Origin: Ectothiorhodospira sp. BSL-9
GTDB taxonomy: Bacteria; Pseudomonadota; Gammaproteobacteria; Ectothiorhodospirales; Ectothiorhodospiraceae
Length of the DNA stretch: 64,000 nt
Assembly (NCBI RefSeq): GCF_001632845.1
Contig: NZ_CP011994.1
Coordinates: 558,001 to 622,000, forward strand
Direction of reading: 5' to 3'
Shown: one piece after another, positions 1-64,000 of the stretch
Layout: each line of letters opens with the position of its first letter
Numbering within the stretch: the stretch's first letter is position 1
Position numbers and translations under genes: made by a program
Notes under the pieces: generated by a model
What the model saw: only the letters and a program-made list of their open reading frames with translations
Databases searched by the model: none
Told to the model about the DNA's origin: nothing

Positions 1-226
1 GGCTGGTGGTCTCGGCGATGGCGTCGGCTCCGCGGATGTCCCTCACCATGAAATCAACGGCAAAGCCGATGTTGTCCTGCAATGCGCTGAAGCGCTGGGT
101 TTCCCGGTAGGCGACCTGGTTGCCCAGGAATACATGGATCACCCCGGCGGTGAGGATCAGGCCGATGACCAGGGCCACCATGAGTTCGACGAGGGAGAGG
201 CCTTTTTGTTGTTTGGCGTGTTTCAT
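1..226 (-). CDS. pilW: Type IV pilus minor pilin PilW, N-terminal part
   Basis: Reverse-strand reading from the ATG at 226 gives about 75 residues, and the gene runs off the left edge of the window. The N-terminus has a short basic leader, a GLSLVE prepilin cleavage motif with Glu at mature position 5, and a hydrophobic helix. A PilW-like stretch follows (VFLGNQVAYRETQRFSALQ, then VRDIRGAD). PilW is a minor pilin of the priming complex for type IV pili in the inner membrane. The start codon overlaps the pilV stop (TGATG), so the two genes are probably translationally coupled. Confidence 0.85.
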   Translation of the reverse strand, partial: MKHAKQQKGLSLVELMVALVIGLILTAGVIHVFLGNQVAYRETQRFSALQDNIGFAVDFMVRDIRGADAIAETTS

Positions 227-717
227 CAGGAATTCCCGTTCGTAATGTTCACGGGCAAGCGCACACGGTAGTCAAATCGGGTCTCATCCTCCTGGTTTTG
301 ACCCTGTTCCTGGAAACGCCCTTCTGCCCAGCGGACGCTGATCACGCACACATTGTCGTTTTCGCAGGTGATGTTGGCGTCGCTCATCCCGGGGAGAGAC
401 ACGGCATGGTTGCCGTCCTCGTCCGTGCCGGCCTGATGCATCCAGTCGTCTCGCCAGTCATCCCTGACCGACTCCACATCGGCCTCGGTGAGTGCTCCGC
501 CCTCCTCTGCCAGTTTGATCCACAGCCGCTCCCCCGCATCCGTGGCGATCACGCTGGCCACGGTGCGCTGATAGGCGGAGTGAGAGCTCTGCATCCCCAG
601 CAACTGCAACCCGGCCAGCCCCAGCAGGCCTACAGACAGGACGAGCAGGGCAACCAGGGCCTCGATGAGGGAGAAGCCGGATTGGGGTGGTCGGGTTGTG
701 TGGGGTGTGTCGGTCAT
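226..717 (-). CDS. pilV: Type IV pilus modification / minor pilin PilV
   Basis: The 163-residue product begins with a 14-residue leader and the prepilin motif GFSLIEALVALLVLSVGLLG (cleavage after Gly14, Glu5 of the mature form present), followed by the LGLAGLQ..GMQ stretch typical of PilV. PilV is a minor pilin that helps prime pilus assembly. It lies immediately upstream of pilW with a 1-base stop/start overlap, the usual order in fimU-pilV-pilW-pilX-pilY1 clusters. The gene upstream in that order is not present; a non-coding stretch and pilA follow instead. Confidence 0.9.
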   Translation of the reverse strand: MTDTPHTTRPPQSGFSLIEALVALLVLSVGLLGLAGLQLLGMQSSHSAYQRTVASVIATDAGERLWIKLAEEGGALTEADVESVRDDWRDDWMHQAGTDEDGNHAVSLPGMSDANITCENDNVCVISVRWAEGRFQEQGQNQEDETRFDYRVRLPVNITNGNS

Positions 718-1093
718 GGCGTAGGCGTCCTCTCATTACTATGACCGATGATACGCCTCGGCATTACCAGTGGGCCGCCGGGTGGTGGGATTTGGGGGAT
801 GGATCACAGGGAGCAGTCATGTGTGCCAGGGGCGTGCTGGACGGGGGGAGCCTGGCGCTGCAACTCATCGGTAAAAGCCTACCGCTCACATTCACCTGGG
901 CTCCCCTCTCCCGCGAGCGGGAGAGGGGCTGGGGGTGAGGGTGCGGCTTGGTGGGGGCGTTGGCACGGGGTTGGTCGGCTTCCTGGGCTGGTGGCATGGG
1001 TTTATCAGTGCCACCCCTTTGCTCAGCCTGTGCCAGTGGAGCCTGCTGGATCACGAAACACCCGCTCATCCCGGATAAGGAACCGCTTATGGG
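718..1093. other. Intergenic region between pilV and the pilA promoter
   Basis: No convincing gene was found here; ORFs in both directions look like GC-rich noise. The stretch separates divergent pilV and pilA and holds the hairpin repeat at 903-928. Confidence 0.6.
903..928. repeat. Palindromic repeat (CTCTCCCGC hairpin)
   Basis: A 12-bp perfect inverted repeat (CCCCTCTCCCGC / GCGGGAGAGGGG) has a 2-base loop and is followed by GGGGGTGAGG. A shorter relative lies at 32789-32813. It looks like an intergenic repetitive element. There is no T-tract, so it is not an obvious intrinsic terminator. Confidence 0.7.
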
Positions 1094-1110
1094 TTGGCCC
1101 GGGATCTGCA
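1094..1110 (+). promoter_or_regulatory. Sigma-54-type promoter of pilA
   Basis: The sequence TTGGCCCGGGATCTGCA has GG and GC separated by exactly 10 bases, as at -24/-12 sites. It lies about 78 bases upstream of the pilA start. RpoN/PilR control of pilA is established in Pseudomonas and relatives; use of this particular site is inferred. Confidence 0.6.
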
Positions 1111-1187
1111 ATATCTCTGGTGCGTAAGGCCGAAGTAGCTGGCCTTGGACCGATGGAATGACTTTTTTATAGACGAGGTGTTTCGTG

Positions 1188-1604
1188 ATGCAGAGACAAC
1201 AAGGTTTTACTTTGATTGAACTGATGATCGTGGTGGCGATTATTGGGATTTTGGCGGCGATTGCGCTGCCGGCTTATCAAAACTATACGGTTCGCGCTCA
1301 AGTCTCCGAGATCATTCTTGCGGCTTCCGCAGGACGAACTGATATTTCCGAATATGTATCAGTGGAAGGCGAACTTCCACCGGCCACCTACACAGTGGAA
1401 ACACAGCAATCGACAAAGGTGGCAAGCTCAACATGGGATGGTACTGATGTAATTGTTACCGCGGCTACTGGCATACATGACGACGTAGACGGGGAAACAA
1501 TTAACTTGCGTCCTAACGTAACGGGCAATACTGCGAACTGGACCTGTGGTGGCTCAATCCCCGCTAGATTCCGTCCAGCGAGCTGTAGAGACTTCGATAT
1601 CTAG
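1188..1604 (+). CDS. pilA: Major type IV pilin PilA
   Basis: The product is a 138-residue type IVa pilin: a 6-residue leader ending in Gly, then [20 protein letters not shown] (Glu5 present) and a globular C-terminal part with a Cys pair (TWTCGG and ASCRDF) that would close the D-region disulfide loop. The ATG at 1188 is preferred over the adjacent in-frame GTG at 1185; GAGGT at 1175-1179 is a suitable ribosome site. A sigma-54-like promoter lies upstream and a hairpin terminator downstream, so it is probably a single-gene unit. It forms the pilus fibre after processing by PilD. Confidence 0.93.
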
Positions 1605-1667
1605 AAACGGCGGGTAAGGACAGGCACTTTTCTTGACCTGACTCTTGCCTAGACGGAAACACCCTGA

Positions 1668-1696
1668 CCCCGGCCTCGTGCCGGGGTTTCTTTTTG
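1668..1696 (+). terminator. Rho-independent terminator after pilA
   Basis: A GC-rich stem (CCCCGGC / GCCGGGG) with a 5-base loop is followed by TTTCTTTTT, about 65 bases after the pilA stop. Confidence 0.85.
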
Positions 1697-1746
1697 GGAC
1701 GATGGGGACGATGAGCTTTTAGGAGCAAGGAGCAAGGGAGAGCAAG

Positions 1747-1962
1747 GAGCAAGGGACAGGCACTTCTGACCATCCCAGTCAGCCTTTCGCCCCCTACCGC
1801 TTATGTTCAACGCCCACCCGCCCCATTGACCGTCATTTCCTCGCCTGGGAATCGCCCTCCGGCCTCGGGCTCCCCCGACATCTTCCTCAAAGCACGAACG
1901 GCACCCACAAGCCAGCCTCGGCACAGCACCGCAGCCTGTTAGAAACCGTTCAGCAAAGCCCC
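1747..1962. repeat. RAYT 3'-flank repeat unit with GACAGGCACT motif
   Basis: This starts with AAGGGACAGGCACTTCTGAC and continues into a roughly 200-base block that reaches the 3' end of RAYT copy 1. Near-identical blocks precede the 3' ends of the RAYT copies at 2972, 5993 and 12245, and partial copies occur within 5318-5992. The block is therefore part of the transposed or duplicated unit. No gene was seen in it. Confidence 0.8.
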
Positions 1963-2658
1963 TCAGGCCGCTGATCGTCGTCGCTGCTGACGATACACGG
2001 CCTCAAACCGGGTGCTCTGGTCCAGCCAGTGGTCGGGGTTGATGCCCAGACGCTGCAAAATGGGCGGCTGCGTGCTGGCAATGGCGCCCTTTTTCCTTGG
2101 GTCGATGGCCCGCCCGGTGTAGTCCACCAGGGCCAGGTAATCCTCGAAGGCGAACGGAATGCCGGTCTGCTCCGCCTGCACGCACGCGCCCTCGAAATGC
2201 AGCAGCGGTTTCACCTTGCCGTCGAACCGCAGCAGGGCGTCCAGCTGCATCTGCTCGCGCACGGCCCTAGCCAGGTTGAACCGGGGCGTAATCCGTTCCC
2301 GGATGCTGGTGTGCTCCGAGTCCTCCGGAGTGGCCGCCATCCCGGCGCGCACCGGGTTGAGATCCACATAGGCCATGCAACTGAGCAGCGCCGCCTCGGT
2401 GCGCAGCGCCTGGGACTTGAAGCGCGCTTCCCAGAAATGCCCGGTGCAGCCATCCTCCCGGTTGGCCTGGCGGGCAATGGGCTCATTCAGGCACTTCATG
2501 AACCAGCTCAGGTCCGCCAGCCGCCGCCGGTAGCACTGGGAAAATTCCGCCACCTGGGCCAGCTCAAAGCTTTCCTGTGGGTCTCCGGCCAGATACCGCT
2601 GGACCGGCAGCGGCCCCTTGAACAGGCAGCTCCAGCGCCGCAGCACCTCGTCATCGGA
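1963..2658 (-). pseudogene. RAYT transposase copy 1, 5'-truncated
   Basis: The reverse strand encodes residues about 88-317 of the RAYT found complete at 2972-3925, from SDDEVLRRWS to the C-terminal RRRSAA. The first third, including the HUH motif, is missing. At 2659 the homology stops and a GACAGGCACTC repeat begins. An open frame continues upstream through the repeat, but that extension is chance. The catalytic-Tyr region (AYVDLNPVRAG) remains, but without HUH the protein cannot be active. Confidence 0.9.
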
Positions 2659-2971
2659 CCTGTTCGGAGGCAAGGGACAGGCACTCCCGACTCCCGATCT
2701 GAAGTGGTCCAATTGTAGCGGACACCCCGTTAAGCCTCGTCGTGAAGCAAGGCGTGAAGCAAGGGACAGGCACTCCCGACCATCCCGCTCAGCTTTTCGC
2801 CCCATACCGCTTATGTTCAACGCCCACCTGCCCCGTTGACCGCCATTTCCCCGCCTGGGAATCGCCCTCCGGCCTCGGGCTCCCCCGACATCTTCCTCAA
2901 AGCACGAACGGCACCCACAAGCCAGCCTCGGCACAGCACCGCAGCCTGTTAGAAACCGTTCAGCAAGCCCC
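2659..2971. repeat. Repeat block between RAYT copies 1 and 2
   Basis: Two GACAGGCACTCCCGAC motifs (near 2676 and 2765) flank a short unique stretch. The roughly 200-base RAYT 3'-flank block then leads into the end of RAYT copy 2. No gene was seen here. Confidence 0.8.
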
Positions 2972-3925
2972 TCAGGCCGCTGATCGTCGTCGCTGCTGAC
3001 GATACACTGCCTCAAACCGGGTGCTCTGGTTCACCCACTGATCCGGGGTGATGCCCAGTCGCTCCAGGATGGGCGGCTGCGTGCTGGCAATGGCGCTCTT
3101 CTTCCTCGGATCGATGACCCGCCCGGTGTAGTCCACCAGGGCCAGGTAATCCTCGAAGGCGAACGGAATGCCGGTCTGCTCCTCCTGCACGCACGCGCCC
3201 TCAAAATGCAGCAGCGGTTTCACCTTGCCATCGAACCGCAGCAGGGCGTCCAGCTGCATCTGCTCGCGCACGGCCTGCCCCAGGTTGAACCGGGGCATGA
3301 TCCGTTCCCGGATGCTGGTGTGCTGCGATTCCTCCGGGGTGGACGCCATGCCGGCCCGCACCGGATTGAGATCAACATAGGCCATGCAACTGAGCAGCGC
3401 CGCCTCGGTGCGCAGCGCCTGGGACTTGAATCGCGCCTCCCAGAAATGCCCGGTGCAGCCATCCTCCCGGTTGGCCTGGCGGGCAATGGGCTCATTCAGG
3501 CACTTCATGAACCAGCTCAGGTCCGCCAGCCGCCGCCGGTAGCACTGGGCAAATTCCGCCACCTGGGCCAGCTCAAAGCTTTCCTGCGGCGCTCCGGCCA
3601 GGTACCGCTGGACCAGCAGGGGCCCCTTGAACAGGCAGCTCCAGCGCCGCAGCACCTCGTCATCGGACCACCGCTCGGCGTGCGTCGGCTCCAGCTTGAC
3701 CACCAGGTGATAATGATTGGACATGACCGCGTAGGCGGCGATGTCCACGGCGAACAGGGAGGCCAGCAGCCGGATACGGTCCTCGATCCATTGCCGGCGG
3801 TGTTCATAGCTCTTGCCAGTGGCGTGATCCTGGCCACACAGGAAGGTGCGCCGCACACAGCGCGAGACGACGTGGTAGTGAGGGGTGTCGGTGACCGATA
3901 TCTGCTGGCAACGGGGGCGTGGCAT
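2972..3925 (-). CDS. REP-associated tyrosine transposase (RAYT) copy 2, full length
   Basis: The 317-residue product belongs to the Y1/TnpA_REP transposase family. The HUH motif is NHYHLVV (His71, His73) and the catalytic tyrosine is Tyr183 in AYVDLNPVRAG, aligning with the known Tyr115 helix of E. coli RAYT (YIYINPV). RAYTs are single-strand nucleases that mobilise REP/REPIN sequences. The start has a strong ribosome site (CCAGGAGGGACAC). The gene diverges from a BrnT/HTH pair across 139 bases, an arrangement repeated at 5993-7677 and 8910-10198. Copies at 5993 and 12245 are nearly identical, which points to recent duplication. Confidence 0.93.
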   Translation of the reverse strand: MPRPRCQQISVTDTPHYHVVSRCVRRTFLCGQDHATGKSYEHRRQWIEDRIRLLASLFAVDIAAYAVMSNHYHLVVKLEPTHAERWSDDEVLRRWSCLFKGPLLVQRYLAGAPQESFELAQVAEFAQCYRRRLADLSWFMKCLNEPIARQANREDGCTGHFWEARFKSQALRTEAALLSCMAYVDLNPVRAGMASTPEESQHTSIRERIMPRFNLGQAVREQMQLDALLRFDGKVKPLLHFEGACVQEEQTGIPFAFEDYLALVDYTGRVIDPRKKSAIASTQPPILERLGITPDQWVNQSTRFEAVYRQQRRRSAA

Positions 3926-4064
3926 GTGTCCCTCCTGGACGATGGTTCACCGGCCAGATCCATGGGCCGTGGAACAACAGCCTACCGCGAGGTAAGAGGC
4001 CAGGCCAAGGCCGGGAACCGCCATTGCGTTTGCCGGAGGTAGGCCAATGAACTACTCTTGACCC
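3926..4064. promoter_or_regulatory. Shared intergenic region between divergent RAYT and brnT (copy A)
   Basis: The 139-base spacer is conserved almost base for base at 6947-7085 and 9469-9607. It must hold the start signals of both the leftward RAYT (GGAGGGA ribosome site) and the rightward brnT. No clear -35/-10 pair was recognised. BrnT-type operons usually autorepress here. Confidence 0.5.
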
Positions 4065-4319
4065 ATGGATTTCGAATGGGATGAGGTCAAAAGCGAAGCA
4101 TGCTTTTCCGGGCGGGGCTTTGATTTTGCCTACGTCGCCAGAGCCTTCTACGACCCAGACCGCGTAATTCAGGAGGATGCCCGCCATAGTTATGGTGAAG
4201 AGCGTTATCAACTGTTGGGCAAGATCGAACAGCGCGTGTTCGTGGTGATCTACACGCCCAGGCGTGGGCCATCCGCATCATCTCGGCACGCAAAGCCAAC
4301 CAACGTGAGGTTAATCGCT
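4065..4319 (+). pseudogene. BrnT toxin copy A, frameshifted
   Basis: It encodes the first 67 residues of a BrnT-family RNase toxin (FEWDEVKSEACFSGRGFDF, then YGEERYQLLGKIEQRVFVVIY). Near 4268 the sequence reads CGTGGGCCAT where the intact copy at 7086 reads CGTGGCGCCAT. The missing base puts the reading frame into that of the antitoxin and creates an open toxin-antitoxin fusion of 196 codons. The last BrnT strand (IRIISARKANQRE) is lost, so toxicity is probably abolished. The copy at 9608 carries the same deletion. Confidence 0.85.
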
Positions 4320-4655
4320 ATGAAAACAGTGCGCGTGAGGATTGATCCGGCAGTCCCGGAATCACTGACCTCCGGACGTATTGACACTGCCCGGGTGGAT
4401 GCCACCACCGAAGCCGATATTGCCAGGCAAGCGGCCGCTGATGAAGCAGCTGCCATGCAGGACGCGGCCAAGTTCGTACGCCGCGTTCGCAAACGTCTAG
4501 GTTTGAGCCAGGCCGAGTTCTCAAAAAAAATTGACGTACCCTTGGAGAGCATTCGCAACTGGGAGCAAGGCAAACGCTGCCCCACGGGCGCTGCCAAATC
4601 GCTGCTCAAGGTGCTGGATAAAGCCCCTGAAGCAGCGCTCGCCGCACTGCACTGA
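4320..4655 (+). CDS. XRE-like HTH antitoxin paired with BrnT (copy A)
   Basis: The 111-residue product has a C-terminal helix-turn-helix (VRKRLGLSQAEFSKKIDVPL, then SIRNWEQGKR) and an Ala-rich N-terminal half. It has its own ATG and a GAGGT ribosome site 8 bases upstream, so it can be made even though the toxin frame in front is broken. The role of neutralising and repressing the BrnT partner is inferred from position and the HTH; the protein is not a BrnA homologue. Identical copies are at 7342 and 9863. Confidence 0.8.
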   Translation: MKTVRVRIDPAVPESLTSGRIDTARVDATTEADIARQAAADEAAAMQDAAKFVRRVRKRLGLSQAEFSKKIDVPLESIRNWEQGKRCPTGAAKSLLKVLDKAPEAALAALH

Positions 4656-4771
4656 CGATGCGCAGCCACGCAGACACGCAGACAAGGCGGACAGACAGAC
4701 AAGGGAGGCAAGGGACAGGCACTCCTGACCATCCCGCCATGGCCAAGCCCCATCTCGTGGAGGCACTCACC

Positions 4772-5038
4772 ATGTCGCTGGCTCAGGAATGGATGGATCG
4801 GGGAGAAGCCAAGGGAATCCAAAAATGCATTCAGAAGGGAATCCAGAAGGGCGTCCATCAGGGCGAGGCCCAGATGCTCGTGTGGCTGCTGGAACAAAAG
4901 TTTGGTCAGCAGGCACTCAAGGCCTATCGGCAGTCCATCGAAACGGCAGACGCACACCAGATCAAGACCTGGTCTGCCCGACTGCTCAGCGTCGACAGCA
5001 TTGAGGACGTCTTCAAGGACGATTTCCCCGTGCAGTGA
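4772..5038 (+). CDS. Orphan C-terminal domain of an Rpn-family protein (copy A)
   Basis: The 88-residue ORF starts MSLAQEWMDRGEAKG, continues through an IQKG repeat and ends in the C-terminal domain typical of Rpn / PD-(D/E)XK transposase-like proteins (LLEQKFG, then TWSARLLSVDSIEDVF). The nuclease domain is absent. A strong ribosome site (GTGGAGG) sits 9 bases before the ATG at 4772. In E. coli the C-terminal part of Rpn proteins is made separately and inhibits the full-length nuclease, so this may be a free inhibitor. It may equally be a remnant. The copy at 10315 is identical. Confidence 0.6.
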   Translation: MSLAQEWMDRGEAKGIQKCIQKGIQKGVHQGEAQMLVWLLEQKFGQQALKAYRQSIETADAHQIKTWSARLLSVDSIEDVFKDDFPVQ

Positions 5039-5078
5039 GAGACTGGGTGTAAAGAAGACAGTGAACCAGCCTGCCCCC

Positions 5079-5170
5079 GTGGGAGCTGGCCTTGCCGGCG
5101 ATGCGCTGCGCCAGCAGTGCCCGGGCCAGGCCATGTGCCCGCCGCCTTCGCGGGCGAGGCCCGCTCCCAC
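5079..5170. repeat. REPIN (inverted REP doublet), copy 1
   Basis: The arms GTGGGAGCTGGCCTTGCCGGCG and the inverse of a second REP ending GAGGCCCGCTCCCAC enclose about 45 bases. The arms match the well-known Pseudomonas REP core (GTGGGAGCGGGC). Copies of identical length lie at 10622-10713 and 18661-18752, and a disrupted one at 20148-20229. Confidence 0.88.
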
Positions 5171-5992
5171 AAGGTACTGGTCAACGAACCAGGCGGGTGC
5201 CGCGCCAAAGGGATGTGGGGCATCCACTGAGCCAGCAATACCCTGCCCCGACCGATCTGAATCCATCTCCCACCAGCCAAACAACCGCCCGTTGACGCCT
5301 CGACGGTCTTGTATTAATTTACTGAACGGGGAGAAGGGACAGGCACTCCTGACCATCCCGCTCACCCTTTCGCCCCCTACCGCTTACGCTGCCACAGGGA
5401 GGCAAGGGACAGGCACTCCTAGGGCAAGTAAGGGACAGGCACTCCTGACCATCCCAGTCAGCCTTTCGCCCCATACCGCTTATGTTCAACGCCCACCCGC
5501 CCCATTGACCGCCATTTCCTCGCCTGGGAATTAAAGGCGAGGCAAGGGACAGGCACTCCTGACCATCCCGCTCACCCTTTGGAGCTCGAAGTAAGAGACA
5601 GGCACTCCTGACCATTCCACTCAGCCTTTCGCCCCCTACCGCTTATGTTCAACGCCCACCCGCCTCGTTGACCGCCATTTCCTCGCCTGGGAATCGCCCT
5701 CCGGCCTCGGGCTCCCCCCGAGGCAAGGGACAGGCACTCCTGACCATCCCGCTCACCCTTTCGCCCCCTACCGCTGAAGTAAGAGACAGGCACTCCTGAC
5801 CATTCCACTCAGCCTTTCGCCCCCTACCGCTTATGTTCAACGCCCACCCGCCTCGTTGACCGCCATTTCCTCGCCTGGGAATCGCCCTCCGGCCTCGGGC
5901 TCCCCCGAAATTCCCCTCAAAGCATGAACGGCGCCCACAAGCCAGCCTCGGCACAGCACCGCAGCCTGGTAGAAACCGTTCAGCAAAGCCCC
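5171..5992. repeat. Cluster of partial RAYT-flank repeats and GACAGGCACTC motifs
   Basis: After the 147-base REPIN downstream flank (shared with 10714-10865), the stretch is an array of at least seven GACAGGCACTCCT motifs (near 5339, 5408, 5432, 5547, 5595, 5730 and 5779). Each is followed by a different length of the RAYT 3'-flank block, and the last block runs into RAYT copy 3. Spacing and lengths are irregular, so it is not a CRISPR array. No gene was seen. Confidence 0.82.
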
Positions 5993-6946
5993 TCAGGCCG
6001 CTGATCGTCGTCGCTGCTGACGATACACTGCCTCAAACCGGGTGCTCTGGTTCATCCACTGATCCGGGGTGATGCCCAGTCGCTGCAGGATGGGCGGCTG
6101 CGTGCTGGCAATGGCGCCCTTTTTCCTTGGGCCGATGGCCCGCCCGGTGTAGTCCACCAGGGCCAGGTAATCCTCGAAGGCGAACGGAATGCCGGGCTGC
6201 TCCGCCTGCACGCACGCGCCCTCAAAATGCAGCAGCGGTTTCACCTTGCCATCGAACCGCAGCAGGGCGTCCAGCTGCATCTGCTCGCGCACGGCCTGAG
6301 CCAGATTGAACCGGGGCGTAATCCGTTCCCGGATGCTGGTGTGCTCCGAGTCCTCCGGAGTGGCCGCCATCCCGGCCCGCACCGGGTTGAGATCCACATA
6401 GGCCATGCAACTGAGCAGCGCCGCCTCGGTACGCAGCGCCTGGGATTTGAATCGCGCCTCCCAGAAATGCCCGGTGCAGCCATCCTCCCGGTTGGCCTGG
6501 CGGGCAATGGGCTCATTCAGGCACTTCATGAACCAGCTCAGGTCCGCCAGCCGCCGCCGGTAGCACTGGGCAAATTCCGTCACTTGGGCCAGCTCAAAGC
6601 TTTCCTGTGGGGCCCCGGTCAGATACCTCTGGACCAGTAGTGGCCCCTTGAAAAGGCAGCTCCAGCGCCGCAGCACCTCGTCATCGGACCAGCGTTCAGC
6701 TTGGGTCGGCTCCAGTTTGACCACCAGGTGATAATGATTGGACATGACCGCGTAGGCGGCGATGTCCACGGCGAACAGGGAGGCCAGCAGCCGGATCCGA
6801 TCTTCGATCCATTGCCGGCGGTGTTCATAGCTCTTGCCAGTGGCGTGATCCTGGCCACACAGGAAGGTGCGCCGCACACAGCGCGAGACGACGTGGTAGT
6901 CAGGGGTGTCGGTCACCGATATCTGCTGGCAACGGGGGCGTGGCAT
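5993..6946 (-). CDS. REP-associated tyrosine transposase (RAYT) copy 3, full length
   Basis: The 317 residues are nearly identical to the copy at 2972, with HUH His71/His73 and Tyr183 intact. Differences are few, for example Asp instead of His at residue 16 (DYHVV) and ATPEDSEH in place of STPEESQH. Ribosome site, upstream spacer and divergent brnT match copy A. It belongs to the only module in which the brnT reading frame is whole. Confidence 0.93.
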   Translation of the reverse strand: MPRPRCQQISVTDTPDYHVVSRCVRRTFLCGQDHATGKSYEHRRQWIEDRIRLLASLFAVDIAAYAVMSNHYHLVVKLEPTQAERWSDDEVLRRWSCLFKGPLLVQRYLTGAPQESFELAQVTEFAQCYRRRLADLSWFMKCLNEPIARQANREDGCTGHFWEARFKSQALRTEAALLSCMAYVDLNPVRAGMAATPEDSEHTSIRERITPRFNLAQAVREQMQLDALLRFDGKVKPLLHFEGACVQAEQPGIPFAFEDYLALVDYTGRAIGPRKKGAIASTQPPILQRLGITPDQWMNQSTRFEAVYRQQRRRSAA

Positions 6947-7085
6947 GTGTCCCTCCTGGACGATGGTTCACCGGCCAGATCCATGGGCCGTGGAACAACA
7001 GCCTACCGCGAGGTAAGAGGCCAGGCCAAGGCCGGGAACCGCCATTGCGCTTGCCGGAGGTAGGCCAATGAACTACTCTTGACCC

Positions 7086-7367
7086 ATGGATTTCGAATGG
7101 GATGAGGTCAAAAGCGAAGCATGCTTTTCCGGGCGGGGCTTTGATTTTGCCTATGTCGCCAGAGCCTTCTACGACCCAGACCGCGTAATTCAGGAGGATG
7201 CCCGCCATAGTTATGGTGAAGAGCGTTATCAACTGTTGGGCAAGATCGAACAGCGCGTGTTCGTGGTGATCTACACGCCCAGGCGTGGCGCCATCCGCAT
7301 CATCTCGGCACGCAAAGCCAACCAACGTGAGGTTAATCGCTATGAAAACAGTGCGCGTGAGGATTGA
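7086..7367 (+). CDS. brnT: BrnT-family toxin, intact copy B
   Basis: The 93-residue product has the full BrnT fold pattern: N-terminal FEWDEVKSEACF, central YGEERYQLLGKIEQRVFVVIY, and the final strand GAIRIISARKANQREVNRYE. BrnT toxins are RelE-like RNases neutralised by a co-transcribed antitoxin. The 3' end overlaps the HTH gene by 26 bases, and the pair diverges from RAYT copy 3. It is the only unshifted copy of three. The partner is an XRE-like HTH protein instead of BrnA. Confidence 0.88.
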   Translation: MDFEWDEVKSEACFSGRGFDFAYVARAFYDPDRVIQEDARHSYGEERYQLLGKIEQRVFVVIYTPRRGAIRIISARKANQREVNRYENSARED

Positions 7368-7677
7368 TCCGGCAGTCCCGGAATCACTGACCTCCGGACG
7401 TATTGACACTGCCCGGGTGGATGCCACCACCGAAGCCGATATTGCCAGGCAAGCGGCCGCTGATGAAGCAGCTGCCATGCAGGACGCGGCCAAGTTCGTA
7501 CGCCGCGTTCGCAAACGTCTAGGTTTGAGCCAGGCCGAGTTCTCAAAAAAAATTGACGTACCCTTGGAGAGCATTCGCAACTGGGAGCAAGGCAAACGCT
7601 GCCCCACGGGCGCTGCCAAATCGCTGCTCAAGGTGCTGGATAAAGCCCCTGAAGCAGCGCTCGCCGCACTGCACTGA
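7342..7677 (+). CDS. XRE-like HTH antitoxin (copy B)
   Basis: The same 111-residue protein as at 4320, here behind an intact toxin with which it overlaps. The GAGGT ribosome site lies inside the toxin gene, which fits coupled expression. The C-terminal HTH suggests it also binds the divergent RAYT/brnT promoter region. Confidence 0.85.
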   Translation: MKTVRVRIDPAVPESLTSGRIDTARVDATTEADIARQAAADEAAAMQDAAKFVRRVRKRLGLSQAEFSKKIDVPLESIRNWEQGKRCPTGAAKSLLKVLDKAPEAALAALH

Positions 7678-7734
7678 CGATGCGCAGCCACGCAGACACG
7701 CAGACAAGGCGGACAGACAGACAAGGGAGGCAAG

Positions 7735-7871
7735 GGACAGGCACTCCTGACCATCCCGCCATGGCCAAGCCCCATCTCGTGGAGGCACTCACCATGTCGC
7801 TGGCTCAGGAATGGATGGATTGCCCAGCGGGTGCACCATCTCGCCACGCCGGACGAAGAGGCCCCTTTCCG
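7735..7871 (+). pseudogene. Truncated Rpn C-terminal ORF joined to the 3' flank of a second Rpn gene
   Basis: The ORF seen whole at 4772 starts here at 7794 but is cut after AQEWMD and joined to sequence flanking the 3' end of the leftward rpn gene. The same junction, about 200 bases including the preceding GACAGGCACTC motif, recurs at 17651-17854. The junction was therefore duplicated after it formed. Confidence 0.8.
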
Positions 7872-8831
7872 TCAATGCGACGGGTTGTTTTGCAGCGCCC
7901 TCACCTCGGCCAGGGGCAGGCCCGTTGTCTGAGCGATCTGCTCATCGGTGAGTATCCCGAGCTTGAGCAGGTTGATGGCTGTTTCACGGGCATTCTCCTG
8001 CCGACCCTCCTGCCGCCCCTCCTGCCGCCCCTCCTGCCGACCCTTCTGTCGCTCCTTCTCAGCCCATGTCTCAAGATTCTCCGCAAGCATCGCCTTGTCC
8101 TCCACCAAACTGTTGATCCGGTCCAGCTCCACCTCGGCCTCCAGGCGCTTGAGGTGACGCTTCAGCCAGCGGGTGATCACCTCATCCAGGCGCGCCTTCT
8201 CGGGATGCGCCTGGATACTCGCCACCAGGCGGTCCACCGCTACCTGCAGGGCCTGCAGATCCTTCGAGGCATTCTCCACACTGAAAACCCCGCTCAGGGG
8301 CGTATCACGCTGGGCCAACTCTTCATCGGTGAACCGGGATTCATTCACCAGATAATAGCGCAGGTGCGGCTGGTAGACGCGTAGAAACCCCGGCGGTTCC
8401 GGCTTGATCATCCGGTAGATGTCCTCCCGGGCTGTCCATCGCTTGGAGCCGTTGTAGAGCACCACCGGGAAGATCGGCGGCATGCCCTTCCTGGCCGTCG
8501 TCACCTGGGTCTTGATCAGGTGGTCGTAGAAGCACGCCACATAGTGCAGCATCCTGATCGGCAGGCGGTGGTCCACCGTGGACTGGAACTCCAGCAGCAG
8601 GTACACGAACACGCGCTGCCTGACGCCGTCCCAGGTCACCTCCACCGACCAGACCTTGTCCTCGAACTTTTCCTTGAACAGCGGGGTGACATAGTTCCCG
8701 CTGTGGTCCGTGAGGGTGGAGAAATCCATCATCGACGACACCTCCGGCGGCGCAAAGCCCTCCATGAGCTGCCGAACCAGCTCCGGGTAGCTGAACAGCT
8801 CCTTGTAGCCGGTGTCGTGGTGGTTGCCCAT
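7872..8831 (-). CDS. Rpn family recombination-promoting nuclease / putative transposase
   Basis: The 319-residue product belongs to the PD-(D/E)XK group often annotated as transposase (YhgA-like). The N-terminus has HHDTGYKELFSYPELVRQLM; the nuclease core includes MMDFSTLTD and FVYLLLEFQSTVD (Glu and Gln of the E-x-Q motif). The C-terminal helical part has four GRQE repeats before LGILTDEQIAQTTGLPLAEV. The start at 8831 is chosen for its GGAGG ribosome site and family N-terminus. The gene has replaced the 3' half of RAYT copy 4. Rpn proteins of E. coli promote recombination and some act against phage; the role here is unknown. Confidence 0.88.
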   Translation of the reverse strand: MGNHHDTGYKELFSYPELVRQLMEGFAPPEVSSMMDFSTLTDHSGNYVTPLFKEKFEDKVWSVEVTWDGVRQRVFVYLLLEFQSTVDHRLPIRMLHYVACFYDHLIKTQVTTARKGMPPIFPVVLYNGSKRWTAREDIYRMIKPEPPGFLRVYQPHLRYYLVNESRFTDEELAQRDTPLSGVFSVENASKDLQALQVAVDRLVASIQAHPEKARLDEVITRWLKRHLKRLEAEVELDRINSLVEDKAMLAENLETWAEKERQKGRQEGRQEGRQEGRQENARETAINLLKLGILTDEQIAQTTGLPLAEVRALQNNPSH

Positions 8832-8909
8832 GGCGCCTCCTGGTGAGAGTTGGCCCGTAGTTTGACACATGATCCCAGAGCCGAACGCCGAAAGGACACC
8901 CACATTCAC

Positions 8910-9468
8910 TGAGATCCACATAGGCCATGCAACTGAGCAGCGCCGCCTCGGTGCGCAGCGCCTGGGATTTGAAGCGGGCCTCCCAGAAGTGCCCGGTACA
9001 GCCATCCTCCCGGTTGGCCTGTCGAGCGATGGGCTCGTTCAGGCACTTCATGAACCAGCTCAGGTCCGCCAGCCGCCGCCGGTAGCACTGGGCAAATTCC
9101 GCCACTTGGGCCAGCTCAAAGCTTTCCTGCGGCGCTCCGGCCAGGTACCGCTGGACCAGCAGGGGCCCCTTGAACAGGCAGCTCCAGCGCCGCAGCACCT
9201 CGTCATCGGACCACCGCTCGGCGTGCGTCGGCTCCAGCTTGACCACCAGGTGATAATGATTGGACATGACTGCGTAGGCGGCGATGTCCACGGCGAACAG
9301 GGAGGCCAGCAGCCGGATACGGTCCTCGATCCATTGCCGGCGGTGTTCAAAGCTCTTGCCGGTGGCATGATCCTGGCCACACAGGAAGGTACGCCGCACA
9401 CAGCGCGAGACGACGTGGTAGTAAGGGGTGTCGGTCACCGATATCTGCTGGCAACGGGGGCGTGGCAT
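8910..9468 (-). pseudogene. RAYT transposase copy 4, 3'-truncated
   Basis: Residues 1 to about 185 of the RAYT are kept, through MAYVDL with HUH His71/His73 and Tyr183. Homology ends abruptly at 8910, where the upstream flank of the rpn gene begins. The frame runs on through the rpn region in another phase, giving a chance 375-codon ORF. The 5' flank and divergent brnT copy are the same as in copies A and B. Confidence 0.88.
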
Positions 9469-9607
9469 GTGTCCCTCCTGGACGATGGTTCACCGGCCAG
9501 ATCCATGGGCCGTGGAACAACAGCCTACCGCGAGGTAAGAGGCCAGGCCAAGGCCGGGAACCGCCATTGCGTTTGCCGGAGGTAGGCCAATGAACTACTC
9601 TTGACCC

Positions 9608-9862
9608 ATGGATTTCGAATGGGATGAGGTCAAAAGCGAAGCATGCTTTTCCGGGCGGGGCTTTGATTTTGCCTACGTCGCCAGAGCCTTCTACGACCCA
9701 GACCGCGTAATTCAGGAGGATGCCCGCCATAGTTATGGTGAAGAGCGTTATCAACTGTTGGGCAAGATCGAACAGCGCGTGTTCGTGGTGATCTACACGC
9801 CCAGGCGTGGGCCATCCGCATCATCTCGGCACGCAAAGCCAACCAACGTGAGGTTAATCGCT
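9608..9862 (+). pseudogene. BrnT toxin copy C, frameshifted
   Basis: Same sequence as copy A, including the one-base loss (CGTGGGCCAT near 9811) that fuses the toxin frame to the antitoxin frame. A shared identical lesion means A and C descend from one already damaged copy. Confidence 0.85.
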
Positions 9863-10198
9863 ATGAAAACAGTGCGCGTGAGGATTGATCCGGCAGTCCC
9901 GGAATCACTGACCTCCGGACGTATTGACACTGCCCGGGTGGATGCCACCACCGAAGCCGATATTGCCAGGCAAGCGGCCGCTGATGAAGCAGCTGCCATG
10001 CAGGACGCGGCCAAGTTCGTACGCCGCGTTCGCAAACGTCTAGGTTTGAGCCAGGCCGAGTTCTCAAAAAAAATTGACGTACCCTTGGAGAGCATTCGCA
10101 ACTGGGAGCAAGGCAAACGCTGCCCCACGGGCGCTGCCAAATCGCTGCTCAAGGTGCTGGATAAAGCCCCTGAAGCAGCGCTCGCCGCACTGCACTGA
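9863..10198 (+). CDS. XRE-like HTH antitoxin (copy C)
   Basis: Third identical copy of the 111-residue HTH protein, with its own ATG and GAGGT ribosome site. It lacks an intact neighbouring toxin but could cross-neutralise the toxin from copy B. Confidence 0.8.
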   Translation: MKTVRVRIDPAVPESLTSGRIDTARVDATTEADIARQAAADEAAAMQDAAKFVRRVRKRLGLSQAEFSKKIDVPLESIRNWEQGKRCPTGAAKSLLKVLDKAPEAALAALH

Positions 10199-10314
10199 CG
10201 ATGCGCAGCCACGCAGACACGCAGACAAGGCGGACAGACAGACAAGGGAGGCAAGGGACAGGCACTCCTGACCATCCCGCCATGGCCAAGCCCCATCTCG
10301 TGGAGGCACTCACC

Positions 10315-10581
10315 ATGTCGCTGGCTCAGGAATGGATGGATCGGGGAGAAGCCAAGGGAATCCAAAAATGCATTCAGAAGGGAATCCAGAAGGGCGTCCA
10401 TCAGGGCGAGGCCCAGATGCTCGTGTGGCTGCTGGAACAAAAGTTTGGTCAGCAGGCACTCAAGGCCTATCGGCAGTCCATCGAAACGGCAGACGCACAC
10501 CAGATCAAGACCTGGTCTGCCCGACTGCTCAGCGTCGACAGCATTGAGGACGTCTTCAAGGACGATTTCCCCGTGCAGTGA
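10315..10581 (+). CDS. Orphan C-terminal domain of an Rpn-family protein (copy C)
   Basis: Identical to the 88-residue ORF at 4772, including the GTGGAGG ribosome site, the IQKG repeat and the terminal LLSVDSIEDVF domain. It follows the HTH gene and precedes a REPIN, in the same order as copy A. Confidence 0.6.
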   Translation: MSLAQEWMDRGEAKGIQKCIQKGIQKGVHQGEAQMLVWLLEQKFGQQALKAYRQSIETADAHQIKTWSARLLSVDSIEDVFKDDFPVQ

Positions 10582-10621
10582 GAGACTGGGTGTAAAGAAG
10601 ACAGTGAACCAGCCTGCCCCC

Positions 10622-10713
10622 GTGGGAGCTGGCCTTGCCGGCGATGCGCTGCGCCAGCAGTGCCCGGGCCAGGCCATGTGCCCGCCGCCTTCGCGGGCGA
10701 GGCCCGCTCCCAC
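10622..10713. repeat. REPIN, copy 2
   Basis: A 92-bp inverted REP doublet, the same as at 5079-5170. The following 150 bases are shared with 18753-18904. Confidence 0.88.
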
Positions 10714-10898
10714 AAGGCACTGGTCAACGAACCAGGCGGGTGCCGCGCCAAAGGGATGTGGGGCATCCACTGAGCCAGCAACACCCTGCCCCGACCGATC
10801 TGAATCCATCTCCCACCAGCCAAACAACCGCCCGTTGACGCCTCGACGGTCTTGTATTAATTTACAGCTTCCCGCGACCCGACAGGACGGGCACCCCC

Positions 10899-11096
10899 AT
10901 GACCCTGCCCCGCTCGACCCTCGTCTGCCTGGACGAGACGCCCTGGTTCCACGTGATCTCGCGCTGGGTACGTCGCGCCCTTCTCTGCGCTCAGGATCAC
11001 TTCACCGGCAACCGCGACGCGCATCGTCGCGGCAGGATTGAGGACTGCATCCTGGAACGGGCCTCGGTGTTTGCCATTGAGGGAAAGGCCACATGA
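10899..11096 (+). pseudogene. N-terminal fragment of a second RAYT type, coupled to rpn
   Basis: The 65 codons resemble the first 55 or so residues of a RAYT (LDETPWFHVISRWVRRALLC, then DAHRRGRIED), a different sequence from the island's main RAYT. The HUH and Tyr regions are gone. The stop codon overlaps the ATG of the following rpn gene (ATGA), so translation of the fragment could feed into rpn. An identical copy lies at 18938-19135. Confidence 0.75.
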
Positions 11097-12006
11097 GCCA
11101 GTTGCTCGACCCCACGAATGATTATGTCTTCAAGCGCCTGTTGACCACCGCCCCGGATCTGCTGGTGGCCCTGATCAATGATCTGCGCCCCGACCTGCCA
11201 AACATCACTTCTGCAGAGGTACTCAACCCCAGCATCGAACCCAGTGAACTCACCGGCAAGTACATCATCCTTGATGTGCTGGCCCGCGATGGGCAAGGCC
11301 ACTGCTACAATGTGGAGATACAGGTGCGCCGCTATGGGGCCTGGCACAAGCGGGGATTGTTCTATCTGGCTCGCACACTGGGCAACCAACTGGGCGCGGG
11401 CGAGGACTATGAGCAATTGCGCGCCTCGGTGGGCTTGCATCTGCTGGACTTCGATCTATTCACCCACACGGAGGCAGAGCGCCGGCAGGCCGTGTGGCGC
11501 TTTGAGATGCGCGATGAAACCCAGCCCGAGGTCACGCTGGGGAACATCCTGCAGATGAACCTGATCGAACTGAAAAAGGCCGACATCCTGTGCCTGCCGC
11601 CCGGGCCGTTGTCGGACTGGATCACCTTCTTCAAGCACTGGCGAGAGGAATTGACCATGGCCAAGATCGCCCACGAGCCGGTCCAGCAGGCGGTGAGCCG
11701 CCTCAAGGAATTGAGCGCTGACGAGGAAGCCCGCCGCCTGGCCTTCGTGCGCGAGCGCGCCCTGAGGGACGAGGTGTCGCTGCTGAATGATGCCAAGCGG
11801 GAAGGGCGTGAAGAAGGGCGTGAGGAAGGGCGCGAGGAAGGGCGTCATGAGGGCTTTGAAGGATTGCTGCGCGCCCAACTGGTGTTCAATTCGGTGAACT
11901 TCCCGGTTGGGTGGATGAGCGCTTATCAACGGCATCCGATGAACAATTGAATTCCTGGGGCACCCGGCTGCTGACGGCCAACAGCCTGAACGAGCTATTC
12001 GGGTAG
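11093..12006 (+). pseudogene. Rpn-family PD-(D/E)XK nuclease, frameshifted copy
   Basis: It carries the full Rpn sequence (LLDPTNDYVFKRLL, nuclease core LDVLARDGQGHCYNVEIQ). One base is missing near 11889 (TTCAATTCGG against TTCAAGTTCGG in the intact copy at 19132), so the C-terminal domain is read out of frame and the ORF stops at 11950. The EGRE repeat is eight residues longer than in the other copy. An internal ATG at 11657 with GAGAGGA upstream could start a shorter product, but that too would be shifted. Confidence 0.85.
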
Positions 12007-12244
12007 CACAGGAAAGGGACAGGCACTCCCGACCCTCCCGACCACTCCTGACCATTCCACTCAGCCTTTCGCCCCCTACCGCTTATGTTCAACGCCCACC
12101 TGCCCCGTTGACCGCCATTTCCTCGCCTGGGAATCGCCCTCCGGCCTCGGGTTGTCCCGACATCGTCCTCAAAGCATGAACGGCACCCACAAGCCAGCCT
12201 CGGCACAGCACCGCAGCCTGGTGGAAACCGTCCAGCAAAGCCCC
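12007..12244. repeat. GACAGGCACTC motif and RAYT 3'-flank block before RAYT copy 5
   Basis: AAAGGGACAGGCACTCCCGA near 12013 is followed by the roughly 200-base RAYT flank block. No gene was seen. Confidence 0.8.
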
Positions 12245-13198
12245 TCAGGCCGCTGATCGTCGTCGCTGCTGACGATACACTGCCTCAAACCGGGTGCTCT
12301 GGTTCATCCACTGATCCGGGGTGATGCCCAGTCGCTGCAGGATGGGCGGCTGCGTGCTGGCAATGGCGCCCTTTTTCCTTGGGTCGATGGCCCGCCCGGT
12401 GTAGTCCACCAGGGCCAGGTAATCCTCGAAGGCGAACGGAATGCCGGTCTGCTCCGCCTGCACGCACGCGCCCTCGAAATGCAGCAGCGGTTTCACCTTG
12501 CCGTCGAACCGCAGCAGGGCGTCCAGCTGCATCTGCTCGCGCACGGCCCTAGCCAGGTTGAACCGGGGCGTAATCCGTTCCCGGATGCTGGTGTGCTCCG
12601 AGTCCTCCGGAGTGGCCGCCATCCCGGCGCGCACCGGGTTGAGATCCACATAGGCCATGCAACTGAGCAGCGCCGCCTCGGTGCGCAGCGCCTGGGACTT
12701 GAAGCGCGCTTCCCAGAAATGCCCGGTGCAGCCATCCTCCCGGTTGGCCTGGCGGGCAATGGGCTCGTTCAGGCACTTCATGAACCAGCTCAGGTCCGCC
12801 AGCCGCCGCCGGTAGCACTGGGCAAATTCCGCCACCTGGGCCAGCTCAAAGCTTTCCTGTGGGTCTCCGGCCAGATACCGCTGGACCAGCAGCGGCCCCT
12901 TGAACAGGCAGCTCCAGCGCCGCAGCACCTCGTCATCAGTCCACCGCTCGGCGTGCGTCGGCTCCAGCTTGACCACCAGATGATAATGGTTGGACATGAC
13001 CGCGTAGGCGGCGATGTCCACGGCGAACAGGGAGGCCAGCAGCCGGATACGGTCCTCGATCCATTGCCGGCGGTGTTCATAGCTCTTGCCGGTGGAGTGA
13101 TCCTGCCCACACAGGAAGGTACGCCGCACACAGCGCGAGACGACGTGGTAGTAAGGAGTGTCGGTGACCGATATCTGCTGGCAACGGGGGCGTGGCAT
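12245..13198 (-). CDS. REP-associated tyrosine transposase (RAYT) copy 5, full length
   Basis: The 317 residues carry intact HUH (His71, His73) and Tyr183. Its 3' part matches RAYT copy 1 closely (LARAVREQM, ATPEDSEH). The 5' flank differs from copies 2-4: after GTCCCTCCTGGACG it runs into GTTTTTTCCCGG and then the vapC end. The same alternative flank occurs at RAYT copy 7, so two flank types exist. Confidence 0.93.
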   Translation of the reverse strand: MPRPRCQQISVTDTPYYHVVSRCVRRTFLCGQDHSTGKSYEHRRQWIEDRIRLLASLFAVDIAAYAVMSNHYHLVVKLEPTHAERWTDDEVLRRWSCLFKGPLLVQRYLAGDPQESFELAQVAEFAQCYRRRLADLSWFMKCLNEPIARQANREDGCTGHFWEARFKSQALRTEAALLSCMAYVDLNPVRAGMAATPEDSEHTSIRERITPRFNLARAVREQMQLDALLRFDGKVKPLLHFEGACVQAEQTGIPFAFEDYLALVDYTGRAIDPRKKGAIASTQPPILQRLGITPDQWMNQSTRFEAVYRQQRRRSAA

Positions 13199-13244
13199 GT
13201 GTCCCTCCTGGACGGTTTTTTCCCGGTCGAATCATGGCCAATGC

Positions 13245-13634
13245 TCAACGCACCAATAGTCCTTCCAATTCCTGATAACACTTAAACTTCGAATCAGCAG
13301 ACAACAGATGCGCCTGATGCACCAAAGCAGTCGCGATGATGATGCGATCCTGCGGATCGCTATGATGTTCGGGCAGGGTGACGGCACGCTCCGCAATCGC
13401 TGGTGTAATGGGCAATAGCCCAATCTCAGAGGCGTCGAGGGCTTGCTCAAACCACTGCTCTAGCGGCAAACCCAGGTTAATTCGGTTATGCTCGACCAAC
13501 CAGGCCACTTCGAAAAGGCTGATAGCGCTAACGCCTATACTCGTGTCTGTTTCGATCGCATCACGCCACACCGGGTTTAGCCGCTGATCATTTGCCATCC
13601 ACCAGAGCCAGACGTGCGTATCCAGCACTTGCAT
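13245..13634 (-). CDS. vapC: PIN-domain toxin, VapC family
   Basis: The roughly 129-residue PIN protein has the expected acidic residues: Asp in MQVLDTHVWLWW, Glu in SAISLFEVAWL, and Asp in HHSDPQDRIIIATAL. VapC toxins are Mg-dependent RNases, often cutting tRNA or rRNA. The ATG at 13634 overlaps the stop of the upstream antitoxin gene (TGATG); an in-frame TTG lies just before. It is inserted between RAYT copies 5 and 6. Confidence 0.88.
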   Translation of the reverse strand: MQVLDTHVWLWWMANDQRLNPVWRDAIETDTSIGVSAISLFEVAWLVEHNRINLGLPLEQWFEQALDASEIGLLPITPAIAERAVTLPEHHSDPQDRIIIATALVHQAHLLSADSKFKCYQELEGLLVR

Positions 13635-13873
13635 CAATTTAAATTCCAGCTGGAATCCGGCACGGTGTCGATGACGTCACCCTTGAAAATGATAGGAGGC
13701 ACCTTGGCCGGGCGCCGCCGGGGCGATGAGGTTTGAGCCTTCCCTGCCTGAACATTCTCGGGTGGATCCTCCATCAATACGATCACCTTCACGTGGCGAT
13801 TTTTCAGCTTCTCAAACTGCGGAATACGGATGAACTCGCTTTTGATATCCGTCTCGAACTCTACCGCGTACAT
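13634..13873 (-). CDS. VapB-like antitoxin of the PIN toxin
   Basis: The 79-residue product begins MYAVEFETDIKSEFIRIPQF, the pattern of small antitoxins preceding PIN toxins, and ends in a basic and then acidic tail. The ATG at 13873 has a clean GGAGGT ribosome site. It is coupled to vapC by a 1-base overlap. A longer upstream reading exists but has no support. Confidence 0.78.
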   Translation of the reverse strand: MYAVEFETDIKSEFIRIPQFEKLKNRHVKVIVLMEDPPENVQAGKAQTSSPRRRPAKVPPIIFKGDVIDTVPDSSWNLN

Positions 13874-13967
13874 ATGGCACCTCCAGCAAGCAAGGGATAA
13901 CCAACCCCCACGAGGATAGCACGACCACCTGCCCCGGGACCGCGTATGCAACCAGGCGAAAACAGCA

Positions 13968-14571
13968 GAATGGGCGACTGCGCGTTGGCAATGGCACCCT
14001 TCTTCCTAGGGTCGATGGCCCGCCCGGTGTAGTCCACCAGGGCCAGGTAATCCTCGAAGGCGAACTGAATGCCGGTCTGCTCGGCCTGCACGCAGCCCCC
14101 CCTCAAAATGCAGCAGCGGTTTCACCTTGCCGTCGAACCGCAGCAGGGCATCCATCTGCATCTGCTCGCGCACGGCCTGAGCCAGGTTGAACCGGGGCGT
14201 GATCCGTCCCTGGATGCTGGTGTGCTGCGATTCCTCCGGGGTGGCCGCCATCCCGGCCCGCACCGGGTTGAGATCCACATAGGCCATGCAACTGAGCAGC
14301 GCCGCAGCACCTCGTCATCAGTCCACCGCTCGGCGTGCGTCGGCTCCAGTTTGATCACCAGGTGGTAATGGTTGGACATGACCGCGTAGGCGGCGATGTC
14401 CACGGCGAACAGGGATGCCAGCAGCCGGATCCGATCTTCGATCCATTGCCGGCGGTGTTCATAGCTCTTGCCAGTGGCATGATCCTGTCCACACAGGAAG
14501 GTACGCCGCACACAGCGCGAGACGACGTGGTAGTAAGGGGTGTCGGTCACCGATATCTGCTGGCAACGGGG
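13968..14571 (-). pseudogene. RAYT transposase copy 6, internally deleted
   Basis: Three lesions are visible: the start codon and first residues are replaced by a GACAGGCACT repeat at 14571; a deletion near 14305 removes residues about 94-176 and breaks the frame; and the 3' end stops at about 13968 in unrelated sequence upstream of vapB. HUH (NHYHLVI) and AYVDLNPVRAG both persist, in different frames. Confidence 0.85.
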
Positions 14572-14714
14572 AGGCAAGGGACAGGCACTTTTGACCATTT
14601 CGGTCGGTTGTTCGCCCCCTACCGATGATGTCAACGACCACCCTCCCCCATTTCCCGGTCTTGAACCGCTCGCTGTCAGCACCCGATTTCCCCCGATCTC
14701 TTCCCCGACACCTG
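14572..14714. repeat. Variant GACAGGCACTT repeat block
   Basis: AAGGGACAGGCACTTTTGACC is followed by a diverged form of the RAYT 3' flank (CGCCCCCTACCGATGATGTC). No gene was seen. Confidence 0.65.
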
Positions 14715-14943
14715 AACGGCGCCCAGGGGCCATCCTCGGCACATCACCGCAGCATGGGGAGTCGTTCGGGGAAGCCCGTCAGGCCGCTGATCGTCGTCGC
14801 TGATGCCGGCAAACGGTCTCAAACCGAGTGCTCTGAACCAGCCATTGCTCCGGGTTGAGTCCCAGCCGCTGCAGGATCGGAGGCAGTGTGCTGGCAATGG
14901 CACCCTTCTTTTTCGGATCAATGGCCCGCCCGGTGTAGTCCAT
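14715..14943 (-). pseudogene. Diverged RAYT C-terminal remnant
   Basis: The reverse strand matches the last 50 or so residues of the RAYT and its 3' flank, with more substitutions than the other copies. It ends abruptly at 14943 just upstream of hicA. It appears to be an older relic. Confidence 0.7.
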
Positions 14944-14978
14944 TGCCGAGTGATATCACTCCAAGCTATCATGGCAGG

Positions 14979-15236
14979 ATGAAAACCAAGCACCGCAAGA
15001 CCCTGGCGGCTGTCTACCGCCATCCCACAGCCAGCGGGATCGTGTTTGCGGAGATTGAGGCGCTTGTGGTTGCCCTAGGCGGCGAGGTGCGCGAAGGCGA
15101 TGGGTCACGCGTTGCCTTCGAGTTGGGCGACGGCGGCCGCCTCTACCTGCACCGACCGCACCCCGGCAAGGAGGCAAAAAAATATCAGGTCGAGGACGTG
15201 CGCGCCTGGCTGGACGAGAGAGGAATCAAGCCATGA
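14979..15236 (+). CDS. hicA: HicA toxin (mRNA interferase)
   Basis: The 85-residue HicA-like double-stranded-RNA-binding fold protein has MKTKHRKTLAAVYRHPTASG, GGEVREGDGSRVAFELGDGG (slot usually occupied by the active Gly-Ser/His) and LHRPHPGKEAKKYQVEDVR. The ATG at 14979 follows a GGCAGG site. It overlaps hicB by 4 bases (ATGA). HicA cleaves mRNA and tmRNA. Confidence 0.88.
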   Translation: MKTKHRKTLAAVYRHPTASGIVFAEIEALVVALGGEVREGDGSRVAFELGDGGRLYLHRPHPGKEAKKYQVEDVRAWLDERGIKP

Positions 15237-15586
15237 CCAATGTGCTCAAGTATCAGGGCTACACCGCCCGCATCGAGTTCGACGCCGAGGACGAGGTGTT
15301 CGTCGGCCATGTGCTCGGGATCGCCGACCGGATCAGCTTCCACGGCGAGAGTGTCGCCGAGCTGACCGATGCCTTCCATGTGGCCGTCGATCACTACCTG
15401 GAGGATTGCCGCGCTGCCGGTCGCGAACCGCTCAAGCCGGCATCCGGCCGTGTGCTGCTGCGCATTCCACCCGAAGTGCATGCTGCGGCCAGCATCGCCG
15501 CACAGGCATCCGGCAAAAGCCTGAACCAGTGGGCCGCCGATGCCATCGCCCGCGCCGCCGAGACCGGATCACACCCAAGCCACTGA
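15233..15586 (+). CDS. hicB: HicB antitoxin
   Basis: The 117-residue product has the partly degraded RNase-H-like fold seen in HicB (YQGYTARIEFDAEDEVFVG, then DRISFHGESVAEL) and a C-terminal ribbon-helix-helix region (LLRIPPEVHAAASIAAQASG, then SLNQWAADAI). It sits directly downstream of hicA with a 4-base overlap, and also represses the operon in known systems. Confidence 0.92.
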   Translation: MTNVLKYQGYTARIEFDAEDEVFVGHVLGIADRISFHGESVAELTDAFHVAVDHYLEDCRAAGREPLKPASGRVLLRIPPEVHAAASIAAQASGKSLNQWAADAIARAAETGSHPSH

Positions 15587-15706
15587 TGCGCACCGAATGA
15601 CAGAGCTGGCTCGAGAAACAGGGCTTTCCTAAGGGTAGTAAGTGGGTAGTAAGGGGCTTGAGCAGTTCACTTGAAACCTTCTCATAGCTTATCTATGCTT
15701 TCCAAT

Positions 15707-16330
15707 ATGAAAAGATTGGTAAGCATCGGCGAGGCCGCCAAGGCGCTGGGCGTGTCCATTACGACCCTGCGCCGCTGGGAAGCATCGGGGAGGTTGGTGC
15801 CTGAGCACACAGCGGGCGGCCATCGCCGTTACGACCTGGCGAAACTCCGGCCCGAGATGTTCCGGGCCGAGGAAGATGCAGGGCGGCGCACCGTGGCCTA
15901 TGCTCGCGTGTCCAGCCATGATCAGAAGGAGGATCTGGAGCGGCAGAAACAGGTGCTGGAACTTTACTGCGCTCAGCAGGGATGGACGTTCGAGTTGATT
16001 TCCGACCTTGGTTCAGGGATGAACTATCACAAGAAAGGTTTGAAGCGACTGCTTGATGCCATCATCGATGGGGAAGTCGGGCGACTGGTGATCACCCATA
16101 AGGATCGGCTTTTGCGCTTCGGGGCCGAGTTGGTCTTTGCCATCTGCGAAGCCCGGGAGGTCGAGGTGGTGATTCTCAACCAGGGTGAAGATGCGACCTT
16201 TGAAGAGGACCTGGCGAAGGATGTGCTGGAGATCATCACCGTGTTCAGCGCCCGACTCTACGGCAGCCGCTCGCGCAAGAACCAGAGGCTGCTGGACGGC
16301 GTGAAGAAGGCCGTGGAGGACGCGACATGA
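15707..16330 (+). CDS. tnpA: IS607 serine recombinase TnpA
   Basis: The product is about 207 residues. The N-terminal MerR-like helix-turn-helix (SIGEAAKALGVSITTLRRWE) is followed by a serine recombinase domain with YARVSSHDQKEDLERQ (catalytic Ser about residue 69), DLGSGMNYHKKGL and HKDRLLRFG. This HTH-first order is diagnostic of IS607 TnpA. The ATG at 15707 is chosen because MKRLVSIGEAA is the family N-terminus; in-frame starts at 15671 (TTG) and 15695 also exist, none with a good ribosome site. The 3' end overlaps tnpB by 4 bases. Confidence 0.88.
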   Translation: MKRLVSIGEAAKALGVSITTLRRWEASGRLVPEHTAGGHRRYDLAKLRPEMFRAEEDAGRRTVAYARVSSHDQKEDLERQKQVLELYCAQQGWTFELISDLGSGMNYHKKGLKRLLDAIIDGEVGRLVITHKDRLLRFGAELVFAICEAREVEVVILNQGEDATFEEDLAKDVLEIITVFSARLYGSRSRKNQRLLDGVKKAVEDAT

Positions 16331-17520
16331 TCCGTGCCCACAGGATTGCGCTTGCGCCCAACAACAGGCAGGCGACCTATTTTGCCCGCGCGGCAGGCAC
16401 GGCACGTTTTGCCTACAACTGGGCGTTGGCCGAATGGCAGTGCCAGTACGCGGCCTGGAAGCAGGACAGCAGTCTGCCCAAACCCTCGCAGGCGGCGCTT
16501 CGTCGCCAGTTGAACGCTGTCAAGCGCGAGCAGTTTCCATGGATGCTGGAGGTCACCAAAACGGCACCGCAGATGGCGATCATCCAATTGGGTGAAGCCT
16601 TCAAGCACTTCTTTGCCGGTCGGGCCAGGTATCCGAAGTTCCGCAAAAAAGGCGTTCATGACCGATTCACACTCACCAACGACCAGTTCCGCGTCGAAGG
16701 CTCCCGCATCCGCATCCCCAACCTTGGCTGGGTGCGGATGCGGGAGTCGTTGCGCTTTACCGGCAAAATCATGTCCGCGACGATCTCCCGCGTCGCCGAC
16801 CGCTGGTTTGTCAGCATCACCGTAGACACCGAAGACCCACCCAGGCGACCGGCTGAAAACCAAGGCTCGGTCGGGGTGGATCTGGGGGTCTTGGCACTGG
16901 CCACGCTCTCGACGGGAGACACCATGACGGGCCCCAAGGCGCATACCGCCGTGCTCAAGCGACTCCGTCGGCTATCACGCAGCCTGTCGCGCAAGCAAAA
17001 AGGCTCCAGCAACCGGAACAAGGCCAAGGCGAAACTGGCACGGCTGCATACCCGCATTGCCAACATTCGCCAAGATGCCTTGCACAAACTCACGTCGGAT
17101 CTGACCCGGCGGTTTCATACCATCGGCATCGAGGATCTGAATGTGCGCGGCATGATGGCGAACCGGCATCTGGCCCGATCCATTGCCGACATGAGCTTTC
17201 ATGAGTTCCGGCGGCAACTGGCGTACAAGGCAGATCAGCGGGGTGGGCAGGTGGTGGTGGCCGACCGCTGGTTCCCCAGCAGCAAAATGTGTTCGGTTTG
17301 TGGATCGGTGCAGAAGGTCATGCCACTATCCACGCGGCAGTGGATTTGCCCGGACTGTGGCGTACACCACAACCGGGATGTGAATGCGGCAAGAAATCTT
17401 GCCCATTACGCCGTGAGTTCCACGGTGTCAGCCTGTGGAGAGGAAGGCGCTGGCTCAGGTCGCAAGACCGGAGTGAAACCGGCCTCTGTGAAGCAGGAAA
17501 TCAGCACTGAACCTGTTTAG
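16327..17520 (+). CDS. tnpB: TnpB RNA-guided nuclease (IS607-associated)
   Basis: The 397-residue product retains the RuvC triad: Asp185 (GVDLGV), Glu269 (IGIEDLNV) and Asp351 (NRDVNAARN). The zinc ribbon CSVCG...CPDCG (Cys322, 325, 341, 344) is also intact. TnpB proteins use an omega RNA from the element's right end to cut DNA and help retain the element. The gene overlaps tnpA (ATGA). With all catalytic and zinc residues present it may be functional. Confidence 0.93.
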   Translation: MIRAHRIALAPNNRQATYFARAAGTARFAYNWALAEWQCQYAAWKQDSSLPKPSQAALRRQLNAVKREQFPWMLEVTKTAPQMAIIQLGEAFKHFFAGRARYPKFRKKGVHDRFTLTNDQFRVEGSRIRIPNLGWVRMRESLRFTGKIMSATISRVADRWFVSITVDTEDPPRRPAENQGSVGVDLGVLALATLSTGDTMTGPKAHTAVLKRLRRLSRSLSRKQKGSSNRNKAKAKLARLHTRIANIRQDALHKLTSDLTRRFHTIGIEDLNVRGMMANRHLARSIADMSFHEFRRQLAYKADQRGGQVVVADRWFPSSKMCSVCGSVQKVMPLSTRQWICPDCGVHHNRDVNAARNLAHYAVSSTVSACGEEGAGSGRKTGVKPASVKQEISTEPV

Positions 17521-17556
17521 ATGCTTATGAGCAGGTTTGGGTAGGTATGATGGAAC
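17400..17556 (+). ncRNA. Candidate omega RNA region at the IS607 right end
   Basis: In characterised IS200/605 and IS607 elements the guide RNA scaffold overlaps the 3' end of tnpB and runs to the element's right end. By that position rule it would lie here, with the guide drawn from sequence beyond about 17567. No secondary structure was verified by eye; placement is inferred. Confidence 0.35.
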
Positions 17557-17676
17557 GGTAGTAAGGGACAGGCAGTCTTGACCCTTGACCATCCCGGTCT
17601 AGAGAGACAAGGGACAGGCACTCCCGACCATCCGCGCTGGGAGAGGCAAGGGACAGGCACTCCTGACCATCCCGCC
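17557..17676. repeat. Three GACAGGCA(G/C)TC repeats downstream of IS607
   Basis: AAGGGACAGGCAGTCTTGACC (17563), AAGGGACAGGCACTCCCGACC (17609) and AAGGGACAGGCACTCCTGACC (17648) are closely spaced. No gene was seen. Confidence 0.78.
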
Positions 17677-17961
17677 ATGGCCAAGCCCCATCTCGTGGAG
17701 GCACTCACCATGTCGCTGGCTCAGGAATGGATGGATTGCCCAGCGGGTGCACCATCTCGCCACGCCGGACGAAGAGGCCCCTTTCCGTCAATGCGACGGG
17801 TTGTTTTGCAGCACCCTCACCTCGGCCAGGGGCAGGCCCGTTGTCTGAGCGATCGGCAGGAATGAGGGACAGGCACTCTTGAGTGGGCACTCTTGAGTGA
17901 GTGTAGAGGGCCTTGAGCTGAGCCTCCAGACCCGTTGCCTCAAGTTGCCTTGCGTAATTAA
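17677..17961. pseudogene. Duplicated Rpn fragment junction and a degenerate repeat
   Basis: 17651-17854 repeats the junction at 7735-7936 almost exactly: the start of the orphan Rpn C-terminal ORF to AQEWMD, then the reversed 3' end of the leftward rpn gene up to GTCTGAGCGATC. It then meets a GACAGGCACTCTTGAGT motif near 17868. The rest up to 17961 shows no gene. Confidence 0.78.
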
Positions 17962-18279
17962 CGCATCTACAATAATTTCATAAGTACGCGTTACTGCTGG
18001 GACGAAACCAAACGGCAGGCCAACCTTGAAAAGCACGGCCTTGACTTTGTCGATGCCGATTTGGTGTTGGCAAGCGAATATCGGCTGGATGTGCCCAGTG
18101 AGCGCAATGACGAGCAACGAGTGCAGTCTTTTGCCTACGTGTTTGAGGTGCTCACCGTGTTGACGGTGGTGTATCTGCCCGGAGTGGATGGCTTTCGTGT
18201 CATCAGCTTTCGCCGGGCCAATCGTTCGGAAAGAGGTGTCTACCATGAGTGGCTTGAAAACAACGACGCTGACGCTTGA
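17962..18279 (+). pseudogene. Second BrnT-type toxin gene, no canonical start codon
   Basis: The open frame from 17962 encodes a BrnT-like sequence from CWDETKRQANLEKHGLDFVD through YVFEVLTVLTVVYLPG to FRVISFRRANRSERGVY. No ATG, GTG or TTG lies in frame before the conserved N-terminus; the first is the GTG near 18062, inside the domain. Either a rare start is used or the 5' end is decayed. It overlaps the brnA-like gene by 35 bases. A near-palindrome TGCGTAATTAACGCA at 17951-17965 could be an operator. Protein sequence differs clearly from the BrnT at 7086. Confidence 0.55.
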
Positions 18280-18580
18280 GCAAATGCGTAGCCACCGGGC
18301 ACAGGGCGAATCCAAGACCGACTGGGCGCGGTTGAAATGCGAGGTTGAGGCAGGTGTAGAACCTACCGATGACGAGGATTCACCCGATGCAACCCAGAAA
18401 CTGCGTGAGGTGGTGGAAAAGCGCCAAGTGGGCAGGCCGGCAGGAAGTGGCACCAAGGAACAGGTGTCGATCCGCTTCGACCGGGACGTTCTGCGTGCCT
18501 TTCGCTCCGCTGGGCCTGGGTGGCAGACCCGAATGAACGAGGCGCTGAAGGATTGGCTCAAGACCCACTCCCCGCGCTGA
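18245..18580 (+). CDS. brnA: BrnA-family antitoxin
   Basis: The 111-residue product ends with the ribbon-helix-helix pattern typical of BrnA (GRPAGSGTKEQVSIRFDRDV, then LRAFRSAGPGWQTRMNEALK). The ATG at 18245 is used because it follows AGGTGT and gives the family length. It is coupled to the BrnT-like gene upstream. BrnA binds BrnT and represses the operon. The toxin may be defective, which would leave this as an orphan antitoxin. Confidence 0.85.
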   Translation: MSGLKTTTLTLEQMRSHRAQGESKTDWARLKCEVEAGVEPTDDEDSPDATQKLREVVEKRQVGRPAGSGTKEQVSIRFDRDVLRAFRSAGPGWQTRMNEALKDWLKTHSPR

Positions 18581-18597
18581 CACGAGTGAGGGCGGGA

Positions 18598-18642
18598 CAG
18601 GCAGTGCGCCGCTTCTTCCTCGGATCAATGGCCCGCCCGAAA
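18598..18642 (-). pseudogene. Short RAYT C-terminal fragment
   Basis: About 40 bases (CGCCGCTTCTTCCTCGGATC and following) match the C-terminal RAYT segment around IDPRKK. The fragment is flanked by unrelated sequence and abuts the next REPIN. Confidence 0.6.
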
Positions 18643-18660
18643 CCGAGCCAAAGCCCCCCC

Positions 18661-18752
18661 GTGGGAGCTGGCCTTGCCGGCGATGCGCTGCGCCAGCAGT
18701 GCCCGGGCCAGGCCATGTGCCCGCCGCCTTCGCGGGCGAGGCCCGCTCCCAC
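18661..18752. repeat. REPIN, copy 3
   Basis: The same 92-bp inverted REP doublet as at 5079 and 10622, preceded by a 7-base C run. Downstream sequence matches 10714-11096. Confidence 0.88.
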
Positions 18753-18937
18753 AAGGTACTGGTCAACGAACCAGGCGGGTGCCGCGCCAAAGGGATGTGG
18801 GGCATCCACTGAGCCAGCAATACCCTGCCCCGACCGATCTGAATCCATCTCCCACCAGCCAAACAACCGCCCGTTGACGCCTCGACGGTCTTGTATTAAT
18901 TTACAGCTTCCCGCGACCCGACAGGACGGGCACCCCC

Positions 18938-19135
18938 ATGACCCTGCCCCGCTCGACCCTCGTCTGCCTGGACGAGACGCCCTGGTTCCACGTGATCTCG
19001 CGCTGGGTACGTCGCGCCCTTCTCTGCGCTCAGGATCACTTCACCGGCAACCGCGACGCGCATCGTCGCGGCAGGATTGAGGACTGCATCCTGGAACGGG
19101 CCTCGGTGTTTGCCATTGAGGGAAAGGCCACATGA
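18938..19135 (+). pseudogene. N-terminal fragment of a second RAYT type, copy 2
   Basis: Identical to 10899-11096: 65 codons resembling a RAYT N-terminus with no catalytic residues, whose stop overlaps the rpn start. Confidence 0.75.
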
Positions 19136-20022
19136 GCCAGTTGCTCGACCCCACGAATGATTATGTCTTCAAGCGCCTGTTGACCACCGCCCCGGATCTG
19201 CTGGTGGCCCTGATCAATGATCTGCGCCCCGACCTGCCAAACATCACTTCTGCAGAGGTACTCAACCCCAGCATCGAACCCAGTGAACTCACCGGCAAGT
19301 ACATCATCCTTGATGTGCTGGCCCGCGATGGGCAAGGCCACTGCTACAATGTGGAGATACAGGTGCGCCGCTATGGGGCCTGGCACAAGCGGGGATTGTT
19401 CTATCTGGCTCGCACACTGGGCAACCAACTGGGCGCGGGCGAGGACTATGAGCAATTGCGCGCCTCGGTGGGCTTGCATCTGCTGGACTTCGATCTATTC
19501 ACCCACACGGAGGCAGAGCGCCGGCAGGCCGTGTGGCGCTTTGAGATGCGCGATGAAACCCAGCCCGAGGTCACGCTGGGGAACATCCTGCAGATGAACC
19601 TGATCGAACTGAAAAAGGCCGACATCCTGTGCCTGCCGCCCGGGCCGTTGTCGGACTGGATCACCTTCTTCAAGCACTGGCGAGAGGAATTGACCATGGC
19701 CAAGATCGCCCACGAGCCGGTCCAGCAGGCGGTGAGCCGCCTCAAGGAATTGAGCGCTGACGAGGAAGCCCGCCGCCTGGCCTTCGTGCGCGAGCGCGCC
19801 CTGAGGGACGAGGTGTCGCTGCTGAATGATGCCAAGCGGGAAGGGCGTGAGGAAGGGCGTCATGAGGGCTTTGAAGGATTGCTGCGCGCCCAACTGGTGT
19901 TCAAGTTCGGTGAACTTCCCGGTTGGGTGGATGAGCGCTTATCAACGGCATCCGATGAACAATTGAATTCCTGGGGCACCCGGCTGCTGACGGCCAACAG
20001 CCTGAACGAGCTATTCGGGTAG
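19132..20022 (+). CDS. Rpn-family PD-(D/E)XK nuclease, intact copy
   Basis: The 296-residue product starts SQLLDPTNDYVFKRLL and carries the PD-(D/E)XK core (Asp in IILDVLARD, Glu and Gln in YNVEIQVRR). The conserved lipid-like middle region is FYLARTLGNQLGAGEDYEQL, followed by a REGREEGRHEG linker and the C-terminal domain ending LLTANSLNELFG. It is coupled to a RAYT fragment by ATGA. An internal ATG at 19696, preceded by GAGAGGA at 9-base spacing, could give a 108-residue C-terminal product, as known for E. coli rpn genes. Recombination-promoting or antiphage activity is family knowledge, not shown here. Confidence 0.9.
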   Translation: MSQLLDPTNDYVFKRLLTTAPDLLVALINDLRPDLPNITSAEVLNPSIEPSELTGKYIILDVLARDGQGHCYNVEIQVRRYGAWHKRGLFYLARTLGNQLGAGEDYEQLRASVGLHLLDFDLFTHTEAERRQAVWRFEMRDETQPEVTLGNILQMNLIELKKADILCLPPGPLSDWITFFKHWREELTMAKIAHEPVQQAVSRLKELSADEEARRLAFVRERALRDEVSLLNDAKREGREEGRHEGFEGLLRAQLVFKFGELPGWVDERLSTASDEQLNSWGTRLLTANSLNELFG

Positions 20023-20147
20023 CAGGCCATCGCACCGCCTAAATCGCCATCCAGCTTCGATTTTTCTGGCCAGGTCGTAGTGGACACAAATTAAGCAGCA
20101 ACTGCTGAGCGAGGCTGCTGCCCCCCCTCCTCGCTTTGTCACCCCCC

Positions 20148-20229
20148 GTGGGAGCTGGCCTTGCCGGCGATGCGCTGCGCCAGCAGCGCCGAGGCCAAGC
20201 CACGTGCCCACCGCTTTCGCGGGCGGGGC
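20148..20229. repeat. Disrupted REPIN, copy 4
   Basis: The left arm GTGGGAGCTGGCCTTGCCGG is intact. The right arm is diverged and ends within CGCGGGCGGGGCC, directly fused to the truncated end of RAYT copy 7. Confidence 0.75.
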
Positions 20230-20556
20230 CAAGTACCGCTGGACCAGCATCGGCCCCTTGAACAGGCAGCTCCAGCGCCGCAGCACCTCGTCATCGGACC
20301 AGCGACCGGCTTGGGTCGGCTCCAGCTTGACCACCAGGTGATAATGATTGGACATGACTGCGTAGGCGGCGATGTCCACGGCGAACAGGGAGGCCGGCAG
20401 CCGGATACGGTCCTCGATCCATTGCCGGCGGTGTTCAAAGCTCTTGCCAGTGGCATGATCCTGGCCACACAGGAAGGTGCGCCGCACACAGCGCGAGACG
20501 ACGTGGTAGTACGGGGTGTCAGTGACCGATATCTGCTGGCAACGGGGGCGTGGCAT
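20230..20556 (-). pseudogene. RAYT transposase copy 7, 3'-truncated
   Basis: Residues 1-109 of the main RAYT are present, with HUH His71/His73, up to LVQRYL. The rest is replaced by a damaged REPIN. Its 5' flank (GTTTTTTCCCGG) matches RAYT copy 5. Confidence 0.88.
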
Positions 20557-20639
20557 GTGTCCCTCCTGGACGGTTTTTTCCCGGTCGAATCCTTGCTGAT
20601 TCTAACGCACCAACAGCCCCGCCTCCTTCACCACCACAC

Positions 20640-20718
20640 GTGGCGATGCACCAATATCATACGTATAATAAAACGTACTATATTACACCCCCCCCCCCCC
20701 CCCCCACGGAGGATCGTT
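20640..20718 (+). promoter_or_regulatory. Promoter region with an 18-base poly-C tract upstream of phd
   Basis: A TATAAT box at 20664-20669 lies within inverted ACGTAT/ACGTACT elements, a possible Phd operator. An uninterrupted run of 18 C (20688-20705) sits between it and the GGAGG ribosome site at 20709. A homopolymer of this length would be expected to vary in length. Confidence 0.6.
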
Positions 20719-21009
20719 ATGGCATCCCTATTGGATCGTCCTGAAGATGCAGTCTCTGCGACATCCATGGCACGAGGTTTCAGCGCTCATCTCAAGGAAG
20801 TATCGGCCCGACAGACCGACAGGCTTGTCATCTTCAAGGATAATCAGCCCGTTGCGGTAATGATGAATGTGCAGGCGTATCAAGACCTTGTCGATGAACT
20901 GGAAGATCTGCGCATTGAGGCGGTGGCACGGGATCGGTTAACCACTTATCAGGTCGACCAAGCCGTCTCCCATGAAGATATGCGCTCCCTTTTCGAGCAA
21001 GGCGACTGA
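20719..21009 (+). CDS. Phd/YefM-family antitoxin
   Basis: The 96-residue product has the Phd/YefM N-terminal DNA-binding pattern (ATSMARGFSAHLKEVSARQT, then VIFKDNQPVAVMMNVQAYQD) and a C-terminal toxin-binding helix. The ATG follows GGAGG by 7 bases. It is placed 3 bases before a RelE-type toxin and would repress the pair through the AT-rich inverted repeat upstream. Confidence 0.9.
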   Translation: MASLLDRPEDAVSATSMARGFSAHLKEVSARQTDRLVIFKDNQPVAVMMNVQAYQDLVDELEDLRIEAVARDRLTTYQVDQAVSHEDMRSLFEQGD

Positions 21010-21012
21010 CCC

Positions 21013-21300
21013 GTGACATGGAAGGTGATCTACCATCCGGGCGTCCGGCAAGACCTGGAGCGATTGGGTTCTGCTGCTGCCAAACGGGTTCTTGATGTCA
21101 TTGAGGAGCGCATTCGTGATGGCGAACCCGAAAAGCTGGGAAGGCTGCTGCGTGGTGCCTTGGCCGATTGCCGACGAATCCGAACGGGTAATACCCGGAT
21201 CGTGTACAGGGTGGATGGAGACGCCATACAGGTGCTGATCATTGCTGTGGGTGCGAGACGTGACAAGGAGGTCTACAAGCTCGCCGACCAGCGTGCCTGA
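21013..21300 (+). CDS. RelE/ParE-family toxin
   Basis: The 95-residue product starts at a GTG 3 bases after the antitoxin stop; the nearby ATG is out of frame. The RelE fold pattern is clear: WKVIYHPGVRQDLERL, LLRGALADCRRIRTGNTRIV, YRVDGDAIQVLIIAVGARRD. These proteins are usually ribosome-dependent mRNA endonucleases. A GACAGGCACTC repeat follows at about 21323. Confidence 0.9.
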   Translation: MTWKVIYHPGVRQDLERLGSAAAKRVLDVIEERIRDGEPEKLGRLLRGALADCRRIRTGNTRIVYRVDGDAIQVLIIAVGARRDKEVYKLADQRA

Positions 21301-21363
21301 ACAATGGCCGGCATCCGGCACAAGGGACAGGCACTCTTGACCATCCGCATCATCTCGGCACGC

Positions 21364-21408
21364 CAAGGGACAGACACCTTTTACAAAGAAATGGGGACAG
21401 ACACCTTT
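21364..21408. repeat. Two GGGACAGACACCTTTT repeats in tandem
   Basis: AAGGGACAGACACCTTTT and ATGGGGACAGACACCTTTT are direct repeats 27 bases apart. The second ends at the first possible start codon of the following GGDEF gene. The same core makes the hairpins at 22667 and 23310. Confidence 0.82.
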
Positions 21409-22661
21409 TGCCACTCCAGTCACATCTGAAAACCCTTATGTTTATCCTGCTCCCGCCCGTGATACTGGCTTTGGGCATGGGGGCAGCCATCCAGGGAAAC
21501 TGGCTGCCGGAACTCCCCCAGGGGCTGGTGGAGGCACTGCCGTGGCTGATGGGCGGGCTGGCAGGGGTGCTGGCTTTTCTCTACGGCCGCACGCGCACGC
21601 TCATCTGCGTGGCTCTGGTGTTGATGGTCTATCTGGGCATCATGCTCCATATCCGGCCCATGGCCCTAGCGCCCGGTGCGGATCCACTGCCTGAACTGGG
21701 CTATGCGCTCATGACAATGCTGATCCCGATGGTGTTCATGGCCAATGCCTTCTGGTCCGAACGCTATCACCTGATGATGGATCTGCTGCTTCGCCTGGCC
21801 GCCTTCGGGGGGCTGGCGGGAATAGCCATCTTCCTCGCCATGAATGATCCGGACAGGATGGCTGACCTGCTGCTGACCATCTACCTGCCCGCGCTGCACT
21901 GGGATGCTTACGGCATGCCCCAGCTGTCGTTTTGGAGTCTGGTGCTGTGCCTGGGCATCATGGGGTTCTTCCTGATACGTCGGCCCAGCCCCCAATGGGC
22001 CGGGCAGTGGATCACCCTGGCGGGTATCGGCTGGATGCTGCCGCAACTGTTCCATGCCTACGCGGTGCACGTGTTCACCGCCACCCTGCTGCTGATCCTG
22101 GCCATCGCCGTGATTCATGAATCCTTCCAGATGGCTTTTCGGGATGATCTGACTGGCCTGCCCGGTCGTCGCGCGCTCAACGAACGACTGCAGCGCCTGG
22201 GACGTCGCTATACCATCGCCATGACCGACGTGGATCATTTCAAGAAATTCAACGACACCCACGGGCATGACCTGGGCGACCAGGTGCTGCGGGTGGTGGC
22301 AGCCCAACTCCGCAAGGTCAGCGGTGGAGGGCGCGCCTACCGCTACGGTGGCGAAGAGTTCACCATCGTCTTTCCCGGCAAGACGGTGGAACAGTGTGTT
22401 CCCCATCTGGAAGATGTCAGGGAGGCCATTGAGGCCTACGAGATCGCCGTTCGCGACGAATCATCCCGCCCGGGTAGCAAGCGGGAGGGCCGGGCAAGGC
22501 GTGGCCAAGGCAAGGCGAAAAAGGTGTCGGTCACCATCAGCATGGGCGTGGCTGAACGCAGCCAGGCGCATCCTGATCCAGAAACCGTCATCAAGGCGGC
22601 CGATCAGGCGCTGTATGCCGCCAAACAAGCCGGACGCAATCAGGTATGTGCGGCGGAGTAA
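21408..22661 (+). CDS. Membrane diguanylate cyclase (GGDEF)
   Basis: The product has up to 417 residues: about six to eight hydrophobic segments in residues 10-235, then a GGDEF domain with DDLTGLPGRRALNERL, DVDHFKKFNDTHGHDLGDQV and the active loop YGGEEF. A basic low-complexity insert (KREGRARRGQGKAKK) sits in the last third. It should make c-di-GMP at the inner membrane in response to a signal read by the membrane part. The TTG start at 21408 falls inside a repeat; the ATG at 21438 would remove ten residues and is a plausible alternative. Confidence 0.87.
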   Translation: MPLQSHLKTLMFILLPPVILALGMGAAIQGNWLPELPQGLVEALPWLMGGLAGVLAFLYGRTRTLICVALVLMVYLGIMLHIRPMALAPGADPLPELGYALMTMLIPMVFMANAFWSERYHLMMDLLLRLAAFGGLAGIAIFLAMNDPDRMADLLLTIYLPALHWDAYGMPQLSFWSLVLCLGIMGFFLIRRPSPQWAGQWITLAGIGWMLPQLFHAYAVHVFTATLLLILAIAVIHESFQMAFRDDLTGLPGRRALNERLQRLGRRYTIAMTDVDHFKKFNDTHGHDLGDQVLRVVAAQLRKVSGGGRAYRYGGEEFTIVFPGKTVEQCVPHLEDVREAIEAYEIAVRDESSRPGSKREGRARRGQGKAKKVSVTISMGVAERSQAHPDPETVIKAADQALYAAKQAGRNQVCAAE

Positions 22662-22666
22662 CATGC

Positions 22667-22723
22667 AAAAAGGGGACAGACACCTTTTAGTCCCAGCAGC
22701 GTAAAAAGGTGTCTGTCCCCTTT
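22667..22723. repeat. GACAGACACC palindrome (20-bp stem) after the GGDEF gene
   Basis: AAAGGGGACAGACACCTTTT and its exact inverse are separated by 15 bases, six bases after the GGDEF stop. With A and T runs at its ends it could also terminate transcription in both directions. Confidence 0.85.
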
Positions 22724-22792
22724 CTGATGGGAACATACAGGGACTGATCGGGCTCCAATGTTCATGTGTAGGATTAAACCTACGAGGCTCTG

Positions 22793-23311
22793 ATGAACCA
22801 GGCACCCCCCGGCCGCAGGGCCGGATTGATCATGTTGATCCTGTTCTGGGTGCTGGCCCTGGGGACGGGTACGTGGGTGTATCAGGGGGTGCTGGATGGG
22901 CAGCGCAATCCCAACACGCATCTGGTGCACAGCCTCGGCGATGGGGATGGCAGCATTACGCTGGAGCGCAACCGGGCGGGGCATTTTGTGGCCACCGGCC
23001 GGATCAACGGGGAGCCCGTGGATTTCCTTCTGGATACCGGTGCCACTTATGTGGCCGTGCCTGCCCATCTGGCGGAGCGGCTTGGTCTGCCCCGGGAGCA
23101 TCGGGCCACGTTCAACACGGCCAATGGGCGTGTTCAGGGGCATCTCACCACGCTGGATGATGTGAGACTGGGAGATCTCTCGGCCCGTGGCGTGCGCGGC
23201 GCCATCACGCCGGGGCTGGAGGGGGATTTTGCCTTGCTGGGGATGAGCTATCTGGGGCGCTTTGATATCCAGATCCGTGGTTCGACGATGGTGTTGCAGC
23301 CGCCTCAATAA
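22793..23311 (+). CDS. Retropepsin-like aspartic protease, TIGR02281 type
   Basis: The 172-residue product has one N-terminal membrane anchor (LIMLILFWVLALGTGTWVY) and a single aspartic protease domain with catalytic VDFLLDTGATYVAVP and the second motif ALLGMSYLGRFDI. It belongs to the clan AA group of bacterial retropepsin-like proteins, which act as dimers, here facing the periplasm. The substrate is unknown. It lies convergent to the PilX-like gene, the two stops being joined by a repeat hairpin. Confidence 0.88.
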   Translation: MNQAPPGRRAGLIMLILFWVLALGTGTWVYQGVLDGQRNPNTHLVHSLGDGDGSITLERNRAGHFVATGRINGEPVDFLLDTGATYVAVPAHLAERLGLPREHRATFNTANGRVQGHLTTLDDVRLGDLSARGVRGAITPGLEGDFALLGMSYLGRFDIQIRGSTMVLQPPQ

Positions 23312-23363
23312 AATGGGGACAGACACCTTTTCCGCGAGCGGAAAAGGTGTCTGTCCCCATTTT
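23310..23363. terminator. GACAGACACC palindrome as bidirectional terminator
   Basis: A 26-bp perfect inverted repeat (AAAATGGGGACAGACACC and its inverse) has only a 2-base loop. It begins within the protease stop codon and ends within the PilX stop codon. T-runs on both sides fit a terminator serving both convergent genes. The sequence is a member of the repeat family at 21364 and 22667. Confidence 0.82.
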
Positions 23364-24672
23364 ATAACTCCCGCCAGGCGGTGATCTGTGGATGCTCGAA
23401 GGCGGCGTCCCACAGCCCGCGTTCGCGCAGATTGTCCAGGGCTTCGGGGCTGTAGCGGATGTTGATGTTGCCTGAGAGGTCGTCGAATAAGTTGCCATCG
23501 CCACCGGCCAGGGAAATCACCGAGCCGAAGATGTTCACTGAGGCCTTGTCCGCATTCAAGTGCGCGCCTTCGAGCAGGATCACCAGACCCTCGAAGGTAA
23601 TCGACATACCCTCGCCTGGGTGGAGTGTGACCTGATCGGAGATCACCAGGATGCCCGCCCCATGCACATCCCCGCTCACACCGACGCTGCCCCCGCCTTC
23701 CACATGGTGGATACGCGGAGAGTCGCGTTTGCCGATGAAGTCTTGAACGTACACAGAACCGACCGAATTACCGCTTTGGTCTGCGAGCGGCTGGCCATTG
23801 ATCAACGGCCCCCCATCAGCATCAAGCTGTACATGCTTTCGCTCTGGATGCGTGACGAGTTGCTCCACGTAATCCTTCCAGTCGCTTGCGCTTGTGCCGG
23901 AAGGGTTGCCGCCCCCCGTGCTGACCCCCTCACTCACCATGATGGGAGCGGGTTCGCCATGGATCCGCTCCAACATGGTTTCGACTGAACGCGGCCCTTC
24001 CGCAGTGCTGCCCGCGTCTCCCAGCACCAGGTAGAGCCCTGCAAGAGAAGGCGCCTCGGCTAACGCCTCTGGCAAGTTTTCGGGGGGATTGTCGGGGCAT
24101 GTGCCCGAGGTGCAGACATAGCCATCATCACTGCTTGGCAGCGGCCAGACCCGGCCGTCAAAGAGCAAGTCGAAGCTGTCGCTCTGGACATCGACATCGT
24201 CGTCCAAAGCACACGCAGCACCAAAACAATGATAGGCCCCTTCAGGATGAGGCCCTCCAAGGCCGGCATTCAGGGTGATCTGAAGGGTGCGCTGAGCGGC
24301 GGTGTTACCCACACCACCCACTACCTTCACGGTCATTGCGCTGCCATGGGTTTCGGGAGTCTCGGCGATCCACCACTGGGCCGGATGCTCGCCAGAGACA
24401 TCATGAGGACCCATGCCGTCAAGATCTTCAATCAATACGTCGGGATCCAGCCGGTTCGAGTCTTCGTAACCGAGCCTGGCCTGGGCGAGGACCCTGGCCA
24501 CCCCCGTCTCAGCCGCCATGAACGCATCGGTGCCCTGCTTCTGATTACCGGCGATGCGCTCCTGAAGGTGGGCTGAGGTCATCCCGCTCACGCCGATCAG
24601 CGTGGCCAGCGACAGCATCACCAATGAAACAATCAGGACCGCTCCCTGCTCCTTGACGGGTCTGTAGTGCAT
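23362..24672 (-). CDS. PilX-like type IV pilus assembly protein, long form
   Basis: The 436-residue product has the PilX N-terminus: a short basic leader (MHYRPVKEQG), then AVLIVSLVMLSLATLIGVSG lacking the classical Glu5, and LQERIAGNQKQGTDAFMAAE. PilX is a minor pilin component. Canonical PilX is about 200 residues; the extra C-terminal half here is Gly/Asp-rich with a beta-helix-like run (GGGSVGVSGDVHGAGILVIS, then GLVILLEGAHLNADKASVNI). It is separated by 22 kb from pilVW. The function of the added part is not known. Confidence 0.78.
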   Translation of the reverse strand: MHYRPVKEQGAVLIVSLVMLSLATLIGVSGMTSAHLQERIAGNQKQGTDAFMAAETGVARVLAQARLGYEDSNRLDPDVLIEDLDGMGPHDVSGEHPAQWWIAETPETHGSAMTVKVVGGVGNTAAQRTLQITLNAGLGGPHPEGAYHCFGAACALDDDVDVQSDSFDLLFDGRVWPLPSSDDGYVCTSGTCPDNPPENLPEALAEAPSLAGLYLVLGDAGSTAEGPRSVETMLERIHGEPAPIMVSEGVSTGGGNPSGTSASDWKDYVEQLVTHPERKHVQLDADGGPLINGQPLADQSGNSVGSVYVQDFIGKRDSPRIHHVEGGGSVGVSGDVHGAGILVISDQVTLHPGEGMSITFEGLVILLEGAHLNADKASVNIFGSVISLAGGDGNLFDDLSGNINIRYSPEALDNLRERGLWDAAFEHPQITAWREL

Positions 24673-24858
24673 GAGGACCTCCTATCCCTGTATCGACGAT
24701 GTATCTTCTGATTAAAGCGCCAATCCGGCCGACAAACAGCGCATTGGTTCAAATTTTCCGCAATCGGCACGACCCTCTGGGAAACACCCAGGCGGCGCCC
24801 CAACGTAAACTCATCAAGAGCGGTATACTCTCCCCCCATTTTCCAGAAGGAGCACCCT
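24673..24858. promoter_or_regulatory. Divergent region between the PilX-like gene and rph
   Basis: A TATACT box at 24824-24829, 30 bases before the rph start, is a likely -10 element. The matching -35 is weak. AGAAGGAG just before the ATG is the rph ribosome site. Confidence 0.45.
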
Positions 24859-25575
24859 ATGCGACCCAGCGGCCGCGCCCCGGATCAGTTGCGACCCATC
24901 CGTTTCACCCGGGGATTCACCTCCCATGCAGAAGGCTCGGTGCTGGTGGAGTATGGCAATACCCGGGTGATCTGCACCGCCTCGGTGAGCGATCGGGTGC
25001 CGCCCTTCCTCAAGGGCAAGGGGCGTGGCTGGGTAACGGCGGAATACGGGATGCTGCCCCGGGCCACCCATGATCGGGTGCCCCGCGAGGCGGCCCGGGG
25101 CAAGCAGGGAGGTCGCACGGTGGAGATCCAGCGCCTGATTGGTCGCAGCCTGCGGGCGGCCGTGAACCTGGAGGCCCTGGGTGAGCGTCAGATCACCGTG
25201 GACTGCGACGTGATCCAGGCCGATGGTGGCACCCGCACCGCCTCCATCAGCGGTGGTTACGTGGCCCTGGTGGACGCCATTGCTGCCCTCAAGGCCAAGG
25301 GCCAGATCAAGCGCAACCCGCTGTTTGGCAGCGTGGCCGCGGTGTCCGCCGGCATCTACAAGGGCACACCGGTGCTGGACCTGGATTACCCGGAGGACTC
25401 CGAAGCCGAGACCGACATGAATGTGGTGATGAACGAGGCCGGTGGTTTCATCGAGGTGCAGGGCACGGCCGAGGGCCATGCCTTCCGTCCGGAGGAATTG
25501 CAGGCCATGCTGGAACTGGCCCAGAAGGGCATCGGCGAGATCATCACCGCACAGCAGGCGGCGCTGGCGCTGTAA
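24859..25575 (+). CDS. rph: RNase PH
   Basis: The 238-residue full-length phosphorolytic exoribonuclease starts [19 protein letters not shown]. Family motifs [36 protein letters not shown] and [16 protein letters not shown] are present. It trims tRNA 3' ends using phosphate in the cytoplasm. It is followed after 32 bases by rdgB, a common pairing. Confidence 0.97.
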
Positions 25576-25607
25576 GCGTCGCCCGCCTTGATGATGGGAG
25601 ACTGAAG

Positions 25608-26198
25608 ATGAAGATCGTGCTGGCCACCGGCAACCAGGGCAAGGTTCGGGAATTCGCGCAACTCCTGGCCCAAAGCGGCCACGAGGTGGTGCCCCAGTCG
25701 GACTTTCAGGTGCCCGAGGCCGAGGAAACCGGCCTGAGCTTTGTGGAGAACGCCATCCTCAAGGCCCGCAACGCCGCCGCTCACACCGGCCTGCCCGCCA
25801 TGGCCGATGACTCGGGCATCGAGGTGGACGCCCTGGACGGCGCCCCGGGCATCTATTCCGCCCGCTATGCCGGCCCCAATGCCTCGGCCGAGGACAACAA
25901 CGTCAAGCTGCTCAAGGCCGTGCGGGAGATCCCCGCCTCGGGGCGCATTGCCCGTTTTCGCTGCGTGATCGCCTTTTTGCGGCACGCCGAGGACCCCTCG
26001 CCCATCATCGCCGAGGGCAGTTGGGAGGGCATGATCGCGCCGGGGCCCGCCGGTGATGGCGGGCATGGCTACGACCCCATCTTCCTGGATGCCGAACTGG
26101 GCATGACGGCGGCGCAGATGAGCAGTGACGAGAAGAATCGCCGCAGCCATCGGGGTCAGGCACTGCGGGCCTTCCTGGCACGGCTGGAGGCCGTGTAG
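25608..26198 (+). CDS. rdgB: XTP/dITP pyrophosphatase RdgB/HAM1
   Basis: The 196-residue product has the Ham1 motifs VLATGNQGKVREFAQLL, SFVENAILKARNAA, PAMADDSGIEVDALDGAPGI and a GHGYDPIF phosphate-site loop. It hydrolyses non-canonical purine nucleoside triphosphates to keep them out of DNA and RNA. It lies in the rph-rdgB-hemW run of co-directional genes. Confidence 0.96.
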   Translation: MKIVLATGNQGKVREFAQLLAQSGHEVVPQSDFQVPEAEETGLSFVENAILKARNAAAHTGLPAMADDSGIEVDALDGAPGIYSARYAGPNASAEDNNVKLLKAVREIPASGRIARFRCVIAFLRHAEDPSPIIAEGSWEGMIAPGPAGDGGHGYDPIFLDAELGMTAAQMSSDEKNRRSHRGQALRAFLARLEAV

Positions 26199-26223
26199 GG
26201 CGCTGACCTGAGCGCATGCCCCG

Positions 26224-27390
26224 ATGTTTGCCTCGCTGCCCGCCCCCCCGTTGTCCTTGTACATCCACCTGCCCTGGTGTGTGCGCAAATGCCCTTATTG
26301 CGACTTCAACTCCCATGCGGCGGACTCCACCCCCGAGGCCGACTACATCGATGCCCTGATCACCGACCTGGAGGCGGATCTGCCGCTGGTGTGGGGGCGG
26401 CGACTGGAGAGCATTTTCCTGGGGGGCGGCACCCCCAGCCTGTTCAGCCCCGAAGCCATTGACCGCCTGCTGAGCGCCATCCGCGCCCGACTCACCTGCC
26501 GGCCGGGGATCGAAATCACCATGGAGGCCAATCCTGGCACGGTGGAACAACACCGTTTTCAGGGCTATCGAGAAGCCGGGGTAAACCGGCTCTCCATCGG
26601 CGTGCAGAGCTTCGATGATGAACTGCTTCAGCGCCTGGAGCGGATTCATACGGGGGATGAGGCCCATGGCGCCGTGGCGGCGGCCCGTGCAGCGGGCTTT
26701 GACAACCTGAACCTGGACCTGATGTTCGGGCTGCCGGGGCAGGGCCTGGATCAGGCCCTGCAGGATCTGGACACGGCCCTGGCGCTGCGACCCGAGCACC
26801 TGAGCTGGTACGAACTGACCCTGGAGCCCAACACCCGCTTCGCGACCTATCCGCCGCCCACGTTGCCCGATGAAGACACCCAGTGGGACATGCAGCAGGC
26901 GGGGGATGAGCGACTCCAGGCGGCAGGTTACGCCCATTACGAGGTCTCGGCCCATGCCCTGCCCGGGCGGCAATGCATCCACAACCTGAACTACTGGCAC
27001 TTTGGCGATTATCTGGGCATCGGCGCTGGCGCCCATGGCAAGCTCACCCTGCCTGGCGAGGGGCGCATCCTGCGCCGCTGGAAACAACGTCAGCCCCAGG
27101 CGTTCATGGACGAGGCCCGTGCGGGGTCGGCGGTGGCCGGGGAGCGCGCCCTCACGGTGGCAGATGCGGGCTTTGAATTCATGCTCAATGGGCTACGCTT
27201 GAGGAAAGGGGTGACGGTGGAGATGTTCACCGCCCACACCGGGCTCACACCGGAGGTGCTGCAGCCGGCCCGTGGCCGGGCGGTGGAGAGGGGGTTGCTG
27301 GCGGACCATGCTGATCGGCTGGTGGCCACAGAGTTGGGGCGGCGGTATCTCAACGATCTGGTGGGGATGTTTTTGGAGGATCAACCATGA
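26224..27390 (+). CDS. hemW: HemW, radical SAM heme chaperone
   Basis: The 388-residue product has the radical SAM cluster CVRKCPYCDF near residue 20 and GGGTPSLF, plus the HNLNYW motif and GAGAHGK of HemW, which separate it from true coproporphyrinogen oxidase HemN. HemW inserts heme into respiratory enzymes. The stop overlaps the next small gene by 4 bases. Confidence 0.95.
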   Translation: MFASLPAPPLSLYIHLPWCVRKCPYCDFNSHAADSTPEADYIDALITDLEADLPLVWGRRLESIFLGGGTPSLFSPEAIDRLLSAIRARLTCRPGIEITMEANPGTVEQHRFQGYREAGVNRLSIGVQSFDDELLQRLERIHTGDEAHGAVAAARAAGFDNLNLDLMFGLPGQGLDQALQDLDTALALRPEHLSWYELTLEPNTRFATYPPPTLPDEDTQWDMQQAGDERLQAAGYAHYEVSAHALPGRQCIHNLNYWHFGDYLGIGAGAHGKLTLPGEGRILRRWKQRQPQAFMDEARAGSAVAGERALTVADAGFEFMLNGLRLRKGVTVEMFTAHTGLTPEVLQPARGRAVERGLLADHADRLVATELGRRYLNDLVGMFLEDQP

Positions 27391-27581
27391 CCCATCCGCT
27401 GGAATTCATCACCACCCAATGCCCCCACTGCGGCGAGACATTCGAAACCCGCGTGGACATCCTGGAGCTGGGCGACAGCTACGTGGAGGACTGCCCCACT
27501 TGCTGCAGCCCCATCGAATTCCATATCCAGGAAGGTATGAACGGGGAACTGGACGTCACCGTGCGCCGCGAAAACGACTGA
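27387..27581 (+). CDS. CPXCG-motif small Cys-rich protein
   Basis: The 64-residue product carries two CPxC pairs (TTQCPHCGETFETRVD and VEDCPTCCSPIEF), the pattern of the CPXCG family, probably binding zinc. The function is not established. It overlaps hemW (ATGA), so it is probably co-expressed. Its stop lies only 3 bases from that of the convergent lipoate-ligase gene, with no room for a terminator. Confidence 0.85.
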   Translation: MTHPLEFITTQCPHCGETFETRVDILELGDSYVEDCPTCCSPIEFHIQEGMNGELDVTVRREND

Positions 27582-27584
27582 TGC

Positions 27585-29156
27585 TCAGGGCTTGCCGGGC
27601 ATCTTCGGCACCCACACCATCACCTTCTCCAGCAGTTCGCCATCCAGTTGCGCCTCGGCGGTGAAGCGGCCTGCGTAGGCCTCGTCCTCCTGCCCCAGTT
27701 CGTAGCAGTTGGAACCGCTGATATCCATGAGCACCGCCGGTATGCCCGCATTGCGAAAGGCATGGATGCGCTTGAGGTAGAAGTGGCTGCAGCACATGCC
27801 CACGTAAGCGGGCTCACCTCGGGCCTGCATCTGCTCCAGCACCTGGCACAGATGCTCAAAACGAGTGATGGTCACCACCTCCAGCCCCCGCTCCCGGGCC
27901 AGACGGTAGGCCTCGCCCACCTCGCAGGCCCCGCATTCCGGGCAGCCATCCTCGTGACGCCACCGGCACCAGGCCGGTTTGGCGCAATAGGGCACCAGCA
28001 TCACCGTGGCCCGATCCAGGATCTGCCGGGCGGTCTCGTTGCCACTCACCCGATGCACCATCAACCGGTTGGCCTGCCAGCTGGACAGCCCCAGGGCCTG
28101 CTCGGAGCGACGCCCCAGGGCCAGGCGCAGCAGCAGCGACAACTCATCGGGCCCGAAACCGGGCGTCTGCCCCGCTTCGGCTCGAAGGCGCCGGATCAGG
28201 CGCACCTCGGCGGCATCCATGGGCGCACCCGTGATGGCATCGGCCAGGGAGTCGAACAGGTCGGGGGGTGAAACATGCACAGCACCGGCGAACACAGCCT
28301 GCTCGATCACGCTTCCCTGTGCATCGGGTGTGAGGCGCAGATGCAACACGCCGCCGGCGGTGGGCAGGAAGGCCTCCCAGCGATCCTGACGCTGATGGGA
28401 CCAATCTTCCCGCAGGGCCGGATTCACGGAAGGCGGTGGCCTGCCCTGATCCAGCACCATCCAGCGATCAGGCGGCGCGGCCACTGGCTCCAGGGCCAGT
28501 TCCTTCATCAGTGCCTGGGATGCCGCCGCCTTGGCCACTTCCATGTCCGGGGCGTCGCCGGGGAGGTCCCCCAGGGTGATGAAGCGCTGACGGGCACTGA
28601 GGATGCCCTGGGTACTGAGCTTTTCCCGGGGCGCGCGCAGTACCTTGAGCAGCACTTCGGTGTCCAGGTCCTCCAGCAGGACCGCCTGGTAGAGCACCGA
28701 CTCGGCATCCATGGCCAGAAAACCGGACCCCAGCTTGCGGCCATCCACTTCCAGGTCGTTGGGAAACGCCGTGCGCACGGGCACGCCCAGGCTTTGCAGG
28801 GCGCGGGCCAGGGCCCGGTTGAGGCGGGCCATGAGGGCAGTGAGGGTATCCCCCTCCCCCAGCCAGTGCCGGGGCAGGGTCAGGCTCAGGCAGCATTGTT
28901 CCGGGGCCAGGTACAAGGCCCCGCCGCCGGTGAGGCGACGCACCACGGGAATACCCACCTCGGCACAGTACGCCTCGCGCACCGCATGGCACCCGGCCTC
29001 GAAGCGGCCAAGGCTGGCGGTGGGCTGGTAGCGATGAAACCGCAGCCGCGCCTCATCTGCAGCCACGCACCCCTCCAGGTGGAGGCGGTCCCGCGCGGCC
29101 TGCACGGAACCCGGCGCGGCCGGCTCGCTCCACACCCGGCAGGGCCGGGTGCTCAT
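27585..29156 (-). CDS. Lipoate-protein ligase A domain fused to DUF116
   Basis: The product has 523 residues. Residues about 1-250 form a biotin/lipoate ligase domain with VVRRLTGGGALYLAPEQ (residues 71-87) and the catalytic-Lys loop DLEVDGRKLGSGF (Lys141). A middle accessory region follows. Residues about 370-515 are a Cys-rich DUF116 domain (PYCAKPAWCRW, DGCPECGACEVG, YVGMCCSHFYLKRI), which probably binds metal or an Fe-S cluster. It is the last gene of a five-gene operon with ubiU, ubiV and two radical SAM genes, overlapping ubiV by 4 bases. The target protein and cofactor are unknown. Confidence 0.82.
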   Translation of the reverse strand: MSTRPCRVWSEPAAPGSVQAARDRLHLEGCVAADEARLRFHRYQPTASLGRFEAGCHAVREAYCAEVGIPVVRRLTGGGALYLAPEQCCLSLTLPRHWLGEGDTLTALMARLNRALARALQSLGVPVRTAFPNDLEVDGRKLGSGFLAMDAESVLYQAVLLEDLDTEVLLKVLRAPREKLSTQGILSARQRFITLGDLPGDAPDMEVAKAAASQALMKELALEPVAAPPDRWMVLDQGRPPPSVNPALREDWSHQRQDRWEAFLPTAGGVLHLRLTPDAQGSVIEQAVFAGAVHVSPPDLFDSLADAITGAPMDAAEVRLIRRLRAEAGQTPGFGPDELSLLLRLALGRRSEQALGLSSWQANRLMVHRVSGNETARQILDRATVMLVPYCAKPAWCRWRHEDGCPECGACEVGEAYRLARERGLEVVTITRFEHLCQVLEQMQARGEPAYVGMCCSHFYLKRIHAFRNAGIPAVLMDISGSNCYELGQEDEAYAGRFTAEAQLDGELLEKVMVWVPKMPGKP

Positions 29157-30046
29157 GCCGATAAGCTCTCCTGCCAGTTCATGCCGGCCTCGCCCTTCCA
29201 GTAGCCGTTGGAGAACCGTGGGTACAGGCCCCTGATCTGCTCCATGGCCTGAGCGGAGGAGCGGGTGCCGTCAATGCAGTCGCGGAAGGCCTGGATCACC
29301 TGCTCGGTGCCCTCGGGCTCGGGGGAGATGCGCAGCACCTCCACGCCCATGTCCAGCAACTCCGGCACGGCCTCGATGAGGTTGCAGGGGTCGGCGGACT
29401 GCAATTCGATGCCATTGATGGTGAGAAAGCCCTTGCCGTCCTGAGTGGACATGGACAGACCGCCGGGGTAGTCGATGCAGGCCAGCTCGCAGCTGTCCTT
29501 GGGCAGGTTGCGGGCCCGGGCGGTGAAGCAGCGAGCGGAGAAGGCCAGGGGCAGACGCCCGAAACCCCACACCTCGGTCTCCAGCCCCTCGGGCCGGGCC
29601 GCGTGCATGGCTGCCAGGATGTCCCGGGACAGCTCCACCGGCATCACCCAGCGCACGGCGCCCACGTCGGCCAGCTCCTTGAGGGTGCCAGCGTTATAGG
29701 TGTTGATGTGAGGGCCGGCCACGAAGGGCTTGCCCATGGAGAGGCCCAGGCCGGTGGCATCGTTGGCCTCGATCATGTAGCGGCCGTTGTTCACCAGACG
29801 CTCCAGGGCCAGCTGCTCGGATTCTGCCTCCATGAGGGCCAGGGTGGACATGACCACCGTCTTGCCAGACTCGCTCAGGCGATCGGCCAGCTCCAGCCAG
29901 TCAGCGGCACGCAACTCGCGGCGCTTGGAGCACACCGTCTCGCCCAGATAGACGATATCCACCGGGGCGGTTTCGATGGCCTTGTAGAAGTCCATGACCC
30001 GTTCGCGGGGCCAGTAGTATGGAATCGGTCCCAGAGAAAGTTTCAT
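29153..30046 (-). CDS. ubiV: UbiV, O2-independent ubiquinone hydroxylation (U32 family)
   Basis: The 297-residue U32-family protein starts KLSLGPIPYYWPRERVMDFY. Cys39, Cys173, Cys186 and Cys190 reproduce the spacing of the four cluster cysteines of E. coli UbiV (39, 180, 193, 197), expected to hold a [4Fe-4S] cluster. UbiV acts with UbiU and UbiT to hydroxylate ubiquinone precursors without oxygen. It has 4-base overlaps with ubiU upstream and the lipoate-ligase fusion downstream. ubiT is not in the window. Confidence 0.94.
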   Translation of the reverse strand: MKLSLGPIPYYWPRERVMDFYKAIETAPVDIVYLGETVCSKRRELRAADWLELADRLSESGKTVVMSTLALMEAESEQLALERLVNNGRYMIEANDATGLGLSMGKPFVAGPHINTYNAGTLKELADVGAVRWVMPVELSRDILAAMHAARPEGLETEVWGFGRLPLAFSARCFTARARNLPKDSCELACIDYPGGLSMSTQDGKGFLTINGIELQSADPCNLIEAVPELLDMGVEVLRISPEPEGTEQVIQAFRDCIDGTRSSAQAMEQIRGLYPRFSNGYWKGEAGMNWQESLSA

Positions 30047-31059
30047 TGCCAGGCTCTATGCAAGGCACCCAGGGTCTGGGTGCGTCCTTCGGACATGCCG
30101 GCGAGCTGCTCGGCCCATTCCGGCTTCGGCTTGTAGTTGTCGGGGTTGGCGTGCACCGCATCCAGGGCCTGACGCATCACCTGCGTGGCCTTGCCCACGT
30201 AGGCGGGGCTGCGCTGGCGACCTTCCAGCTTGATGGCCTTGACGCCCGCTTTCAGCAGATCGGGCAGGATGTCCAGGGTGCTCAGGCTGGTGGGTTCCTC
30301 GATGGCATACACGGTGTCCTGGCCGTCACCCACGTGATAGCGGCCCTTGCAGATCACCGGGTAACCGGCACTCTCGCCTTCCCGGAAGGTGTCGATGAGC
30401 ACGCCGTTGAGGCGGGCCTCGCGGCCCCGGTCGGTCTCGATCCAGCGCACCGAGTGGGCCGGGGAGCAGGCACCCTTGGTGTTGGGGGAGTCGCCGGTGG
30501 CATAGGAGGACAGCATGCAGCGCCCTTCCACCATCACGCACAGGCTGCCAAAACCGAATACCTCGATGTCCACCTTGGTGCGCTCGATCACCTGGGCCAC
30601 CTGGGACAGGGACAGCACCCGGGGTAGCACGGCACGGCGCACGCCATAGCGGTCGTGATAGAAGTTGAGGGCCTCGGCGGTGGTGGCCGAGCCCTGCACG
30701 GACAGGTGCAGGGTGAGATCGGGATGATTGTCGGCGGCATGGCGCATCAGGCCCAGGTCCGCCAGGATGACGGCATCCACGCCCTCGACAGCAGCGGCGT
30801 CCACCGCCTCGGTGGCGGCCTTCCAGATATCCGGCTGGGGATAGGTATTCAGGGCCATGTACACCTTGGTGCCCTTGCCATGGGCATAGGCGATGCCCTT
30901 GGCCAGGGCCTTGCGATCGAAGTTCAGGCCCGGAAAGTTACGGGCATTGGTCTCGCCGCGCAGGCTCAGGTAGACGGCGTCGGCGCCGTGGTCCACCGCC
31001 GTGCGCAGCGCGGGCAGGCCGCCGGCAGGGCAGACCAGCTCCATACGTTGTGGGTTCAT
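30043..31059 (-). CDS. ubiU: UbiU, O2-independent ubiquinone hydroxylation (U32 family)
   Basis: The 338-residue product counts from the ATG at 31059 (NPQRMELVCPAGGLPALRTA); an upstream in-frame extension lies inside the preceding gene and is rejected. Cys174, 181, 198 and 237 match the 7/17/39 spacing of the E. coli UbiU cluster cysteines. With UbiV it forms the heterodimer for anaerobic ring hydroxylation of ubiquinone. The start overlaps the stop of the radical SAM gene by one base (TGATG) with CAGGAGAG as ribosome site. Confidence 0.95.
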   Translation of the reverse strand: MNPQRMELVCPAGGLPALRTAVDHGADAVYLSLRGETNARNFPGLNFDRKALAKGIAYAHGKGTKVYMALNTYPQPDIWKAATEAVDAAAVEGVDAVILADLGLMRHAADNHPDLTLHLSVQGSATTAEALNFYHDRYGVRRAVLPRVLSLSQVAQVIERTKVDIEVFGFGSLCVMVEGRCMLSSYATGDSPNTKGACSPAHSVRWIETDRGREARLNGVLIDTFREGESAGYPVICKGRYHVGDGQDTVYAIEEPTSLSTLDILPDLLKAGVKAIKLEGRQRSPAYVGKATQVMRQALDAVHANPDNYKPKPEWAEQLAGMSEGRTQTLGALHRAWQ

Positions 31060-32015
31060 CAACAACTCTCCTGGGTTCCGGGAAGGTGACTGTCTGGGTA
31101 GGGATGGCGCGCACCCTGGCGGGTGCCCCGGCGCATGAGTTCCTGTTCGATGCCGTTGATCGCGTTCCACTTGCTGGCACACCAGTCGGGGGCCAGCAGC
31201 AGGGGTTCGCGGGCAGTGGCGGTCAGGCGGTGGAACACCACCTCGGGCGGGGTCATCTCGATGAGGTCAACGGCGGTGTTCACGTATTCATTCAGGGTCC
31301 AGGGTCGGTATTCCCCGGCGCGCCATTGTCGGGCCAGCTGGGTGCCACGCACCACATGCAGGGGATGAAGCTTGAGGCCGTCGGTGCCCTCGCTGAGCAC
31401 GCGGCTTAAGGTCTCGCGCTGATGCCAGGGGGTCTCGCCGGGCAGGCCGTGGATCAGGTGGGTGCACACCAGCAGGCCCCGACGGCGGGCGCGGTTCACG
31501 GCGTCCTTGTATTCGCCAAAGCCATGGCCGCGATTCACGCGGTTGAGGGTCTCGTCGAAGGCCGTCTGCAGGCCCAGCTCCAGCCAGATGAGATAGCCCT
31601 GATCCTGATAGGCGCACAGCAGGTCCAGCACCTTGTCAGGCACGCAGTCAGGGCGGGTGCCAATGGCCAGGCCCACCACGCCGGGTTGCTCCAGGGCGGC
31701 ATCGTAGAGGTGCTTGAGGCGATCCACCTCGGCATAGGTGTTGGTGTAGGCCTGGAAATAGGCCAGGTAAAGACTGGCGCCGTTGCGCCGGACGATGACC
31801 TCACGCCCCTCGCGCAACTGACGGGCCACTTCGCCGCCATCCTGGCCCTGGGGGGCGAAGCTGTCGTTGTTGCAGAAGGTGCAGCCGCCGCGCCCGCGGG
31901 TGCCATCCATATTGGGGCAGACGAAACCGGCGCTCACGGTGAGCTTGTGCACCCGCTGGCCGAAACGGGCCTTGAGGTCGCGGCCCAGGGTATTCACGCG
32001 GTCACTCAGTCCCAC
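31059..32015 (-). CDS. TIGR01212-family (YhcC-like) radical SAM protein
   Basis: The 318-residue product starts GLSDRVNTLGRDLKARFGQR, followed by the characteristic TVSAGFVCPNMDGTRGRGGC and cluster residues CxxxxxxxxxCTFC (GGCTFCNNDSF), as in YhcC/TIGR01212. Further motifs are YLAYFQAYTNTYA and GTRPDCVPDKVLDLL. The biochemical reaction of this family is not settled. It is the second gene of the ubiUV operon, 3 bases after the gene upstream. Confidence 0.88.
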   Translation of the reverse strand: MGLSDRVNTLGRDLKARFGQRVHKLTVSAGFVCPNMDGTRGRGGCTFCNNDSFAPQGQDGGEVARQLREGREVIVRRNGASLYLAYFQAYTNTYAEVDRLKHLYDAALEQPGVVGLAIGTRPDCVPDKVLDLLCAYQDQGYLIWLELGLQTAFDETLNRVNRGHGFGEYKDAVNRARRRGLLVCTHLIHGLPGETPWHQRETLSRVLSEGTDGLKLHPLHVVRGTQLARQWRAGEYRPWTLNEYVNTAVDLIEMTPPEVVFHRLTATAREPLLLAPDWCASKWNAINGIEQELMRRGTRQGARHPYPDSHLPGTQESC

Positions 32016-32018
32016 GGG

Positions 32019-32648
32019 TCAGCCCACCTGGTCCAGCACGCGCCGACGGAACCCCACGCCCAGATCTCGGGCGATGGCTTCGCAGGCAGGGATATCCACA
32101 CCGGCCAGGCCGTCCACGGCGGTGAGGGTCACCTCGGGCACATGGGCCCGGGCCTTGCGGGTGAAGTCCAGCAGGGCGGCATGGGCGCCGGGGAGTTTGG
32201 GGCGGCAGTGGCGCTCGTAGGTGAATTCGTCCTGAGCGTTCAGGGAGATGGACAGGGCATCGATGCAGCCGGCCATTTCAGGGGTCACATCGCGGCCATG
32301 CACCAGGCTGGCCAGGCCGTCGGTATTGATGCGCACGCAGCGGGCGCCCCGCGCCTTGACGTCACGGGCCACTGCCAGGATGTCATCCAGCCGCAGGGTG
32401 GGCTCGCCCAGGCCGCAGAAGACCACCGCCTCCCACTGGGCCGGGTCGCCCACCGCCTCGATCATCTCGGCCACGGTGGGGTCGGCGTGCATGCGCAGGC
32501 CATAGCCCTGCACGTCCCAGGTCTTGTTGAACTTGGGGCAGAAGGCGCAACGCAGGGTGCAGCGGTTGGTCACATTCAGGTAACGGCGCCCGTGTAGCGT
32601 GTAGCCCACCACGCGCTCGGTGTCGTGGTGGTTGGCCGTTTGTTGCAT
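32019..32648 (-). CDS. TatD-associated type radical SAM protein
   Basis: The 209-residue product has LNVTNRCTLRCAFCPKFNKT (CxxxCxxC), FCGLGEPTLRLDDI and CVRINTDGLASLVHG, matching the TIGR04038 TatD-linked radical SAM group. No tatD nuclease gene is adjacent here. It is first in the operon with the YhcC-like protein, UbiU, UbiV and the lipoate-ligase/DUF116 fusion. The substrate is unknown. Confidence 0.8.
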   Translation of the reverse strand: MQQTANHHDTERVVGYTLHGRRYLNVTNRCTLRCAFCPKFNKTWDVQGYGLRMHADPTVAEMIEAVGDPAQWEAVVFCGLGEPTLRLDDILAVARDVKARGARCVRINTDGLASLVHGRDVTPEMAGCIDALSISLNAQDEFTYERHCRPKLPGAHAALLDFTRKARAHVPEVTLTAVDGLAGVDIPACEAIARDLGVGFRRRVLDQVG

Positions 32649-32788
32649 GTCGTATAGAACCTCTGTGGCATGCGGTCCGGGCGGCTGAAAACCCGCCCCG
32701 CCGACCGCGGCGCGAGTGTGCCGGGAAAGCCTACATTAAACCTCAAGTATGGGGGCGCTGTCATGCCCCGTGCCCACCCTGCCGTCTC

Positions 32789-32813
32789 CCCTTCTCCCGC
32801 CAGCGGGAGAGGG
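32789..32813. repeat. CTCCCGC hairpin repeat near the dcd 3' end
   Basis: TCTCCCGC / GCGGGAGA with a 2-base loop, flanked by CCCT/AGGG, abuts the dcd stop. It is a relative of the hairpin at 903-928. It may serve as a terminator for dcd on the minus strand. Confidence 0.65.
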
Positions 32814-32814
32814 C

Positions 32815-33381
32815 TCAGGTCTTGGGCAAGGTCACTCCCCGCTGCCCCTGATACTTACCTCCCCGATCCTTGTAGGACACATCGCACAACTCATCCGACT
32901 CCAGGAACAGCATCTGCGCCACGCCTTCGTTGGCATAAATCCGCGCCGGCAGCGGCGTGGTATTGGAAAACTCCAGCGTCACATGGCCCTCCCACTCCGG
33001 CTCCAGGGGCGTTACATTGACGATCAACCCGCATCTTGCGTAGGTGCTTTTTCCGAGACAAATAGTCAGGATTGATCGTGGAATACGAAAGTATTCAAGG
33101 GTATGCGCCAGCGCAAAGGAGTTGGGGGGGATGATGCAGACATCCGACTTCACGTCCACGAAGCTGCGCTCGTCGAAGTGCTTGGGGTCGACGATGGTGG
33201 AGTTGATGTTGGTGAATACCTTGAATTCGTCCGCGCAGCGCACGTCGTAGCCGTAGCTGGAGGTGCCGTAGGAGATGATGCGCTCATCCCCGGCGTAGCG
33301 CACCTGGCCTGGCTCGAAGGGCTCGATCATGCCGTGTTCTTCCGCCATGCGGCGGATCCAGTGGTCGGATTTGATGGCCAT
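32815..33381 (-). CDS. dcd: dCTP deaminase
   Basis: The 188-residue full-length Dcd starts [20 protein letters not shown]. Family motifs [37 protein letters not shown], the catalytic-Glu region [20 protein letters not shown] and the C-terminal [14 protein letters not shown] are present. It deaminates dCTP to dUTP for dTTP synthesis. It lies downstream of apbC on the same strand with a 3-base gap. Confidence 0.96.
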
Positions 33382-33384
33382 GGG

Positions 33385-34475
33385 TCAGCTGTTCTGGATG
33401 ACGATGTTGGGGAACTTGGAGCTGAAGTCCTTGGCCTGGGTGGCCAGGCGCGCAGCGGAGCGGCGGGCGATCTCCCGGTAGATCTCGGCCACGCGACCGT
33501 CGGGATCGGCCACCACGGTGGGGTTGCCGCTATCCACCTGCTCGCGGATATGCATGTCCAGCGGCAGGGCACCCAGGAAGTCGGCGCCATACTCCTCGGC
33601 CATGCGCTCACCGCCGCCCTGCCCGAAGATGTACTCCTCGTGACCGCAGTTGGAGCAGATGTGGATGCTCATGTTCTCCACCACACCCAGCACCGGCACT
33701 TCCACCTTTTCGAACATCTTCAGGCCCTTGCGGGCATCCAGCAGGGCGATGTCCTGGGGGTGGTGACGATGATGGCACCGCTCACCGGGATCTTCTGGGC
33801 CAGGGTGAGCTGGGTATCGCCGGTGCCCGGAGGCAGGTCAATGATCAGGTAATCCAGTTCCGACCAGTTGGTGTCGCGCAGCAACTGTTCCAGGGCCTGG
33901 GTGACCATGGGGCCACGCCAGATCATGGGGGTGTCCTCTTCGATGAGGAAGCCGATGGACATGGCCTGCAGACCATGATTTTCCATGGGCTCCATGGTCT
34001 TGCCGTCCTTGGTCTCCGGCTTGCCGGAGATGCCCAGCATGCGCGGCTGGCTGGGGCCGTAGATGTCGGCGTCCAGGATGCCCACCGTGGCGCCTTCGGC
34101 CTTCAGGGCCAGGGCCAGGTTGACGGCGGTGGTGGACTTGCCCACGCCGCCCTTGCCGGAGGCCACGGCGATGATGTTCTTGATGCCCTCCAGGGGCTTG
34201 AGGGTGCGCTGCACCGCATGGGCGACGATGCGGGTGGCAATGTTCACCGTCACCTGATCAACGCCGTCGATGGCCTTGAGCTTGTCCTCCACCATGCGGG
34301 TGAGCTCGCCATGCCAGCCAGCCGCCGGGTAACCCAGGCTCAGCTGCACGGTCACCGTGGCGCCATCCATCTGGATGTCCTTCACCTCATTGGCGGACAC
34401 AAGGTCCTTGTCCAGGTAGGGGTCCTGGATCTCCTTGAGGGCCGTTTCAATCTTGAGCCGAGACACTTCCGCCAT
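33385..34475 (-). pseudogene. apbC: ApbC/Mrp Fe-S cluster carrier, with a one-base frameshift
   Basis: The N-terminal DUF59/MIP18-like domain (ALKEIQDPYLDKDLVSANEV) is followed by the P-loop ATPase with AVASGKGGVGKSTTAVNLAL and LPPGTGDTQLTLAQ, up to AIIVTTP. The frame is then lost at a run of five G (33756-33760); one more base would restore the expected PQDIALLDARKGLKMFEKV. The rest, including the CxxC site HICSNCGHEEYIFG, is encoded in the next frame. Start at 34475 is set by GGAG at 8-base spacing. A sequencing error is possible because the gene is normally conserved. Confidence 0.85.
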
Positions 34476-34615
34476 GTTCATCACTCCGCAATCTTGCAAT
34501 TCCCGCGATTCTACACGATGGCGCCCTGACCCCAACCCCTGTGCCCGCCATGTCTTGCTGGCCCGTCCACCATTAAACTGTTAACTTCAACGGTTTTCCC
34601 CGTAGCGTCCCGATC

Positions 34616-36643
34616 ATGACATCCGACACCCGCAACATCCTCGTCACCAGCGCCCTGCCCTATGCCAACGGCCCCATCCACCTGGGGCATCTGGTGGAAT
34701 ACATCCAGACGGACATATGGGTGCGCTTTCAGAAGACCCGCGGCCATCGCTGCCTGTACGTGTGCGCCGACGACGCCCACGGCACGCCCATCATGCTCAA
34801 GGCCCGCAGCGAGAACATCACCCCGGATGAACTCATCGAACGCATCGGCCAGGAACACCGCCAGGACTTTGCCGGTTTTCTGGTGGATTTTGACAACTAC
34901 CACAGCACCCACTCCCCCGAGAACCGGCATTTTGCCGAGCTTATCTACGGTCGCCTGAAGGAAAAGGGCCACATCGCCCAGCGCACCATCCGCCAGGCCT
35001 ACGACCCGGAGGCGGGCATGTTCCTGCCCGACCGCTTCATCAAGGGCGAATGCCCCCGCTGCGGCGCCGCCGACCAGTACGGCGACTCCTGCGAGGCCTG
35101 CGGTGCCACCTACACCCCCACGGACCTGAAGAACCCGGTGTCGGCCATCTCCGGCGCCACCCCGGTGGAGAGGGAATCCGAGCACTACTTCTTCCAGCTG
35201 GCCGACTTCCACAAGATGCTGCGGGACTGGACCGGCTCCGGCAGCCTGCAGGGGGAAATCCGCAACAAGCTGCGGGAGTGGTTCGAGGCGGGCCTGAACG
35301 ACTGGGACATCTCCCGGGACGCCCCCTACTGGGGCTTCGAGATCCCCGATGCCCCGGGCAAGTTCTTCTATGTATGGCTGGACGCCCCCATCGGTTACAT
35401 GGCCAGCTTCCAGAACTACTGTGATCAGCACGGCCTGGACTTCAACGCCTGGTGGAACCCGGACAGCGACACGGAACTGCACCACTTCATTGGCAAGGAC
35501 ATCGCCTACTTCCACACCCTGTTCTGGCCGGCCATGCTGCATGGCGCCGGTTTCCGCGCCCCCACGGCAGTGCACTGCCATGGCTTTCTCACCGTCAACG
35601 GCCAGAAGATGTCCAAGTCCCGGGGCACCTTCATCAAGGCCAGCACCTACCTGGAGCACCTGCAGCCGGAATATCTGCGCTATTACTTTGCCGCCAAGCT
35701 GGGCCCCGGCGTGGACGACATCGACCTGTCCCTGGACGACTTCATCGCCCGGGTGAACAGCGACCTGGTGGGCAAGGTGGTGAACATTGCCTCCCGCTGC
35801 GCCGGGTTCATTCACAAGCGCTTCGAGGGGCGGCTGGCCGACGAGTTGCCCGATGCGGACCTGTACGACCGCTTCCGTCGCGCCGGTGACGAAATCGCCG
35901 GCCTGTATGAGCGCCGCGAATTCGGCCAGGCCATGCGGGTGATCATGTCCCTGGCGGACACCGCCAACCAGTACGTGGATGAGCAAAAGCCCTGGGTGCT
36001 GGCCAAGCAGGAGGACACCCTGCCCCAGGTGCAGGGCATCTGCACCCAGGGAATCAACCTGTTCCGGGTGCTGATGACCTACCTCAAGCCGGTGCTGCCG
36101 GCCATGGCTGAACGGGCCGAGTCCTTCCTGAATGGGGAACCGCTGACCTGGGATGCGGTGGCCAGGCCCCTGACCGGCGCGCGCATCAACCCCTACGAGC
36201 CGCTGATGACCCGGGTGGACCCGGAGGCGGTCAAGGCCCTGCTGGAAGCCTCCAGGGAGAGTCTGGAACCCACGACCTCAAAACCGGCCGGCCCGCTGGC
36301 GAAGGATCCGATCCGCGATGAGATCAGCTTTGATGATTTTGCCAAGGTGGATCTGCGCATCGCCCGCATCGCTCAGGCAGAGCATGTGGAGGGGGCGGAC
36401 AAGCTGCTGCGCCTCACCCTGGACCTGGGTGGCGAGACGCGCCAGGTGTTTGCCGGCATCAAGTCGGCCTATGAACCGGCGGCCCTGGAAGGCCGGTTGA
36501 CAGTCATGGTGGCCAACCTGGCGCCGCGCAAGATGAAGTTTGGTGTTTCCGAGGGGATGGTGCTGGCCGCCGGGCCCGGCGGCAAGGACCTGTTCATCCT
36601 GTCGCCGGACGAGGGGGCCGAGCCGGGGATGCGGGTGAAGTGA
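34616..36643 (+). CDS. metG: Methionyl-tRNA synthetase
   Basis: The 675-residue product has a class I HIGH-type motif ([14 protein letters not shown]), a zinc knuckle ([18 protein letters not shown]), the KMSKS loop ([11 protein letters not shown]) and a C-terminal EMAP-like tRNA-binding domain ([15 protein letters not shown], then [10 protein letters not shown]). It charges tRNA-Met and tRNA-fMet. It is divergent from apbC, a frequent neighbour pair. Confidence 0.97.
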
Positions 36644-36660
36644 GGTGGCGGGTTCGCCCC

Positions 36661-36873
36661 TCACCCTGCAGCCACCGGCAGCGGATGATCAAAACGAGGC
36701 TGCGACGGGAACGCCGCGCCGGCCCCTTGCCGGGAACGGGACTGGCGAACGCCGTCCAGTTCGGCCTCCACCTTCTTGAGCTCCCGCTCCAGACTGACCA
36801 TCCGCCGGCGCAGGGCCGCTTCGCGTTGGGTGTTGCTGTATGCCTGCCCGGATACTGGGTTTGCATGGCTCAT
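36661..36873 (-). CDS. Small coiled-coil protein of unknown function
   Basis: The 70-residue product carries a heptad-rich Arg/Glu/Leu segment (REAALRRRMVSLERELKKVE) flanked by polar tails. A good AGAGGTGA ribosome site 7 bases before the ATG supports it as a real gene. It is convergent with metG and divergent from cysB. No family was recognised. Confidence 0.6.
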   Translation of the reverse strand: MSHANPVSGQAYSNTQREAALRRRMVSLERELKKVEAELDGVRQSRSRQGAGAAFPSQPRFDHPLPVAAG

Positions 36874-37050
36874 GACGGGTCACCTCTTGCGTTTTATCAA
36901 TAATGATGACTCAAACCTAGCAGTCCGCTAGACTCCTTTGAAAGAATATTAAATTCTTCATCAATCACCCCAGGGCATAACCCCCCCCCCCGGATAAGCC
37001 AGCGCCCAGGTGACGGACCCGACGCCATCGGTACCCACGAGCACCCGCCC
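36874..37050. promoter_or_regulatory. Divergent region upstream of cysB copy 1, with inverted repeat and poly-C tract
   Basis: AAGAAT-N5-ATTCTT at 36942-36958 is a perfect inverted repeat of the type LysR regulators bind, so autoregulation is plausible. An 11-base C run occupies 36981-36991, between it and the gene. Confidence 0.5.
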
Positions 37051-38025
37051 ATGAAACTCCAGCAATTCCGCTACCTGCAGGCCATCGTCGAGAATAATCT
37101 CAACGTCACCGAGGCGGCCGAAAGGCTGTTCACCTCCCAGCCCGGGGTGAGCAAGCAGGTCAAACTGCTGGAAGAGGAACTGGGGCTGGAGATCTTTCAT
37201 CGCAGCGGCAAGCATTTCAGCCACGTCACGCCGGCGGGTCAGAAGATCCTGGCCAGGGCGGAGAATATCCTTCGGGAGGTGGAGAACATCCGCGCCATCG
37301 CCGAAGAGTTTGGTGACGAGACGCGGGGCAGCCTGAGTATTGCCACCACGCACACCCAGGCCCGTTACTTCCTGCCACCGCTGATCAAGCGTTTTCGCGA
37401 GCGTTACCCCCAGGTGCACCTGCTGATTCACCAGGGCAACCCGGAACAGATTGCCCAGATGGCCGCCTCGGGTCAGGTGGATTTCGCCATCGCCACCGAG
37501 GCCATCGCCCTGCACCGGGAACTGATCATGGTGCCGGCATACCGCTGGCTTCATGGCGTGGTGGTGACGCCGGAGCACCCCCTGACGAAGATGAAGTCGC
37601 TCACCCTGAAGGCGGTGGCGGAGCATCCCATCGTCACCTATGTGCACGGCTTTACCGGTCGCGGCCAGTTGGAGCAGGACTTCCAGAAACAGGGGCTCAC
37701 CCCGGAGGTCGTCCTGAGCGCGGCGGACTCGGACGTGATCAAGACCTATGTGCGTCTGGGGCTGGGGGCAGGCATCATCGCCCACATGGCCTTCGAGGAG
37801 GAAACCGACACGGACCTGGTGTATCTGCCGGCGGATGGGCTGTTCAGCGAGCACGTCACCCGGGTAGGCTTCCGGCGCGGCATGTATCTGCGCAGTTATA
37901 TGGGATACTTCATGTCGCTGATCGCGCCACACCTGGACCAGCCAAGCCTGGAAAAGGCCCTGTCGGCCCGGAATCAGGAGGACGTGGACGCCCTGTTCGC
38001 AGGCGTGACCCTGCCGGTGCATTGA
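37051..38025 (+). CDS. cysB: CysB-type LysR regulator, copy 1
   Basis: The 324-residue product starts KLQQFRYLQAIVENNLNVTE, with winged HTH AAERLFTSQPGVSKQVKLLE and the CysB effector site ATTHTQARYFLPPLI (Thr and Gln contacting sulfate/N-acetylserine). CysB activates cysteine biosynthesis and sulfate assimilation genes when N-acetylserine accumulates. Its paralogue follows 106 bases downstream in the same direction. Confidence 0.93.
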   Translation: MKLQQFRYLQAIVENNLNVTEAAERLFTSQPGVSKQVKLLEEELGLEIFHRSGKHFSHVTPAGQKILARAENILREVENIRAIAEEFGDETRGSLSIATTHTQARYFLPPLIKRFRERYPQVHLLIHQGNPEQIAQMAASGQVDFAIATEAIALHRELIMVPAYRWLHGVVVTPEHPLTKMKSLTLKAVAEHPIVTYVHGFTGRGQLEQDFQKQGLTPEVVLSAADSDVIKTYVRLGLGAGIIAHMAFEEETDTDLVYLPADGLFSEHVTRVGFRRGMYLRSYMGYFMSLIAPHLDQPSLEKALSARNQEDVDALFAGVTLPVH

Positions 38026-38131
38026 TGCCACGCCAACGGCGCGCCATAACACAAAATTATTTGCATATGTATAATTGCAGAATCATGCATTCCGCACGAC
38101 CCGCATCACGGCGTCACAGGATCCCACTTTC
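38026..38131 (+). promoter_or_regulatory. Intergenic promoter region between the two cysB genes
   Basis: AT-rich sequence stands out from the GC-rich surroundings; TTGCATATGTATAATTGCA (38061-38079) contains a TATAAT box and imperfect dyad symmetry. It suggests that the second gene has its own, possibly CysB-bound, promoter. Confidence 0.5.
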
Positions 38132-39121
38132 ATGAAACTCCAGCAACTCCGCTATCTGCAGGCCATCGCCCGTTACAACCTCAACATCTCCGAGGCGGCG
38201 GACCGGCTGATGACCTCTCAGCCGGGCATCAGCAAGCAGATCCGCCTGCTGGAGGAGGAACTGGGCGTGCCGCTTTTCCAGCGCAACGGCAAGCACCTGT
38301 CGGGGATGACCCCGGTGGGGCGACGCATCCTGGCCTACAGCGACACCATCCTGCGTGAGGTGGAAAACATCCGCAGCGCCGCCGAAGAGGCCCGGGACGA
38401 ACAGGCCGGGGATTTACGCATTGCCACCACCCATGCCCAGGCCCGCTACATCCTCCCCCCCATCGTGGACGCCTTCAAGCACCGCTTCCCCAAGGTGCGG
38501 GTGCAGATCCACCAGGGCACGCCCCGCCAGATCGCCGAGATGCTCAGTCACGATGAGGTGGACTTCATCATCGGCACCGAGCCGCTGATCCCCTCCGGTC
38601 AGGTGATCATGCTGCCCGCCTATCGCTGGAGCCATTGCGTGGTGGTGCCCGCCGGACATGAACTGGCCAGTGAAAAGGCCATCCCCCTGGAGCGTTTGGC
38701 AGACTACCCCATCGTCACCTACCTGGACGGCTTCAGCGGCCGCACCAAGATGGATGCGGACTTCCGTCGCGCCGGCCTGACACCGGACATCGTCCTCACT
38801 GCCGCCGACGCGGATGTCATCAAGACCTACGTGCGCCACGGCATGGGGGTGGGCATCATCGCCCGCATCGCCCTGGAAGCAGGCAATGACGATGATCTGG
38901 TGCCCCTGGAGACGCAACCGGCCTTTTCCGAGAACATTACCCGCATCGGCTTTCGCCGCGGCGCCTGGATGCGCAGCTACATGTTCGACTTCATCACCCT
39001 GCTGGCCCCGCACCTCACCCATGAGCAGGTGGCCAGTGCCGTTCAGGCGCTGGACCCGGAGGGCGTGGAGCGCCTGTTCGCCAACACCGACCTCCCCACC
39101 GGACAACCGGCCTGGTCCTGA
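38132..39121 (+). CDS. CysB-type LysR regulator, copy 2
   Basis: The 329-residue product starts KLQQLRYLQAIARYNLNISE and keeps the effector site ATTHAQARYILPPIV, with Ala in place of Thr after His compared with copy 1. Domain order and length match CysB/Cbl. It could respond to a different effector, as Cbl does in E. coli. The ATG at 38132 is chosen because it matches the paralogue's N-terminus. Confidence 0.9.
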   Translation: MKLQQLRYLQAIARYNLNISEAADRLMTSQPGISKQIRLLEEELGVPLFQRNGKHLSGMTPVGRRILAYSDTILREVENIRSAAEEARDEQAGDLRIATTHAQARYILPPIVDAFKHRFPKVRVQIHQGTPRQIAEMLSHDEVDFIIGTEPLIPSGQVIMLPAYRWSHCVVVPAGHELASEKAIPLERLADYPIVTYLDGFSGRTKMDADFRRAGLTPDIVLTAADADVIKTYVRHGMGVGIIARIALEAGNDDDLVPLETQPAFSENITRIGFRRGAWMRSYMFDFITLLAPHLTHEQVASAVQALDPEGVERLFANTDLPTGQPAWS

Positions 39122-39192
39122 CCCCGTGGGATGGACGCGGGTGTCACCCTCGCGTACATTAGCCGGCTGCTTTTCCCTATGATCCCACAGGT

Positions 39193-39819
39193 ATGGACGA
39201 ACTTAACGAGCACCACGGTGACACGGCAGACGCATTGATCTCGGCGGCCCGGTTCTTCTATGAACGGGGCTGGATGCCAGCCACTGCCGGCAACCTCTCG
39301 GCCCGCCTGGACGATGATCGCATGCTGATCACCGAATCCGGCCAACACAAGGGCCGACTGGATCCGGACGGCCTGATGCTGGTGGACCTGGAGGGCAATG
39401 TATTGTCCCCCGACAAGCAGCCTTCAGCCGAGACCTTCCTGCACATCATCCTTTATCGCCGCTGGCCGCGGATCGGAGCCGTGATGCACACCCACTCGGT
39501 CAACGCCACCGTGCTCTCCCGACTCGCCCAGGGGTCACAGATCCATCTGCGGGACTACGAGATCCTCACGGCCCTGCCGGAGGTGACCTCCCATGATGCC
39601 GAAGTGATTGTGCCGGTCTTCGGCAACGAGCAGGATATACCGCAACTGGCCGCCCGGGTGGATGAGCACATGACCCAGCACCCGGAACTGCTGGGCTACC
39701 TGATCGAAGGCCACGGCTTTTACACCTGGGGCGAGGATGTGGCCCAGGCCCGGCATCATGTGGAGGCCTTCGAATTCCTGTTTGAGTGTGAACTGAACAT
39801 GCGCAGACTGACCCCATGA
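39193..39819 (+). CDS. mtnB: Methylthioribulose-1-phosphate dehydratase
   Basis: The 208-residue class II aldolase-like enzyme has TAGNLSARLDDDRMLITESG, zinc ligands in VMHTHSVNATVLSR, and EGHGFYTWGEDVAQARHHVE. It is step two of the methionine salvage pathway from methylthioadenosine. It overlaps mtnC by 4 bases. Confidence 0.94.
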   Translation: MDELNEHHGDTADALISAARFFYERGWMPATAGNLSARLDDDRMLITESGQHKGRLDPDGLMLVDLEGNVLSPDKQPSAETFLHIILYRRWPRIGAVMHTHSVNATVLSRLAQGSQIHLRDYEILTALPEVTSHDAEVIVPVFGNEQDIPQLAARVDEHMTQHPELLGYLIEGHGFYTWGEDVAQARHHVEAFEFLFECELNMRRLTP

Positions 39820-40538
39820 CCCAGGCCATCCTCACCGATATCGAGGGGACGCTGTCCAGCCGCGCCTTCATCCGCGACGAGCTGTTCCCCTACGCGGCGC
39901 GCCGACTGCCCGGGTTCGTGCGTGAACACAGCCGCGAGCCCGGGGTCAAACGCCTGCTGGCGGATGTACGCGCCTATGCTGGCCGCTCGCTGAACGACGA
40001 GGCCCTGATCGAACGCATGCTGGCCTGGATGGAAGTGGATCAGAAGATCACACCACTCCAGGCTCTGCAGGGGCTGGTGTGGGAAGAAGGCTTTCAGCGC
40101 GGCGACTTCGCCGGCCATGTTTACGGCGATGCCGTGGAGTGCCTTCGCGGCTGGCATGATCAGGGCTTTGCCCTTTACGTCTTCTCCTCCGGCTCCGTGC
40201 ACAGCCAGCAGATGCTCCTGGGGCACAGCCAGGCCGGCGACCTGCGCCCCCTGTTCACCGAACACTTTGATACCCGAATGGGCGGCAAGAAGCAGATTGC
40301 CGCCTACAAGGTCATTGCCGAGCGCATCGGCGTGCCACCGGGGCAGATCCTCTTCCTGTCGGACACGGTGGACGAACTGGATGCCGCCGGGTCCGCCGGC
40401 CTGCGCACCACCTGCATCCGCCGCGCCGGCGATATGCGCGATGCCGGCGGGCACCCCCTTGCCGCCGACTTCCATGGGGTGAGCGTGAACGGTGACCCCA
40501 GTATCCGCCCGGTTGAAGCCAACCATGCCGGTGATTGA
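39816..40538 (+). CDS. mtnC: Enolase-phosphatase E1 of methionine salvage
   Basis: The 240-residue HAD-family product has TDIEGTLSSRAFIRDELFPY (nucleophile Asp), VFSSGSVHSQQMLLGHS and LFLSDTVDELDAAGSAGL. It converts diketomethylthiopentyl phosphate to acireductone. It is translationally coupled to mtnB. No acireductone dioxygenase gene (mtnD) follows; the Rnf operon starts 24 bases later. Confidence 0.94.
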   Translation: MTQAILTDIEGTLSSRAFIRDELFPYAARRLPGFVREHSREPGVKRLLADVRAYAGRSLNDEALIERMLAWMEVDQKITPLQALQGLVWEEGFQRGDFAGHVYGDAVECLRGWHDQGFALYVFSSGSVHSQQMLLGHSQAGDLRPLFTEHFDTRMGGKKQIAAYKVIAERIGVPPGQILFLSDTVDELDAAGSAGLRTTCIRRAGDMRDAGGHPLAADFHGVSVNGDPSIRPVEANHAGD

Positions 40539-40562
40539 TACTCGCCAAACGGTGGGAGATCC

Positions 40563-41141
40563 ATGTCCGAGTTAGCACTCATTCTGGTCAGCACGGTACT
40601 GGTCAACAACTTCGTCCTGGTGAAGTTCCTGGGCCTGTGCCCGTTCATGGGCGTCTCCCGCAAGGTGGAGACCGCCGCCGGCATGGGGTTGGCCACCACC
40701 TTCGTGCTCACCCTGTCGTCCGTGGTGAGTTTCCTGGTGAACGAGTACCTGCTGGCGCCGTTCGGCCTGGAATACCTGCGTACCATCGCCTTCATCCTGG
40801 TGATCGCGGCGGTGGTGCAGTTCACCGAGATGGTGGTGCACAAGACCAGCCCCCTGCTTTATAACGTGTTGGGGATCTTTCTGCCCCTGATCACCACTAA
40901 CTGTGCAGTATTGGGCGTGGCGCTCCTGAACGTGCAGGAAATGCACGGCTTTGTGGATTCGGTGGTCTACGGCCTGGGTGCCGCCATCGGCTTCTCGGTG
41001 GTGCTGGTGCTGTTCGCGGCCATGCGGGAACGCATCGCCGCCGCCGACGTACCCAAGCCGTTCAAGGGCAGCGCCATCGCCCTGGTGACCGCCGGACTCA
41101 TGTCCCTGGCCTTCATGGGATTCATCGGTCTGGCCCCCTGA
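40563..41141 (+). CDS. rnfA: Rnf electron transport complex subunit A
   Basis: The 192-residue membrane protein has six hydrophobic segments and [20 protein letters not shown] plus [18 protein letters not shown]; the paired Cys of RnfA/E, now known to hold a [2Fe-2S] centre, are present. It is the first gene of rnfABCDGE. Rnf couples electron flow between ferredoxin and NADH to an ion gradient across the inner membrane. Confidence 0.96.
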
Positions 41142-41178
41142 GGCGCTCGCCGCGCCCCTTCAAGACAGGTAACCGCCT

Positions 41179-41760
41179 ATGCTAGCCGCCGTTCTTGTCA
41201 TCAGTTCGTTGTCTGCCGTCTTCGGACTCATCCTGGGTTATTCCGCCGTGCGGTTTCGCGTGGAGAGCGATCCGGTGATCGAGCAGATCGACAACATGCT
41301 GCCGCAAACCCAGTGCGGTCAATGCGGCTTTCCCGGCTGCCGACCCTATGCCGAGGCCATCGCCGAGGGCTCGGCGGACATCAATCTGTGCCCGCCCGGG
41401 GGCAACAATACCGTGCTGGCCCTGGCCGACCTGCTGGGCCGGGATGCCAAACCCGTGGAAGGCGACGTGAAGGAAAAGGCGCGGGCGGTGATCGACGAGA
41501 ACACCTGCATCGGCTGCACCCTGTGCCTGCAGGCCTGTCCGGTGGACGCCATCGTGGGCGCACCCAAGCAACTGCACACGGTGGTGGCGGCACAGTGCAC
41601 CGGCTGTGAGCTGTGCATCAGCCCCTGCCCGGTGGACTGCATCCAGATGGAGCCCATCCCCAAGGATCTGAGCAGCTGGAAGTGGCCCCTGCCCCTGGAG
41701 CGTCCCGACGGGCGTGTTCGCCTGGCGGATCTGGCTCAACAGTCGGCGCCCGGCGCCTGA
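41179..41760 (+). CDS. rnfB: Rnf complex ferredoxin subunit B
   Basis: The 193-residue product has an N-terminal membrane anchor, a 4Fe-4S site of the CxxCxxxxC type ([18 protein letters not shown]) and two ferredoxin clusters ([16 protein letters not shown] and [16 protein letters not shown]). It accepts electrons from or passes them to ferredoxin at the cytoplasmic face. Confidence 0.96.
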
Positions 41761-41799
41761 ACCCGGACCGATGCCCCGTTTCGGTTACAATCGCACCCG

Positions 41800-43434
41800 A
41801 TGACATCAACCCCGCACAAACTCTGGCGTTTCAACGGCGGCCTCAAACTGCCCGACCACAAGGCCGAGAGCACGCAAGAAACCGTGTTCAAGGCGCCGCT
41901 GGCCGAATACCTGACCCTGCCCCTGCGTCAGCACATCGGCGAGATGGCGCAACCGGTGGTGAAGGCCGGCGACAAGGTCTACAAGGGCCAGATCATCGCC
42001 CGATGCGACACCTATGTGGGCGCCCACATCCACGCCCCCACCTCCGGTCGCGTGCGCGGTATCGAGGAACACCCGGTGCCGCACCCCTCCGGCCTCACGG
42101 CGCCCTGCGTGGTGATCGAGGTGGACGGCGACGAGGATTGGGGCGAGCACCGCATGCCCCCCATCGAGGACCTGCAAAACCTGGATCCGGCGCGCCTGCG
42201 TCACCGGGTGCGCGAGGGCGGCCTGGTGGGCATGGGCGGCGCCGCCTTCCCCTCGGCGGTGAAGCTCAATCCCCGCCCGCAGCAGGCCATCGACACCCTG
42301 GTGGTCAACGGCGCCGAGTGCGAGCCCTACATCACCTGCGACGACATGCTCATGCGCACCCGCGCCGACGCGGTGATCCAGGGCTTGCTGCTGGTCAAGC
42401 GCACCCTGCAGCCCCGTCAGTGCCTGATCGGCATCGAGGACAACAAGCCCGAGGCGCTGCGCGCCATGACCGAGGCCCTGGGGGGCGAGGAAAACGACAA
42501 CATCCGTATCGTCGCGCTACCCAGCATCTACCCGGCCGGTGGCGAACGCCAGCTGATCCGGGTGCTCACCGGTCGCGAGGTGCCCAGCGAGGGTCTGCCA
42601 GCGGACGTGGGTGTGGTGTGTCACAACGTGGGCACCCTGGCCAACATCTATCGAGCAGTGATCCGCGGCGAGCCCCTGATCTCCCGCATCGTCACCGTCA
42701 CCGGCAGCGGCGTGAAGCGCCCCCGCAATCTGCGGGTGCCCTTTGGCACCCCCATCAGCCATCTGGTGGCCCATGCCGGCGGCTACAGTGACGACGTGGA
42801 GCGGCTCATCATGGGCGGCCCCATGATGGGTTTTGCCCTGGCCAGCGACCAGGTGCCCATCGTCAAGGGCACCAACTGCATCCTGGCGGCCAGAGGCGAA
42901 GAGGTGGACCCGCCCGGGCCCGTCATGCCCTGCATCCGCTGCGGCGAGTGCGTGCGGGTGTGCCCCGCCAACCTGCTGCCCCAGCAGCTTTACTGGTTCA
43001 CCCGGGCGCGGGATTTCGACAAGGCCCAGGACTACAGCCTGTTCGACTGCATCGAGTGCGGCTGCTGCGCCCATGTGTGCCCCAGCAACATCCCCCTGGT
43101 ACAGTTCTACCGCTTCGCCAAGAACGAGATCTGGTCCCAGGAGCGGGAAAAGCAGGAGGCGGATGCCGCCCGCGTGCGTCACGAGATGCGGCAGGAGCGC
43201 CTGGCCCGGGAAAAACGGGAAAAGGCCGAACGCATGAACCGCAAGAAGCAGGCCCTGAACGACAAGCCCGCCGAAGACAAGGCTGCGGATACGGGCAACG
43301 ACCCCAAGAAGGCAGCCATCCAGGCCGCTCTGGAGCGGGCTCAGGCGAAAAAGGCGGCCCAGGGTGCCGACACCACCCCGCCCGACCAGGGCAAGCCTCC
43401 CTCAGACACCAGGACACAGGAAAAAACCCGGTGA
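41800..43434 (+). CDS. rnfC: Rnf complex NADH-binding subunit C
   Basis: The 544-residue product has an N-terminal lipoyl-like barrel (PLAEYLTLPLRQHIGEMAQP), a nucleotide/FMN fold with VGMGGAAFPSAVKL and NGAECEPYITCDD, and an SLBB-type region. Two 4Fe-4S clusters (CIRCGECVRVCPANLL and CIECGCCAHVCPSNIP) are followed by a charged, Lys/Ala-rich coiled tail of about 110 residues. It is the site of NAD(H) exchange. Confidence 0.96.
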   Translation: MTSTPHKLWRFNGGLKLPDHKAESTQETVFKAPLAEYLTLPLRQHIGEMAQPVVKAGDKVYKGQIIARCDTYVGAHIHAPTSGRVRGIEEHPVPHPSGLTAPCVVIEVDGDEDWGEHRMPPIEDLQNLDPARLRHRVREGGLVGMGGAAFPSAVKLNPRPQQAIDTLVVNGAECEPYITCDDMLMRTRADAVIQGLLLVKRTLQPRQCLIGIEDNKPEALRAMTEALGGEENDNIRIVALPSIYPAGGERQLIRVLTGREVPSEGLPADVGVVCHNVGTLANIYRAVIRGEPLISRIVTVTGSGVKRPRNLRVPFGTPISHLVAHAGGYSDDVERLIMGGPMMGFALASDQVPIVKGTNCILAARGEEVDPPGPVMPCIRCGECVRVCPANLLPQQLYWFTRARDFDKAQDYSLFDCIECGCCAHVCPSNIPLVQFYRFAKNEIWSQEREKQEADAARVRHEMRQERLAREKREKAERMNRKKQALNDKPAEDKAADTGNDPKKAAIQAALERAQAKKAAQGADTTPPDQGKPPSDTRTQEKTR

Positions 43435-43437
43435 ACC

Positions 43438-43496
43438 GCGGCCCGGTCACCCCGGTGTCCCGCGCCTTGGTGCGGGCCGACGGGTGACCGGGCCGC
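43438..43496. promoter_or_regulatory. Strong intercistronic hairpin between rnfC and rnfD
   Basis: A 15-bp perfect stem (GCGGCCCGGTCACCC at 43438-43452, exact inverse at 43482-43496) encloses a second small stem (CCCGC/GCGGG). It has no T-run, so it is more likely an mRNA stability or processing element than a terminator. It begins 3 bases after the rnfC stop. Confidence 0.75.
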
Positions 43497-43519
43497 CTCA
43501 TTGAACAAGACGGCCACTG

Positions 43520-44566
43520 ATGCGCTTCAAGACCTTTACATCCCCCCACATGAGCCCGGCCCGCAGCGTCAACCGGGTCATGCGACAGGTACTGTATGCC
43601 CTGGTGCCCGGCACCGTGGCCATGGCCTGGTTCTTTGGCTGGGGGGTGCTGGTCAATGTGCTGCTGGCGGTCACCGTGGCCCTGGCCGCCGAGGCGCTGA
43701 TGCTGATGGCACGTCGGCGGCCGGTAAAACCGTTCGTGACGGACCTGTCGGCCGTGGTGGCCGGCTGGCTGTTCGCCCTGGCCGTGCCACCACTCACCCC
43801 CTGGTGGATCACCCTGATCGGCGTGGGCTTCGCCATTGTCGTGGCCAAGCACCTGTATGGCGGCCTGGGTTACAACCCCTTCAATCCCGCCATGGTGGGT
43901 TACGTGGCGGTGGTGATCTCCTTCCCCCGGGAGATGACCCTGTGGTTGCCGCCGGGCACCCTGGCGGACATGGCGTTCACCCTGCCCCAGACCCTGCAGG
44001 TGATCTTCCTGGGCCAGCTGCCCCCGGGCCTCACCTGGGACATGATCACCGGCGCCACGCCACTGGATCGTATCCAGACGGAGCTGGCCATGGACCGCAG
44101 CCTCAGCGACATCCAGGCCTCACCCTTTTTCGGGGCCGTGGCCGGCCGTGGATGGGAATGGATCAACCTGTTCTTCCTGCTGGGCGGCCTGTGGCTGATC
44201 CAGCGGCGGGTGATCACCTGGCATGTACCGGTGGCCATGCTGGGGTCGCTGGCGCTGATCTCCGGCCTGTTCTGGCTGATCAACCCGGAGGTGTATGCCT
44301 CACCCCTGTTCCATCTGTTCAGTGGCGCGGCCATCCTGGGTGCCTTCTTCATCGCCACCGACCCGGTCTCGGGCAGCACCACCCCCATGGGACGACTGGT
44401 GTTCGGCGCCGGGGTGGGCATCCTGGCCTACGTGATCCGCGCCTGGGGCGGCTATGCCGAAGGGGTGGCCTTCGCCATCCTGCTCATGAACATGATGGCG
44501 CCGACCATTGATCACTACACCCAGCCCCGGGTCTTCGGCAAGACCCCGGCTCGCAAGGAGGGCTGA
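43520..44566 (+). CDS. rnfD: Rnf complex membrane subunit D
   Basis: The 348-residue product has about ten membrane segments. ITGATPLDRIQTEL contains the Thr that carries covalently bound FMN in characterised RnfD/NqrB. The start is the ATG at 43520 after GCCACTG, with weak ribosome-site match. It is expected to form part of the ion path together with RnfG. Confidence 0.94.
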   Translation: MRFKTFTSPHMSPARSVNRVMRQVLYALVPGTVAMAWFFGWGVLVNVLLAVTVALAAEALMLMARRRPVKPFVTDLSAVVAGWLFALAVPPLTPWWITLIGVGFAIVVAKHLYGGLGYNPFNPAMVGYVAVVISFPREMTLWLPPGTLADMAFTLPQTLQVIFLGQLPPGLTWDMITGATPLDRIQTELAMDRSLSDIQASPFFGAVAGRGWEWINLFFLLGGLWLIQRRVITWHVPVAMLGSLALISGLFWLINPEVYASPLFHLFSGAAILGAFFIATDPVSGSTTPMGRLVFGAGVGILAYVIRAWGGYAEGVAFAILLMNMMAPTIDHYTQPRVFGKTPARKEG

Positions 44567-44570
44567 GGAG

Positions 44571-45305
44571 ATGTCGCGCAACATCATCATCTCCACGGTC
44601 CTGCTGGCCCTGTTCGGCCTGGTGGGCACCGCCCTGGTGGCTCTGGTCTTCGAGGGCACACGGGAGCGCATCGACGCCAACATCGAGGCGGCCACCCTGG
44701 CCAGTCTCAACGAGATTCTGCCGGCGGACCGCTATGACAACGCCATCCTGGAGGACACCATCAAGCTCTCCGATCCCCTGCTGGGCGGGGACGACCGACT
44801 GGTTTACCGGGCCCGCCGGGAGGGCGAACCGGTGGCGGCGGTGTTCACGGTGGTGGCACGGGATGGTTATTCCGGCAATATCCACATCCTGGTGGGCGTG
44901 CAGGCCGATGGCGAAGTGGCCGGCGTGCGCGTGGTCAGTCACCGGGAAACACCAGGCCTGGGGGATGACATCGAGGCGGCACGTTCCGACTGGATCCTGG
45001 ACTTCGACGGTCGCTCACTGGAGAGCCCGCCCAGGGAAGACTGGGCGGTGAAGCGTGATGGGGGTATCTTCGACCAGTTCACCGGTGCCACCGTGACCCC
45101 CCGGGCCGTGGTGCGGGCGGTACGCAATGCCCTGATCTATTTCGAGGACCATCGCGAACAGGTCTTCGAACCCTTGCCGGAGGCGCAACTGGCCCCCGAC
45201 GACGAAGACGAAGACGAAGACGAAGACGAAGACGCCGCGGTCGACGACAGTGCCGACAACGACGAACCACACACTGATGCAGCTGGGGCCGAGATCGATG
45301 AGTGA
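44571..45305 (+). CDS. rnfG: Rnf complex FMN subunit G, with acidic tail
   Basis: The 244-residue product has one N-terminal membrane helix, a periplasmic FMN domain with [20 protein letters not shown] and the flavinylation motif [12 protein letters not shown]. The C-terminus extends in a tail of over 40 residues very rich in Asp/Glu, encoded in part by five GAAGAC hexamers at 45204-45233. The start at 44571 is chosen after GAGGAG. It overlaps rnfE by 8 bases. Confidence 0.94.
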
Positions 45306-45990
45306 TACTTCCTATCGCCAGATCATTGCCGATGGCTTCTGGTACAACAACCCGGGGCTGGTGCAGTTGCTGGGACTCTGCCCATTGCTGGCCATCTCCG
45401 GCACCGTGGTCAACTCCCTGGGCCTGGGCCTGGCCACCACACTGACCCTGGTGGCCTCCAATCTCGCGGTATCCACCATCCGTAACTGGGTGCGCCCCGA
45501 GATCCGTATCCCGGTCTATGTGCTCATCATCGCCTCGGTGGTCACCGCCATCGAGCTGTCCATGAACGCATACTTCCATGAGCTGTACCTGATCCTGGGG
45601 ATTTTCATCCCCCTGATCGTCACCAACTGCGCCATCATCGGTCGTGCCGAGGCCTTTGCCTCCAAGAACACCCTGCCCCGGGCCTTTGTGGACGGCCTCA
45701 CCATGGGCCTGGGTTTCACGGCGGTGCTGGTGGCCCTGGGGGCCATGCGCGAGGCCCTGGGCCACGGCACCCTGTTCGATCAGGCCCATCTGATGTTCGG
45801 TGAGGCCGCGCGCGGCCTGACCATCACCCTGGTGGAGGATTACCGGGGCTTTCTGCTGGCCATCCTGCCGCCGGGCGCCTTCATCGGCCTGGGATTGCTG
45901 CTGGCACTGAAGAACTGGATCGACGACCGGCTGGAGCGCCGCGAGGCCCGGCGCCGCGAGGCGGTCACCCTGAAGGAGGCCGAGGCATAG
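45298..45990 (+). CDS. rnfE: Rnf electron transport complex subunit E
   Basis: The 230-residue membrane protein is homologous to RnfA, with [20 protein letters not shown] and [20 protein letters not shown], six hydrophobic segments and a basic C-terminus. It completes rnfABCDGE. The ATG at 45298 lies inside the end of rnfG. Confidence 0.95.
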
Positions 45991-46015
45991 GCCCCTGCAG
46001 CATGTACAAGCCCGC

Positions 46016-46648
46016 ATGAACAACCAGAAACGCCGGGAGATCTTCACCCGCTGGCGCAGCGCCAACCCCGAGCCCACCACCGAACTGAAGTACACCACCC
46101 CCTTCGAGCTGCTCATCGCCGTGATTCTCTCGGCGCAGGCCACCGACAAGGGGGTGAACAAGGCCACGGCCCGGCTCTTCCCGGTGGCCAACACCCCGGA
46201 GGCCATCCTGGCACTGGGGCTGGAGGGGCTGAAGGCCCATATCCGCACCATTGGCCTGTACAACGCCAAGGCGGAGAACATCCTCAAGACCTGCCGCATC
46301 CTGGTGGAGCAGCACAACAGTGAGGTGCCCCGGGAACGCGCCGCCCTGGAGGCCCTGCCGGGTGTGGGCCGCAAGACCGCCAACGTCATCCTCAACACTG
46401 CCTTCGGCGAACCCACCATTGCCGTGGACACCCATATCTTCCGGGTGGCCAATCGCACCGGCATGGCGCCGGGCAAGACGCCGCTGGCGGTGGAACAGCG
46501 CCTGCTCAAGGTGGTGCCCGCGGAGTTCCGCCGCAATGCCCATCACTGGCTCATCCTCCATGGCCGCTACACCTGCACCGCCCGCGCTCCCCGCTGTGCT
46601 GACTGCCTGATCTCGGATCTTTGTGACTTCAAGGGGAAGACCCTGTAA
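46016..46648 (+). CDS. nth: Endonuclease III
   Basis: The 210-residue DNA glycosylase/AP lyase has helix-hairpin-helix LPGVGRKTANVILN (catalytic Lys), catalytic Asp in AVDTHIFRVANRTG and the C-terminal 4Fe-4S ligands CTARAPRCADCLISDLC. It removes oxidised pyrimidines. It directly follows rnfE (25 bases), the arrangement also seen in E. coli. Confidence 0.97.
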   Translation: MNNQKRREIFTRWRSANPEPTTELKYTTPFELLIAVILSAQATDKGVNKATARLFPVANTPEAILALGLEGLKAHIRTIGLYNAKAENILKTCRILVEQHNSEVPRERAALEALPGVGRKTANVILNTAFGEPTIAVDTHIFRVANRTGMAPGKTPLAVEQRLLKVVPAEFRRNAHHWLILHGRYTCTARAPRCADCLISDLCDFKGKTL

Positions 46649-46793
46649 GGGCTCCTCAACCCGCCCAGCGGTCGTGACCACACATGGAGAAGTGCGGTGC
46701 TTTGTGCCACACTCCGTGAGTCAGATTTTGGTCAGGACTCTCCAGGATGCGAGATTCAAGGGATAGACACCCACACCCCACGGTGGCGATGGC

Positions 46794-49088
46794 ATGAGTA
46801 CCATCGACCCCATGGCGGAGCGCACGCGTTTTCTCTACAACGGGCTGACCGCCTCGCTGCCCATCAGTCTGTTGGCGGGTGTGGTGCTGGCCTGGGTGCA
46901 TTGGGGCCTGGTCTCCCCGGCATTGATCCTGGGCTGGCTCAGCCTCCTGGCGGGTGCCACGGCGCTGCGCGCCACCCAGCTGCTGTCTTTCCGACGCGCC
47001 GAACGCCAAGGCCAGGGTCATGGCCGGGTCTGGCTCAGCCGTTTTCGAGGCGGTGCCCTGACCATGGGACTGGCCTGGGCAGTGGGCGCCGGGGTCCTCA
47101 GCCAATCCGGCGACACACAGGCCCAGTTCTTCCTCGCCTTTGCCATGGCGGGCATCAGCGCCGGGGTCATGATCGCCCTGGCCACCGACCGCGTCTCGGC
47201 CCTGTTGATCGTTGGCCCCATGCTGCTCATCCTCGGGCTCGCCCTGGTGCTGCCGGGCGATGGACTGACCCCCATGGCTGGCGCCATCGTGCTGCTGTTC
47301 CTGCTCTTCATTACCCTCATGAGCGGGCGCATCCAGACCAGTTTCGAGGACAATTTCCGGCTGCGTCAACAGGCCGAGTCCCAGCGCGGCGTGATCCGCA
47401 ACAACGAACTTCGCTGGCGTTTTGCCCTGGAGGGCAGCGGTCAGGGGCTGTGGGACTGGGACATGATCAGCGGCCAGGTGTACTACGCTCCCCGATGGGC
47501 CCGGATGCTGGGCCACGAATCCGCGGAGCTGGAACCGGTGCTGCGCAGCCGCGAGGAACGCATTCACCCCGATGACAGGATGCGGGTGCATGCCACTCTT
47601 AACGCTCACCTGCGTGATGAAACCTCCCTCTTCGAGGCGGAATACCGCATGCGCCATCGGGACGGGCACCATGTATGGGTCCATGACCGGGGCCAGGTGA
47701 TTGAGCGCACCTCCAGCGGCAAGCCCATCCGTCTGATCGGCATCCAGGAAGACATCTCCGATCGCAAAAGGGTGGAACACTCGCTCCACGAGGAGCGCCA
47801 GTTGTTTGCCACAGGCCCGGTGGCCCTGTTCATCTGGGAATCAGTGGACGACGGTCGGGTACTCTACGCCTCGGAAAACGTCCAGGACCTGCTGGGCTAC
47901 ACCCGCGAGGAGCTGACCTCGCCAGAGTTCAACTATGCGGACCTGATCCATCCCGAGGACGTGGCAAGGGTGCTGAACGAACACCATGATCACGCCCTGA
48001 GCAAGGTGCGACAGTTCGAGCAGTCCTACCGGCTGCGTCACAGGGGCGGTCATTATCGCTGGTTCTACGACATCACCCGACCTGAGCGGGATGAGGCCGG
48101 CCGGATCCGACGCATCCGCGGGTACCTGTTCGACCAGACCCGCCTCAAGGAAACGGAAGACGCCCTGTTGCAGAGTGAGCGACAGAACCGCGCCCTGCTG
48201 GAGGCCATGCCCGACCTGGTGCTGCGATTCAACAGCGAGGGCCGTTACCTGGACTGGCACTCCGGCAACACCGCCCTGCTGTACGCGCAACCGGACCGCT
48301 TCATTGGCAAGACCCTCAGCCAGGTGCTGCCGGATCAGGCGGCCTGGACGATCTATGAAGGCATCCATTCCGTGCTGCTCCACGGGCGGATGCGACGGGT
48401 GGAATACTCCCTGGACATCGGCTCCGCCACCCATTACTTCGAGGCCCGACTGGTCAAGCTCAACGACAGCGAGGTGGTGGCGGTGGTGCGTGACGTCACC
48501 ACCCAGAAACAGGCGGCCGAGCGCATCAATCAACTGGCCTACTGCGATGCCCTCACACAGCTACCCAACCGTCGCCTGCTGATGGAGAACATTCGCCATG
48601 CCATGGCATCGGGTCAGCGTTCGGGACAACACGGTGCCCTGCTGTTCCTGGACCTGGATCACTTCAAGGCCTTGAACGACACCTATGGGCACGCCGTCGG
48701 CGACCTGTTGCTTCAACAGGTCGCCGGGCGGTTACGCGAGGCAGTGCGGGAAGCGGATACGGTGGCCCGCCTCGGCGGGGATGAATTCGTGGTGATGCTG
48801 GAAGACCTGGAACTGGTCGAGGAAGAGGCCCTGCAGCAGGCCCGGCAGGTGGGCCAGAAGATCCTGGACGCCCTGGGTCAGCCCTATGACCTGGACGGCA
48901 TGGAATACCACTGCACCCCCAGTATCGGCATCAGCCTCTTCCATGGTCGACGGCTGGACGTGGAGGAACTGATGCGCCGGGCAGATCAGGCCATGTACCA
49001 GGTGAAGAAGACGGGGCGCAATGGCATGCATGTCTTCCACGCCAGCACCACCCGACTGTTGCAGTTCCCCACCCAGGACAGGCATTAG
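46794..49088 (+). CDS. Membrane PAS-PAS-PAS-GGDEF diguanylate cyclase
   Basis: The product has 764 residues: an N-terminal membrane block (about residues 15-185, six or so helices), then three PAS regions (around GLWDWDMISGQVYYAPRWAR, ALFIWESVDDGRVLYASENV and LVLRFNSEGRYLDWHSGN), and a C-terminal GGDEF domain with DLDHFKALNDTYGHAVGDLL and RLGGDEFVVML. There is no EAL domain. It should synthesise c-di-GMP. It is followed by a convergent c-di-GMP receptor gene. Confidence 0.92.
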   Translation: MSTIDPMAERTRFLYNGLTASLPISLLAGVVLAWVHWGLVSPALILGWLSLLAGATALRATQLLSFRRAERQGQGHGRVWLSRFRGGALTMGLAWAVGAGVLSQSGDTQAQFFLAFAMAGISAGVMIALATDRVSALLIVGPMLLILGLALVLPGDGLTPMAGAIVLLFLLFITLMSGRIQTSFEDNFRLRQQAESQRGVIRNNELRWRFALEGSGQGLWDWDMISGQVYYAPRWARMLGHESAELEPVLRSREERIHPDDRMRVHATLNAHLRDETSLFEAEYRMRHRDGHHVWVHDRGQVIERTSSGKPIRLIGIQEDISDRKRVEHSLHEERQLFATGPVALFIWESVDDGRVLYASENVQDLLGYTREELTSPEFNYADLIHPEDVARVLNEHHDHALSKVRQFEQSYRLRHRGGHYRWFYDITRPERDEAGRIRRIRGYLFDQTRLKETEDALLQSERQNRALLEAMPDLVLRFNSEGRYLDWHSGNTALLYAQPDRFIGKTLSQVLPDQAAWTIYEGIHSVLLHGRMRRVEYSLDIGSATHYFEARLVKLNDSEVVAVVRDVTTQKQAAERINQLAYCDALTQLPNRRLLMENIRHAMASGQRSGQHGALLFLDLDHFKALNDTYGHAVGDLLLQQVAGRLREAVREADTVARLGGDEFVVMLEDLELVEEEALQQARQVGQKILDALGQPYDLDGMEYHCTPSIGISLFHGRRLDVEELMRRADQAMYQVKKTGRNGMHVFHASTTRLLQFPTQDRH

Positions 49089-49094
49089 CCAGTC

Positions 49095-49820
49095 TCAGGT
49101 GCGCTTGGCCGCCTCGCACTGCAGGTCCATGATGAAGCGGTTGAGCATCCGCTCTGCACTCAGACTCAGAAAACCGAACTCCAATCCCACCCGGTAGAGG
49201 TCATCCCGCCCTGTGTGGCGCTGCGCGTTGCGCAGCACGGCATCGATATCCCGCCAGCGATGGGGGCCGATCGCCAGGGACTGGATCACCACGGCACTGC
49301 CCACCACCGGCACCGGCTGCTCGTCCGGCTCCCAGTCCAACCCGATGCCCTGGATGGACAGATCCATCGGTCTTCCCTCGTGGAGAAATTCCTCGCCCGT
49401 TTCGTCATCGCGCTGCGCCCATATCACGCGTGCCTCCATGCTCAGGGGGATGTTCATGCGAAAGGCACCCCGGCGCTGGCGGTAATCCACCTCCTCGGGC
49501 CACTGACACACGAGGGCCTGCAGATCTCCATCCTGGATCAAGCGCTCAAGAATCACCTCAAAATATACCGGCACGCCACGCAGCGAGCCACGCACCCGCA
49601 GCGGCATGCCTGGTGCGAGCAACTTGACCAGATCTTCGTTGTTGGGGGCCTCCAGGGCCAGCTTGCCGCTTTCCAGGTCGGTTTCCAGTATCTGGGTCAC
49701 CCCCTGTAGACGCCTTGGCGTGCCCGTGAGCGTGAGCAGGGAACGGCCCTTGATCAGTTCCCGAAACAGGGAATGCTGGCGACGGTGATTGCGAATCAGG
49801 GTGGAGGCGGGATCAGACAT
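49095..49820 (-). CDS. YcgR-like PilZ-domain c-di-GMP receptor
   Basis: The 241-residue product has an N-terminal YcgR domain (about 20-115) and a C-terminal PilZ domain with the c-di-GMP contacts RQRRGAFR (RxxxR type) and DLSIQGIGLDW ((D/N)xSxxG). YcgR proteins slow flagella or control surface behaviour when c-di-GMP rises. An earlier in-frame ATG at 49859 is possible; neither has a strong ribosome site. Confidence 0.85.
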   Translation of the reverse strand: MSDPASTLIRNHRRQHSLFRELIKGRSLLTLTGTPRRLQGVTQILETDLESGKLALEAPNNEDLVKLLAPGMPLRVRGSLRGVPVYFEVILERLIQDGDLQALVCQWPEEVDYRQRRGAFRMNIPLSMEARVIWAQRDDETGEEFLHEGRPMDLSIQGIGLDWEPDEQPVPVVGSAVVIQSLAIGPHRWRDIDAVLRNAQRHTGRDDLYRVGLEFGFLSLSAERMLNRFIMDLQCEAAKRT

Positions 49821-50016
49821 GAAAAATTTGCCTGCTGGCAAAAGAAGAGGGGCGCTCATGATAACATTCGGTACCTGATTCGGCCGCCCTGGGAAGACGC
49901 GCCATCCTCCCCGTGACAGGAGTCGACCCACAAGGGGCAACCCGCTGGGCAGCGCACATGCCTGCACAGTGCTCCAGACCCAGCCATTCAGGCCCTTCTC
50001 CTGGATATTATCGCCG
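49821..50016. other. Divergent intergenic region of the c-di-GMP genes
   Basis: This stretch lies between the YcgR-like gene and the PAS-GGDEF-EAL gene. It may contain the first 16 codons of the latter if the GTG at 49969 is used. No clear promoter or repeat was recognised. Confidence 0.4.
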
Positions 50017-52773
50017 ATGCAACTATGGCATGAACATTTTCAGCAGATCGTCGAGGAGGCCTCCGATGCCATCCTTCTGCTGGACACCAATGACACCATC
50101 CGTTACGCGAACCCCGCCGCAGCCCGATTGTTCGAGCAGACCCGGGATCAACTGGAGGGTTATGAATTCGGTTTCGTGGTCGTGCCCGACGAACCCACCG
50201 AGATCGAGATCCCCCATCGACGCCGTGGCGTGATTTCCGTGGATGTGCGCACCGTGCCCATGCAGATGGGTGCGGATACGGTCTCGGCCGTATATTTGCG
50301 GGATGTGACGGATCGCAAGCGGGCCGAACAGGCGGCCCGGGAAAAGGACGCCATCTTCGAGAACCTGCTGGAAAAAGTGCCGGACATCGCCATCCAGGGC
50401 TATTGCATGGATGGCAGCGTGTTCTACTGGAACAAGGCCAGCGAAATCATGTACGGCTACACCGCCCAGGAGGCGATGAGCAGCAACCTGCTGAACCTGA
50501 TCATCCCCGAGTCCATGCAGGCACAGGTACGCAAGGACCTGAAGGTGGTCAAGTCCGGCGGACCCACGCCCCCTTCCTGCCCGCTCACCCTCAGGCGCAA
50601 GGACGGTCACCCGGTGCAGGTCTATTCGGTGCACACCACGCTGGAATATGGCACGAATGATGTGCGGATGTTCTGCATGGATGTGGACCTGACCCAGAAG
50701 AATCGTGACCAGTTGCGCCTGCAGGAGGCCATTCAGGCCGGCAACATCGGTCTTTTTGACTGGGACCTCCACACCCATAAGGTGTTCTACTCACGCGAGT
50801 GGAAGCAGCAACTGGGCCATGAAGACCAGGAGATTGGCAATAGCTACGAGGAGTGGAGCAGTCGCCTGCACCCGGAAGACAGACAAGCCTCCGAGCAACG
50901 TGTGCGCGAGTTCCTGGCCAACCCCCGTGGCCGCCTCGTCCACGAGTCACGCATGCGTCACAAGGATGGTTCCTACCGCTGGATTCTCGCGCAGGCCTCG
51001 TTGATTCGGGGTGCCGACGGCCAGCCGGCCCGCATGGTGGGTTCCCACCTGGACATCACCGAACGTCACGCCACGGAGGAGAGCCTGCAGCGCCTGGCCT
51101 TTGCGGTGGACCAGAGTCCGAGCATCGTGGTGATCACCGATACTCAAGGGGATATCCAGTACGTCAACCAACAATTCTGCAACATCACGGGGTTTGGTCT
51201 GGATGACGTCGCGGGCCTGTCCGCCGAAGAACTGGGCAGCACCGAGACACCGGAGGGTGGCGAGAGCGGGGTGTTGCCCGCGCTCGCAGAAAACGACCTG
51301 TGGGAAGGGCAGTTCCGCAACATCAAGAAAAACGGAGAGATCTACTGGGAACAGGCCCGCATCTATCCCATCCGCAATAATCAGGGGCAAGTCACACACT
51401 ACATCAAGCTGGCCGAGGACATCACCGACAAGAAGCAGCTCAGCGAACGCCTGGATTTTCTCGCCTTTCACGACCCACTCACCGGCCTGCCCAACCGGGA
51501 ACTGCTGATGGATCGGCTCACCCAGGCCATGGCCATGGCCCGCCGGGACCACCATGCCCTGGCAGTGGCCTTCCTGGACCTGGATGACTTCAAGGTGATC
51601 AACGATTCCCTGGGCCACGAACAGGGTGATGAGTTACTGGTACAGGTTTCCCGGCGACTGCGCGAGCACCTGCGGGAGGGGGACACGGTGGCGCGGTTCG
51701 GCGGCGATGAATTCCTGCTGCTACTGGGGCATCTGCACAAGGCTCAGGATGTCATCCCGGTGGTGGAACACCTGCAGCAGGCCTTCTCCCAGCCCTTCAC
51801 CCTGGGGGATACGCCAGTGGTGATCAGCTTCAGCATCGGCATGGCCGTGTTCCCCCATGATAGTGAACGCCCGGAGGAATTGATTCGCCATGCCGACGCC
51901 GCCATGCACCGGGCCAAGACCCAGGGCCGGCGCTCCTATAACTTTTACACACAGGAGCTGGATCAGCAGCTTCAGGACCGCATGCAACTGGAACAGGCCA
52001 TGCGCCAGGGCCTGGAGAGCCAGGAGTTCTATCTCTGCTATCAGCCCCGTGTGGAGCTGAGCACCGGCCGCATCATGAGCCTGGAAGCCCTGGTACGCTG
52101 GAACCACCCCCAGTGGGGGCCGGTATCCCCAGGGCGCTTCATCCCCCTGGCCGAGGAAACCGGCTTCATCCTGGCCCTGGGCCCGGAGGTGCTGCGTCTG
52201 GCCTGCCTGCAGATACGGCAGTGGGATGAGCAAGGCATGCCCGCCGTGCCGGTGGCCGTCAACCTGTCAGCCCGGGAGTTCCACCAGCCGGACATTCTGG
52301 AACGCACCCTGACCATATTGGAACAGACGGGTGTCGAACCGGCACGCATCGAGTTTGAAATCACTGAAAGCGCGGCCATGAGCTCCGTGGAAAGCACCAT
52401 CGAGACCCTGGCCCGGATGAATGCCCAGGGCTTTCGCTTCTCCATCGATGATTTCGGCACCGCCTATTCCTCGCTGAACTATCTCAAGCGCCTGCCGGTA
52501 CAGGCCGTCAAGATCGATCAGTCCTTCGTACTGGACCTGGAGGACAACCCCGAACTGCATCCGGAGGATTCCGCCATTATCCGGGCCATCATCGGCCTGG
52601 GGCACACCCTGGGCCTTGAGGTGATTGCCGAGGGTGTCGAAACCCCGGCCCAGCGCGACTTCCTGATCCAGCACGATTGCCAGGTTGGCCAGGGCTTTCT
52701 GTTCAGCCCAGCCGTGCCCGGGGAGCAGATCCGTTCCATGATGCTCAGGCAGGTGGCACAGGGCCTGGAATAG
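50017..52773 (+). CDS. PAS-GGDEF-EAL signalling protein
   Basis: The product is about 918 residues with no membrane segments seen: four PAS-like regions (first at IVEEASDAILLLDTNDTIRY), then GGDEF with DLDDFKVINDSLGHEQGDEL and RFGGDEFLLLL. An EAL domain follows with SLEALVRWNHPQWG, SIDDFGTAYSSLNYLKRLP and VKIDQSFV. Both motif sets look competent, so it could make or break c-di-GMP; dual proteins often act as phosphodiesterases. A GTG start at 49969 would add 16 residues. The 3' end overlaps the convergent sulP gene by 29 bases. Confidence 0.9.
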   Translation: MQLWHEHFQQIVEEASDAILLLDTNDTIRYANPAAARLFEQTRDQLEGYEFGFVVVPDEPTEIEIPHRRRGVISVDVRTVPMQMGADTVSAVYLRDVTDRKRAEQAAREKDAIFENLLEKVPDIAIQGYCMDGSVFYWNKASEIMYGYTAQEAMSSNLLNLIIPESMQAQVRKDLKVVKSGGPTPPSCPLTLRRKDGHPVQVYSVHTTLEYGTNDVRMFCMDVDLTQKNRDQLRLQEAIQAGNIGLFDWDLHTHKVFYSREWKQQLGHEDQEIGNSYEEWSSRLHPEDRQASEQRVREFLANPRGRLVHESRMRHKDGSYRWILAQASLIRGADGQPARMVGSHLDITERHATEESLQRLAFAVDQSPSIVVITDTQGDIQYVNQQFCNITGFGLDDVAGLSAEELGSTETPEGGESGVLPALAENDLWEGQFRNIKKNGEIYWEQARIYPIRNNQGQVTHYIKLAEDITDKKQLSERLDFLAFHDPLTGLPNRELLMDRLTQAMAMARRDHHALAVAFLDLDDFKVINDSLGHEQGDELLVQVSRRLREHLREGDTVARFGGDEFLLLLGHLHKAQDVIPVVEHLQQAFSQPFTLGDTPVVISFSIGMAVFPHDSERPEELIRHADAAMHRAKTQGRRSYNFYTQELDQQLQDRMQLEQAMRQGLESQEFYLCYQPRVELSTGRIMSLEALVRWNHPQWGPVSPGRFIPLAEETGFILALGPEVLRLACLQIRQWDEQGMPAVPVAVNLSAREFHQPDILERTLTILEQTGVEPARIEFEITESAAMSSVESTIETLARMNAQGFRFSIDDFGTAYSSLNYLKRLPVQAVKIDQSFVLDLEDNPELHPEDSAIIRAIIGLGHTLGLEVIAEGVETPAQRDFLIQHDCQVGQGFLFSPAVPGEQIRSMMLRQVAQGLE

Positions 52774-54478
52774 ACTGCGGTCCAGCACCTGGTTCACCTG
52801 AGCCGGATGACCCGCCCCCGTTGATCGCCGCCAGTGCCTTTTCCAGGGCTCGCTTGCGCTCATCGACCCACCCGTCGGCGCCCACCAGCTCGCCAAAGCC
52901 CAGCTTCTCCAGCCGCTCCCTGGGCTGGCCCTGGGCACCCGCCACATACAGGGGCACATTCCGTTTCAATACGCCCATCAGGGCGGCATCCAGTGCCACC
53001 GAGGTGGTCACCCCCAGGTGCGGCACGCGACTCAGATCCACCACCACCGCCTGTGCCGCTTCCAGCTTGTGCTCCTGTCGCCGGATGGACGCCGCAGCCC
53101 CGAACACCAGTGGCCCGCTCAGGTGCAGCATCTTGACGCGACCGCCGCCCAGGGCCAGCAGGGCTCGTTCCTCGGTGGTGATGTCACTGCCACTGGCATC
53201 GTCATCCCCGTCGCGGCTGGGCGGCAGGGTGCACACCCACTCCGCCTGCACATCCGCCAGACGGCGGATGGTGAGGATGTTGGCCACGAACAGGCCGATG
53301 GCCACCGCCATGATCAAATCCACGAACACGGTCACGACGATCACGCCATAGAGGATGAAGGCCCCCTTGAGCGAGACCCGGTGGGCACGGCGCAGGAAAC
53401 GCCAGTCGATGATGTCCACCCCTACCTTGACGGCGATCCCCGCCAGCACCGCCAGGGGGATGCTGGCGGTCAGGTCCGCCGCCCAGATCACCACCACCGC
53501 CAGCAGCGCCGCCCGCACCAGGCCCGACAGCGCGGTGCGACCGCCCGATTGGATATTGACCACCGTGCCCATGGTGGCACCCGCCCCGGGCAGGCCACCG
53601 AACAGACCGGAGGCCATGTTGCCCAGGCCCTGCCCCACCAGTTCCTTGTCGGAGTTGCTGTTCTTGCGAGTGAGGTTGGAGGCGATCACGGAGGTGAGCA
53701 GGGCATCCACCGAACCCAGGAGTGCCAGCACCAGGGCGTCCACCACAATGATCTGCCACTGGGCGGCGCTGAACACCGGCAACTGCAATTGCGGCAGTCC
53801 CGTGGGGATCTCGCCAATCACCCTCAGATCCTGGTGACCCAGCCAATACACCGCCACCGCCGTGCCCACCACCAGGGCCACCAGCGGGGCCGGCAGAAAG
53901 CGCTTGATCCGGGCTGGCATGAGAAACAGCACCGCCAGGGTCAGACCGGCCAGAAGGAGTTCCCAGGGGTCGATGGCCATCACCAATCCCGGCAGCGCAG
54001 CCAGACTGCCGAGCACGCCGCCCTCGGGGGTGGCATGGCCCAGCAACCCCGGAAACTGAAGGATGATCAATATGATGCCGATGCCGGACATGAATCCGGA
54101 CACCACCGTATAGGGCATCATGGTGACATAGCGCCCCAGCCGCATGGCGCCAAAGGCGATCTGGAAAACCCCGGTCAGCATCACCACCGTGAAGGCCATG
54201 GCCAGCCCCTGCTCCGGGTCGGCGGCGATCAGCGAGGCGATGACGGCAGTGAAGACCACCGTCATGGGGCCGGTGGGTTCGGAAATCAGGGTGGGCGTGC
54301 CACCGAACAGGGCCGCGAACAGGCCAATGAGCACTGCACCATAAAGACCTGCCTCCGCACCCGCGCCTGAAGCAACACCAAAGGCCAGCGCCATGGGCAG
54401 CGCCACCACGGCCGCCGTCACGCCGCCAAACAGATCGCCACGCAGGTTGTTGAGGCGGATCTCGTTGAATACTCGCAT
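52745..54478 (-). CDS. SulP-family anion transporter, candidate bicarbonate importer
   Basis: The 577-residue product has a SulP membrane domain (about residues 15-410; motifs DLFGGVTAAVVALPMALAFG and SEPTGPMTVVFTAVIASL) and a C-terminal STAS domain (VVVDLSRVPHLGVTTSVALD). It is divergent from the RuBisCO/carboxysome operon across 234 bases. SulP proteins next to cbb/cso genes have been proposed, and some shown, to import bicarbonate (BicA type), so dissolved inorganic carbon is the likely substrate. Sulfate remains possible. Confidence 0.85.
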   Translation of the reverse strand: MRVFNEIRLNNLRGDLFGGVTAAVVALPMALAFGVASGAGAEAGLYGAVLIGLFAALFGGTPTLISEPTGPMTVVFTAVIASLIAADPEQGLAMAFTVVMLTGVFQIAFGAMRLGRYVTMMPYTVVSGFMSGIGIILIILQFPGLLGHATPEGGVLGSLAALPGLVMAIDPWELLLAGLTLAVLFLMPARIKRFLPAPLVALVVGTAVAVYWLGHQDLRVIGEIPTGLPQLQLPVFSAAQWQIIVVDALVLALLGSVDALLTSVIASNLTRKNSNSDKELVGQGLGNMASGLFGGLPGAGATMGTVVNIQSGGRTALSGLVRAALLAVVVIWAADLTASIPLAVLAGIAVKVGVDIIDWRFLRRAHRVSLKGAFILYGVIVVTVFVDLIMAVAIGLFVANILTIRRLADVQAEWVCTLPPSRDGDDDASGSDITTEERALLALGGGRVKMLHLSGPLVFGAAASIRRQEHKLEAAQAVVVDLSRVPHLGVTTSVALDAALMGVLKRNVPLYVAGAQGQPRERLEKLGFGELVGADGWVDERKRALEKALAAINGGGSSGSGEPGAGPQSIPGPVPPA

Positions 54479-54712
54479 CGCGGACTCCGCGTCGGGGATG
54501 GCTTTTATTATCGACGCGCAATGACTACGGCAATAATCGAAGTTTCCTAGGGAAGGTATCGACGGGAGTCTATAGGTAACCCATAGACTCCCGTCGATGG
54601 ATCCGATCGAAACAAATGATTTATTTCAATCTCCCTATCTGGTGTAGCTTCTTGTGGAAAACGTATCTCCCGCCCTGCACGGCGGACAGGGCACACACCA
54701 CAGGAGCCGACC
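54479..54712. promoter_or_regulatory. Divergent control region sulP / cbbL
   Basis: Contains the 41-base palindrome at 54558-54598 and an AT-rich stretch (54610-54650) with TGATTTATTTCA, a dyad of the kind LysR-type CbbR could bind. AGGAG lies 7 bases before the cbbL ATG. No confident -35/-10 was assigned. Confidence 0.6.
54558..54598. repeat. Near-perfect 41-base palindrome upstream of cbbL
   Basis: ATCGACGGGAGTCTAT (54558-54573) is exactly mirrored at 54583-54598 around AGGTAACCC, itself nearly palindromic. No T-run follows on the plus strand. It could be a dimer operator, a cruciform or a terminator-like element insulating the divergent genes. Confidence 0.85.
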
Positions 54713-56125
54713 ATGAGCAAGACGTACGACGCGGGCGTTAAAGAATACCGAGACATGTACTGGACGCCGGATTATGTCCCCCTGGACACGGACCTGCTGG
54801 CCTGTTTCAAGGTGACCGGTCAGCCCGGCGTGCCGCGGGAGGAAGTGGCGGCCGCGGTGGCGGCAGAGTCCTCCACCGGCACCTGGAGTACCGTGTGGTC
54901 AGAACTGCTCACCGATCTGGAATATTACAAGGGTCGCGCCTACCGCATTGAGGACGTGCCCGGTGACAAGGAGTCCTTCTATACCTTCATCGCCTATCCC
55001 ATCGATCTGTTCGAGGAAGGCTCCATCGTCAACGTGCTGACCTCCCTGGTGGGTAACGTGTTCGGCTTCAAGGCCCTGCGTCACCTGCGACTGGAGGACA
55101 TCCGCTTCCCCATCGCCTACGTCAAGACCTGCATGGGCCCACCCAGTGGCATCCAGGTGGAGCGGGACAAGCTCAACAAGTATGGCCGACCGCTGCTGGG
55201 CTGCACCATCAAGCCCAAGCTTGGGCTCTCCGCCAAGAACTACGGCCGCGCCGTTTACGAGTGCCTGCGCGGCGGCCTGGACTTCACCAAGGACGACGAA
55301 AACGTGAACTCCCAGCCTTTCATGCGCTGGCAGAACCGTTTCGAGTTCGTGGCCGAGGCGGTGGCCGCCTCTCAGCAGGAAACCGGCGAGCGCAAGGGGC
55401 ACTACCTGAACGTGACCGCCCCCGACCCGGAGGAGATGTACGCCCGGGCCGAGTTCGCCAAGGAACTGGGGCAGCCCATCATCATGCATGACTACATCAC
55501 CGGCGGCTTCTGCGCCAACACCGGCCTGGCCAAGTGGTGCCGCAAGAACGGCATGCTGCTGCACATTCACCGGGCCATGCACGCGGTCATCGACCGTCAT
55601 CCCAAGCACGGCATCCACTTCCGCGTACTGGCCAAGTGCCTGCGCCTCTCCGGCGGCGACCACCTGCATACCGGCACCGTGGTGGGCAAGCTGGAAGGCG
55701 ACCGGGGCTCCACCCTGGGCTTCGTGGACCTGCTGCGCGAGTCCTTCATCCCCGAGGACCGGTCCCGCGGCATCTTCTTCGATCAGGACTGGGGCTCCAT
55801 GCCCGGGGTGTTCGCCGTGGCATCCGGCGGCATCCATGTGTGGCACATGCCGGCCCTGGTCACCATCTTCGGCGACGACTCGGTGCTGCAGTTCGGTGGT
55901 GGCACGCAGGGTCACCCCTGGGGCAACGCCGCCGGTGCTGCTGCCAACCGTGTGGCGCTGGAGGCCTGCGTCAAGGCCCGCAACGAGGGTCGGGAGATCG
56001 AGAAGGAGGCCCGCGACGTGCTGACCGAGGCGGCCCGCCACAGCCCGGAACTGGCCATCGCCATGGAAACCTGGAAAGAGATCAAGTTCGAGTTCGAGAC
56101 CGTGGACAAGCTTGACCAGGGCTGA
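54713..56125 (+). CDS. cbbL: RuBisCO large subunit, form IA
   Basis: The 470-residue product has the full set of form I active-site motifs: catalytic and carbamylated lysines in [20 protein letters not shown] and [17 protein letters not shown], loop 6 region [19 protein letters not shown], and [16 protein letters not shown]. The start [20 protein letters not shown] and linkage to cso genes identify the carboxysomal form IA(c). It fixes CO2 in the Calvin cycle inside the carboxysome. It is the first gene of the cso operon. Confidence 0.98.
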
Positions 56126-56176
56126 TCCGCCCGGCTTTCACCGCAACCGGCCCAGACGCAACGAGGAACCTAGACC

Positions 56177-56521
56177 ATGCCATTCCAGAACACCATGGGT
56201 GACTACCAGACCCGCCAGACCCTGGAGACCTTCGGTTTCCTGCCTGCCCTCACTCAGGAGGAGATCTTCGACCAGATCGCCTACGTCATCGCCCAGGGCT
56301 GGACCCCCAGCATCGAGCACATCCATCCCAGTCAGGCCATGAACCACTACTGGCCCATGTGGAAGCTGCCCTTCTTCGGCAGTGTGGACCTGCAGCAGGT
56401 GGTCAACGAGCTGGAGGCCTGCCACCGGGCCTACCCGGATCACCACGTCCGTTTCACCGGCTACGACAACTACACCCAGAGCCAGGGCTCGGCGTTTGTG
56501 GTGTTCGAGGGTCGTCGCTAA
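56177..56521 (+). CDS. cbbS: RuBisCO small subunit, form IA
   Basis: The 114-residue product has [20 protein letters not shown], the conserved [11 protein letters not shown] and [20 protein letters not shown]. It lies 51 bases after cbbL and completes the L8S8 enzyme. GAGGAACC precedes the ATG. Confidence 0.98.
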
Positions 56522-56550
56522 GACGCGGGTCACAAGGCAGGGGGGTCATC

Positions 56551-58851
56551 ATGCCATATCATGAGCAGCAGACACTGACCGGACGGGCGGCATCGCAAGC
56601 CCGCCGCCGGGCACAGGCCGCCGGAGGCAAGGCGGCCCTGAGCACATCGCGGACCGATGGGCACACCCGTGCGTCGGCGACTGCCGCTGCGCCCCAGGCA
56701 CCGCAGCAGCCTGCGGTGTCGGCTGCGCCCCGGCCAGAGCCTCCCCCTGGCCGAAGCACCGCTCCGGCGTCACCGTCCCGGCGCACCCGGGCAGGTGCTC
56801 AAGCCCCTGCCTCCGATACCCGCGCCAAGGCGCAGGCGCGCCGCCAGGCACTGGCCAGCGCGGGCAAGCGGGCCGATCGCTCTGCCGACCGCACTCGCCA
56901 GGACGTGGCGCCTTCCATGACGCGTCCGGCGGGGGCTGCTGCGAAGCAGGAACCCGAACAGGGCGAGTGTCGCTGCGGCGGCGCCTGTCGGGGTGAAAAC
57001 CGCGAAACCAAGCACATGGGACAGGACCTGTCCCGGTCAACGCACGTGTCGGAGTCCGGCCAGTCCAGGCGAGCCTCGGCAAGCTCCATGGGCAGGAGCG
57101 ATTCCAACGGTACGCGGCGTGGCAACAGTCGGCGGCGACCCACCGTGAATCAGTCTCAGGGCCGCCTTCAGGCCATGGCCCGCCGCCAGGCGCAGGCGGG
57201 ACGTGGCAAGGCCGCCGCACATTCGCCGCCCTCGGCAGCCAGTCTCGCCCGCCAGGCCAACCCCCGGCTCTCGGGCCGTGAACTGGCCCAGGCAGTGCGT
57301 GATCAGCGCAGCCGCGCCGGTGGCGTGGGCACCCGCAAATCCGCCCCCACGGGGCGTCAGCGCCCGGCACCCTCCGGCGCGCAGGATCAGCCCTGGAAGG
57401 TGGGTGTGATGGAAACCGCCCATGGCCAGCACCTCACCGGCACCCGGGTGGGCCGCAGCCAGTCCGTCACCGGCGACGAGGCAAGCACCTGCCGAGCCGT
57501 CACCGGCACCGAGTACCTGGGTGCCGAAATCTTTCGCGAGTTCTGCCAGACCGACGCCCCACGGGGACCCGTGAAGGTGGGACTCAGCAGCACCGGCGCC
57601 GGCTCCACGATCACCGGCAGCCGCACCGGCCGCTCGGAACGGGTGACCGGTAATGAATCCGGTAGCTGCACTGCCGTGACAGGCAACCAGTACCTATCGG
57701 CGGAGCACTTTGGCACCTTTTGCGCCCCAGCGTCCGGGAGTGCTGGCACAAAAGACCGCGGCCCAGCCAACGCACCACCCAAGGTGGGTCAGTCCGAGAC
57801 GCTGCATGGTCAGCACGTGACCGGGGCCCAGGTGGGTCGCAGTTCCCGCGTCACCGGCGACGAGCCAGGCACCTGCCGGATGGTGACCGGGGATGAGTAC
57901 CTGGGCAGTGAACAATACGAAACCTTCTGTGGCTCCAGACCGGAGCCCCTGGAACCGGAGCGTACCGGACAGTCCACCACCCTGGGCGGGCAGCGGGTGT
58001 CGGGCACCCGCTCCGATCGGTCAAACCGCGTCACCGGCAACGAGCCCGGCACCTGCAAGAGCGTGACCGGCACACCCTACGCGGGCCTGGAACAGTCAGC
58101 GGCCTTCTGTGCCCCCGAGGAGCGGGAACGTATCACCGAGCGGGTGCATCCACGCGCTTCGACCCCTGGTCCACGTGCCACGGGTATCCAGCCGGGCATC
58201 GGTGGCGACGTCACCGGAGATGACCGGGGTGCCTGCGAGGCCATCTCGGGTACACCCTACCTGGGCGTGGACCAGTTCGCCGAGGCCTGTGATACGGCAG
58301 CCCTGCCCGGGCAACCGGACTTTCCCCAGGCCCTGGATGGCGCACCCTGGCAGCACTTCAGTGTGGCCTCCCCGGCCCGCCAGGCCGATCAGACGCGCAG
58401 GAAAGACGGTGTAACGGGCACGGCCTACGAACAGGGCGGGCGCATTACCGGCCCCTTCGGCATGGCCGGCGGCAAGATCACCGGCACCGAGGAAGCCCGC
58501 TTCGATCGCCGTACCCAGTTCGAGCCTGTCGCTCCGGCAGCCGGTGTTGAGAACCTGGAGGAACAGCCCTCCGTCGCCGCCGGGATGCGATCCCGGGTCA
58601 CCGGTGAGGGTCAGTCCACCGGCACCCGCATCACTGGAGATGACTGGGAGCGTGGCGAACGCGTCACCGGCACGGAGGGCAGTTCCGCCCGCCGCCGCAA
58701 TCCCACGCGAGTCGGGTCCGTGAGCGCCATGCCCAGTGTGGAACGCAAGCGCAATGAAGACACGCCGCCGCCCGTCAGCCGGGTGACCGGCGGCAGCGGC
58801 AACACCGACCGCGGCTCGCTGGTCACCTACTCCGGCGGCGCCCGCGGCTAA
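56551..58851 (+). CDS. csoS2: Carboxysome scaffold protein CsoS2
   Basis: The 766-residue disordered scaffold has three regions. The N-terminal region carries about four basic RuBisCO-binding repeats (ASQARRRAQAAGGKAAL, AQARRQALASAGKRA, MARRQAQAGRGKAA, SLARQANPRLSGRE). The middle region has about five repeats of the pattern KVG...TG..VGRS..VTGDE..TC..VTG..YLG...F..FC. The C-terminal region binds the shell and ends in the conserved NTDRGSLVTYSGGARG. It nucleates carboxysome assembly by linking RuBisCO to shell. The true start is the ATG at 56551 with GGGGGG upstream; the frame is open further back through cbbS. Confidence 0.96.
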   Translation: MPYHEQQTLTGRAASQARRRAQAAGGKAALSTSRTDGHTRASATAAAPQAPQQPAVSAAPRPEPPPGRSTAPASPSRRTRAGAQAPASDTRAKAQARRQALASAGKRADRSADRTRQDVAPSMTRPAGAAAKQEPEQGECRCGGACRGENRETKHMGQDLSRSTHVSESGQSRRASASSMGRSDSNGTRRGNSRRRPTVNQSQGRLQAMARRQAQAGRGKAAAHSPPSAASLARQANPRLSGRELAQAVRDQRSRAGGVGTRKSAPTGRQRPAPSGAQDQPWKVGVMETAHGQHLTGTRVGRSQSVTGDEASTCRAVTGTEYLGAEIFREFCQTDAPRGPVKVGLSSTGAGSTITGSRTGRSERVTGNESGSCTAVTGNQYLSAEHFGTFCAPASGSAGTKDRGPANAPPKVGQSETLHGQHVTGAQVGRSSRVTGDEPGTCRMVTGDEYLGSEQYETFCGSRPEPLEPERTGQSTTLGGQRVSGTRSDRSNRVTGNEPGTCKSVTGTPYAGLEQSAAFCAPEERERITERVHPRASTPGPRATGIQPGIGGDVTGDDRGACEAISGTPYLGVDQFAEACDTAALPGQPDFPQALDGAPWQHFSVASPARQADQTRRKDGVTGTAYEQGGRITGPFGMAGGKITGTEEARFDRRTQFEPVAPAAGVENLEEQPSVAAGMRSRVTGEGQSTGTRITGDDWERGERVTGTEGSSARRRNPTRVGSVSAMPSVERKRNEDTPPPVSRVTGGSGNTDRGSLVTYSGGARG

Positions 58852-58886
58852 CACAGAACCAGGAACAGAGACAGAGAACCCACGAC

Positions 58887-60539
58887 ATGATTCGACGCCA
58901 CGCACATCGCGATAACCTGATCTGGGCCTCGGGGGCCGGCGCCGCGCCGACCCCGGCGGCCACGGTCGGGGATGCGCGCCAGGCGTCACCCCGCAAGCCC
59001 GGGGGGTGGGAGCCTGAGCCCGCAGCCCCCCATGCCGGGGACACGGTCAGTCGCCCTTCCCTGCAGGACACCGCCCCCTTGGCGCCGAGTGTGGAGCGTC
59101 GTTTGCCGCACCGGGCACGACATCATGCGCCGGGTACGGCGGCCCAACCGCATCCACTGACCAATCGATCGGCCAACGATCAACTGCGGGCCTATGAGCA
59201 GAGCGTTCGAGCTGCCTTCGACCGGATCGTGCCTGCACTGAAACAGGTCTCCGCCCTGCACTGCGAGCCGGATTTCACCCACCGAGCCCAGCAACTGGCC
59301 CAGCGGGAACTGGGTTTTGAGTTGCCCACCGGCATCCTGGAGGACGCCTGGATCGCGGGCCTGGATCTGCGGCGCCTGTACGCCTGGTCGGTGTTCGAGA
59401 CCTACCGGCGCATGGCCGATGACTTCTTTGCCCGCGACCCCCTGCGGGGCCGGGAGACGACGGCGTTTGACGAGTTCCTGCAGTCCTGCGGCTTTCACCT
59501 GATGGACATCACGCCCTGCGCCGATGGACGCCTGGCCCATGCCATCAGTTACGTGCTGCGCCTGCCCATCGGTGCGGTGCGCCGCAAGTCCTACGCCGGC
59601 ACCCTGTTCGACGTGGAGGAGACGGTGGAGAAATGGGTGGAGGTGGAGCACCAGCGCTTCCGCGAGGGCCGGCCCAACACCGCCGACAGCTCCACCCGCT
59701 ATCTCAAGGTGGTGATGTACCACTTCAGCAGCCTTGACCCGGAACATCAGGGCTGCGCCGCCCACGGCTCCGACGATGCCCTGGCGGCCCGGGCCGGCCT
59801 GGAGCGGCTGCACCATTTCCGCCAGGCCATCGAGAACAGTTTCTGTTGCGGCGCCTCCGTGGCCCTGCTGCTGATCGGACTGGATACGGACACCGACGCC
59901 ATCCGCGTGCATCTGCCGGACGAGGGGGGCGAGATGGACCTGAACCAGTGGGTGGATGCGCAAGCGCTGTATGACCAGACCCACAACCTCACGCCCGAGG
60001 CCGCCCGGCAAGGCATCCTCGAGGCGGTTTGTGCCGCTGCGCCGGACACCGCCGATGAGGGCATGGTGCGCCTGGTGGCCCGCCTGGTGGAGAACAACCT
60101 GTCGCAGATCGAGTATGTGCGCACCCTGCAGGGGGGCGGCTACCCGGACGCGGGCCACGCTGAGCGTTTCATGGCCGTGGGCATCGGGTTCGAGGAGATT
60201 CAACTGCGCAACCTGACCTATTTCGCCTACCTGCACACGGTGGAGGAAGGCGCGCCGGACCTGGACGTGGGCTGTCGCATCTTCGACGGTCTCAACGTGA
60301 GCCACGGCCTGCCCATACCGGTGGTGGTGCGTTTCGACTACCACGGCCGCGTGCCGGGAGCCCGGGAGCGGGCCGTGGAGCGGGCACGCCGCCTGGATCG
60401 GGCGCTGGCGGATCGTTTCCGCCCTCGCGTCGAGCAAGGACTGTTGCACCGCATGCTGGTGGTGCGGGACTGCGATGCCGGGGCGGGGCTGGAGGTGGTG
60501 TCCACCTCCGTGGATCTGCAACCGGCAGGAGGACACTGA
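58887..60539 (+). CDS. csoS3: Carboxysomal carbonic anhydrase CsoSCA
   Basis: The product has 550 residues: a disordered N-terminal 100 residues, a helical domain, then the beta-CA-like catalytic domain. Zinc ligands are Cys211 (ITPCADGRLAH), His279 (VMYHFSS) and Cys290 (QGCAAHGSD), with the Asp213/Arg215 dyad; the 68/11 spacing agrees with the H. neapolitanus enzyme. It converts bicarbonate to CO2 inside the shell. The stop overlaps the csoS4A start by one base. Confidence 0.96.
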   Translation: MIRRHAHRDNLIWASGAGAAPTPAATVGDARQASPRKPGGWEPEPAAPHAGDTVSRPSLQDTAPLAPSVERRLPHRARHHAPGTAAQPHPLTNRSANDQLRAYEQSVRAAFDRIVPALKQVSALHCEPDFTHRAQQLAQRELGFELPTGILEDAWIAGLDLRRLYAWSVFETYRRMADDFFARDPLRGRETTAFDEFLQSCGFHLMDITPCADGRLAHAISYVLRLPIGAVRRKSYAGTLFDVEETVEKWVEVEHQRFREGRPNTADSSTRYLKVVMYHFSSLDPEHQGCAAHGSDDALAARAGLERLHHFRQAIENSFCCGASVALLLIGLDTDTDAIRVHLPDEGGEMDLNQWVDAQALYDQTHNLTPEAARQGILEAVCAAAPDTADEGMVRLVARLVENNLSQIEYVRTLQGGGYPDAGHAERFMAVGIGFEEIQLRNLTYFAYLHTVEEGAPDLDVGCRIFDGLNVSHGLPIPVVVRFDYHGRVPGARERAVERARRLDRALADRFRPRVEQGLLHRMLVVRDCDAGAGLEVVSTSVDLQPAGGH

Positions 60540-60808
60540 TGAAGATCTGCCAGGTGGTGAGGCCGCTGGTGGCCACCAACCGTATCCCCGGCTTCGAACA
60601 CAAGCATCTGCAGGTGGTGCGCGATGGTAGCGCACTGCAGGTGGCGGTGGACTCGGTGGGCTGCGTGCCCGGCGACTGGGTGATCTGCGTGGGCAGCTCC
60701 GCCGCCCGGGAGGCAGCGGGCAGCAAGGAGTTTCCCAGCGACCTGACCATCGTCGGCATCATCGATCACTGGCCGCCGCCGGAAGAAGCTTCCGGCAGCG
60801 AGGCCTAG
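60539..60808 (+). CDS. csoS4A: Carboxysome vertex protein CsoS4A
   Basis: The 89-residue EutN/CcmL-type pentamer protein (KICQVVRPLVATNRIPGFEH, then DSVGCVPGDWVICVGSSAAR and VGIIDHW). Pentamers close the vertices of the icosahedral shell. It is coupled to csoS3 by TGATG and lies 10 bases before csoS4B. Confidence 0.95.
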   Translation: MKICQVVRPLVATNRIPGFEHKHLQVVRDGSALQVAVDSVGCVPGDWVICVGSSAAREAAGSKEFPSDLTIVGIIDHWPPPEEASGSEA

Positions 60809-60818
60809 GAGGCCAGTC

Positions 60819-61070
60819 ATGGAGATTCAACAAGTGGAAGGGTCTTTGGTCTGCACACAGCGCGTCCCGGGCCTCCATCACGTGAATCTGCGGGTGCTGC
60901 GGGATGCCAGGGGCAAGCGCGTGGTGGCCACCGACCCGGTGGGCGCCAGCCCGGGTAACTGGGTGTTTGTGGTGAGCGGTTCTGCCGCCCGCTACGCCAT
61001 GGGAGATGCCCGCATCCTCACCGATCTGACGGTGGGCGGGATCATCGATCACTGGGAACCGGACACATGA
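60819..61070 (+). CDS. csoS4B: Carboxysome vertex protein CsoS4B
   Basis: The 83-residue paralogue of CsoS4A has TQRVPGLHHVNLRVLRDARG, ATDPVGASPGNWVFVVSGSA and VGGIIDHW. It is a pentameric vertex protein. AGGAGG lies 9 bases before its ATG. Confidence 0.95.
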   Translation: MEIQQVEGSLVCTQRVPGLHHVNLRVLRDARGKRVVATDPVGASPGNWVFVVSGSAARYAMGDARILTDLTVGGIIDHWEPDT

Positions 61071-61222
61071 AAAATCGGGCCTTGAAATGGTTTAGAGCCC
61101 CCGCGGGCACCTTCGAGGCCGTTCGCAACCGCGGGGAATACCGGGCCGGGTAACCGCCCAATTGAATCACCAACAACAACCACTGAATCATCAACAACCA
61201 CTGAGTCACTCGGAGAAGACAG
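61071..61222 (+). promoter_or_regulatory. 152-base leader before csoS1 with a tandem repeat
   Basis: The largest gap in the cso operon. It contains a short tandem repeat (ATCACCAACAACAACCACTGA at 61166-61186, then ATCATCAACAACCACTGA at 61187-61204), A-rich and C-rich with little secondary structure, followed by GGAGAAG. An unstructured leader could boost translation of the abundant shell protein. Confidence 0.55.
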
Positions 61223-61525
61223 ATGGCCCATGAAAACTATGGTATTGCGCTGGGGATGATCGAAACCCGCGGACTGGTGCCCGCCATCGAGGCGGCAGAT
61301 GCCATGACGAAAGCCGCCGAAGTGCGGCTGATCGGCCGCGAATTCGTCGGCGGCGGTTACGTGACCGTGCTGGTGCGGGGCGAGACCGGGGCGGTGAACG
61401 CCGCAGTTCGCGCCGGCGCCGATGCCTGCGAACGGGTGGGTGACGGCCTGGTGGCGGCACACATCATTGCCCGTCCGCACCGGGAAGTGGAGCCCATCCT
61501 GAGCAAGGGTGAGCCAGAAGCCTGA
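61223..61525 (+). CDS. csoS1A: Carboxysome shell hexamer protein CsoS1 (BMC-H)
   Basis: The 100-residue BMC-domain protein has [40 protein letters not shown] and [16 protein letters not shown]. Hexamers tile the shell facets. Only one BMC-H gene is present here, whereas alpha-carboxysome operons usually have two or three (csoS1C, A, B). Confidence 0.95.
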
Positions 61526-61580
61526 AACCCCTTTGCCTGAAACCTGAGCCGCCCGATGCGGGCGGCAGGGGTCATCAAGC

Positions 61581-62057
61581 ATGAGACAAACACGAGTACA
61601 TCCTCGTATTCTGGGTTACCTTGGGCGGGCGCTCAGTCTGGAGCTCTCGGCGGTGCAGCAGTACATGACCCAGGCCTCGCTGGTCGAGGCCTGGGGGCTG
61701 CCGGAAGCGGCCGCGCGTCTGCGGGAGGAAACCGTCGAGGAAATGCGTCACGCGGAGCTGATCACCCAACGGATGCTGTCCCTGGGGGCGGCCCCCAACG
61801 CCTCACAGTTGCGACCCGCGGGCGTGGGGCGAACCCTGGTTGACCTGCTGCGCCAGGACGCGATCCTGGAAGGTGAGATCATCGCCATTTACCAGGATGC
61901 CTTCACCTTCTGCCAAAGGGTGGGCGACGGCGACAATGGTGCCTTTTTCCAACGGCTGCACCAGGAGGAACTGGCGCATGCCCATGACATCGAACACTGG
62001 CTGGCCTCCCTGGGCGTGCCCCGGCGTGGCCCTGACAGTGACCGCATCTACTTCTGA
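61581..62057 (+). CDS. Ferritin-like (bacterioferritin-type) protein of the carboxysome operon
   Basis: The 158-residue four-helix protein has SLELSAVQQYMTQASLVEAW, EETVEEMRHAELITQRML (ExxH di-iron motif) and ILEGEIIAIYQDAFTFCQRV with a second EExxHxxD-like site (HQEELAHAHDIEHW). Bacterioferritin homologues are regular members of cso operons; their role there is unclear. It sits 55 bases after csoS1. Confidence 0.9.
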   Translation: MRQTRVHPRILGYLGRALSLELSAVQQYMTQASLVEAWGLPEAAARLREETVEEMRHAELITQRMLSLGAAPNASQLRPAGVGRTLVDLLRQDAILEGEIIAIYQDAFTFCQRVGDGDNGAFFQRLHQEELAHAHDIEHWLASLGVPRRGPDSDRIYF

Positions 62058-62072
62058 AGAGGGAGAGCGCAC

Positions 62073-62336
62073 ATGAGCCCGGAATGGACCGAACGGCAAA
62101 AGCCGCCGCGACTGGAGCGCCGGCTTGCCTTTGAGGATTATGAGGGCACTCGCCACTTTCTGGAGAAGGCGGCGGAACTGTCCGAGCGCAGCGGTATCCA
62201 CCCGGATCTGAGCTTCGGGCGGACCTATGTAAACATCACCCTGCACGCCGAGGAAGGGGCCCAGGCCCTGAGCGAGGCGCAGCGGGACTTCGCCCGCGAC
62301 CTGGATGCACTGGCGCCAACAAAGGAGGATGCATGA
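62073..62336 (+). CDS. Alpha-carboxysome RuBisCO assembly factor (acRAF)
   Basis: The 87-residue product resembles pterin-4a-carbinolamine dehydratases (RRLAFEDYEGTRHFLEKAAE, then PDLSFGRTYVNITLHAEEGA) but the genomic position identifies it as acRAF, which helps RuBisCO assembly. It overlaps the next ORF by 4 bases. Confidence 0.88.
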   Translation: MSPEWTERQKPPRLERRLAFEDYEGTRHFLEKAAELSERSGIHPDLSFGRTYVNITLHAEEGAQALSEAQRDFARDLDALAPTKEDA

Positions 62337-62623
62337 GCGAATCACCCCCCCAGGAAAAACCGGAATCCCCCGGACCAGCGGCACAGTCAGCCGCTGCGAA
62401 GGAATCCGGCCCGAAAGAATCCGGTCAGGCATCGGCATCGAGCAGCCACACATCGCCGCCGGGAAAACCCTCATCCGGGACCACCACACCCCGTAAACCC
62501 GCCACAACCAAACGCCGCAGCGGCAACCGGAGTCACCCCCCGCGCTCGGCAACCCGCCGCGAGCAGGAGGAGGAGGAGGCACTCCCCGCCCTGCCCTCTC
62601 GCCCACGCGTCTGGCCCGACTGA
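62333..62623 (+). CDS. Disordered carboxysome-operon protein, McdB-like
   Basis: The 96-residue low-complexity protein is rich in Pro, Ser, Lys and Arg, with an acidic run EQEEEEA and the C-terminal end RPRVWPD. Alpha-type McdB proteins, which position carboxysomes with the ParA-like McdA, are disordered and keep a Trp near the C-terminus, as here. AGGAGG precedes the ATG, and it overlaps acRAF (ATGA). No mcdA gene lies nearby, so the assignment rests on position, composition and the terminal Trp. Confidence 0.55.
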   Translation: MSESPPQEKPESPGPAAQSAAAKESGPKESGQASASSSHTSPPGKPSSGTTTPRKPATTKRRSGNRSHPPRSATRREQEEEEALPALPSRPRVWPD

Positions 62624-62646
62624 CCCGGGTCAGCCCAGGAACGCCG

Positions 62647-63720
62647 ATGCCCCCTCGTGAAACGTCCAGCAAGGCGCGGTCCTCCAACGGCAACGATGAC
62701 CGGGACCATCCCAGTGGTCCCTCCGGCACCGCCAGCCGCTTCATCCGCCACGCCACGCTGCGGCAGATGCAGTTGCTGGAAGCGATCGTCCGCCTGGGGA
62801 GCTTCACCCGGGCGGCCGAGGAGATGTTCCTCACCCAGCCCACGGTCTCCATGCAGATCAAGAAACTCTCCGACACCGTGGGCATGCCCCTGTTCGTCAC
62901 CGTGGGCCGCCAGGTGGCGCCCACCGATGCCGGCCGTGAAGTGTATGCCGCCGTGCGGATCATCCTGCGCACCCTGAGCGATCTTGAGACCAAGGTGGCG
63001 GATCTCAAAGGTCTCAAGAGCGGTCGACTGCGACTGGCCGTGATCACGACCGCCAAGTACTTCGCTCCGGAAATTCTCGGTTCGTTCTGCGAAAAATTCC
63101 CGGGCATCGAGGTGTCGCTCAAGATCACCAATCGCGAGAGCATCATCGAGCGCATGGTGGCCAACGAGGATGATCTGTACATTTTCGGTGAGCCCAAGAC
63201 TGCCGGTATGGAGGTGGAGGCCACCTACCTGGCACCCAACCCCCTGGTGATCGTCGCCCGCAATGATCACCCCCTGACCCAGGAAAAGCGCATCCCCCTG
63301 GAGCAACTGGCCGAAGAGAACTTCCTGCTCCGGGAGACGGGTTCAGGGATCCGCGATTCCCTGGTGCGACGCTTCCAGGAAAAGGGTCTGCGCCCGCGGG
63401 TACGCATGGAACTGGGCAGCAACGAGGCCATCAAGCATGCCATCGTGGCCGGCCTGGGCCTCTCGGCCCTGTCGCTGCATTCCCTGAATCTGGATTGGGG
63501 CGGCGGTCGCTTGGCCATGCTGGACGTGGAGGGCTTTCCGGTGGATCGTGCCTGGTATCTGGTGCATCCCAAGGGCCGGGAGCTGTCCACCCTGGCCCGC
63601 ACCTTCCTGGCCTTTGCCATTGAACAGGAACCGGAGATCCGCGCCACCCTGAACAAGACTTACCAGGTCCTGCGTGCCGACAAGCAGGCGATCCTGCTCC
63701 CGGAGGAAGACGATCCATAG
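62647..63720 (+). CDS. cbbR: CbbR, LysR-type regulator of CO2 fixation genes
   Basis: The 357-residue product has its winged HTH at ATLRQMQLLEAIVRLGSFTR and EEMFLTQPTVSMQIKKLSDT. The effector domain has LRLAVITTAKYFAPEILGSF and the GSNEAIKHAIVAGLGLSALS signature of CbbR. A 30-residue hydrophilic N-terminal extension is unusual. CbbR activates cbb/cso transcription in response to metabolic signals. It lies 23 bases after the McdB-like ORF, so it may be read with the operon. Confidence 0.93.
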   Translation: MPPRETSSKARSSNGNDDRDHPSGPSGTASRFIRHATLRQMQLLEAIVRLGSFTRAAEEMFLTQPTVSMQIKKLSDTVGMPLFVTVGRQVAPTDAGREVYAAVRIILRTLSDLETKVADLKGLKSGRLRLAVITTAKYFAPEILGSFCEKFPGIEVSLKITNRESIIERMVANEDDLYIFGEPKTAGMEVEATYLAPNPLVIVARNDHPLTQEKRIPLEQLAEENFLLRETGSGIRDSLVRRFQEKGLRPRVRMELGSNEAIKHAIVAGLGLSALSLHSLNLDWGGGRLAMLDVEGFPVDRAWYLVHPKGRELSTLARTFLAFAIEQEPEIRATLNKTYQVLRADKQAILLPEEDDP

Positions 63721-63749
63721 ACGCGCATCGATGAACGTCACTCACTCCA

Positions 63750-64000
63750 GTGCTATGCTCTAGCCACCCGAACCCCGGCCACAGCCAAGGAAAAGCCCCT
63801 GGCCGGTCTATTTCACCCGGCAGGGCGAGTACGGCCATTCAGATCCACACCCGACCCATTGATGAACGTATCGGCTGGCTCATGTCGCTGGCCGAGGCCC
63901 ACAGTGAGGACTTCTGCAGCCCGGCCACCACACTGGCGCGGCAAAGATACCTGGCGCGCCACCCCACCCGGGTGATGGTGTTGAAGTGCATGGATGGCCG
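63750..64000 (+). CDS. N-terminal part of a CxDxR-motif protein, cut by the window edge
   Basis: An open frame (first possible start GTG 63750; ATG 63880 in frame) encodes HTRPIDERIGWLMSLAEAHS, then TTLARQRYLARHPTRVMVLK and ends in CMDGR at the window edge. C-x-D-x-R is the zinc/dyad motif of beta-type carbonic anhydrases, fitting the carboxysome context. Too little is visible to name it; the true start is uncertain, since TATGCT at 63754-63759 could instead be a -10 box. Confidence 0.5.
   Translation, partial: MLCSSHPNPGHSQGKAPGRSISPGRASTAIQIHTRPIDERIGWLMSLAEAHSEDFCSPATTLARQRYLARHPTRVMVLKCMDG

Follow-up and report, generated by a model that had tools for sequence, protein, structure and literature searches.

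The antitoxin-toxin operon and its surroundings

The window, by which we mean the whole 64-kb stretch that was analysed of the genome of the purple sulfur bacterium Ectothiorhodospira sp. BSL-9, carries a two-gene operon of the predicted type II toxin-antitoxin (TA) kind, the 5' leader of which contains a long poly-C tract (Table 1). Several features ally the locus with the Phd/YefM-ParE/RelE operons, namely the antitoxin-toxin order, the close spacing of the two genes, a toxin scoring above its family cut-off and a palindrome over the -10 element, whereas an antitoxin scoring below the Pfam cut-off and the C18 leader set it apart. The low antitoxin score is shared by five homologous antitoxins scanned against the same PF02604 model, which reach 20.8-23.8 bits and are likewise under the cut-off, and a plasmid protein 54% identical to the antitoxin is annotated as a Phd/YefM family antitoxin. 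The toxin matches RelE-type structures at E values from 8e-7 to 0.003 and scores 22.5 bits against TIGR02385 (RelE_StbE), under the cut-off of 27.9; for the antitoxin no convincing structural match was found by sequence, and no PADLOC model matched either protein with an E value of 0.01 or less. A toxin gene follows the antitoxin in 36 of 39 loci, in one of them by a 28-residue match only.

Table 1. Coordinates of the operon, its leader and neighbouring features within the window
Feature	Position	Strand	Evidence or remark
TnpB-family gene	16327..17520		no internal stops
BrnA-type antitoxin ORF	18188..18580		PF14384; close to the Phd-like TA operon
Rpn/PDDEXK_2 family gene	19132..20022		adjoins the TA operon
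Multicopy element, edge adjoining the promoter	20227..20613	-	92-96% identical copies elsewhere in the window; ORF without Pfam match
Imperfect palindrome, probable autoregulatory operator overlapping the -10	20655..20680	+	TATAAT at 20664-20669
C18 homopolymer in the 5' leader	20688..20705	+	sequence
Shine-Dalgarno (SD) GGAGG	20708..20712	+	six bases ahead of the antitoxin ATG; starts two bases past the tract
Antitoxin, Phd/YefM-like, 96 aa, ATG start	20719..21009	+	PF02604, E=1.6e-4, 21.8 bits against a cut-off of 29.8 (below)
Toxin, ParE/RelE superfamily, 95 aa, GTG start	21013..21300	+	PF05016, 41.6 bits against a cut-off of 23 (above)

Comparison with the nearest relative, which we took to be Ectothiorhodospira haloalkaliphila (G007, NZ_KK214998.1), yields 10 synonymous and 4 non-synonymous differences in the antitoxin gene (on 67 and 221 sites, uncorrected), and 10 and 13, respectively, in the toxin gene (75 and 210 sites, uncorrected). 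These counts indicate that the antitoxin is under purifying selection and that the toxin is less constrained. Since the antitoxin shows purifying selection, the operon is not decayed and, by analogy with other operons of this kind, most likely works as usual.

The -35 element of the promoter is weak (TGGCGA, counted by hand), and the TATAAT promoter is absent from the listing of a sigma-70 consensus scan. In the Phd/YefM families the antitoxin, or the antitoxin-toxin complex, binds a palindrome over the -10 element and represses transcription, and by this analogy the palindrome of the window is probably an operator. Its counterpart in E. haloalkaliphila is perfect (TAGTACG-N10-CGTACTA), and similar palindromes surround TATAAT in some of the Halomonas-type homologs.

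The multicopy element upstream of the promoter, which we take to be REP/RAYT-like, carries an HYH motif and recurs in at least five more copies of 275-390 bp in the window (near 3596, 6624, 9139, 12869 and 14297; 92-96% identity). The other genes listed upstream have some parallels in the genus: in E. haloalkaliphila a 95% identical TnpB stretch, partly duplicated, precedes the same TA operon by about 1.8 kb, and fragments related to Rpn/PDDEXK_2 are found upstream of the operon in both E. haloalkaliphila and E. marina.

The poly-C tract and its expected frequency

The homopolymer consists of exactly 18 cytosines, flanked by TATATTACA and ACGGAGGATCGTTATG. A preliminary description of this DNA had placed such a run between the promoter and the ribosome site of a phd-relE operon and judged it far outside chance, and on both counts we concur, the probable TATAAT -10 element with its operator lying upstream of the tract and GGAGG downstream. 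It is the only run of at least 12 in the window, where the next C-runs are one of 11 and six of seven, and it is the longest C or G run of the window and of the genome, a single 3.55-Mb contig of 63% GC. The whole genome (3,550,080 bases, both strands) contains ten distinct C/G runs of at least 10, of which seven have just this length, two have 11 and the remaining one is C18. Under a first-order Markov model of the window, about 8e-5 C-runs of at least 18 would be expected per window and 0.007 C/G runs of this size per genome. This estimate of rarity is conservative because the model over-predicts long runs, giving 59 C/G runs of at least 10 per genome against the 10 observed.

Leaders of related operons

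The antitoxin was found in three of ten Ectothiorhodospira genomes, including BSL-9 itself; E. haloalkaliphila has two copies, one of them truncated, and the copy of the third genome (G009) is truncated as well. The second copy of E. haloalkaliphila (L039, 3001-3280) retains the SD region and is devoid of both promoter and toxin. The complete copy belongs to the same operon as in BSL-9 and has a near-identical leader, in which CCTCCC stands where the window has C18: it reads CACCTCCCACGGAGG, the counterpart in the window being CA-C18-ACGGAGG, and the two sequences align with 93% identity over 20660-20689 and again with 93% over 20700-21304. Promoter-homologous leaders within the genus number two, those of the window and of E. 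haloalkaliphila, and the ancestry of the tract is read from this one pair together with the distant homologs, the leaders of which align poorly.

In genome contigs, 39 antitoxin loci were collected, of which one with a truncated antitoxin (L062) was left out. In all 38 remaining homologous leaders the longest C-run within the last 60 nt ahead of the ATG is three or fewer, so that a tract of the kind that phase-variable loci keep among relatives recurs at this locus in none of the 38 (no C-run above three). The single homolog on a viral contig likewise has no C tract; a plasmid search returned three distant antitoxin homologs and a phage search found none. The window has 49 nt between the -10-like hexamer and the ATG; this distance ranges from 30 to 46 nt among six homologs that have TATAAT or TATATT (L027-L029, L032, L033 and L037), the weaker -10 calls of other homologs, above all those of Pseudomonas, having been left out.

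Tract length and leader function

A phase-variable tract would be expected to sit where a change in its length alters the reading frame, the -35/-10 spacing or the structure of the RNA. Here the tract is untranslated and lies between the -10 element and the SD, such that the number of cytosines affects neither the -35/-10 spacing, nor the operator, nor the distance from SD to ATG. Folding predictions, which leave out G-quadruplex or i-motif DNA and pairing with sRNA, were made for leaders that had 0 to 30 C and extended 40 or 60 nt into the coding region. For the lengths tried between C10 and C30 the energy predicted for opening the SD stayed level, at 5.37-5.43 kcal/mol for the 40-nt extension and at 5.36-5.54 kcal/mol for the 60-nt one; tracts shorter than C10 gave 4.3-5.4 kcal/mol. 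The preliminary description had expected a length change to alter leader structure or the spacing between promoter and ribosome site. Predicted SD accessibility does not respond to length from C10 to C30, the spacings listed above lie outside the tract and the homologs vary their promoter-to-ATG distance without any homopolymer. Its further suggestion, that the tract could phase-vary expression of the operon, thus finds no support in the leaders of the 38 homologs, in the length-insensitive folding or in the neutral position of the run.

The E. haloalkaliphila leader has a higher predicted SD opening energy, 7.4-7.5 kcal/mol against 5.4 in the window. It folds CCTCC-CAC-GGAGG over the SD in the 40-nt fold, competing folds appearing in longer contexts, and this pairing is lost in the C18 leader. 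According to the folding model, loss of the T may therefore have weakened, as a single event, a small hairpin at the SD. As an explanation of the tract, a release of the SD was set aside: it would be a possible one-time effect of losing the T, independent of length, and the hairpin is not seen by eye in the leaders of distant homologs. The arrangement CCTCC-loop-GGAGG ahead of an ATG occurs in 103 of 369 genomes of the class, by eye above a reversed control.

Long C and G runs in related genomes

C or G runs of at least 13 occur in 17 of 47 genomes of the family, in unrelated contexts. Among the loci read, several abut contig ends or N (L066, L067, L073, L078-L080, L082 and L084) and are likely artefacts; the internal ones, including G18 in G040 and C21 in G046, stand in varied contexts. 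Nine of ten internal tracts from other genomes fall inside an open frame of at least 90 codons, which in such GC-rich DNA is no proof of coding. No TA genes adjoin these other tracts in the flanks read, and long tracts thus arise sporadically in the family with no link to TA operons seen. The C21 run (L075, 1501-1521) directly follows ATG AAC TCG, the first three codons of a possible frame, and would be better placed for frame-switching than the tract in BSL-9, provided that so short a frame represents a gene in the first place. Across the class, at least 12 C followed by GGAGG and ATG are found in two of 369 genomes, BSL-9 and G276, the latter match consisting of inverted-repeat DNA, where inspection by eye of the part read showed no TA operon.

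Origin of the tract and alternative explanations

We think it likely that C18 is a lineage-specific homopolymer, probably expanded by slippage, in the 5' UTR of an otherwise ordinary type II TA operon, lineage-specific because the leaders of its relatives, from the CCTCCC of E. haloalkaliphila to the more distant homologs, have no such run. A T-to-C change in an ancestral CCTCCC, or loss of its T, would have created an uninterrupted run of about six C, which strand slippage could then have lengthened, there being no strong selection in the leader against a longer run. Length instability of the run is probable, and its length should affect expression little since promoter, operator, SD and SD-ATG spacing are all outside the tract. 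Counting against such drift are the size of the run, well beyond what composition predicts, and mismatch repair genes that look intact: mutS and mutL of the host are both present above cut-off and free of stops, which rules out loss of mismatch repair as the cause of the expansion.

One alternative concerns the sequence itself, the true tract being shorter or longer than 18 or interrupted by another base. The BSL-9 genome was assembled from PacBio reads alone with HGAP v2 at about 300x (PMC5064118), so that the exact C count is uncertain, and the family runs at contig ends or N gaps point the same way; but the coverage is high and homopolymers are not generally inflated in this genome, as the scarcity of other runs above nine attests, and we regard an assembly or consensus error as unlikely. 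A translational switch can be given hardly any credence. Ahead of its ATG the antitoxin frame stays open across the tract, which would be read as six proline codons within an open frame at 20161-21009, and indels could in principle toggle an N-terminally extended product; yet by hand reading no ATG, GTG or TTG is in frame from the probable start of transcription down to the antitoxin ATG, the homologs conserve this ATG with its SD, and the upstream part of the frame runs antisense to the multicopy element.

Transcriptional or post-transcriptional control by the tract can be compared with known homopolymer switches. In Bordetella fim and Neisseria porA and opc, poly-C or poly-G between -35 and -10 sets the spacer length and so causes phase variation. 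The tract of BSL-9 resembles these in being a poly-C run near a promoter but differs in lying downstream of the -10 element instead of in the spacer. In a phase-variable or graded leader, slippage would shift the number of cytosines and, with it, expression of the operon, via a template-strand G-quadruplex or pausing, via transcription slippage or via an sRNA with a G-rich loop that pairs with the tract. The length of the tract beyond chance and its place adjoining the SD would fit such a leader, and a template-strand G18 would be long enough for an intramolecular quadruplex. There is also a precedent in Helicobacter pylori for a 5' UTR homopolymer the length of which grades expression, where RepG sRNA pairs with the G-repeat in the tlpB leader and length-dependent expression was shown (PMC8295292). 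Against this stand the absence of the tract from all 38 homologs, the independence of predicted SD accessibility from length and, as far as their flanks were read, the lack of TA genes next to similar tracts of the family, and we consider a leader of this sort improbable. More doubtful still is its most elaborate form, in which a hypermutable C tract would serve as a graded dial, turned by slippage, for the dosage of antitoxin and toxin, through pausing at a template-strand quadruplex or through an antisense RNA rich in G, with subpopulations differing in their TA set point. RepG-type graded control (PMC8295292) is the closest precedent for such a dial: the tlpB-hp0102 leader likewise has a homopolymer in the 5' UTR of an operon, but there the tract is of G and the sRNA has been shown, whereas here it is of C, known from one genome and absent in relatives. 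In the titles and abstract openings of the open-access literature searched, we found no description of a homopolymer-switched TA operon.

Implications

If the tract did tune expression, contingency-locus switching would be joined here to toxin-antitoxin biology. The slippage-expanded homopolymer that we favour carries a more cautionary meaning, that a single extreme run in one genome is not necessarily a switch, whatever its improbability on composition, and that it is the comparison with relatives which settles most of the matter.

Follow-up and report, generated by a model that had tools for sequence, protein, structure and literature searches.

The window analysed here, a stretch of 64,000 nucleotides from the purple sulfur bacterium Ectothiorhodospira sp. 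BSL-9 (NZ_CP011994.1, positions 558,001 to 622,000), carries at 27585-32648 five genes on the minus strand, all of which were confirmed with intact reading frames (Table 1). The order is radical SAM protein, MnmL, UbiU, UbiV and a lipoate-ligase-like protein fused to a DUF116 domain (LplAB-DUF116 fusion). The first two genes are separated by a gap of 3 bases, MnmL and UbiU overlap by 1 base, and the UbiU/UbiV and UbiV/fusion overlaps measure 4 bases each; coordinates and frames thus bear out the tightly packed five-gene operon of the original prediction. UbiT is absent from the operon, a candidate (37% identity) being located about 54 kb outside the window, and inspection by eye of the region upstream of the operon (32649-32815) revealed no convincing FNR box.

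Table 1. Genes of the operon and the two parts of the fusion protein
Feature	Position	Strand	Characteristics
Radical SAM protein, family TIGR04038 ('TatD-associated'), 209 aa	32019..32648	-	NCBIfam 235.9 bits, cut-off 129.7; accessory gene of the UbiUV block
MnmL/YtqA-type radical SAM protein (TIGR01212), 318 aa, GTG start	31059..32015	-	NCBIfam 381.8 bits, cut-off 180
UbiU, anaerobic ubiquinone hydroxylation subunit	30043..31059	-	NF047963 524.6 bits, cut-off 440; four cluster cysteines
UbiV, anaerobic ubiquinone hydroxylation subunit	29153..30046	-	NF047965 391.9 bits, cut-off 275; four cluster cysteines
LplAB-DUF116 fusion ('FUS'), 523 aa	27585..29156	-	lipoate-ligase-like domains ~1-350, Cys-rich DUF116 domain ~376-486
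LplAB part of the fusion	28108..29156	-	R73-R74-x-T-G77-G78-G79-A80, N133-D134, K141; LplB-like accessory domain to ~residue 349
DUF116 part of the fusion	27585..28079	-	PF01976 36.9 bits, cut-off 25; Rossmann-like core

In UbiU, the residues Cys174, Cys181, Cys198 and Cys237 present spacings of 7, 17 and 39, the same as those of C169, C176, C193 and C232 in E. coli, and Cys39, Cys173, Cys186 and Cys190 of UbiV correspond to E. coli C39, C180, C193 and C197 (Cys39 plus the 13/4 spacing). The alignment with the E. coli residues, the positions of which were taken from PMC6747719, confirmed that all eight cluster cysteines are kept, as had been proposed.

As for the two radical SAM proteins, the smaller one contains the motif CTLRCAFC (CxxxCxxC), and its gene also lies next to MnmL/UbiU in several loci elsewhere, some of them fusion-bearing and others not; MnmL precedes UbiU in about 25 loci that carry the fusion and in most of the control loci that do not. 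By its NCBIfam name MnmL belongs to a tRNA-modification family, and this is the activity predicted for it here; a literature search on MnmL, YtqA or YhcC returned no useful paper. The possibility that the pair corresponds to LipS1 and LipS2 was ruled out by the family scores and by the presence of LipS1 and LipS2 genes elsewhere in the genome. More generally, the suggestion that these two proteins are lipoate enzymes does not hold, as they belong to other families and are likewise found with UbiUV in loci that lack the fusion.

In the fusion protein, we confirmed a lipoate-ligase-like region with its catalytic-type lysine joined to a Cys-rich DUF116 domain, based on the Pfam scores (LplA-B_cat, PF21948, 88.7 bits against a cut-off of 27), on the fold and on Lys141, which sits in a GRK motif. 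The AlphaFold2 model (pLDDT 92.2, pTM 0.91) matches lipoate ligase 6jom_A over residues 6-349 (Z 29.9, 2.9 A, 312 residues), and in this model the protein holds the full LplAB fold, including the accessory LplB-type domain. For the lipoate--protein ligase equivalog TIGR00545, the fusion scores 71 bits, below the cut-off of 280. Of the 84 family members, 80 have K141 in the alignment, and most retain a plausible ligase site; a minority is degenerate there (K141 replaced by T, R or Q, or loss of GGG or ND), with the DUF116 cysteines still kept. In the tree, the window protein falls within a clade of 47 rows made up of fusions only (SH-aLRT 83; 99 for 46 rows), and the sLpl rows form a separate group (97), joined by two fusion-type rows, from Sporomusa and Chloroherpetonaceae.

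The DUF116 domain carries seven cysteines (391, 397, 405, 408, 411, 456 and 484) that are invariant or nearly so across the fusion members; the contig scan by DUF116 peptide patterns is biased toward the conserved C391 or C455/456, while the other five cysteines, as well as the members found by HMM, are free of this bias. Going by this conservation, the cysteines may hold a putative iron-sulfur or sulfur center. Modeled alone, the domain reached a pLDDT of 91.5, and searches of the PDB by sequence and fold yielded no close or informative relative, but only Rossmann-like arrangements, such as a de novo Rossmann 2x2 design (Z 8.9) and type II dehydroquinases (about Z 7), which are not telling on function; the absence of a PDB match is no proof of a new fold. 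In the literature search, no paper joining DUF116 with lipoate was found, and the DUF116 papers appeared unrelated from their titles and abstracts, which gave no function for the domain.

The gene order is kept in every Ectothiorhodospira fusion locus found, the first radical SAM gene being missing in that of E. mobilis, and in many beta- and gammaproteobacteria. This conservation, on which the original prediction had made its case depend, is well beyond chance. The fusion is beside UbiV in about 40 loci, often between UbiV and UbiT, and UbiT, nrdD, nrdG, hemN or fnr are often close by. Of the 79 loci, about 14 have the fusion next to lipS2 instead, mostly together with lipS1, lipT and sLpl; such loci occur in Thioalkalivibrio, alphaproteobacteria and Sporomusa. 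Conversely, the MnmL-UbiU-UbiV(-UbiT) block is present without the fusion in most of the UbiV-containing genomes lacking it that were checked. The conserved order therefore consists of two modules and is not one unit. The idea that the products are needed together would hold with respect to growth without oxygen and not with respect to a single pathway, since the UbiUV block is intact without the fusion.

The distribution across genomes separates the two modules further. In a class sample of 370 gammaproteobacteria, 30 of which have LipS1, the fusion was found in 11 of the 13 genomes with both LipS1 and UbiV, in 1 of the 17 with LipS1 only, in 3 of the 88 with UbiV only and in none of the 252 with neither. 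Its association with LipS1 has an odds ratio of 75 (p 3e-12), a value obtained from related genomes, which are non-independent samples, although the fusion-bearing ones span ten family codes. Among 50 fusion-bearing genomes from several classes, LipS1 was present in 48 and UbiV in 45, with no UbiV found in the other 5. The fusion is thus associated with the LipS1/LipS2/sLpl(AB) lipoate pathway and hardly occurs outside LipS1 genomes. A divergent fusion is present in one family (f107, three genomes) with no LipS1 and with canonical GcvH only, and two genomes with both LipS1 and UbiV lack the fusion, which is therefore not strictly required.

These counts bear on the possibility, raised earlier for sulfur or oxygen transfer, that the fusion is a partner of UbiU and UbiV in ubiquinone synthesis, electron transfer being a further option. 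The overlapping genes in Ectothiorhodospira, the adjacency to UbiV noted above and the presence of UbiV in 14 of the 15 fusion genomes of the class sample, three of them without LipS1, are in its favor. However, 85 of the 88 UbiV-containing genomes without LipS1 lack the fusion, UbiUV(T) blocks, with their radical SAM/MnmL genes, are intact in its absence, no UbiV was found in some fusion-bearing genomes, and the anaerobic UbiTUV pathway of E. coli is described without such a gene (PMC6747719). Co-occurrence and fusion-free blocks thus disfavor a part in ubiquinone synthesis, and we regard it as very improbable; the fusion is probably an uncharacterized part of the LipS1/LipS2 pathway.

The LipS1/LipS2/sLpl(AB) pathway makes lipoate for the LbpA protein of sHdr sulfur oxidation (PMC10332631). 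A genome-wide check for a lipoyl-domain partner, advised by the original prediction, identified LbpA1 and LbpA2 together with an shdr-lbpA-lipS2-sLpl-lipT-lipS1 cluster at 266-285 kb of the same genome, the LipS1 gene lying at 272.8-274.0 kb. A clade of its own beside sLpl(AB) and a distribution that tracks the LipS1/LipS2 pathway set the fusion apart from an ordinary LplA. The anaerobic route for a lipoyl-type cofactor that had been envisaged for the whole operon is thus close to the data for the fusion and fails for the radical SAM pair. A different carrier might be served if co-transcription were regulatory only: a third LbpA-like family (40-45% to LbpA2, with a C-terminal CMRC motif) is encoded in six genomes that carry the fusion, several of which have it beside FNR-type or narK/narX-like genes, so that its members could be the anaerobic lipoyl protein concerned. 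Among the fusion-bearing genomes, however, that of the window and at least four others lack this carrier, which makes the possibility improbable.

It could also be hypothesized that the fusion is a second octanoate/lipoate:protein ligase, namely an anoxic isoform of sLpl(AB), with DUF116 as a regulatory or oxygen-sensing appendage. The RRxTGGGA, ND and GRK motifs are intact in the window protein, the ligase fold is complete, the site is plausible in most members, and on a Chloroherpetonaceae contig no Lpl was seen beside lipT-lipS1/S2 other than a DUF116-bearing ligase with an sLpl-type site. On the other hand, a separate sLpl(AB) accompanies the fusion in the class sample where LipS1 is present, the main fusion clade has other residues in place of the sLpl motif K-x-S-G-T-G, ligase residues have been lost in several members that kept the DUF116 cysteines, and the TIGR00545 score is far below the cut-off. 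We therefore consider a second ligase possible but rather doubtful.

The reading that we favor, with slightly better than even confidence, is that of two modules in one operon, the fusion being an accessory of LipS1/LipS2 lipoate assembly on LbpA. The first module is a widely conserved anoxic block (the TIGR04038 protein, MnmL, UbiU and UbiV), with UbiUV performing the O2-independent hydroxylations of ubiquinone. The second would be the fusion, assisting LipS1, LipS2, sLpl(AB) and LipT in building lipoate on the LbpA of sHdr sulfur oxidation. A common requirement during growth without oxygen would account for the shared operon, the fusion being co-expressed with anoxic ubiquinone synthesis in sulfur oxidizers that also live without oxygen; in Hyphomicrobium, the expression of ubiTUV is changed in sHdr/Sox repressor mutants (PMC12423496). 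The anatomy, fold, conservation, gene linkage and co-occurrence of the fusion come from the data; as to cluster binding, target and reaction, we infer that the ligase-like domains may recognize LbpA, the octanoyl or lipoyl group, or both, ligation being left to sLpl(AB), and that a putative iron-sulfur or sulfur center of DUF116 could aid sulfur insertion. The auxiliary clusters of LipS1/LipS2 are the likely sulfur source (PMC9585515), and the most plausible role of DUF116 would be the renewal of the clusters given up. A more specific version, in which DUF116 is a dedicated sulfur or Fe-S donor for LipS1/LipS2 and the ligase domain has turned into a docking module bringing it to octanoylated LbpA, is speculative and on balance unlikely; if true, it would add a novel type of factor to lipoate assembly and give DUF116 its first function.

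The LipS1/LipS2 lipoate pathway has been described only recently, and our literature search found no mention of a protein like the LplAB-DUF116 fusion. Since it occurs in most of the sampled gammaproteobacteria that combine LipS1 with anaerobic ubiquinone synthesis (11/13), the fusion looks like a missing part of the pathway, and it makes testable how LipS1/LipS2 regain their lost auxiliary clusters and what DUF116 does. Furthermore, genes from separate pathways can come together in one operon through a shared need for anoxia, and gene order alone is therefore misleading.

Compared with known systems, the operon contains UbiU and UbiV as standard members of the UbiTUV O2-independent ubiquinone pathway (PMC6747719), but the published description of that pathway includes neither the fusion nor MnmL nor the TIGR04038 protein, and most UbiUV genomes are without the fusion. 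The LipS1/LipS2 lipoyl synthases (PMC9585515), encoded elsewhere in the genome, work on the type of carrier that the fusion is proposed to serve, and differ in family from the radical SAM proteins of the operon. With respect to DUF116 (PF01976) proteins, the Cys-rich domain fits the family profile, but is here joined to a ligase. The nearest sequence relatives are the sLpl(AB) ligases of the LipS1/LipS2 pathway (PMC10332631; 31-44% identity), which share the LplA plus LplB layout and are found in the same genomes, sometimes in the same cluster. Different from them, the fusion forms a separate clade, bears an extra C-terminal DUF116 domain, comes as an additional copy in LipS1 genomes and, in its main clade, has replaced the motif that follows the catalytic lysine in sLpl(AB).

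The five genes of the operon share the minus strand, and their successive junctions measure +3, -1, -4 and -4 bases, which confirms the overlapping arrangement of the original prediction, and UbiU and UbiV retain, as had also been claimed, all eight cysteines that hold the [4Fe-4S] clusters in E. coli. The last product, the LplAB-DUF116 fusion protein (FUS), is 95% identical to that of the nearest named relative, E. haloalkaliphila. The Ectothiorhodospira source genome (3.55 Mb, one contig, with the window at 558001-622000) encodes a candidate UbiT (37% identity) outside the window. A dCTP deaminase gene adjoins the operon; its counterparts in E. magna and E. mobilis are interrupted in frame by about 380 extra codons that show intein hallmarks (CFRGDTRV ... 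HNHKV ... FVRN/C), an insertion that the window copy lacks.

Features of the operon and related loci (L handles are loci from the genome collection)
Feature	Position	Strand	Assignment
Gene 1 of operon		minus	TIGR04038 radical SAM protein
Gene 2 of operon		minus	MnmL/YtqA (TIGR01212)
Gene 3 of operon		minus	UbiU, above curated cut-off
Gene 4 of operon		minus	UbiV, above curated cut-off
Gene 5 of operon	window 27585-29156	minus	FUS, 523 residues; LplA-B catalytic domain and DUF116 domain
dCTP deaminase	window 32815-33381		adjoins operon
dCTP deaminase orthologues	L084:4625-6325; L086:5246-6949		
Third LbpA-like family (LbpA3)	L198-L203, e.g. L199:8690-9133; L117:2696-3136		

Beyond its association with the LipS1/LipS2 lipoate pathway, FUS is also associated with anoxic ubiquinone synthesis. 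LipS1 was present in 48/50 FUS-bearing genomes and UbiV in 45/50. Of 370 gammaproteobacterial genomes sampled, each at least 90% complete, 30 carried LipS1, 101 UbiV and 15 a full-length FUS, the last spread over ten family codes; FUS was found in 11/13 genomes with both LipS1 and UbiV, 1/17 with LipS1 only, 3/88 with UbiV only and 0/252 with neither. Fisher tests linked FUS to LipS1 (p 3e-12) and to UbiV (p 7e-8), as well as to UbiV within the LipS1-positive genomes (p 1.5e-5) and to LipS1 within the UbiV-positive ones (p 1.7e-10); the sampled genomes are related, so these p-values overstate the evidence. The three FUS genomes without LipS1 belong to a single family (f107), have only a canonical GcvH and encode a divergent FUS. 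Their FUS genes (L158, L159, L160) are solitary, near mgtE/nhaD-like transporters, in UbiV-positive genomes without LipS1 or LbpA.

As a control, we considered 20 UbiV loci without an adjacent FUS (18 from FUS-free genomes, two from genomes with FUS elsewhere), a non-random set in which genomes with the highest UbiV scores predominate. UbiU-UbiV was intact in all 20; most also had MnmL alongside, and many had the TIGR04038 gene and UbiT. The first four genes of the operon thus form a conserved unit in their own right, to which FUS is an optional addition. The existence of UbiUV genomes without FUS also makes it unlikely that FUS is a partner of UbiUV, despite its place in the operon; thus, of the two roles originally proposed, the lipoyl-type route gained support, as FUS tracks LipS1/LipS2, and the sulfur- or oxygen-transfer partnership did not. 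MnmL and the TIGR04038 gene adjoin UbiU/UbiV in many FUS-free gammaproteobacteria (L204-L223), and the MnmL-UbiUV adjacency links a tRNA-modification family to anaerobic ubiquinone synthesis.

The gene-order survey suggested with the original prediction recovered the FUS-UbiV-UbiU-MnmL(-radical SAM) block in all retrieved Ectothiorhodospira FUS loci and in genomes like that of Thioalkalivibrio denitrificans; these last, and E. mobilis, lack the first radical SAM gene. Across 79 related loci, UbiV adjoins FUS in about 39, many of them with the order MnmL-UbiU-UbiV-FUS and with UbiT, nrdD, nrdG, hemN or an FNR-type regulator nearby. In about 14 loci, from Thioalkalivibrio, alphaproteobacteria, Sporomusa and one Chloroherpetonaceae contig, FUS is instead adjoined by lipS2, mostly together with lipS1, lipT and sLpl(AB); the others are short contigs or have mixed neighbours. 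A Micrarchaeota-labelled contig with UbiV and FUS, whose motif stretches are identical to those of a proteobacterial contig (L136 and L138), is probably mis-binned.

The search for lipoyl-domain partners, also suggested at the outset, found LbpA1, LbpA2 and GcvH in the window's genome. At 266-285 kb, shdr genes, LbpA1, LbpA2, lipS2, sLpl(AB), lipT and lipS1 are arranged as PMC10332631 describes; the genome also carries another Lpl and a LipB-like gene, making FUS the fourth LplA/LipB superfamily member. A tree built on the ligase region places the window FUS in a fusion-only clade apart from sLpl(AB), but two fusion-type proteins (Sporomusa, Chloroherpetonaceae) group on the sLpl side, so the DUF116 fusion may have arisen repeatedly, or the tree may not separate the clades perfectly. 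A 2.0-Mb genome of the same genus code (G006, L168) has LbpA1 and LbpA2 and neither a LipS1 match nor the fusion, so either its LbpA is lipoylated by another route or its lip genes were missed.

FUS combines a ligase fold with a Cys-rich domain that is conserved across its members. In the confident AlphaFold2 model (pLDDT 92.2, pTM 0.91), residues 6-349 resemble complete lipoate ligases, accessory domain included (312 residues matched at Z 29.9 to the Mycoplasma ligase 6jom), and the C-terminal DUF116 domain is predicted to have a Rossmann-like core with a Cys-rich loop; PDB searches found no informative relative for this domain. Cysteines 391, 397, 405, 411, 456 and 484 are invariant in 84 members and Cys408 is present in 83; the contig scan picked loci by DUF116 peptides, so this way of sampling favours members with C391 or C455/C456, the other cysteines being free of this bias, and the HMM-found members (L158-L166) likewise retain the cysteines. 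The RRxTGGGA site is intact in most members and K141 is kept in 80/84 by alignment column. Because most members retain the catalytic residues, FUS could possibly be a plain second ligase; six members (L106, L117, L128, L156, L164, L166), however, have lost K141, GGG or ND and kept the cysteines, which suggests that, of the two parts, DUF116 is the more essential.

We propose that FUS would serve lipoate assembly as an accessory protein in sulfur oxidisers also able to grow without oxygen. LipS1 and LipS2 have one auxiliary [4Fe-4S] cluster each, from which the inserted sulfur probably comes, and about four turnovers were seen in vitro (PMC9585515), which calls for a donor; FUS would fit this role by recognising the octanoyl carrier and carrying a Cys-rich centre. 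A further link, at the level of regulation, comes from Hyphomicrobium denitrificans, in which ubiXDTUV transcripts fall when the sulfur-responsive repressors sHdrR and SoxR are lost (PMC12423496). The target of FUS could alternatively be a third LbpA-like carrier, which six FUS genomes encode close to nitrate-respiration or FNR-type genes; the window's genome lacks it. Members of this LbpA3 family share an ESGKWAGG motif and a C-terminal CMRC, match LbpA2 at 40-45% and one another at 65-78%, and in several of the six genomes adjoin FNR-type regulators or narK/narX-like genes. FUS is thus a DUF116-fused sLpl-like protein linked to the LipS1/LipS2 pathway and sited in an anoxic ubiquinone operon, and it differs from sLpl in the motif following the catalytic lysine.
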